This document shows, piece by piece, positions 1 to 21,256 of a stretch of DNA of 21,256 nt. The stretch is taken from positions 1-21,256 of IMG/VR virus record IMGVR_UViG_3300048571_000232; one strand, written 5' to 3'. Every line of letters starts with the position of its first letter. Within the stretch, counting starts at the first letter, position 1. A program made the translations under genes and the position numbers. The stretch is from a virus. The notes under the pieces are model-generated. The model saw nothing but the letters and a program-made list of their open reading frames with translations, did no database searches and had not been told where the DNA came from.

Positions 1-594
1 AAGATCATCTTGAAACTGAAGGAGTACACCGGACCTTCTGCCGGGGGCAACACTCCCGACCAGGCGTCCACCTTCAAGATTCCGATGAAGACGATCATTA
101 CCGCCCAGCGGAACCTGTATTCCACAGGCGATGCTCGGGCGTTCCATGACTCGATCGGCAGTATGACGCTGCTCCGCGACTTCCGCCGATGGGAAGATCG
201 GGTTTACATCCAAAAGCTCCTGGAAACCCCCAATGTCTACAATCCGGATGATGTGGCAGATGGCGGCATCTACCCGCTTGGGCCTCAGCAGTTCGCCGTC
301 AAGCGTGACTTGTTGACGGTTGTTGAGCGCCTGCAAACGGCTAACGCTCCCGTGTTTGAAGATGGCAACTATGCCTGCCTGTGTTCTCCACGTTTTCTGA
401 AGCACCTGCGTCAAGACCCTGATTTCCGTCAGGTCGCGCAGTATCCTGGATACGCTCCAGTCCAGTCGATGATCCCAGGCGCTTACGGCGTCACTCCGGC
501 TCAGATCCCTTTCATGTCTCATCCGAATGCGATGATCATGGGCGGCTCTCAAATGGGTCAGGCGATGTCGGTGAACGGAGCAATGGTGATGCCT
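1..594 (+). CDS. Major capsid protein, N4-gp56-like, exon 1 (5' partial)
   Basis: First exon of the capsid shell protein. The frame is open from base 1, so the true start lies upstream of the window; the TTG at 10 is not a credible start. The 198 visible codons include an EYTGP segment near the start, a YPLGPQQFAVKRD region, and NYACLCSPRFLKHLRQDPDF followed by a YPGYAP turn, which resembles the 'structural hP..l.dLr.d..f' block of N4-gp56-type capsid proteins. The frame meets a stop at 637-639, but the coding sequence is interpreted as ending at T594 because a group I intron begins there. Joining to exon 2 at 1741 keeps frame and gives ...NGAMVMP-ITQVTGIVFEGVRFF. The family call rests on my recognition of the pattern; the split-gene structure rests on the RNA elements seen in the intron. 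Confidence 0.82.
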
Positions 595-1740
595 AAAAAT
601 ACGATTAAAGCTTTCTGCCGCTTGGCAATCAAAGCTTAACCAGTGGGCATCTAAAACAGGGTGAATTGTCTGGAACGCCATCAACGACGGCTTAGCAAAC
701 CGATCGTGGCCAATCAGCAGCCAAGCCAGTCAGGAATGATTTGGAAGGTCCAACGACTAACACCCGAGTCCAGACCGGACAGTAATGGTGACACGAGCGC
801 CCTGGCACTGAACTATGAAAACCAAATAGCAGCCTGTTCTTTTTTCCTCGGAATTGAAACCTCGCAATCCTCGTAAAGCCAGCGAACAACTGGCCCCGCT
901 GAAGAGAGCGAGAGCCTGTAAAAAGTCTTCCCTGAAGGAAGTTTCCGGTGAGTTAAGTGAGCCGAAGGATTAGGGAGTTCCTCTCGAACCCATTCAGCAA
1001 CACTTTCGCATAGCGGCAAGGAACAAGACCCTAGGTAAAGGGATTTTGCTTTCCCGTCTACATGCCCATCCCCGTCAAACACCCCTCTGAGAAAATGCTT
1101 CCGAAGAGACTTTTTAAGATTGCTGGGCGCTGTATTGCGCTCGGTGTCATAAGTCATTCCATGAAGCTGAAGATCCGCAACGATCGCTCGACTGTAAACC
1201 CGAATTCTGCCAGAGTCCTTTTTGCCCTCTCTCTTGAGACGTTCTAAGGGTTTCGCTAAATTCAGCTCTTGAGTAAGCCGCTCAAGAACAACACAGTCTG
1301 GCTCCTGAAGCTCGATGGCGGTGAAGCACCCTTTCCCGGTGTTTTCTATATGTCCATCGGTAATCAGAAGTCCAAGAAAGTACGCTTGACATTCTGATGT
1401 TATTTCTTTGAAGTAATCAGAGTTCAAGTCCTTCAGGTGAGGCACCCCCTCTCCTGGCAGCAACACTTCTTGAGTTGTGCGGTTCGTTCGACAGGATGTC
1501 TTGGCGTATCTCGATTTGACGCCCAGCTTCTTTCTTAGCTGGTGGATCGTTGAGATTGCCACCCCTTGCTGATCGGCAATCTGCTGGTCGCTTAAACGAT
1601 CGGTGAGACTGTCTAAAGCTTCCCGAGAAAGATCGAATGGTTTACCTTGCATGGCTGCTACCTGGTTAAAGTTTAGTGCGTGATATAGTCTGACCTCGCT
1701 CGTGAGAAGAGCGAGAACTAGGAGATAAAGAGCTTCTAGG
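595..1740 (+). ncRNA. Group I self-splicing intron in the capsid gene
   Basis: All core elements are visible. P1 pairs exon GATGCCT (588-594) with GGGCATC (645-651), giving seven pairs and ending in the diagnostic U594-G645 wobble. L1 folds into its own hairpin (605-614/631-639, 616-619/624-627). P3 is 659-663/761-765. P4 is 666-672/718-724 with one mismatch. P5 is 677-680/707-710. P7 is GACTA (755-759)/TAGTC (1686-1690), inside the conserved R-like CCAACGACTAA and S-like GATATAGTC motifs. P8 is ten pairs, 805-814/1670-1679. P9 is 1695-1701/1709-1715, and a last stem is 1718-1724/1733-1739. G1740 follows directly as the terminal guanosine. The 1146-nt length is a multiple of three, and removal fuses the two capsid exons in frame. 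P10 is weak (A1741-U644, U1742-G643). Confidence 0.93.
813..1652 (-). CDS. LAGLIDADG homing endonuclease encoded antisense in the intron
   Basis: A 279-residue DNA endonuclease that would cut intronless alleles of the capsid gene and drive intron copying. It has two LAGLIDADG helices: AYFLGLLITDG (residues 90-100) and FLRGVFDGDGHV (187-198), each with its catalytic acidic residue. An N-terminal helix-turn-helix-like stretch (LSDQQIADQQGVAISTIHQL, about 20-39) is probably an accessory DNA-binding module. The frame is open further upstream to 1823, but ATG1652 is chosen because it follows an AGG-like ribosome site and keeps the gene inside the P8 loop rather than running over P7-P9 and exon 2. 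Its stop codon (815-813) lies in the 5' strand of P8. It is antisense to the capsid gene, so it needs its own promoter; I see no strong one. It appears intact. Confidence 0.88.
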   Translation of the reverse strand: MQGKPFDLSREALDSLTDRLSDQQIADQQGVAISTIHQLRKKLGVKSRYAKTSCRTNRTTQEVLLPGEGVPHLKDLNSDYFKEITSECQAYFLGLLITDGHIENTGKGCFTAIELQEPDCVVLERLTQELNLAKPLERLKREGKKDSGRIRVYSRAIVADLQLHGMTYDTERNTAPSNLKKSLRKHFLRGVFDGDGHVDGKAKSLYLGSCSLPLCESVAEWVREELPNPSAHLTHRKLPSGKTFYRLSLSSAGPVVRWLYEDCEVSIPRKKEQAAIWFS

Positions 1741-2073
1741 ATAACACAAGTGACAGGCATCGTGTTTGAAGGAGTCCGCTTCTTCGTTACAAACAACCTC
1801 CCTAAACAACGGGTGAACCTCACCTACACCGCACTCGCGGCAGGTGCTAACGCGGCCAGAAACCCGATCGGTCCCGGCATCCGTGAAGCGGACCTGGGCA
1901 TCTTCTTCGGCCCTCAAGCGGTGGGCGTCGGCGTCTGCGGCATGGGTCCAGAAGTGTTGCTCAACAACAACGACGACTTCTCGCGGTTCATCATTGCAAT
2001 CTGGCGCATGTATGGCGCTTTTGGATTGCTCAATGAAAATTTCGTGCAAGTCGCACGAACCTACGGAGAGTAA
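1741..2073 (+). CDS. Major capsid protein, exon 2 (C-terminal part)
   Basis: Encodes the last 110 residues of the capsid protein. It opens with ITQVTGIVFEGVRFFVTNNLP, matching the conserved 'G.i.Gvrf..tn' strand of N4-gp56-type capsid proteins, and continues with IFFGPQAVGVGVCGMGPEV, the family's late 'fG..A....' element. It ends RMYGAFGLLNENFVQVART. A GTG at 1750 with the same frame exists, but no ribosome site precedes it and the product would be only a capsid fragment. Together with exon 1 this gives at least 308 residues, normal for this family. The stop at 2071-2073 is followed six bases later by the next structural gene. Confidence 0.85.
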   Translation: MTQVTGIVFEGVRFFVTNNLPKQRVNLTYTALAAGANAARNPIGPGIREADLGIFFGPQAVGVGVCGMGPEVLLNNNDDFSRFIIAIWRMYGAFGLLNENFVQVARTYGE

Positions 2074-2079
2074 TCATTC

Positions 2080-2751
2080 ATGACAAATCCGACCTATCCC
2101 AACTTGGCGCTGGGTAACATCATCAATCCGCATCTAGATCAAAGCTTTGAACCTATTCCAGGGTTCGTGCTGCGAAAACAGATCGCGTATTTCGAGGTTG
2201 ACCCAACCGACGCCAAAACCATCCATCCCTTGCGGATGCCCTATACGGGTTCCCGCGAAATCATCCGCCCGGACGATCGCCTGCTCCTCAGCGGAAGTCA
2301 GGTGTTCTACGGAACGGGCCTTCGGATTCCCAAAAACATCCCCTTCCTCGGGGTCGCCAGCTTAATCCTTAAAACCGATCTTCCGGCGACGGCGTTTGTA
2401 GTGCCATTCCCCCATGCCCCCCGAGATCTGTATACAGCGCTCTTGGGCCAGCGGGTAACGGCAATGAACTCTCCGACAATGCCTGCGTCTCCAGCGCTGA
2501 AGCCCTTCTTTGGGATCGACAGTGTATCAGATGTGATCATGACTCAAGGCCCGTTCCAAGCTAACGGAATCTTGGCTGCACCTTCGGAGACTGATGCCAC
2601 CATGGTCGTCGAGTCTAATGTGCCGCTGCAAGTTACGGGCAAGCGCGACCAAATCCTTCGGGTAATTGTCGAGCTGTACACCTGTGGCTTAGCGCTGCCG
2701 ACTCAACGCCAGGATTTATGGGGTTACAACAACCTCACCATGGAGGTTTAG
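2080..2751 (+). CDS. Virion structural protein, GN-I-N domain (capsid-associated)
   Basis: A 223-residue protein directly downstream of the capsid gene, with a GGAG ribosome site about ten bases before the ATG. I do not recognise a named family. Its beginning (LALGNIINPHLDQ...) and following AYFEVDPTDA strand match the beginnings of the next gene (ASGNVIN...GYIHIDPEDD) and of the giant Ig-repeat protein at 7266 (ATGNLIN...GYIDVKSTDA). A later block, IRPDDRLLLSGSQVFYGTG, resembles LEPDRVAVLPTDFKINHFA in the giant protein. The composition is beta-rich with no signal peptide or membrane helix. Position next to the capsid gene suggests a decoration, vertex or neck protein; that role is inferred. 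Confidence 0.72.
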   Translation: MTNPTYPNLALGNIINPHLDQSFEPIPGFVLRKQIAYFEVDPTDAKTIHPLRMPYTGSREIIRPDDRLLLSGSQVFYGTGLRIPKNIPFLGVASLILKTDLPATAFVVPFPHAPRDLYTALLGQRVTAMNSPTMPASPALKPFFGIDSVSDVIMTQGPFQANGILAAPSETDATMVVESNVPLQVTGKRDQILRVIVELYTCGLALPTQRQDLWGYNNLTMEV

Positions 2752-3411
2752 ATGACGATCGCCAGTGGCAACGTAATCAACCGGGAGAACCTGCTGGGGG
2801 TGGACTACCCCTTCGGTGTTTGGTTCTCCCGGCCAGTCGGGTACATTCATATCGACCCAGAGGATGACTTGCTGACAACAAGCTTCTGGGTTTACGAAGA
2901 AGCCCAAGCGCCCCCGGTAAAAGAGAAGTCCCGGCTCAAGGTGAAGCTCCCCAAAGGGCTTTACCTATACTTGTTTGGAGTGGCGGTGCCTCGGGGCGTC
3001 GCACCGCTCTCGACCAATATATTTAGCGCTAATACGGCTCCAATTATCTATACGCCTGACCCGCTGACGGGCGATCTGAAGGAAACGGGGATTGGCCCAT
3101 TGGTACCATTCTCGACGCCGATTCCAATCGCCCCCATGCTGCTCAAGATCTACGATCCACTTTTCCCATTGAATGAGCTATCCGAATCCAAAAACGCCTA
3201 CCCGCTTCCTGGCTTTGACGCAGGGGCGGCGGTGCCGTTGGTGGAGAATAGCTATCTCAAAATCAATACGGGAACACCGATCGTCCTCAGCCCCGAGGCG
3301 CTCAAGGCCAAGAAACCGCTTCGGATTGCGATCGTTGTCGCAGGCTGGAAGAAGGATGTCCTAAGCGTTTCGGTTGGCGATATCGGGGGGTGGTCAACCA
3401 ATGACTACTAG
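2752..3411 (+). CDS. Virion structural protein, paralogue of the preceding gene
   Basis: A 219-residue protein whose ATG abuts the preceding stop (TAGATG) and has GGAGG five bases upstream, so the two are translated from one message. It starts MTIASGNVINRENLLG, which lines up with MQTATGNLINDARWG of the giant protein at 7266. A GYIHIDPEDD strand follows, and near the C-terminus KPLRIAIVVAGWKKDV lines up with the RDQILRVIVELYTCG region of the previous gene. No known family was recognised beyond this shared domain. It is probably another capsid-associated subunit. Its last bases overlap the start of the next gene. Confidence 0.72.
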   Translation: MTIASGNVINRENLLGVDYPFGVWFSRPVGYIHIDPEDDLLTTSFWVYEEAQAPPVKEKSRLKVKLPKGLYLYLFGVAVPRGVAPLSTNIFSANTAPIIYTPDPLTGDLKETGIGPLVPFSTPIPIAPMLLKIYDPLFPLNELSESKNAYPLPGFDAGAAVPLVENSYLKINTGTPIVLSPEALKAKKPLRIAIVVAGWKKDVLSVSVGDIGGWSTNDY

Positions 3412-4030
3412 CACCCATCGACATCCAAAATGGGGCGAGGGACAAATCATCGGTTGGTTCGATCAGGACATGGTGATGTTCAAATCGAACCACGGCAAGA
3501 CGATGTTACGGGAGGCGACCTTAACGCCTCTTGAGCAAAGCCAGCCAATGCCGATCGCCACTCCTCAAACCTTAGCGACTGAGCCTCCCGAGCTACAGCC
3601 GCCCCAGACCTTCACCCCGGCACCTGCTCAAGAGGCGACTCCTGAATTCGTGCCGACTGAGGCGACTCCTGAATTCGTGCCGACTGAGGCGACTCCTGAA
3701 TTCGTGCCGACTGAGGCGACTCCTGAATTCGTGCCGACTGAGGCGGTACTGGCCGGACTTGCTCAAGAGGCAACTAAAAACCCTCGCCAGCGCAAGAAGC
3801 AGCCAGCACCGAAACCTGCTTCGACAAAGCTGGACCTAAACAAGGTCAAGGTCTCTACCGAGATCTCAGACGTTTTCCCCAGGCTGGGGAAAATCGGGGC
3901 CAAGAAGTTGTTTGACAAAACCCCCTCTGCGGGATGGGTTTCGTTAAACTCTGTTCGGGACTTCTGCGGGGACTTGTTCCCAACACAGGAATCTTGGGAC
4001 GCGTTTACTCAACTGTTTGAGGTGAACTGA
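3401..4030 (+). CDS. Phage protein with four tandem EATPEFVPT repeats
   Basis: A 209-residue protein. ATG3401 is chosen over an upstream in-frame ATG at 3374 because it overlaps the previous stop (ATGACTACTAG) and has a G-rich ribosome site (GGGGGGTGG) at proper distance. Residues about 1-45 form a compact start containing HPKWGEGQIIGWFDQDMVM, resembling small beta-barrel modules that bind partners. A long Pro/Ala/Thr/Glu-rich linker follows, with four perfect nine-residue repeats, then a Lys-rich patch (KNPRQRKKQPAPKP). The C-terminal domain is about 65 residues (LGKIGAKKLFDKTP...). The layout of two small domains joined by a flexible linker suggests a scaffold or connector protein; the function is unknown. 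Confidence 0.7.
   Translation: MTTSTHRHPKWGEGQIIGWFDQDMVMFKSNHGKTMLREATLTPLEQSQPMPIATPQTLATEPPELQPPQTFTPAPAQEATPEFVPTEATPEFVPTEATPEFVPTEATPEFVPTEAVLAGLAQEATKNPRQRKKQPAPKPASTKLDLNKVKVSTEISDVFPRLGKIGAKKLFDKTPSAGWVSLNSVRDFCGDLFPTQESWDAFTQLFEVN
3632..3739 (+). repeat. Perfect 4 x 27-bp in-frame tandem repeat
   Basis: Four identical 27-bp units start at 3632, 3659, 3686 and 3713, each encoding EATPEFVPT, with a six-base partial fifth copy (to 3745). No base differs among the four copies, which points to recent expansion by slippage or unequal recombination. Copy number probably varies between relatives and would only change linker length in nine-residue steps. Confidence 0.97.
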
Positions 4031-4521
4031 TGCAGCTCGATCAACAGGACCGCGATCGGTGCTATTTCCACCTGGGTTACGGGACAGGGGCTGGCATTCC
4101 CGCTCAAGATCTGGCGCAGCTTGAAGAGGCGATGCGCCAGATCCGTGGGCAGTACCAGTACAACCGAATTGTTCAAATGCTCGACCAGCTCGACAAGACC
4201 TGGGACGACTACTTGGTCAAGGAGAACGAGCTGACGACGAAAGAGATCACGGCAGGAGACTACAACCGATCGGTCGTCCGGTCGGCCAGCCAGCAGCAGG
4301 CCAACGCCTTCATCCGATCGAACTACGACCAAATGGTTGACGACTTGGCCCATGAAATGTGGGTACCTAATTACCGAGCCGAGAAGACTCTACGCTATCG
4401 GTTTGAACGCAATAGCTCTGAATACATCAAAGCAGTCCCCGGCCCTGCCGACACTTCGGTGGGCGGGGCACAATGGGAACTGCTGACATCAGGCGGGGCT
4501 AGTGGTATTTCGGGGTTCTAA
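4030..4521 (+). CDS. Putative head/neck protein
   Basis: A 163-residue protein whose ATG overlaps the preceding stop (TGATG), so translation is coupled. The N-terminus DRDRCYFHLGYGTGAGIPAQDLAQLEEAMRQI, followed by helical segments with YNRIVQMLDQLDKTWDDYL, has the look of small proteins I associate with the head or neck region of cyanobacterial phages; I cannot name the family. The C-terminus is Gly/Ser-rich (LTSGGASGISGF). The last 45 coding bases are repeated exactly at 5307-5351, where they again end in a stop in the same frame, so the 3' end of this gene exists twice around the regulator cassette. Confidence 0.62.
   Translation: MQLDQQDRDRCYFHLGYGTGAGIPAQDLAQLEEAMRQIRGQYQYNRIVQMLDQLDKTWDDYLVKENELTTKEITAGDYNRSVVRSASQQQANAFIRSNYDQMVDDLAHEMWVPNYRAEKTLRYRFERNSSEYIKAVPGPADTSVGGAQWELLTSGGASGISGF
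4475..4519 (+). repeat. 45-bp direct repeat, copy 1 (inside gene 3' end)
   Basis: Bases 4475-4519 are identical to 5307-5351. Copy 1 encodes the C-terminus ELLTSGGASGISGF of the neck-like protein and runs to its TAA stop. The two copies are 832 bp apart and bound the minus-strand regulator gene. Confidence 0.97.
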
Positions 4522-5228
4522 ACGACGCCATAGCGCTCAAGCATTGCCTGGAAATCATCCGCCGCTAATTGAACGACGCTAGAGATTTCAGAATGGCCTT
4601 GAGCGTCTGCTTTTTTCAACCCACAACACTGCATCTCCTGCAATACCATCAACCGCCCCAACTCTTCAGGAGTGGCGTGGTCTCTTGCCGTCTTGCCACC
4701 TCGTTCAGCTTTGATAATCGCAGGCTCTGCTCCCATGCAGACCTTGGTATTGATTGTGTTGACGTGCTGATAAGTGACGGGGCTGATACCGTCTCGTTTT
4801 TTGATTTCGCCCATCAAAGGATGGTACTTGGAGAGATACTTTTTGGTCGCCTCTTCTGCGATCGTCTGCAACTTCCCAACATCAGTAACTCTTGCCAGCG
4901 CTGCCAGCGCTAATTCTTCAGGCGCTTCAATATACTTGAGCAGCAATTCAACCGCCGATCGTCGAGTGTCCCCGCCAACCTTCCCTGGCAGTAAGCTGAC
5001 GATCTCAATGATTGTTCTTTTGTCGGTAACAGGGGTCTCCTTCTGTCCAGCGCCAGGGAATTTGTAGGTAGTTACATTTGTAACAACCTCTGGATACTGT
5101 CCTACGAGCCGCTTCCAGACAAGCCGCTGATTCTGTTTTTGCGCGATGAATTGAATTGCGTCATAGACAGAGAAAAGCTCGTCGGTCGTTTTACGAACAT
5201 TTGGTTCACTGAATTTAATTAGACTCAT
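4518..5228 (-). CDS. BRO-N-like phage regulator/antirepressor
   Basis: A 236-residue putative DNA-binding regulator on the strand opposite to the structural block. Residues about 18-105 (VYDAIQFIAQKQNQRLVWKR...TYKFPGAGQKETPVTDKRTIIEIVSLLPG...AVELLLKYI) follow the order of a BRO-N/antirepressor domain: a 'Da...' helix, a polar strand, a 'T...l..l..llP' helix, then a closing helix. The C-terminal half is helical (GEIKKRDGISPVTYQHVNTI), possibly a second DNA-binding or oligomerisation part. It has no clear Shine-Dalgarno. It overlaps the end of the neck-like gene by four bases, and the 45-bp repeats on both sides mark it as an inserted cassette. Motifs upstream and within the gene suggest self-regulation. 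The family assignment is by pattern only. Confidence 0.58.
   Translation of the reverse strand: MSLIKFSEPNVRKTTDELFSVYDAIQFIAQKQNQRLVWKRLVGQYPEVVTNVTTYKFPGAGQKETPVTDKRTIIEIVSLLPGKVGGDTRRSAVELLLKYIEAPEELALAALARVTDVGKLQTIAEEATKKYLSKYHPLMGEIKKRDGISPVTYQHVNTINTKVCMGAEPAIIKAERGGKTARDHATPEELGRLMVLQEMQCCGLKKADAQGHSEISSVVQLAADDFQAMLERYGVV
5067..5088. promoter_or_regulatory. Inverted GGTAGTTACA-type operator candidate inside the regulator gene
   Basis: GGTAGTTACA at 5067-5076, a TT spacer, then TGTAACAACC at 5079-5088 form a near-perfect inverted repeat with one mismatched pair. The same half-site occurs twice upstream of the gene. Binding by the regulator itself is an inference. Confidence 0.4.
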
Positions 5229-5243
5229 TTTGTCTGTACAGAT

Positions 5244-5292
5244 TGTAACTACCTCTAAATAGTAACAGGTTCTGACAGGTGTAACTACCTCT
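5244..5292 (-). promoter_or_regulatory. Two direct operator half-sites upstream of the regulator
   Basis: On the minus strand the 13-mer AGAGGTAGTTACA occurs at 5292-5280 and again at 5256-5244, with 36-bp periodicity. The promoter-proximal copy overlaps a possible -10 box, TACAAT (minus strand, 5247-5242), about 14 bases before the ATG. Three to four turns of spacing would suit cooperative binding and autoregulation; this is inferred from position. Confidence 0.42.
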
Positions 5293-5306
5293 TATCCGAT
5301 CGATGC

Positions 5307-5351
5307 GGGAACTGCTGACATCAGGCGGGGCTAGTGGTATTTCGGGGTTCT
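5307..5351 (+). repeat. 45-bp direct repeat, copy 2 (reconstitutes gene 3' end)
   Basis: Exact copy of 4475-4519. Read in the same frame it again encodes ELLTSGGASGISGF, here ending at a TGA (5350-5352 region) instead of TAA. The upstream coding sequence is absent, so this is a detached 3' gene end. Confidence 0.96.
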
Positions 5352-5487
5352 GACCGAAAAGCGGGGCGCAAGCCCCTAGCTTCAGATATGGGGTCTAGCC
5401 TGTAGCGGCTTCAGCCGCCTAGAAGTATTTACAAAGACTTTGTATAACGTTTGCGAAATATCTAGCTGAGTGCTGTATAACTATAGT

Positions 5488-5886
5488 ATGAAGCCAAAAT
5501 ACAAGCACAACAACAACATCACCTACTCTTGTAAATATCATGTCGTCTGGTGCCCCAAGTATCGCCGTAAGGTCTTGATTGAAGGCGTAGACATTCGACT
5601 TAAGGAAATCCTTTTAGAAGTTGCTACAGAGTTCAACAGCGAGTTAATTGAAATGGAGGTAATGCCAGACCACGTACATATTCTGGTTGAGTGCGATCCT
5701 CAGTTCGGGATTGCCAAGCTGGTCAGGCATATGAAAGGTCGGTCATCCCGTTTTTTGCGTCAAGAATTTCCTTGGCTGAAAGGGCGGCTACCGACACTCT
5801 GGACTAACAGCTATTTCGTTTCAACTGTCGGCGGTGCGCCTATCTCAGTGATTAAGCAATATATTGAGAATCAAAAAAATGTCTAG
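5488..5886 (+). CDS. tnpA: IS200/IS605 transposase TnpA (Y1 HUH)
   Basis: A 132-residue single-strand transposase that nicks and rejoins hairpin ends through a 5'-phosphotyrosine. It has the HUH metal motif in MPDHVHILV (H62, H64) and the catalytic tyrosine in VIKQYIENQ (Y125). It also has the family's early YHVVWCPKYRRKVL strand and LWTNSYFVSTVGG block. Start ATG5488 is chosen because it opens the conserved sequence (MKPKYKHNNNITYSCKYHVVW); the upstream TTG at 5470 adds nothing family-like. Full length for the family and apparently active. Its end overlaps the tnpB start by eight bases, implying coupled translation. Confidence 0.95.
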   Translation: MKPKYKHNNNITYSCKYHVVWCPKYRRKVLIEGVDIRLKEILLEVATEFNSELIEMEVMPDHVHILVECDPQFGIAKLVRHMKGRSSRFLRQEFPWLKGRLPTLWTNSYFVSTVGGAPISVIKQYIENQKNV

Positions 5887-7150
5887 CTATGGTTGCCAAC
5901 AAATTTTAATCAGTCCAAACAAGGAACTTAGAGCCGTTCTAGAGTTTGTTTGTGAGGAATCTAACAAGCTTGCCAACTGTGGGATCTACTACTCCAGACA
6001 GCTATATTTTAAGACTGGCAAGATTCCCGGCAAGTTTGATCTACATCGCCTGATGAAGTCAAATATCCATTTTCAAGCTTTGTATTCGCACGTTGCCCAG
6101 CAAACTTTAACCAGTGTTGCAGAGTCGTTTAAGTCCTATATTGGGCTGTTAAAAGGCATCAAAAAAGGGACTGTAACGCAACGCCCTAAACTTCCTGGAT
6201 ACCGAAAAAACAGCTTGAAGCTTGCCACTTTCCCACGGGCTGATGTCAAGTTAAAACCTGAAGGCTTGCGTTTTCCATTGGGTAGCAAGGTTAAAGCGTG
6301 GTTTGGAATTGATTGTTTCTATCTACCTATGCCTTCAAATCTTGAGTACACCAGCGTCAATGAAATTCGCATTCTCCCTAGGAATGGTCAGTTCTACGCT
6401 GAGTTTGTCTACAAGGTAGAGGCGATTCAATCTGATGTTGATTCTAGCAGGGCGCTGGGCATCGATCCCGGCTTAAACAATTGGCTAACCTGTATCTCGA
6501 ATGTTGGCACGTCTCTAATTGTGGATGGGTTGCATCTCAAATCGTTGAATCAGTGGTACAACAAGCGCGTCTCAACGCTGAAAGAGAATCAAGCTCAGGG
6601 ATTCTGGTCTAAGCAGTTAGCGGGTATCACGGAGAAACGAAACAGACAGGTTAGAGACGCTGTGAACAAAGCAGCTAGATTAGTTTTGAACCACTGCCTA
6701 GAAAACAGAATTGGTACAGTTGTTTTTGGTTGGAACAAAGGACAGCGGCAAAACATCAATCTAGGCAGCAAAACCAATCAAAAGTTCGTACAGATTCCCA
6801 CTGCCAGGCTAAAAAATAGACTCGCACAATTGTGTGAACAGTATGGGATTCAGTTTGTTGAGACTGAGGAAAGCTATACCTCTAAGGCAAGTTTTCTAGA
6901 TTCGGATAGCCTACCTACGTTCGGTGCAAAACCTGAAGGGTGGAAAGAATCTGGAAAGCGAGTCAAGCGTGGTTTGTATCGGTCGGCTGATGGCTTCAGA
7001 ATTAATGCAGACTGCAACGGCGCTGCAAACATTCTGAGAAAAGTAGCGGCGAAATTGAGTATCAATCTCGATGGAGTCAGTAGGGGCGCTTTGATTGCGC
7101 CTTTGAGAATTAAGCTTTGGCAGAGTTCTCAAGAATCCCCGTCCCTTTAG
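5879..7150 (+). CDS. tnpB: TnpB RNA-guided nuclease-like protein, variant catalytic site
   Basis: A 423-residue TnpB, in other elements an RNA-guided DNA nuclease that cuts the empty donor site. ATG5879 lies within the tnpA end; an in-frame ATG at 5864 is possible but adds five residues with no support. RuvC-I is LGIDPGLNNWL (D196) and RuvC-III is NADCNGAANI (D378). The position of RuvC-II reads VVFGWNKGQ (281-289) and has no glutamate; acidic residues instead occur in FVETEESYTSKAS (E328, E330, E331). No CxxC zinc ribbon is present between the YTSKAS segment and RuvC-III. The same pattern is seen in the second TnpB here, so it is a lineage trait rather than decay. TnpB lineages with relocated RuvC glutamates have been described. 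Confidence 0.93.
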   Translation: MSSYGCQQILISPNKELRAVLEFVCEESNKLANCGIYYSRQLYFKTGKIPGKFDLHRLMKSNIHFQALYSHVAQQTLTSVAESFKSYIGLLKGIKKGTVTQRPKLPGYRKNSLKLATFPRADVKLKPEGLRFPLGSKVKAWFGIDCFYLPMPSNLEYTSVNEIRILPRNGQFYAEFVYKVEAIQSDVDSSRALGIDPGLNNWLTCISNVGTSLIVDGLHLKSLNQWYNKRVSTLKENQAQGFWSKQLAGITEKRNRQVRDAVNKAARLVLNHCLENRIGTVVFGWNKGQRQNINLGSKTNQKFVQIPTARLKNRLAQLCEQYGIQFVETEESYTSKASFLDSDSLPTFGAKPEGWKESGKRVKRGLYRSADGFRINADCNGAANILRKVAAKLSINLDGVSRGALIAPLRIKLWQSSQESPSL

Positions 7151-7186
7151 GGCTGGGGAGTATCAAGCCCTTTGAGGACTTCCACA
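7073..7186 (+). ncRNA. Putative omega (right-end guide) RNA of element 1
   Basis: TnpB guide RNAs usually comprise the end of tnpB plus the right end and read into flanking DNA. Here a 20-nt stretch at 7073-7092 and the right-end hairpin 7136-7158 are both conserved in element 2, with compensatory changes in the hairpin. If the element ends near 7166, the guide would be about 7167-7186. Extents are estimates. Confidence 0.5.
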
Positions 7187-7265
7187 ACCGTGGAACAATC
7201 TCTCCATTGACGATCGCTCCCGTCCGTGCCTGTATGGTGGAAAAAACATTCTCCGCTATATCAAT

Positions 7266-10200
7266 ATGCAAACAGCCACCGGAAACTTAATCAACGACGC
7301 CCGTTGGGGAGCCGAAACAGTCCCAGGACTCGAAGCTCGTCGATGGACTGGATATATCGATGTCAAAAGCACGGACGCCGTTGGGAAGTGGTATGCCGTC
7401 AGCTTGCCAAACACCGGACGACGGGACGAGTTATTGGAACCCGATCGCGTGGCGGTCCTGCCCACAGACTTCAAAATCAATCACTTCGCCATCCAGCCCT
7501 ACGACATCAAGTTTGCCGGAACTGCCGCTCAGCTATCCCTTCGCAACCCTGGGTTTATTGATAACGAAAAGACGATTCAGTTTGTAAATCAAGGGGCTTA
7601 TCTGAATGAGTTGTTTTTGCGGACCACATTAAACCCGTCTCTGCTGCCCAGCCCCCCGTACTTGGCCCATCAGATGTGGATCAAATTAGTCAATGCCCCC
7701 AAGATGGATGAGCGCTTGGTGATCTCGATCGGAGCTATTCGGAAAGCTGAGGTGTTTGACTGGTTCCGCCCGGAACGCGAAGAGACAGGGGCACTCATTT
7801 GGGGAGAACGACGCAATGGCACGATCGGTATTATTCCAGGATCTGAAGGGTTCGGCGACGACGGCATTCGTCCAGGTGGCCGTGACTTTCCGGCTGAGGA
7901 CTTCTTCTCCGTCAGCCCCGGCACCGCAGACCTTACCCCTGGTCAAACTATTACCTTCTACGCCAGCGGCCCCGCAACTTGGACGCTAGTTGGAGGCGGA
8001 ACTCTTTCCAGTACGACCGGAAACACTGTTATCTATACCGCCCCGGCAGGCGTCGGCACCGCGACCATTACCGCTATTAGCACCGACGACCCTACCAGCT
8101 CGGTGCAGGTCCCTGTTACGATCGCAGTCCCTACCGTCAGCGCGGTTGATTTGACCAGCGACCAGTCCGCCCTGCTTGTTGGCGGCAGCGCAAACTTGAA
8201 CGCCACCGTCACAGGCACGGGCGCGTTCAACCCTAATGTCACCTTCACCTTCACCGGACCTGCGACCCTTTCCGGTAGCGGCAACAGTCGCACTTTGGTA
8301 GCTACTGGTCCCGGCACCATCACCGTCACCGCAACCTCAACGGGCGATCCTAGTAAGTCTAAGACGATTACGATCGCCAGCACGGTTCCGATTCCGGTTG
8401 TGACGGCGATTACTTTGTCGTCTGACAAGTACACGATGGATACGCTGCAAACCGCCAACTTGCTAGCCAGCGTAATCGCGACCAACGGCGGCAGCACAGC
8501 CGTCGCGTTTAGCATTACAGGTCCGGGCACATTGTCGGGCACAGGGAACGGTCGAACCCTGACCCCAACCGGGCCTGGGACGATTAGCGTAACGGCAACG
8601 TCGGTACAAGATTCAACAAAAACGGCAACAATCTCGATCGCTGTTGGAGTTGGCATCAGTGTCACGACGATTACACTAACGGGAACGCCTCAAGCGAACT
8701 CACCGCTTGGTACAACGAACTTGATGGCAACAGTCAACGGAACGGGCGCTTACAACGCTGCTGTTACCTGGTCGATTATTGGCGCAGGTCCAGGAACGTT
8801 GACCCCAGGAGCTTTCAGTTCCCCGACGACAGCCGGAACTTTGACTTTTGGCGCAACCCCCACGACCGGAACAACGACCGTTCGTGCCACGTCCGTCGCC
8901 GACCCCAGCAAGTTTGCTGACTTTGTGGTGACGCTGGGAGTAGACGCACTTATCACCAGCATTGTCGTCACCCCGAGCGCTACCACAGTCGCGCCTGGGG
9001 GAACTTTCACCGCGACGGCCTTGATTAATCCTTCGACCCGATCGCAGGCTGTCACCTGGTCCGTCGCAGGGCCTGCGACGCTATCGGTCGCAGCAGGCGT
9101 CCCGACCGTTACCACAACAGGCCCAGGTGTTGTCACAATTACGGCTACTTCGGTCGCGAATCCTGGCGTTTCAGGTTCGGCGATCGTTAATTCGGTCGTC
9201 ACTCCGATCGTTACCTCGGTGCTGGCATTCCGAGCGACTTCAGGCGGAGCGTTGGATGCCGCGCCCGCTCCAGTGCCGGGGGGGACTTCAACCTTTGTCA
9301 GCGCGACAGTCTATGGAGCGGGGGCTATCAGTCCACTAGTTACTTGGTCGATCGTCTCGGGTGGCGGAACGCTAACTCCGCAGTCGCCAAACATCGCTCA
9401 ATATACGGCTCCCGCTATTACGACGGTTGGACAGTCGGCGGTCCTTCGAGCGACATCGGTTCAAGATCCGACAAAATTTGGGGATGTGGTGATTGGGTTT
9501 GACACGACGGTTGCCGTGACTTCAGTTGTCTGGTCGCCGGATGGCCCGATCGCCTCGACCTATCTCGACGAAGATCTAGCCCCTTTCACCGCCAGCGTCA
9601 ACGTCCTGGGTACAGGAGCATACAGTAGCTCTGTAACATTCACCAGCCCTCCAGGTGTAACCGTGACACCCGGAACGAGGGTTGGCACGGTTACACCTGT
9701 TGTAATTTCGTTTGCTTCGACCCTGCCAAAAACCCCTCAGAGTTATACAGTCCGAGCAGTATCCGTTCAAGATGCGTCTAAATTTGACGATTTGAGTATC
9801 AATCGGACTTATCAACTATCTCCTATAACCCTCTCAACCCAGTACATTCAGCCCAGTGAGCTTGGGGGAAGCGTCTATCCTCCTAGTTCCAATCCTGCGG
9901 CTCCTATCCCCCCGGTGATACAGGTCGGATCCCCCTGGGGGATCGAGTCGGTTATTAGTAGCGCCACAAATTCCGGCTTCAATCGAGCCGTAACCTGGTC
10001 CGTTACAGGTCCAGCAACCTTTACAGTGCTTCCGTCTCCTATAGCTGGAACCTCGGAACTCCGACTAGTCCCGTCAGGGCCTGGGACGATTTCCGTTACC
10101 GTGACTTCTGTTTACGATCCATCTGTCAGTTCAACCAAGACGCTGACAGTTCTTGCAACCCCTGTTGTAACGAGTGTTCAGGTTTTTCGGCCAGATGGTC

Positions 10201-11339
10201 AAGTAGTTACAGCAAATGTCTACAGAGGGACTGCTGCGCTCCCTGATAAGAACTTGGTTGTGTTCACGGGGCAGGCCGTAGGAGTTAATGTCTCTGGCCC
10301 ATTTGCGACTGATTCGGTTAACTGGACGATCGTAAGCGGCCCAGGAGCGCTGGTCGGAGCGTCGATTATTGACAGCCCGTTCCCAGGGATAGGCGGCTCC
10401 AGCGCGTACTCAGTTGGCTACATTGGCCCCGTAGGGTTCCCTTTGACTGCCGTTCCCGTAACGCTTCGAGCCACTTCTTTTGAGGATCCGTCGAAATTTA
10501 CCGATGTGACGTTCAATCTCCTTGGCGACCCCTCAGGAAGCGTGGTGACAGGTATTTCTGTTCTGCCAAATTACCCGGCCTCACAGGTTCCCGCGACTAC
10601 TCCAGCAAGCGTTGACACAAACTACTGGATGCCCGGAACGGCTTCTCAGCGGACAAACGTTCGACGATCTACGGTCATCAAAACCTCGACAGCAGGAAGC
10701 GGGCTTGGGTACGCTCTGGGGTCAACGCTTTCAGTTGTCAGCGGAGCGTCAATCGCATCTCTGACTGCGATTCCAGTTGGAGGGAGCCAAACCGACAAGT
10801 ACTATAACTTGATCCGGAACGGGAACCAGTCAGGTTGGGTAGTTGTCCGCGCCACGTCTGTTCACGATCCTTCCAAGTTCAAAGAATCCGGCTACTATTT
10901 CCGCCCTCAAGTGTTTTCGATTATGGCGCTGACTCAATTCGCTGGCCCAATCCTTAATCCTGTGAGTCCGTTTGATAAAGCAAACGTCTTACGAATTTAC
11001 AACGGCGGAGCATTAACCGAACCCGTAACAATTACTTCGGTAAACTGTACGGTTGCCCCCTCGATTGAGCCACAGTTTGGCCCCTTTGCCGAGCCGGACG
11101 TAAATGGGCGGGCGATAGCTACTAACGTTTTCCCGAATCCAGTAGGCCCTTACTCAATCACTGTTTTCCCAACTTCAAACCCCGCTCTCTCTCAGACGGT
11201 GACGTTCACGGTTGTCGATGGGTTCATCGTCGGCAACACTCTTGAGCCACCCGAAGGATTTGATCCTCCATACACTCCCCCAAATTACTCAATCAGCCCA
11301 GCGCAGCCGCCTAGGCCGGCCTTGACTAGTAGTATTTAA
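7266..11339 (+). CDS. Giant virion fibre/decoration protein with Ig-like repeats
   Basis: A 1357-residue protein. The start is supported by alignment of MQTATGNLINDARWG with MTIASGNVINRENLL of the small structural protein at 2752, although no good ribosome site is seen. Residues 1-210 form the shared virion domain (GYIDVKSTDA; LEPDRVAVLPTDF). From about 213 to 1325 lie roughly eleven Ig-like, bacterial-Ig (BIG-type) modules: each has a T/V-rich sandwich with 'VTWSI.GPGTL' and closes with a hallmark such as VRATSVADPSKF. These hallmarks begin near residues 268, 354, 442, 539, 625, 727, 829, 944, 1067, 1194 and 1299. The tail is Pro-rich (PPEGFDPPYTPPN). No signal peptide. The N-terminal domain probably anchors it to the virion and the Ig stalk reaches outwards for host or surface binding; that role is inferred. 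Confidence 0.8.
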   Translation: MQTATGNLINDARWGAETVPGLEARRWTGYIDVKSTDAVGKWYAVSLPNTGRRDELLEPDRVAVLPTDFKINHFAIQPYDIKFAGTAAQLSLRNPGFIDNEKTIQFVNQGAYLNELFLRTTLNPSLLPSPPYLAHQMWIKLVNAPKMDERLVISIGAIRKAEVFDWFRPEREETGALIWGERRNGTIGIIPGSEGFGDDGIRPGGRDFPAEDFFSVSPGTADLTPGQTITFYASGPATWTLVGGGTLSSTTGNTVIYTAPAGVGTATITAISTDDPTSSVQVPVTIAVPTVSAVDLTSDQSALLVGGSANLNATVTGTGAFNPNVTFTFTGPATLSGSGNSRTLVATGPGTITVTATSTGDPSKSKTITIASTVPIPVVTAITLSSDKYTMDTLQTANLLASVIATNGGSTAVAFSITGPGTLSGTGNGRTLTPTGPGTISVTATSVQDSTKTATISIAVGVGISVTTITLTGTPQANSPLGTTNLMATVNGTGAYNAAVTWSIIGAGPGTLTPGAFSSPTTAGTLTFGATPTTGTTTVRATSVADPSKFADFVVTLGVDALITSIVVTPSATTVAPGGTFTATALINPSTRSQAVTWSVAGPATLSVAAGVPTVTTTGPGVVTITATSVANPGVSGSAIVNSVVTPIVTSVLAFRATSGGALDAAPAPVPGGTSTFVSATVYGAGAISPLVTWSIVSGGGTLTPQSPNIAQYTAPAITTVGQSAVLRATSVQDPTKFGDVVIGFDTTVAVTSVVWSPDGPIASTYLDEDLAPFTASVNVLGTGAYSSSVTFTSPPGVTVTPGTRVGTVTPVVISFASTLPKTPQSYTVRAVSVQDASKFDDLSINRTYQLSPITLSTQYIQPSELGGSVYPPSSNPAAPIPPVIQVGSPWGIESVISSATNSGFNRAVTWSVTGPATFTVLPSPIAGTSELRLVPSGPGTISVTVTSVYDPSVSSTKTLTVLATPVVTSVQVFRPDGQVVTANVYRGTAALPDKNLVVFTGQAVGVNVSGPFATDSVNWTIVSGPGALVGASIIDSPFPGIGGSSAYSVGYIGPVGFPLTAVPVTLRATSFEDPSKFTDVTFNLLGDPSGSVVTGISVLPNYPASQVPATTPASVDTNYWMPGTASQRTNVRRSTVIKTSTAGSGLGYALGSTLSVVSGASIASLTAIPVGGSQTDKYYNLIRNGNQSGWVVVRATSVHDPSKFKESGYYFRPQVFSIMALTQFAGPILNPVSPFDKANVLRIYNGGALTEPVTITSVNCTVAPSIEPQFGPFAEPDVNGRAIATNVFPNPVGPYSITVFPTSNPALSQTVTFTVVDGFIVGNTLEPPEGFDPPYTPPNYSISPAQPPRPALTSSI

Positions 11340-11340
11340 C

Positions 11341-11375
11341 AAACAAAAGCCGATCGAAATTCGATCGGCTTTTGT
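11341..11375. terminator. Bidirectional terminator between convergent operons
   Basis: A 15-bp perfect stem (11341-11355/11361-11375) with an AAATT loop, flanked by A-rich and T-rich arms. It lies two bases after the giant fibre gene stop and just before the end of the opposing minus-strand operon, so it can stop both. Confidence 0.9.
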
Positions 11376-11379
11376 TTGT

Positions 11380-12090
11380 TTAACCCTGAAGTATCAACTG
11401 TTCAATCCCGCATTCTTCAGCCACTTTCCGCCCCAGCAATTCTAGATGTTCAACCGGAGCATCGGCAGCGTATAGCCGAAGGTATTCCACCCCAATGGCT
11501 TTAAAGTATCCAGGCGAGGCAAACCCGTAAAGCGCTGCCTGCTGATAGGCAAAATACTGAATCCCTCTCTTGCTGTCGTCGCTTAGTCGCCCAAGCAAGA
11601 CGGGTTGGGGCAACTCGAACAGCTTCCCCCAAGGGCACAGATCGACGTTTCCGAACTGCTGAAACCCAAGGGCAACCGTACAATCCCTGGCGTGGAAGTG
11701 CGGATCGAAAGGATACTGCCGAAGCATTGAATTTTCTTCACCGCAGCATTGGCATCGATCGCCAACCACGCCCTTGGCCAAGGCCGTGAGGTAGCTGTCT
11801 ACCTGCGATCGATAAGACCTATCCTTCCGCGCCATCGCTTTTGCCGCCGTTGTCGGCACCAGCCGAAGTGCCCTGGGTTGGTGGACAACGATGTGGTGGT
11901 GAGCGTCTTCCGCCAGTCGAAGTAAACCCATACCGTGAAATGTCCAGAAGACGCCAGCCGCCAACAACGCCATCGCCAGCATTAGCCCAACACCATATTC
12001 AAGTCCAGCTAAGCAGGCGATCGAACCTAAGACGATCATTGCACTGCTCAACCCTGCTGAAACTATCCACCAAGTCGGTTGACCTGCCAT
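11380..12090 (-). CDS. Small membrane protein with cytoplasmic Cys motif
   Basis: A 236-residue protein, last gene of the minus operon. ATG12090 overlaps the upstream stop (TGATG) and follows AGGAGGAG; an adjacent TTG at 12093 is less likely. Two adjacent hydrophobic helices span about residues 7-29 and 31-54, then a His-rich segment (DAHHHIVVH). A soluble C-terminal domain has CQCCGEENS, followed by DPHFHARDCTV and VDLCPWGK, which could bind a metal. I do not recognise the family. Gene order puts it in a phage early-type operon, not in the structural block. It could modify the membrane or interact with a host complex, but nothing in the sequence decides this. Confidence 0.72.
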   Translation of the reverse strand: MAGQPTWWIVSAGLSSAMIVLGSIACLAGLEYGVGLMLAMALLAAGVFWTFHGMGLLRLAEDAHHHIVVHQPRALRLVPTTAAKAMARKDRSYRSQVDSYLTALAKGVVGDRCQCCGEENSMLRQYPFDPHFHARDCTVALGFQQFGNVDLCPWGKLFELPQPVLLGRLSDDSKRGIQYFAYQQAALYGFASPGYFKAIGVEYLRLYAADAPVEHLELLGRKVAEECGIEQLILQG

Positions 12091-12821
12091 CAAAACTCCT
12101 CCTCTTGCAGTTCCTCGACAGCTTTAATTATCGCTGTTGAAGGGCACGTCAACCGCTCCTCTGATTTTGACTCGGGAACGATTGGCTTACACCAATGCAG
12201 CAGCGTCACCCCCTTCCACCGGGTCAATTCCTTTAAAATAAATCTTAGTTCTTGCTGGCACTCGGGCAGGGATTGGCCTTGATCCCTCCACCATATCTCC
12301 CAAAGCTTGACCCACCCATTGATTTCCTCGACCCGGCTTTGAGCGAAGGTCTTGGTGACGGATTTTACAAAAGGGAATGGGCAGGGTCCGGCCAAGGGGC
12401 TGGCTGGGTGAACGATCGTCCGCTTACCCTTCCTTGCCTCAAACTCGGGGCCGATGTAATACCCGGAGCCGTCACGCCCCACGCACCCTCCACGAAATCC
12501 CCGATGATTCATGGGTTCATAATCAAACGGCAGCAATGGTTCGCCAATATAGATCCGCTGGGTATAGATATAGTGCGGGTCATCCTGTTCAGGGATTACT
12601 GCCGCCTCGTGAACCGGACCCCAAGTCGGATCTTCCTTTTTGCGCCCGAATGCTTTGCGGATAGCCGATGATTCCAGGTCATCAGCGGCGCTGCCGATGA
12701 GTTCGGACTGATCAAACGGCGTGAAGTCAAAGCTGTCGCCTCGCTCTGTCACCGAGTCCAAATCGAGTTCAATTTGATCGCCTTGAAGAGGGACGATCGA
12801 CTTCTTGGTTTTAGTTACCAT
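12090..12821 (-). CDS. DUF4326-like protein
   Basis: A 243-residue protein. Its first part is acidic and low in complexity (QIELDLDSVTERGDSFDFTPFD). The middle has GSGYYIGPEFEARKGKR and HPASPLAGPCPFPF, and the C-terminal part has helices followed by LTRWKGVTLLHWCKPIVPES. This order, 'YIG...PaSPLgNPf...w....L..L.g..LlcwC.P', resembles DUF4326 proteins, which are common in phages and of unknown biochemical role. The usual CHgd after the 'C.P' motif is not evident, so this may be a diverged version. Its ATG overlaps the preceding gene's stop by seven bases (ATGGTAA), with GGAG and TTGGGA upstream, so it is part of the coupled operon. Confidence 0.62.
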   Translation of the reverse strand: MVTKTKKSIVPLQGDQIELDLDSVTERGDSFDFTPFDQSELIGSAADDLESSAIRKAFGRKKEDPTWGPVHEAAVIPEQDDPHYIYTQRIYIGEPLLPFDYEPMNHRGFRGGCVGRDGSGYYIGPEFEARKGKRTIVHPASPLAGPCPFPFVKSVTKTFAQSRVEEINGWVKLWEIWWRDQGQSLPECQQELRFILKELTRWKGVTLLHWCKPIVPESKSEERLTCPSTAIIKAVEELQEEEF

Positions 12822-13156
12822 GTCCCAATCTCCATGTCGGCGGTAGCAGGCGACGGCAAAGGACTTGGAGATTGGGGTATAGGCTTAACCTTCTTGCTCT
12901 TCGCCTTGGTCCTGGTTGATTTAGGCTTTTGAATTGCGCTATGACCCTTGATCGGAACCGCTGCTATCGCCTTCTCTAAAGCGGTATGCAGTTGGTTGGC
13001 TAAATTCGTCGGCAAACAAGTCCAGCCGATTTTGATCTGACGCCGATCGCACCACGCCTGATAGCGACTCCTAAAATCTTCTTTCCCAAAAAGTTCAATA
13101 AACTCATTAACTTTTCGAGTTAAATCTCTCATAGCAATATCATGTTCAACGGTCAT
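12815..13156 (-). CDS. Hypothetical phage protein, basic Lys/Pro-rich tail
   Basis: A 113-residue protein preceded by a strong ribosome site (AGGAG six bases before ATG). Residues 1-65 look helical (MRDLTRKVNEFIELFGKEDFRSRYQAW). From about residue 75 the chain turns basic and Pro/Ser-rich (KPKSTRTKAKSKKVKPIPQS), probably disordered and possibly nucleic-acid binding. Not recognised. It follows the 13166 gene by nine bases and overlaps the next gene by seven. Confidence 0.7.
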   Translation of the reverse strand: MTVEHDIAMRDLTRKVNEFIELFGKEDFRSRYQAWCDRRQIKIGWTCLPTNLANQLHTALEKAIAAVPIKGHSAIQKPKSTRTKAKSKKVKPIPQSPSPLPSPATADMEIGTW

Positions 13157-13165
13157 GGGTTTCTC

Positions 13166-13810
13166 CTAGTGTGTGACCGCCATCCGTCTCGACAACTCTT
13201 TCAAGTAATCGTCGAGTTCGTTTGTCGGTTTATCTAAATACTGGATGTATTCCAGTTGCACCGCTGAGCAGCGTGTTAGCAAGTGGACCAGCAGATTCTT
13301 GTTCGCTTTTGCGCGACGGCGATATTTCTCGTACCTGCTTGCTAAGCTGAAGGCGTTTTCAAATACCCAATCTTCGAAGCTTTGGTCAACCACCCATTCC
13401 TTTTCGGTCCAGGCAACCAACTTTGCGGCTCGTTCTTTTTGGGAAATTACGATCGCACCATGCTCCTTGGTTGCTTTGGCCAATGCTCTGGCGACAACCC
13501 CTGGATCAGGCACCTCATGAGAACCGGGTAATGCTGCCTGAGCTTCGACCACTTCTCGCCCAGGGGCAGAGAGTTCCGATCTCCGCCGCTCAAACCAGGC
13601 AGGGGTGGGCATCCACTCACACTCTCGTTGAGCTAGACCACAAAGTTTGGCAAAAACCCCCTGACTATAAGAGTAGAATCCAGGGACCCCACCAACCCCT
13701 CGATAGAGATTGATTAGCTTAGTTTGACTTGGGCGCTCACCCGGCTTGCCTAGTATTTCAAACAACTCAAGATAGAGTTTGTTAAAAGTCTCCCCCGTCA
13801 ATTTCGTCAT
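13166..13810 (-). CDS. Hypothetical phage protein, helical
   Basis: A 214-residue protein. ATG13810 is preferred over a start at 13828 because GGGAGAAG lies four bases upstream; the gene therefore overlaps the preceding one by 29 bases in another frame. The N-terminal half (LTGETFNKLYLELFEIL...PSQTKLINLYRGVGG) suggests a small helical domain, and RYEKYRRRAKANKNLLVHLL is a basic helix. No known family recognised. Its place just after the winged-helix gene suggests joint work in replication or gene control, which is inference only. Confidence 0.7.
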   Translation of the reverse strand: MTKLTGETFNKLYLELFEILGKPGERPSQTKLINLYRGVGGVPGFYSYSQGVFAKLCGLAQRECEWMPTPAWFERRRSELSAPGREVVEAQAALPGSHEVPDPGVVARALAKATKEHGAIVISQKERAAKLVAWTEKEWVVDQSFEDWVFENAFSLASRYEKYRRRAKANKNLLVHLLTRCSAVQLEYIQYLDKPTNELDDYLKELSRRMAVTH

Positions 13811-14543
13811 CGATCTTCTCCCAATCAATAGTGTTTTCTTCCGCCTCCTCCATAGCCGTGACCCATAACTTTTCGGAAATGTAGCGGCGTAACGCTACCG
13901 GATATTGACCGCACATCATCGAATAAGCCTTCATACCCTCTATCATTAGCGTAAACACTCCAGGTTGGCTATCTATTAATGGATATAGTTTGCCGTACTC
14001 TCTCGCTGCCGCAAGAACCTCCCCCAGATTTCTGCTTAGGTTTTTAGCCTTTAACATCTTCCGATAAGCCGCGACTAGCAGCTTGAAGTTCGGGTCTGCT
14101 GCCGCTCGTTCAGTTAGTGGTACTTTTTTTTTAACAGTTTTGAGGGACATTATTGCTGCTTCGGTTTCCATCAGCTCCCCGTCGATCGCGGTTTCGCTAT
14201 TAGTAACTGCCAAGGAGATCACGGCTTCTACGGGTGCCTCGACCAGGAGTTTTTGAACTTTTGGTTTTCGACTTTGCGCCTGCTTACTCCCCGTCAACTT
14301 CCATTCGTGAAGCAAGCAAGCTCGAACAAAAACCCTTTGAGGTTGGCCGACAGTGCGCTCAATCTTCACGTATTCGTGTTGAACGAGTGTCGCCATAAGT
14401 TTTCTCACTTTGTCTCGGCCCGCAGGCGATCGATCCATCAACCACTCGGTCGTTGCTGGCTGACTCATGTTCTGGAGAATATGCAGCAACATTCCAGCTT
14501 CATCGTAACCCAACCTTCGATCGTTCGCAAAGTCGTATTCCAT
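13782..14543 (-). CDS. Winged-helix phage protein (replication or regulation)
   Basis: A 253-residue protein, first gene of the operon that runs to 11380. Residues about 10-75 form a winged-helix domain: LGYDEAGMLLHILQNMSQP, TEWLMDRSPAGRDKVRKLM as the recognition region, then VQHEYVKIERTVGQPQRVFV as the wing. This is the layout of phage replisome-organiser and helix-turn-helix regulator proteins. A charged linker follows, then a helical C-terminal domain (LLVAAYRKMLKAKNLSRNLGEVLAAAREY) and an acidic tail (EEAEENTIDWEKIDDEIDGG). The start is supported by GGAG eight bases upstream. A DnaD-like replication role is possible but I cannot assign it. Confidence 0.68.
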   Translation of the reverse strand: MEYDFANDRRLGYDEAGMLLHILQNMSQPATTEWLMDRSPAGRDKVRKLMATLVQHEYVKIERTVGQPQRVFVRACLLHEWKLTGSKQAQSRKPKVQKLLVEAPVEAVISLAVTNSETAIDGELMETEAAIMSLKTVKKKVPLTERAAADPNFKLLVAAYRKMLKAKNLSRNLGEVLAAAREYGKLYPLIDSQPGVFTLMIEGMKAYSMMCGQYPVALRRYISEKLWVTAMEEAEENTIDWEKIDDEIDGGDF

Positions 14544-14674
14544 ATGGGTTTCTCCGTCCGCCTGATTATCCGTCCGCCTGTATAATGGACTGTCAGGTTA
14601 TCAGTTGTCAAGGGGGTTGACGAAGCCAGCCGTTAGTGCAACTATGGTTATATTCCTTTAGGAGAACCTAAACA
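14544..14674. promoter_or_regulatory. Divergent intergenic control region
   Basis: This gap separates the minus operon from the small plus-strand gene. Minus strand: TTGACA then TTATAC with a long 20-bp spacer. Plus strand: TTGACG (14617-14622) with a weak AACTAT (14640-14645) after 17 bp, and a TATAAT at 14581-14586 lacking a good -35. The plus gene has AGGAGA before its ATG. Promoter assignments are tentative. Confidence 0.4.
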
Positions 14675-14860
14675 ATGATTCAGCAAAACAGCCAACCCGA
14701 AACCGACAACGCCAGTAGCCAGGACATCTTTATTCCGATAGTTGCCTTTGATGGCCTTGGAGACTTTGATGGTGACTATAGCGACGATCAGCATGATGCG
14801 GCCAACAGCGCTCTTGATGCGATTGGCGACGTAGTGGTTGACTTAACCATTCAGCAATAG
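14675..14860 (+). CDS. Small acidic protein
   Basis: A 61-residue, strongly acidic protein (rich in Asp, no Lys or Arg visible; DGLGDFDGDYSDDQHD) with a good ribosome site, AGGAGA, twelve bases before ATG. It is read opposite to the operon on its left and is followed directly by a strong terminator, so it is a single-gene unit. No family recognised. Such charge and size are typical of phage proteins that mimic DNA or bind host proteins, but no specific function can be claimed. Confidence 0.68.
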   Translation: MIQQNSQPETDNASSQDIFIPIVAFDGLGDFDGDYSDDQHDAANSALDAIGDVVVDLTIQQ

Positions 14861-14870
14861 CTTTTGCACA

Positions 14871-14920
14871 TACAACAAAGCCCCCGATCGTCCTCATGGT
14901 TGATCGGGGGCTTTGTTGTA
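14871..14920. terminator. Strong terminator hairpin A
   Basis: Perfect 19-bp stem, 14871-14889 paired with 14902-14920, 12-nt loop; the arms contain ACAACAAAGCCCCCGAT and its complement. Nearly identical to hairpin B at 15517-15575, including part of the loop (GTCC..ATGG). Confidence 0.92.
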
Positions 14921-15006
14921 TGGGTGCCAGATATAATTATTGGACGACTGACCGGAGGATTGAGACTCTCCGATCTGTCTAATCACTTTACTTTTCTAGG
15001 AAGCGA

Positions 15007-15516
15007 ATGACTAATACTATTAGAGCAGAAAGGGCGACGATTGAGCTTTGTGATGGACTGAGTATTGACGCCTATCGAATGCCTGACGGAGAATTCCGGG
15101 TCGGGGTGACATCAGCCAGCCTAGTTGCAGGGTACGCAGAAAACTACCTGCGACGGCTACTGGATCAAGAGAATGGTACACGAATCAAAGCTTTGCAGGA
15201 TGCGGGTTTTGAAGGAAAAGTTGAGATTTTGGTACGGGAAACACCAAAGGGTGATCGAGAAGCTCGGACGATTAGCTTGAAAGATTTTCACCGTTTCTTG
15301 AGGTTTGCCGATCGAGAAGGGAAAGCCTCTGCCGCTGCTATCCTTGACGCCACTTTTGAGATCACGCTGACTAACCAAATCAAGAACGGGTTCGGCGAAG
15401 CCCCGCTCACGATCGAAGAGACGAGGAAGATCTTCTACTCAACTTACGCGGCGTCAGTCAACTGGCTAGAAGAAGACAGAAACGATCGCAACGAACTCTA
15501 TGGCTGGGGAGATTAG
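15007..15516 (+). CDS. Putative phage antirepressor-like regulator
   Basis: A 169-residue protein with AGGAAG four bases before ATG. The early part (IELCDGLSIDAYRMPDGEFRVGVTSASLVAGYAENYLRRLL) has the shape of cyanobacterial antirepressor-like domains, in which a beta hairpin from 'f..rvg.t.a' precedes a recognition helix. The later part (TISLKDFHRFLRFADREGKASAAAILDATFEITL) fits the closing helices of that fold. The C-terminus is acidic. It stands alone between two nearly identical terminators. A TATAAT at 14932-14937 is present upstream but without a clear -35 box. Family assignment is weak; a different DNA-binding role is possible. Confidence 0.5.
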   Translation: MTNTIRAERATIELCDGLSIDAYRMPDGEFRVGVTSASLVAGYAENYLRRLLDQENGTRIKALQDAGFEGKVEILVRETPKGDREARTISLKDFHRFLRFADREGKASAAAILDATFEITLTNQIKNGFGEAPLTIEETRKIFYSTYAASVNWLEEDRNDRNELYGWGD

Positions 15517-15575
15517 TCCTTCACAACAAAGCCCCCGATGTCCCTATGGATAATCGGGGGCTTTGTTGTGAAGGA
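15517..15575. terminator. Strong bidirectional terminator hairpin B
   Basis: Perfect 23-bp stem, 15517-15539 paired with 15553-15575, 13-nt loop. It lies between the stop of the plus-strand regulator (15516) and the stop of the opposing gene (15578), so it serves both directions. Confidence 0.93.
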
Positions 15576-15577
15576 CT

Positions 15578-16252
15578 CTATTGGTAGCCGCCCTCGTAGG
15601 AAGCGCTGGCATCTCGGATGTCCTTGTCTTCTTCCTGCTCGGCGACCGTGAGGCTCTTGACCATAGCCAAGATCTCGTCGTTCTCTTTGTCATGCTTCGC
15701 AAGCAAAGCTTCACGTTCAGAGCGTTCTGCCTTGAGGGACACCGACAAGTCCGCAACATCCGTACCGAGTTTAGCCACCTGGTCTAGGGCGTCCAGCTTG
15801 GCCTTGAGGGTTTCGGCGACTAGCGCATCCTTGGCCTCGATCGTAGCTGCAAAGCTACGGCCCGCTTCAGCCGCTGCTGCTTCAACTTGGGCCTTCTGCT
15901 CAACCGTCAAGGTGGCAAAAGCAGACACCTCAGACAGCATCGCACTGGTCTGAGCGTAGTCCCCAGCGAGTGCGGTGTAAGCGTTCGACTGTTTAACAAG
16001 CTCAGCCTCACGAATAGCGGCCCGAGCTTCAGCAGCTTCAAGCTGTTTGATTCGGTCGCTCAGCTCACGGTCTTGGCCGGAGATCCGATCATCACGTTGA
16101 GCCAGCGTTTTACGATGTTCATCACGAGTGGAGTCAAGCGTCATTCGGACGCCGTTCCACAGAGCTAGAACCTTGTCGCCTGCTTGAAAGTTTTTGTCAG
16201 AGATCTCTTTTAAGACCGCACCAGCGTCAAGAATGTCGGAAGTAGTAGCCAT
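15578..16252 (-). CDS. Ala/Glu-rich coiled-coil protein
   Basis: A 224-residue protein, last gene of the right-hand minus block. Most of the chain from about residue 40 to 205 is heptad-like coiled coil (DRELSDRIKQLEAAEARAAIREAELVKQ; LKAERSEREALLAKHDKENDEILAM). No membrane helix or signal. No Shine-Dalgarno is visible before the ATG; the 39-base gap to the preceding stop and shared direction suggest co-transcription. No family recognised. Coiled coils of this sort occur in scaffolding, tail-measure and structural proteins, but the length and position do not decide. It ends at the shared terminator hairpin. Confidence 0.7.
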   Translation of the reverse strand: MATTSDILDAGAVLKEISDKNFQAGDKVLALWNGVRMTLDSTRDEHRKTLAQRDDRISGQDRELSDRIKQLEAAEARAAIREAELVKQSNAYTALAGDYAQTSAMLSEVSAFATLTVEQKAQVEAAAAEAGRSFAATIEAKDALVAETLKAKLDALDQVAKLGTDVADLSVSLKAERSEREALLAKHDKENDEILAMVKSLTVAEQEEDKDIRDASASYEGGYQ

Positions 16253-16291
16253 GTTTTAAGAGGGGGATTTGTTTATTTTGCTTCTGCAATG

Positions 16292-16975
16292 TCACCTCTG
16301 ATCATAGAGGCGATCGAATGCAGGAGCAAGCACGGGACCAGTTGAAGATCTCCTGCTGTCGGACCAGACCTGAGGAGCCATGTCTGCTTGAGCCTGTTCA
16401 GCCCAAACCGCTTGCTGAGCTTGCTGTACCATGGCGTTGAGCGTTGCCGTTGCCTCCTCTTGAAGTTGCCGAGCTTTAGCTTCAGCTTTCTCGGCAACCA
16501 TCGTGCCAATCAGTTCGTGAACGCCTGCCGCTGCCGCTGCCTGAGTCTTGGGGGACTTGGCGATAGTCGTATTGCCCCAGCGCTCGGCGGTCCAGCACTC
16601 CCAATCCTGTTGAAGCGAAGCGACATACGGCGGAAGATTGCTTCGGTAAAGCCCAAAGACCTCCCTCAACCACATTTCAACAGCAGCACTATCAAGGCTG
16701 AAGAATTTTTGATGGATGATTGGGTCTGCCGTGGGCGGATCGTTGAATAGGATTGCCGCCACCTCAGGCTCTCGGTTTACAACTCGCCGCAGCTTCCGCC
16801 AAGATTTCTGATCGCGATCGAATTCAACCCCCGACAGGAATTCGATTAAAGCAAGAGCCGCTTGAGTTCTTGTTACTCCTTTAGAAAACCAGTGCTTTTT
16901 AAGCGTGATGGTCAGCGCGTTACCGCTGCCAATAACGTTCAGCGTTCGGCCATCAGTTGCTAGAAAGTAGTCCAT
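16292..16975 (-). CDS. Hypothetical phage protein
   Basis: A 227-residue protein. The N-terminal part (MDYFLATDGRTLNVIGSGNALTITLKKHWFSKGVTRTQAALALIEFL) looks like a small mixed domain. A middle helical region has FGLYRSNLPPYVASLQQDW. The Ala/Gln-rich C-terminal part (EKAEAKARQLQEEATATLNAMVQQAQQAV) is probably coiled coil. Not recognised. An AGAGA-type ribosome site precedes ATG16975. IS element 2 ends only about 24 bases upstream, so the natural promoter or operon link has been cut off from this gene by the insertion. Confidence 0.68.
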   Translation of the reverse strand: MDYFLATDGRTLNVIGSGNALTITLKKHWFSKGVTRTQAALALIEFLSGVEFDRDQKSWRKLRRVVNREPEVAAILFNDPPTADPIIHQKFFSLDSAAVEMWLREVFGLYRSNLPPYVASLQQDWECWTAERWGNTTIAKSPKTQAAAAAGVHELIGTMVAEKAEAKARQLQEEATATLNAMVQQAQQAVWAEQAQADMAPQVWSDSRRSSTGPVLAPAFDRLYDQR

Positions 16976-16979
16976 TTGA

Positions 16980-17088
16980 ATCTCTCTTGTGAAGGTGGTT
17001 AAGATTCTCAGCTCTAAAGAGACTGAGATTTTTGGTTAGACCAGATTTGGAATACCTTAGGCGTTCTTAAAGCACCTCTACTCACTCC
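16980..17088 (-). ncRNA. Putative omega (right-end guide) RNA of element 2
   Basis: Mirror case of the element 1 RNA: a conserved stretch at 17069-17088 (minus strand, within the end of tnpB) and a right-end hairpin at 17005-17030 that overlaps the tnpB stop. With the element ending near 16999, the guide would be about 16998-16980. Extents are estimates. Confidence 0.48.
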
Positions 17089-18297
17089 TCCAAGGTCAAG
17101 CCCTAAAGTTGTGGCTACTTTTCTAAGAATGTTTGCAGCACCATTACAGTCTGCATTTATCCGGTCAAAGTTGCTAGACCTGAATAATCCGCGTTTAATG
17201 CGCTTACCGCTACTCTTCCATCCTTCGGGTTTTTCACCGTAAACGGGAAGCGTATCGGCGTCCAAAAAGGAAGCCTTAGACGTGTAGGATTCTTCAGTCT
17301 CGACGAACTCAATCCCGCAAACTTCACACATTTGCTTAATCCGGTCTTTCAGGCGTGCGGTGGGGATTTGTACGAATTTCTGGTTCGTTTTTCTCCCCAT
17401 TTGCGCGCCGTCCTTCTGCCCTTTGTTCCACCCAAAAACCAAAGTGCCAATCTGATTTTCTAGGCAGAAGTCAACAACCAGTCGAGCCGCTTTATTCACG
17501 GCAAAGCGCATTTGTCGATTACGCTTCTCGGTTAGAGCTTCCAGCTTCTTAGACCAAAAGCCGTTTCCCTTCCCCTCCATGCGCTCAGACGTGGATTTGT
17601 TGTACCACTGGTTTAGAGACTTCAAATGCTTGCCGTCTACGATGAAAGACTTGCCAGTATTAGTGATGCCTGTCAACCAGTTATTCAATCCATGATCAAG
17701 CCCTAGCACCTTGGGAGAGTCTAGGACCACCTCTACTTTGTCTACGCCATAGACGTACTCAGCATAAAAGAACCCATTGCGGGGAATGATTCGGACTTGC
17801 CGGATGCTGGCAAAATCAAGGTTGCTAGGCATTGGAATGAAGAACTCAGAAAGCCCAAACCAAGCTTTACATAACTGACCTAGGGGCATTCTGATCTTGT
17901 CTCCAACCAGCTTAAAATCAGCGCCAAACGAGATTTTGTTCATCCCGCCTGACTTCCTGTAACCCGGAAACTTAGGCTTCTGGTTCAAGTCGCCTTTACG
18001 AGACTTGGAGGCAAGCTGCTTGTAGGACTCAATAGCTTCCCCGACTTGGTGGGTGACGGGCTGCGCTGCGCGATTAGGCATAGCCTGAAAGTGCTTATTG
18101 TCTTTTAGCCGGTTCTGGCAATCAATCTTTGTTAGTAGCTTCCCGCAGTCAAAAAACACTTTGCGGGCCTCAAACATCGTGCAGTTGTAGAGGTTGTTAG
18201 ACTCCCTGCACAGATATTCAAGTATTGCCAAATCTAGACCTACAGGGCTTAACAGATTTTGCTGTACTCCCATAAATTGAACTTTATCTTTCGCCAT
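17014..18297 (-). CDS. tnpB: TnpB RNA-guided nuclease-like protein, variant catalytic site
   Basis: A 427-residue TnpB, a close relative of the one at 5879: long stretches such as NADCNGAANILRKVA, QKFVQIPTARLK and FVETEESYTSKASFLD are identical or nearly so. RuvC-I is LGLDHGLNNWL (D201), RuvC-III D383. The RuvC-II position reads TLVFGWNKGQ without glutamate, and E333/E335/E336 lie in the ETEESYTSK segment. No CxxC zinc ribbon. The start is preceded by GGAGGG seven bases upstream. No frameshift or stop is seen, so it looks intact. Its 3' end overlaps the right-end hairpin, as expected when guide RNA and coding sequence share DNA. Confidence 0.93.
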   Translation of the reverse strand: MAKDKVQFMGVQQNLLSPVGLDLAILEYLCRESNNLYNCTMFEARKVFFDCGKLLTKIDCQNRLKDNKHFQAMPNRAAQPVTHQVGEAIESYKQLASKSRKGDLNQKPKFPGYRKSGGMNKISFGADFKLVGDKIRMPLGQLCKAWFGLSEFFIPMPSNLDFASIRQVRIIPRNGFFYAEYVYGVDKVEVVLDSPKVLGLDHGLNNWLTGITNTGKSFIVDGKHLKSLNQWYNKSTSERMEGKGNGFWSKKLEALTEKRNRQMRFAVNKAARLVVDFCLENQIGTLVFGWNKGQKDGAQMGRKTNQKFVQIPTARLKDRIKQMCEVCGIEFVETEESYTSKASFLDADTLPVYGEKPEGWKSSGKRIKRGLFRSSNFDRINADCNGAANILRKVATTLGLDLGGVSRGALRTPKVFQIWSNQKSQSL

Positions 18298-18324
18298 TTT
18301 GCCGCCCTCCGTCTAGTTGTTTGC

Positions 18325-18364
18325 TTGACCTCTCAATACTAGCAAGCTATACTGTAGATGTCAA
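18325..18364. promoter_or_regulatory. Overlapping face-to-face promoters for tnpA and tnpB
   Basis: Plus strand, for tnpA: TTGACC (18325-18330), 17-bp spacer, TATACT (18348-18353). Minus strand, for tnpB: TTGACA (18364-18359), 17-bp spacer, TAGTAT (18341-18336). Both are close to the sigma-70 consensus and occupy the same 40 bp, so one polymerase would exclude the other. Confidence 0.75.
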
Positions 18365-18386
18365 CCCATCCAGCAACTTTGTTTTT

Positions 18387-18794
18387 ATGCTACCGCTTCC
18401 AGAGTATCGGACTCAGAATCATGTCAAATTCTTGCTTAACTATCATTTTGTCTTTATCCCCAAGCGTAGACGCAAAGTTCTAGTTGGCGATGTAGCCACT
18501 AGATGTCGTCAGATATTCTTGGAACTCAGCATCGAGAAGGGGTGGGACATTCTAGCTATGACTGTAGAGCCGGATCATGTTCACCTTTTCGTGGCTGTCA
18601 AACCGACCGACACCCCAGCCTTGGTGATTAAGTCGTTTAAGGGGAGGTCTGCCAATATCCTTAGGAAAGAGTTCTCCCAACTTCTTAAGATGCCTAGCTT
18701 GTGGACTGGGAGCTACTTTGTAAGCACGGCAGGGAATATTAGCTCCGAAGCAGTGACAAAGTATATTAACGACCCGCACCACTCAGCAAACTAA
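18387..18794 (+). CDS. tnpA: IS200/IS605 transposase TnpA (Y1 HUH), divergent type
   Basis: A 135-residue single-strand transposase. It carries the HUH motif in EPDHVHLFV (H64, H66) and the catalytic tyrosine in AVTKYINDPHH (Y126). It also has YHFVFIPKRRRKVL and LWTGSYFVSTAGN blocks. ATG18387 is chosen because an upstream in-frame TTG at 18321 lies before the promoter. It differs much more from the element 1 TnpA than the two TnpBs differ from each other, and the usual IENQ after the tyrosine is INDP. Apparently complete. Confidence 0.93.
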   Translation: MLPLPEYRTQNHVKFLLNYHFVFIPKRRRKVLVGDVATRCRQIFLELSIEKGWDILAMTVEPDHVHLFVAVKPTDTPALVIKSFKGRSANILRKEFSQLLKMPSLWTGSYFVSTAGNISSEAVTKYINDPHHSAN

Positions 18795-18864
18795 GAAAGA
18801 GAAGGGGACTCAAGTCCCCTGGGTCGCTTCCCTCTCAGCACTGAAGTGCCGCTTCCGTTGGTCA

Positions 18865-19008
18865 CTCTGAGATTCCCTCATTCCACTTATTTACATTGAA
18901 TTGTACCCGAGGAGCGGAAGACGTAGCAAAGCGGGAATCCCCTGTTAATATCAAGTCAGCAGCTTTGGGCTTAGTGCATGTGACTGGTCAAGGTTTCTCC
19001 TAACAACG
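18865..19008 (-). other. Non-coding gap left of element 2 with orphan ribosome-site motif
   Basis: No gene is seen here. On the minus strand GTTAGGAGAAACC (19003-18991) resembles the leaders before the genes at 13156 and 14543 (GGAGAAACCC then ATG), but only a six-codon frame follows. This stretch was probably the promoter or leader of the 16975 gene before the IS inserted. Confidence 0.45.
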
Positions 19009-19040
19009 CAGCCCCCTCACGACAATTAGTGAGGGGGCTG
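19009..19040. terminator. Terminator hairpin after the zinc-ribbon gene
   Basis: A 12-bp perfect stem (19009-19020/19029-19040; CAGCCCCCTCAC and complement) with an eight-base loop and TTCTTTT on its plus-strand side. It lies just after the stop of the gene at 19047 (minus) and also faces the end of element 2. Confidence 0.85.
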
Positions 19041-19046
19041 TTCTTT

Positions 19047-19703
19047 TCACGAACCAGACCGACGACAGGCCACGCACTGGCCAGACTTGTTATTCCAGCC
19101 AAGAGATCGACCGCATTTGACACAGTTTGCTTCTTGGCGAGGCTCTATCAGACCTTGAGCGCGAAGCTCTTCTTTGGCCTTGTTCTTGAGATGGCGATCG
19201 TGCTTCCGCTCGGGCAGCTTCTCACGGCACCTAACACAGAAACCGTGAGGGCTAGTCATCAGGACGCTGCCGCCGCAGCTCAGGCTGTGGACGCAGGGCT
19301 TAACGTCATGGCGCGGGCGGCGGGGCCTCTTGGGAGGCTTAGGCTTAGGGACGACCCTGTGATAGCATTTCCGGCTACAGTAGCCCAGACCCGCATTTGA
19401 AGGTCTCTCGTGAACAATCCGAAGACAGTCGGGGTTTTGGCAAATCTGCAAAGGAGGGTCAGCATCCGTTTTGCGAACCAATTTCTTTACGGTTTGAATG
19501 CCTACCCCGGTCAGCTCTTCGATCGTCAGGAATGATAGCTGACCATCTCTATAGAGCCACTTGAGAAACGGCACAACATCCAGGAACTTGGCTAATTCCC
19601 CAGTCCGTTTGAGCTTGTTTGGGTCTTTTGGTGACATTACCCGTTTCTTGGTTTTGCCTGTGAGGGACGGGACGCCTCTACCTGCGCGCTTAAACTTCCC
19701 CAC
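19047..19703 (-). CDS. Multi-zinc-ribbon DNA-binding protein
   Basis: A 218-residue protein. GTG19703 is preceded by GGGTGGGA and overlaps the upstream gene by 14 bases; an internal ATG at 19637 has no ribosome site. A helix-turn-helix-like segment is near residues 58-82 (FLTIEELTGVGIQTVKKLVRK). It is followed by three pairs of Cys couplets: CQNPDC...YCSRKC, CVHSLSC...FCVRC and CVKCG...CVAC, each able to hold one zinc. A basic Lys/Pro/Arg linker (VPKPKPPKRPRRPRHD) lies between the first and second. Most likely a DNA- or RNA-binding regulator. Family not recognised. It is the last gene of its operon before a terminator. Confidence 0.75.
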   Translation of the reverse strand: MGKFKRAGRGVPSLTGKTKKRVMSPKDPNKLKRTGELAKFLDVVPFLKWLYRDGQLSFLTIEELTGVGIQTVKKLVRKTDADPPLQICQNPDCLRIVHERPSNAGLGYCSRKCYHRVVPKPKPPKRPRRPRHDVKPCVHSLSCGGSVLMTSPHGFCVRCREKLPERKHDRHLKNKAKEELRAQGLIEPRQEANCVKCGRSLGWNNKSGQCVACRRSGS

Positions 19704-20595
19704 GTTCCCACCCTTTTGCGATCCACCATTCTTCAGTTAAACCAATTACCTGGCCGCTTTGCTCGAACAGCCTCTCGTCCTCTTTGTAAAGCGCTTCCGT
19801 CGCCGCAAGAGCATTCATCAAGACTGTGAAGCTGCCTGAAACATCCAGCTTTGAAAGAACCAGCTCCTGCCTTCTGCTGGCGGGGTACGGAGTTCTGGAG
19901 GGTGCCCCAGCAATATCTTCAAACTGCTGCCTCCACTTAGCGGCGTTAACGAAGCAGTAAGTTTTGATTGCTTCAGCCAAATCCTCCAAGCCTTTTGGCT
20001 CAATCTCAAATTCAAATTCAGCGAGATACAGGTAGTCAGCAACCGCGTCGTCAAACAACTCTTCTGCGGTTATTCGATCGCCGTCTTCAGCTTGCTCCGT
20101 TATGTGCCGCCAGCAGCTTTTCGCCAAGTTATGGGCGTCAATGAACTTGAACGGCAGAGGCTTGGCAACCTCGACAGATTCCCAGAAGTCATCGCCGGAC
20201 TCAATGCAGGCGTCGATGAATGCACTAAGACCGCTATACCATTTACCCTGAAACCAAACACATTCATCAACGTGCGGCAGGGCCGTTAACTTGTCATCGA
20301 TTTCTTTTACCCGCAGGCACCGATGCAGATGGGCGAGGACATCTGTTACCCAGATGGCGCGACTGGGGGTCATCCGATCGGACCACATGAAGATGTCGCC
20401 CCGAATCGACTCTTCGATAAACCGTAGGTCGGGTCGCGGTACAGGCACGTAAATCGCAAAAGCGTCATCCTCAGTTGCGTTTGAGAAGAACTCAACCCTG
20501 AACTTCTCCCACTCAATAAACAGTTGGTCGATCGGCAATTTACTGATATCTATTAATCGCTGGCAGTCATCTCGATCGGGATCTTGATAAAGCAT
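19690..20595 (-). CDS. Hypothetical phage protein, acidic
   Basis: A 301-residue acidic protein. ATG20595 follows GAGGA by five bases; a TTG at 20607 overlaps that ribosome site and is rejected. Visible features are Trp- and Asp-rich helices (LPIDQLFIEWEKFRVEFF; ITAEELFDDAVADYLYLAEFEFEIEP), and no membrane helix or signal. I do not recognise the family. It lies between the polynucleotide kinase/phosphatase gene and the zinc-ribbon gene, in a phage nucleic-acid metabolism context. Confidence 0.72.
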   Translation of the reverse strand: MLYQDPDRDDCQRLIDISKLPIDQLFIEWEKFRVEFFSNATEDDAFAIYVPVPRPDLRFIEESIRGDIFMWSDRMTPSRAIWVTDVLAHLHRCLRVKEIDDKLTALPHVDECVWFQGKWYSGLSAFIDACIESGDDFWESVEVAKPLPFKFIDAHNLAKSCWRHITEQAEDGDRITAEELFDDAVADYLYLAEFEFEIEPKGLEDLAEAIKTYCFVNAAKWRQQFEDIAGAPSRTPYPASRRQELVLSKLDVSGSFTVLMNALAATEALYKEDERLFEQSGQVIGLTEEWWIAKGWERGEV

Positions 20596-20612
20596 ATAAG
20601 TCCTCAAAGATT

Positions 20613-20634
20613 GCCCGAAGCCAAAGCCTCGGGC
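20613..20634 (-). promoter_or_regulatory. Intergenic hairpin before the 20595 gene
   Basis: Minus strand GCCCGAGGC-TTTG-GCTTCGGGC forms a nine-pair stem (one G-U) between the kinase/phosphatase stop and the next ribosome site. It lacks a T tract, so it may be an RNA-processing or weak attenuating hairpin rather than a terminator. Confidence 0.4.
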
Positions 20635-20643
20635 GTGAACTAA

Positions 20644-21256
20644 TTATTCAAAGAATGTCGGCTGCAAAGTCTGCAAGCCTATTGCCTGAGCGACAGCAAT
20701 CACAGTTGGGTCGTCGTCAACTACAGCCACGATGTTATAGGATTCCAAAATCTCTTCAAGCATTGCCTTCTTGAAGACTGCTGCCTTGCTGTAATCTCCG
20801 TCAGGGCGCATGACGATCGATTCCGGATACAGGCTTTGGGAGGTCAGCCACTGCACCAACGACTCACGAGCGGCATCGTATCGGCCAGTCAAGATAATGA
20901 CTGGGTACCGCGACGATCGGACAATCTCTGGGCAGATCGGGTGATCGGCATCGCTAATCGCCGCGATAAAGTCATAGACCGATCGCTCGGGGTCTTTACG
21001 AGCCAAACAGCCGTCCACATCCACCACAATGCAGTCTCCTAGCTCGGGATTGCGGACTCGCATCGTCTTCGGCAAGTAGCGATGAGCAAACTGTCGAATC
21101 ACAGCTTCGCCGACGCCATTCTCTCGACGGTTATCGCGTTCAACGCATTCCTCAACAGTGATTGACAGGCAGTCTTGAATAACAATCACTTCCGCGCCAC
21201 GTTCAGCAGCAATCTCTTCGTAGATCTCACGCTTCTTGGGGTCCATTAACCCGGCA
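20644..21256 (-). CDS. Polynucleotide kinase/3'-phosphatase, T4 PseT-like (5' partial)
   Basis: End-healing enzyme: it phosphorylates 5'-OH ends and removes 3' phosphates, so cut nucleic acid can be religated. The C-terminal half is a HAD phosphatase: VVDVDGCLA (DxDG motif), ILTGRYDAARESLVQWL (motif with Thr-Gly-Arg), and MRPDGDYSKAAVFKKAML, then VVDDDPTVI, in the order found in T4 polynucleotide kinase. Before it lies the end of the kinase domain (MDPKKREIYEEIAAERGAEVIVI...TVEECVERDNRRENGVGEAVIRQ), normally found in the middle of that protein. The frame remains open to the window edge (AGL before the Met), so ATG21246 is internal and the nucleotide-binding P-loop lies outside. Confidence 0.88.
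   Translation of the reverse strand, partial: AGLMDPKKREIYEEIAAERGAEVIVIQDCLSITVEECVERDNRRENGVGEAVIRQFAHRYLPKTMRVRNPELGDCIVVDVDGCLARKDPERSVYDFIAAISDADHPICPEIVRSSRYPVIILTGRYDAARESLVQWLTSQSLYPESIVMRPDGDYSKAAVFKKAMLEEILESYNIVAVVDDDPTVIAVAQAIGLQTLQPTFFE

Follow-up and report, generated by a model that had tools for sequence, protein, structure and literature searches.

A probable mobile group I intron with an antisense LAGLIDADG endonuclease gene in the major capsid gene of an S-EIV1-like phage

The major capsid protein (MCP) gene of an uncultured, tailed phage distantly related to cyanophage S-EIV1 is interrupted by a group I intron in the window analyzed here, the 21,256-base IMG/VR virus record IMGVR_UViG_3300048571_000232. 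This intron, which carries a homing endonuclease gene (HEG) in its P8 loop on the strand opposite the ribozyme, is very probably a mobile element that spreads by homing; the fold, the empty sites, and the HEG were computed, and from them we infer splicing, cleavage, and homing. The interruption itself had been proposed in a sequence-only reading of the window, and fold, covariation, Rfam, homologous compact introns at the same site, and precise empty sites all agree with it. The HEG, which fills most of the intron, was absent from that reading. The host of the virus is probably a cyanobacterium. The interrupted gene has the following layout.

1-594, plus strand: MCP gene exon 1 (phrog_1357 major head protein, E 1.5e-7, profile positions 137-237); its 5' end lies beyond the contig
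595-1752, plus strand: group I intron of 1,158 nt, IA type with P7.1/P7.2 and resembling IA2 (RF00028, covariation, homologues, empty site)
813-1652, minus strand: LAGLIDADG_3 HEG, 279 aa, in the P8 loop (PF14528, E 8e-10; phrog_4645, E 8e-33)
1740-1752, plus strand: intron 3' end GATAACACAAGTG, omega G being G1752; conserved in nine of nine introns at MCP codon 282 (site 282)
1753-2073, plus strand: MCP gene exon 2 (phrog_1357, E 7.9e-5, profile positions 249-346)

Given that both pieces hit consecutive stretches of phrog_1357, the gene is the major capsid gene. The window begins within it, at a position corresponding to S-EIV1 MCP codon 81, and exon 1 is therefore partial; codon 283 of the S-EIV1 MCP falls at 1753 (tblastn). 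If unspliced, the frame of exon 1 ends at a stop at 637 to 639, and the second piece of the capsid gene forms a frame of its own. The MCP is 43% identical to that of Synechococcus phage S-EIV1, its sole phage relative in the annotated collection, and exon 2 is up to about 57% identical to IMG/VR contigs. The virus thus has an MCP homologous to that of S-EIV1-like phages, the MCP being the only protein compared. Scans of IMG/VR with single sequences returned no MCP relative for exon 1 and one HEG relative for the HEG, and in view of these near-empty results, S-EIV1 and exon 2 were taken as queries. The S-EIV1 MCP itself is an uninterrupted frame of 383 codons (60859-62010), and the capsid gene region of that genome (KJ410740.1:60784-62010, the same as L002:5686-6912) looks misannotated, since this frame is overlaid by a minus-strand hypothetical protein (AHV82227) and a truncated plus-strand one (AHV82228).

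The boundaries of the intron had been held to be resolvable from sequence alone, and this was true of the 5' site. The seven-pair P1 that had been described, GATGCCT (588-594) with GGGCATC (645-651) and a T594-G645 wobble, is found in the sequence. The 3' site had been placed 12 nt too early, with G1740 as the last intron base, while intronless homologues and an empty site in contig L120 place it after G1752. Removal of 595-1740 does join the exons in frame in the window, as had been claimed, but yields VMP-ITQV-TGIVFEG, with four extra residues. The junction 594/1753 yields VMP/TGIVFEG, which aligns gap-free to intronless relatives, so that the gap predicted at 594/1741 was observed at 594/1753. 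At the insertion site, the intronless S-EIV1 has VMPTGVQFEGVKFF, and more than 100 other related contigs read [VI]MPTG. Precise empty sites were found in the homologues L120 and L086. L120 and the intron-bearing L084 are 98.1% and 96.8% identical in the flanking exon stretches, and their alignment is interrupted exactly at L084 1956/3114, which corresponds to 594/1753; a one-base slide of this breakpoint is possible and is settled by the U-G and terminal-G rules.

An intron that ends at G1740, directly 3' of the P9.1 helix, with a mature protein that carries ITQV at the junction, is very improbable despite the open frame in the window. The four residues are absent from intronless homologues, and the equivalent junction brings in a stop codon in L084 and L217. 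In L165 the tail is 11 nt long, not 12, and would be out of frame, with a stop in addition, if read as exon. Moreover, the tail GGATAACA...TG is kept in all sister introns, and the L120 empty site lies 12 nt further on. The homologue reading, the conserved tail, and the empty site together therefore set the intron at 595-1752, with a terminal guanosine, as expected of group I.

The R-like and S-like motifs had been said to form P7, and helices P3, P4, P8, and P9 had been named as well; all of these were found, the helices with support from covariation. The elements of the ribozyme are as follows.

588-594, plus strand: P1 5' strand (exon), pairs with 645-651; U594-G645 wobble at the 5' splice site
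640-644, plus strand: CCAGU, a possible P10 strand for ACAGG of the 3' exon (1753-1757), 4 of 5 pairs; weak and not uniform among relatives
645-651, plus strand: P1 3' strand, the internal guide sequence
657-661, plus strand: P3 5' strand, pairs with 800-804; 3 of 5 pairs covary
667-672, plus strand: P4 5' strand with bulged U669, pairs with 715-719
677-680, plus strand: P5 5' strand, pairs with 707-710
726-744, plus strand: P6a hairpin (726-728/742-744)
750-760, plus strand: R element CCAACGACTAA, including the P7 5' strand (755-759)
761-790, plus strand: P7.1 (761-764/787-790) and P7.2 (768-771/777-780); 4 of 4 P7.1 pairs covary
800-804, plus strand: P3 3' strand (covariation)
805-814, plus strand: P8 5' strand, pairs with 1670-1679; HEG in the loop
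1670-1679, plus strand: P8 3' strand
1682-1690, plus strand: S element GATATAGTC, including the P7 3' strand (1686-1690)
1695-1715, plus strand: P9 hairpin (1695-1701/1709-1715); 6 of 7 pairs covary
1718-1739, plus strand: P9.1 hairpin (1718-1724/1733-1739); 5 of 7 pairs covary

The U-G pair that marks the 5' splice site of group I introns is thus present, and the exon end ATGCCT that contributes its U is invariant in nine introns. The P3-P4-P5-P6-P7-P8 core and the R and S elements are likewise in place, with covarying helices, as are P7.1 and P7.2 between P7 and P3, the mark of subgroup IA. Group IA2 phage introns (T4 td type, Twort orf142, Pf-WMP3) have R and S motifs, P7.1/P7.2, a U-G splice site, and an omega G. 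The window intron has the same features, a resemblance that suggests the label IA2. P10 was weighed as support for the 3' splice site and dropped, the pairing not being consistent across relatives.

Covariation was analyzed in nine site-282 introns, aligned with their HEG loops excised; P1, which MAFFT misaligned across relatives with differing P1/P2 extensions, was excluded from the count. Across the remaining 54 pairs, 95.9% of cells were paired, and 39 pairs had changed on both sides. None of 500 shuffles matched the observed percentage paired or the covariation score, and sliding the pairing partners by 1 to 3 columns abolished the signal. Because the structure was derived from the window and, by eye, from the relatives, both controls are somewhat biased toward it; even so, the count of double changes is far beyond both. 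For instance, P7 shows a compensatory double change in L152 (GACUA/UAGUC to GAUCA/UGAUC). Against the phage collection, blastn with the intron core found short core similarity only (crAss-like, Enterococcus, and Pseudomonas phages), which we read as a probably shared ribozyme core.

A search with the Rfam group I covariance models, suggested as a check in the sequence-only reading, did return RF00028 at 659-802 on the plus strand (33 bits; E 2.9e-6), but below the gathering score of 50. Rfam gave nothing in the window at gathering thresholds, nor did searching its full length by E-value reveal a second intron. The low score probably arises because the 840-nt endonuclease gene splits the core; several other HEG-bearing introns among the relatives likewise fall below the cutoff. 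At the same site, the HEG-less 259-nt intron of L149 reaches 70.5 bits over the full model, and the full-length matches comprise L149 and L260 above the cutoff and L247 and L228 just below it.

The bulged U669 in P4 is unique to the window, being absent from eight sister introns, and could weaken splicing. Together with the subthreshold RF00028 score, it could indicate a decayed intron whose ribozyme splices poorly, leaving the capsid gene broken in the window copy. We consider decay quite unlikely, given that all core helices are intact, the exons are conserved open frames, the endonuclease frame is unbroken, and the capsid protein is essential.

The other half of the mobile intron that we favor is its endonuclease gene, whose stop codon overlaps the top of the P8 stem. 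The frame is intact, and the product has two motifs (YFLGLLITDG and LRGVFDGDG) with the acidic residues present, preceded by predicted N-terminal HTH-like helices. An AlphaFold model (pLDDT, 86.6) and profile match I-DmoI and other homing endonucleases in the PDB, and on the motifs and the modeled fold, the product is a predicted LAGLIDADG homing endonuclease. The two motifs and the predicted fold are common to I-DmoI and other monomeric LAGLIDADG enzymes, although identity is about 16% over the fold alignment, and the HTH-like region is an addition of the window HEG.

Long open frames can arise opposite constrained sequence, and a promoter scan found no minus-strand site for the antisense gene, although cyanophage promoters may not fit the scan consensus. 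Nevertheless, the chance that this frame is a by-product of the sequence opposite the ribozyme rather than a gene is negligible. The matches to LAGLIDADG_3 and phrog_4645 are strong, and the frame sits in the P8 loop, outside the core, where HEG-less introns at the same site are without the whole block. Introns at MCP codons 31, about 42, about 140, and 282 carry homologous genes that are likewise antisense, and close pairs of these relatives have dN/dS values of 0.08 to 0.30, with changes mostly at third positions of the antisense frame; the relatives are under purifying selection.

In a tree of the endonucleases, those of sites 31 and 282 fall on opposite sides of one branch (support, 98/97), with three long branches uncertain. 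Given this split by insertion site, each HEG lineage keeps to its own site, as homing predicts. In L228, an endonuclease frame lies in a second insertion beside a compact site-282 intron, its place in the tree uncertain (long branch). A scan of bacterial genomes with the HEG alignment recovered three distant relatives only, and no bacterial source of the HEG was therefore identified. Separately, L182 (contig G019) has four group I intron matches with an antisense LAGLIDADG relative next to them, and no S-EIV1-like MCP insertion was seen there.

On tblastn evidence, the MCP gene of S-EIV1-like viruses is an intron hot spot with about 13 sites or more. In the S-EIV1-like contigs fetched, insertions, whose ends in this survey are approximate, lie at about codons 19, 31, 36, 48, 87, 90, 108, 132, 138-146, 214, 229-232, 238-245, and 282. 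The MCP genes of L149 (HEG-less), L152, and L247 each have four group I introns, and in that of L219 (3637-5845), RF00028 matches six times, each time above the gathering score, and there are probably seven exons; its first intron follows directly on the probable start MWID, a first exon identified from a short match. Sense-strand frames that look, by eye, like another LAGLIDADG kind are carried by introns at codons 36, 48, 90, and 108 and by one at 31. The best 80 S-EIV1 relatives all have an uninterrupted MCP. The contig scans were partly selected by intron pattern and limited to 80 loci and 600 candidates per scan, so intron frequencies are not readable from these counts. Turnover is also visible further into exon 2, where L120 (2194-2433) has a compact group I intron that is missing from L084, a case of intron turnover between 98%-identical phages.

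The steps of homing can be set out on this basis. P1 would form on the exon end GAUGCCU, with guanosine-dependent cleavage expected after U594, and exon 1 would be joined to exon 2 at 1753, restoring ...MVMP/TGIVFEGVRFF.... From the opposite strand, the P8-loop HEG would encode a monomeric LAGLIDADG enzyme, whose most likely target is the intronless capsid allele of a co-infecting phage, cut at the conserved codon 282/283 (putative empty target site, ...GTGATGCCT^ACAGGCATC...), and repair of the cut allele would copy the intron in. The support that was computed consists of the fold with covariation, the precise empty sites, the intact and conserved endonuclease, and the site-specific endonuclease lineages. 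Being antisense, the HEG would need a separate leftward transcript of its own, complementary to the P8 loop of the intron, so that its timing would be separable from that of the rightward late capsid transcript. Such separate transcription would let the nuclease precede the capsid mRNA, a timing that, since no promoter was found, we infer.

Alternatively, the main role of the enzyme might be to cut the capsid gene of co-infecting competitors and so disable them. The putative target is an essential and highly conserved capsid site, and the PhiPA3 intron endonuclease gp210, which harms a co-infecting competitor, is a documented case of interference competition (PMC11620839). This role is nevertheless compatible with homing rather than exclusive of it, and the presence or absence of the intron between 98%-identical contigs and the site-specific HEG lineages fit homing, so we consider it unlikely to be the main one. 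By analogy, spread by homing through a cut in a competitor's intronless capsid gene could also hurt that competitor.

The window intron is a known type of element, with a close precedent in the MCP intron of mycobacteriophage LittleE, an 819-bp intron shown by RT-PCR to be spliced in vivo and given as most likely group I (PMC3706429). Both interrupt the MCP gene, follow a 5' exon that ends in U, end in G, and have a bottom-strand LAGLIDADG-like frame. In contrast to LittleE, the window belongs to another phage lineage, its group I assignment is supported by covariation, and its intron and endonuclease are members of a family that occupies several sites in one gene. Cyanophage Pf-WMP3 is reported to have an HNH nicking enzyme in an intron of the DNA polymerase gene, a replication gene (PMC3428280), whereas the window combines LAGLIDADG, antisense orientation, and a capsid gene. 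Nuclear rDNA group I introns of Didymium also have the endonuclease gene opposite the ribozyme, where it needs its own transcript (PMC9548176), but with a His-Cys enzyme, in eukaryotic rDNA, and in P9 rather than P8.

Elsewhere on the contig, there are two IS200/IS605-type elements (5470-7150 and 17014-18794), each with a TnpA-like transposase and TnpB; the TnpB relatives sit in cyanobacterial plasmids, which hints at a cyanobacterial host. A 1,357-aa protein (7266-11339, plus strand) has a weak match to phrog_215 (structural protein with Ig domains) and repeated Ig-like stretches. The product of 3374-4030 (plus strand) contains about four copies of the tandem repeat ATPEFVPTE, and 20644-21255 (minus strand) encodes a HAD phosphatase domain of the polynucleotide kinase type (PF25109, E 8e-18).

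Capsid genes have huge expression and are common markers for virus counts; here, one is split by an intron that gene callers and the Rfam curated threshold miss. We found no report of S-EIV1-like capsid introns in the open-access literature searched, which is not proof of absence. The maximum there was three introns per phage gene (Twort orf142; Bastillevirinae DNA polymerase and terminase [PMC11878797]) versus the four to six group I introns per gene in S-EIV1-like MCP genes. In the Bastillevirinae set, introns colonized only nucleotide and DNA metabolism genes, and its authors ask why (PMC11878797); the S-EIV1-like case concerns a structural gene. Tentatively, and with odds that we place somewhat short of even, this hot spot of at least about 13 sites, with up to six introns (L219) and two endonuclease types, one of them always antisense and separately transcribed, may let the nuclease attack competing capsid alleles early, ahead of late capsid expression. 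The useful results are the correction of the 3' boundary, the endonuclease gene on the opposite strand, and the capsid genes with several introns; such genes make it possible to ask, in a natural system, how many self-splicing introns a late gene that is essential tolerates and why the HEGs are antisense.
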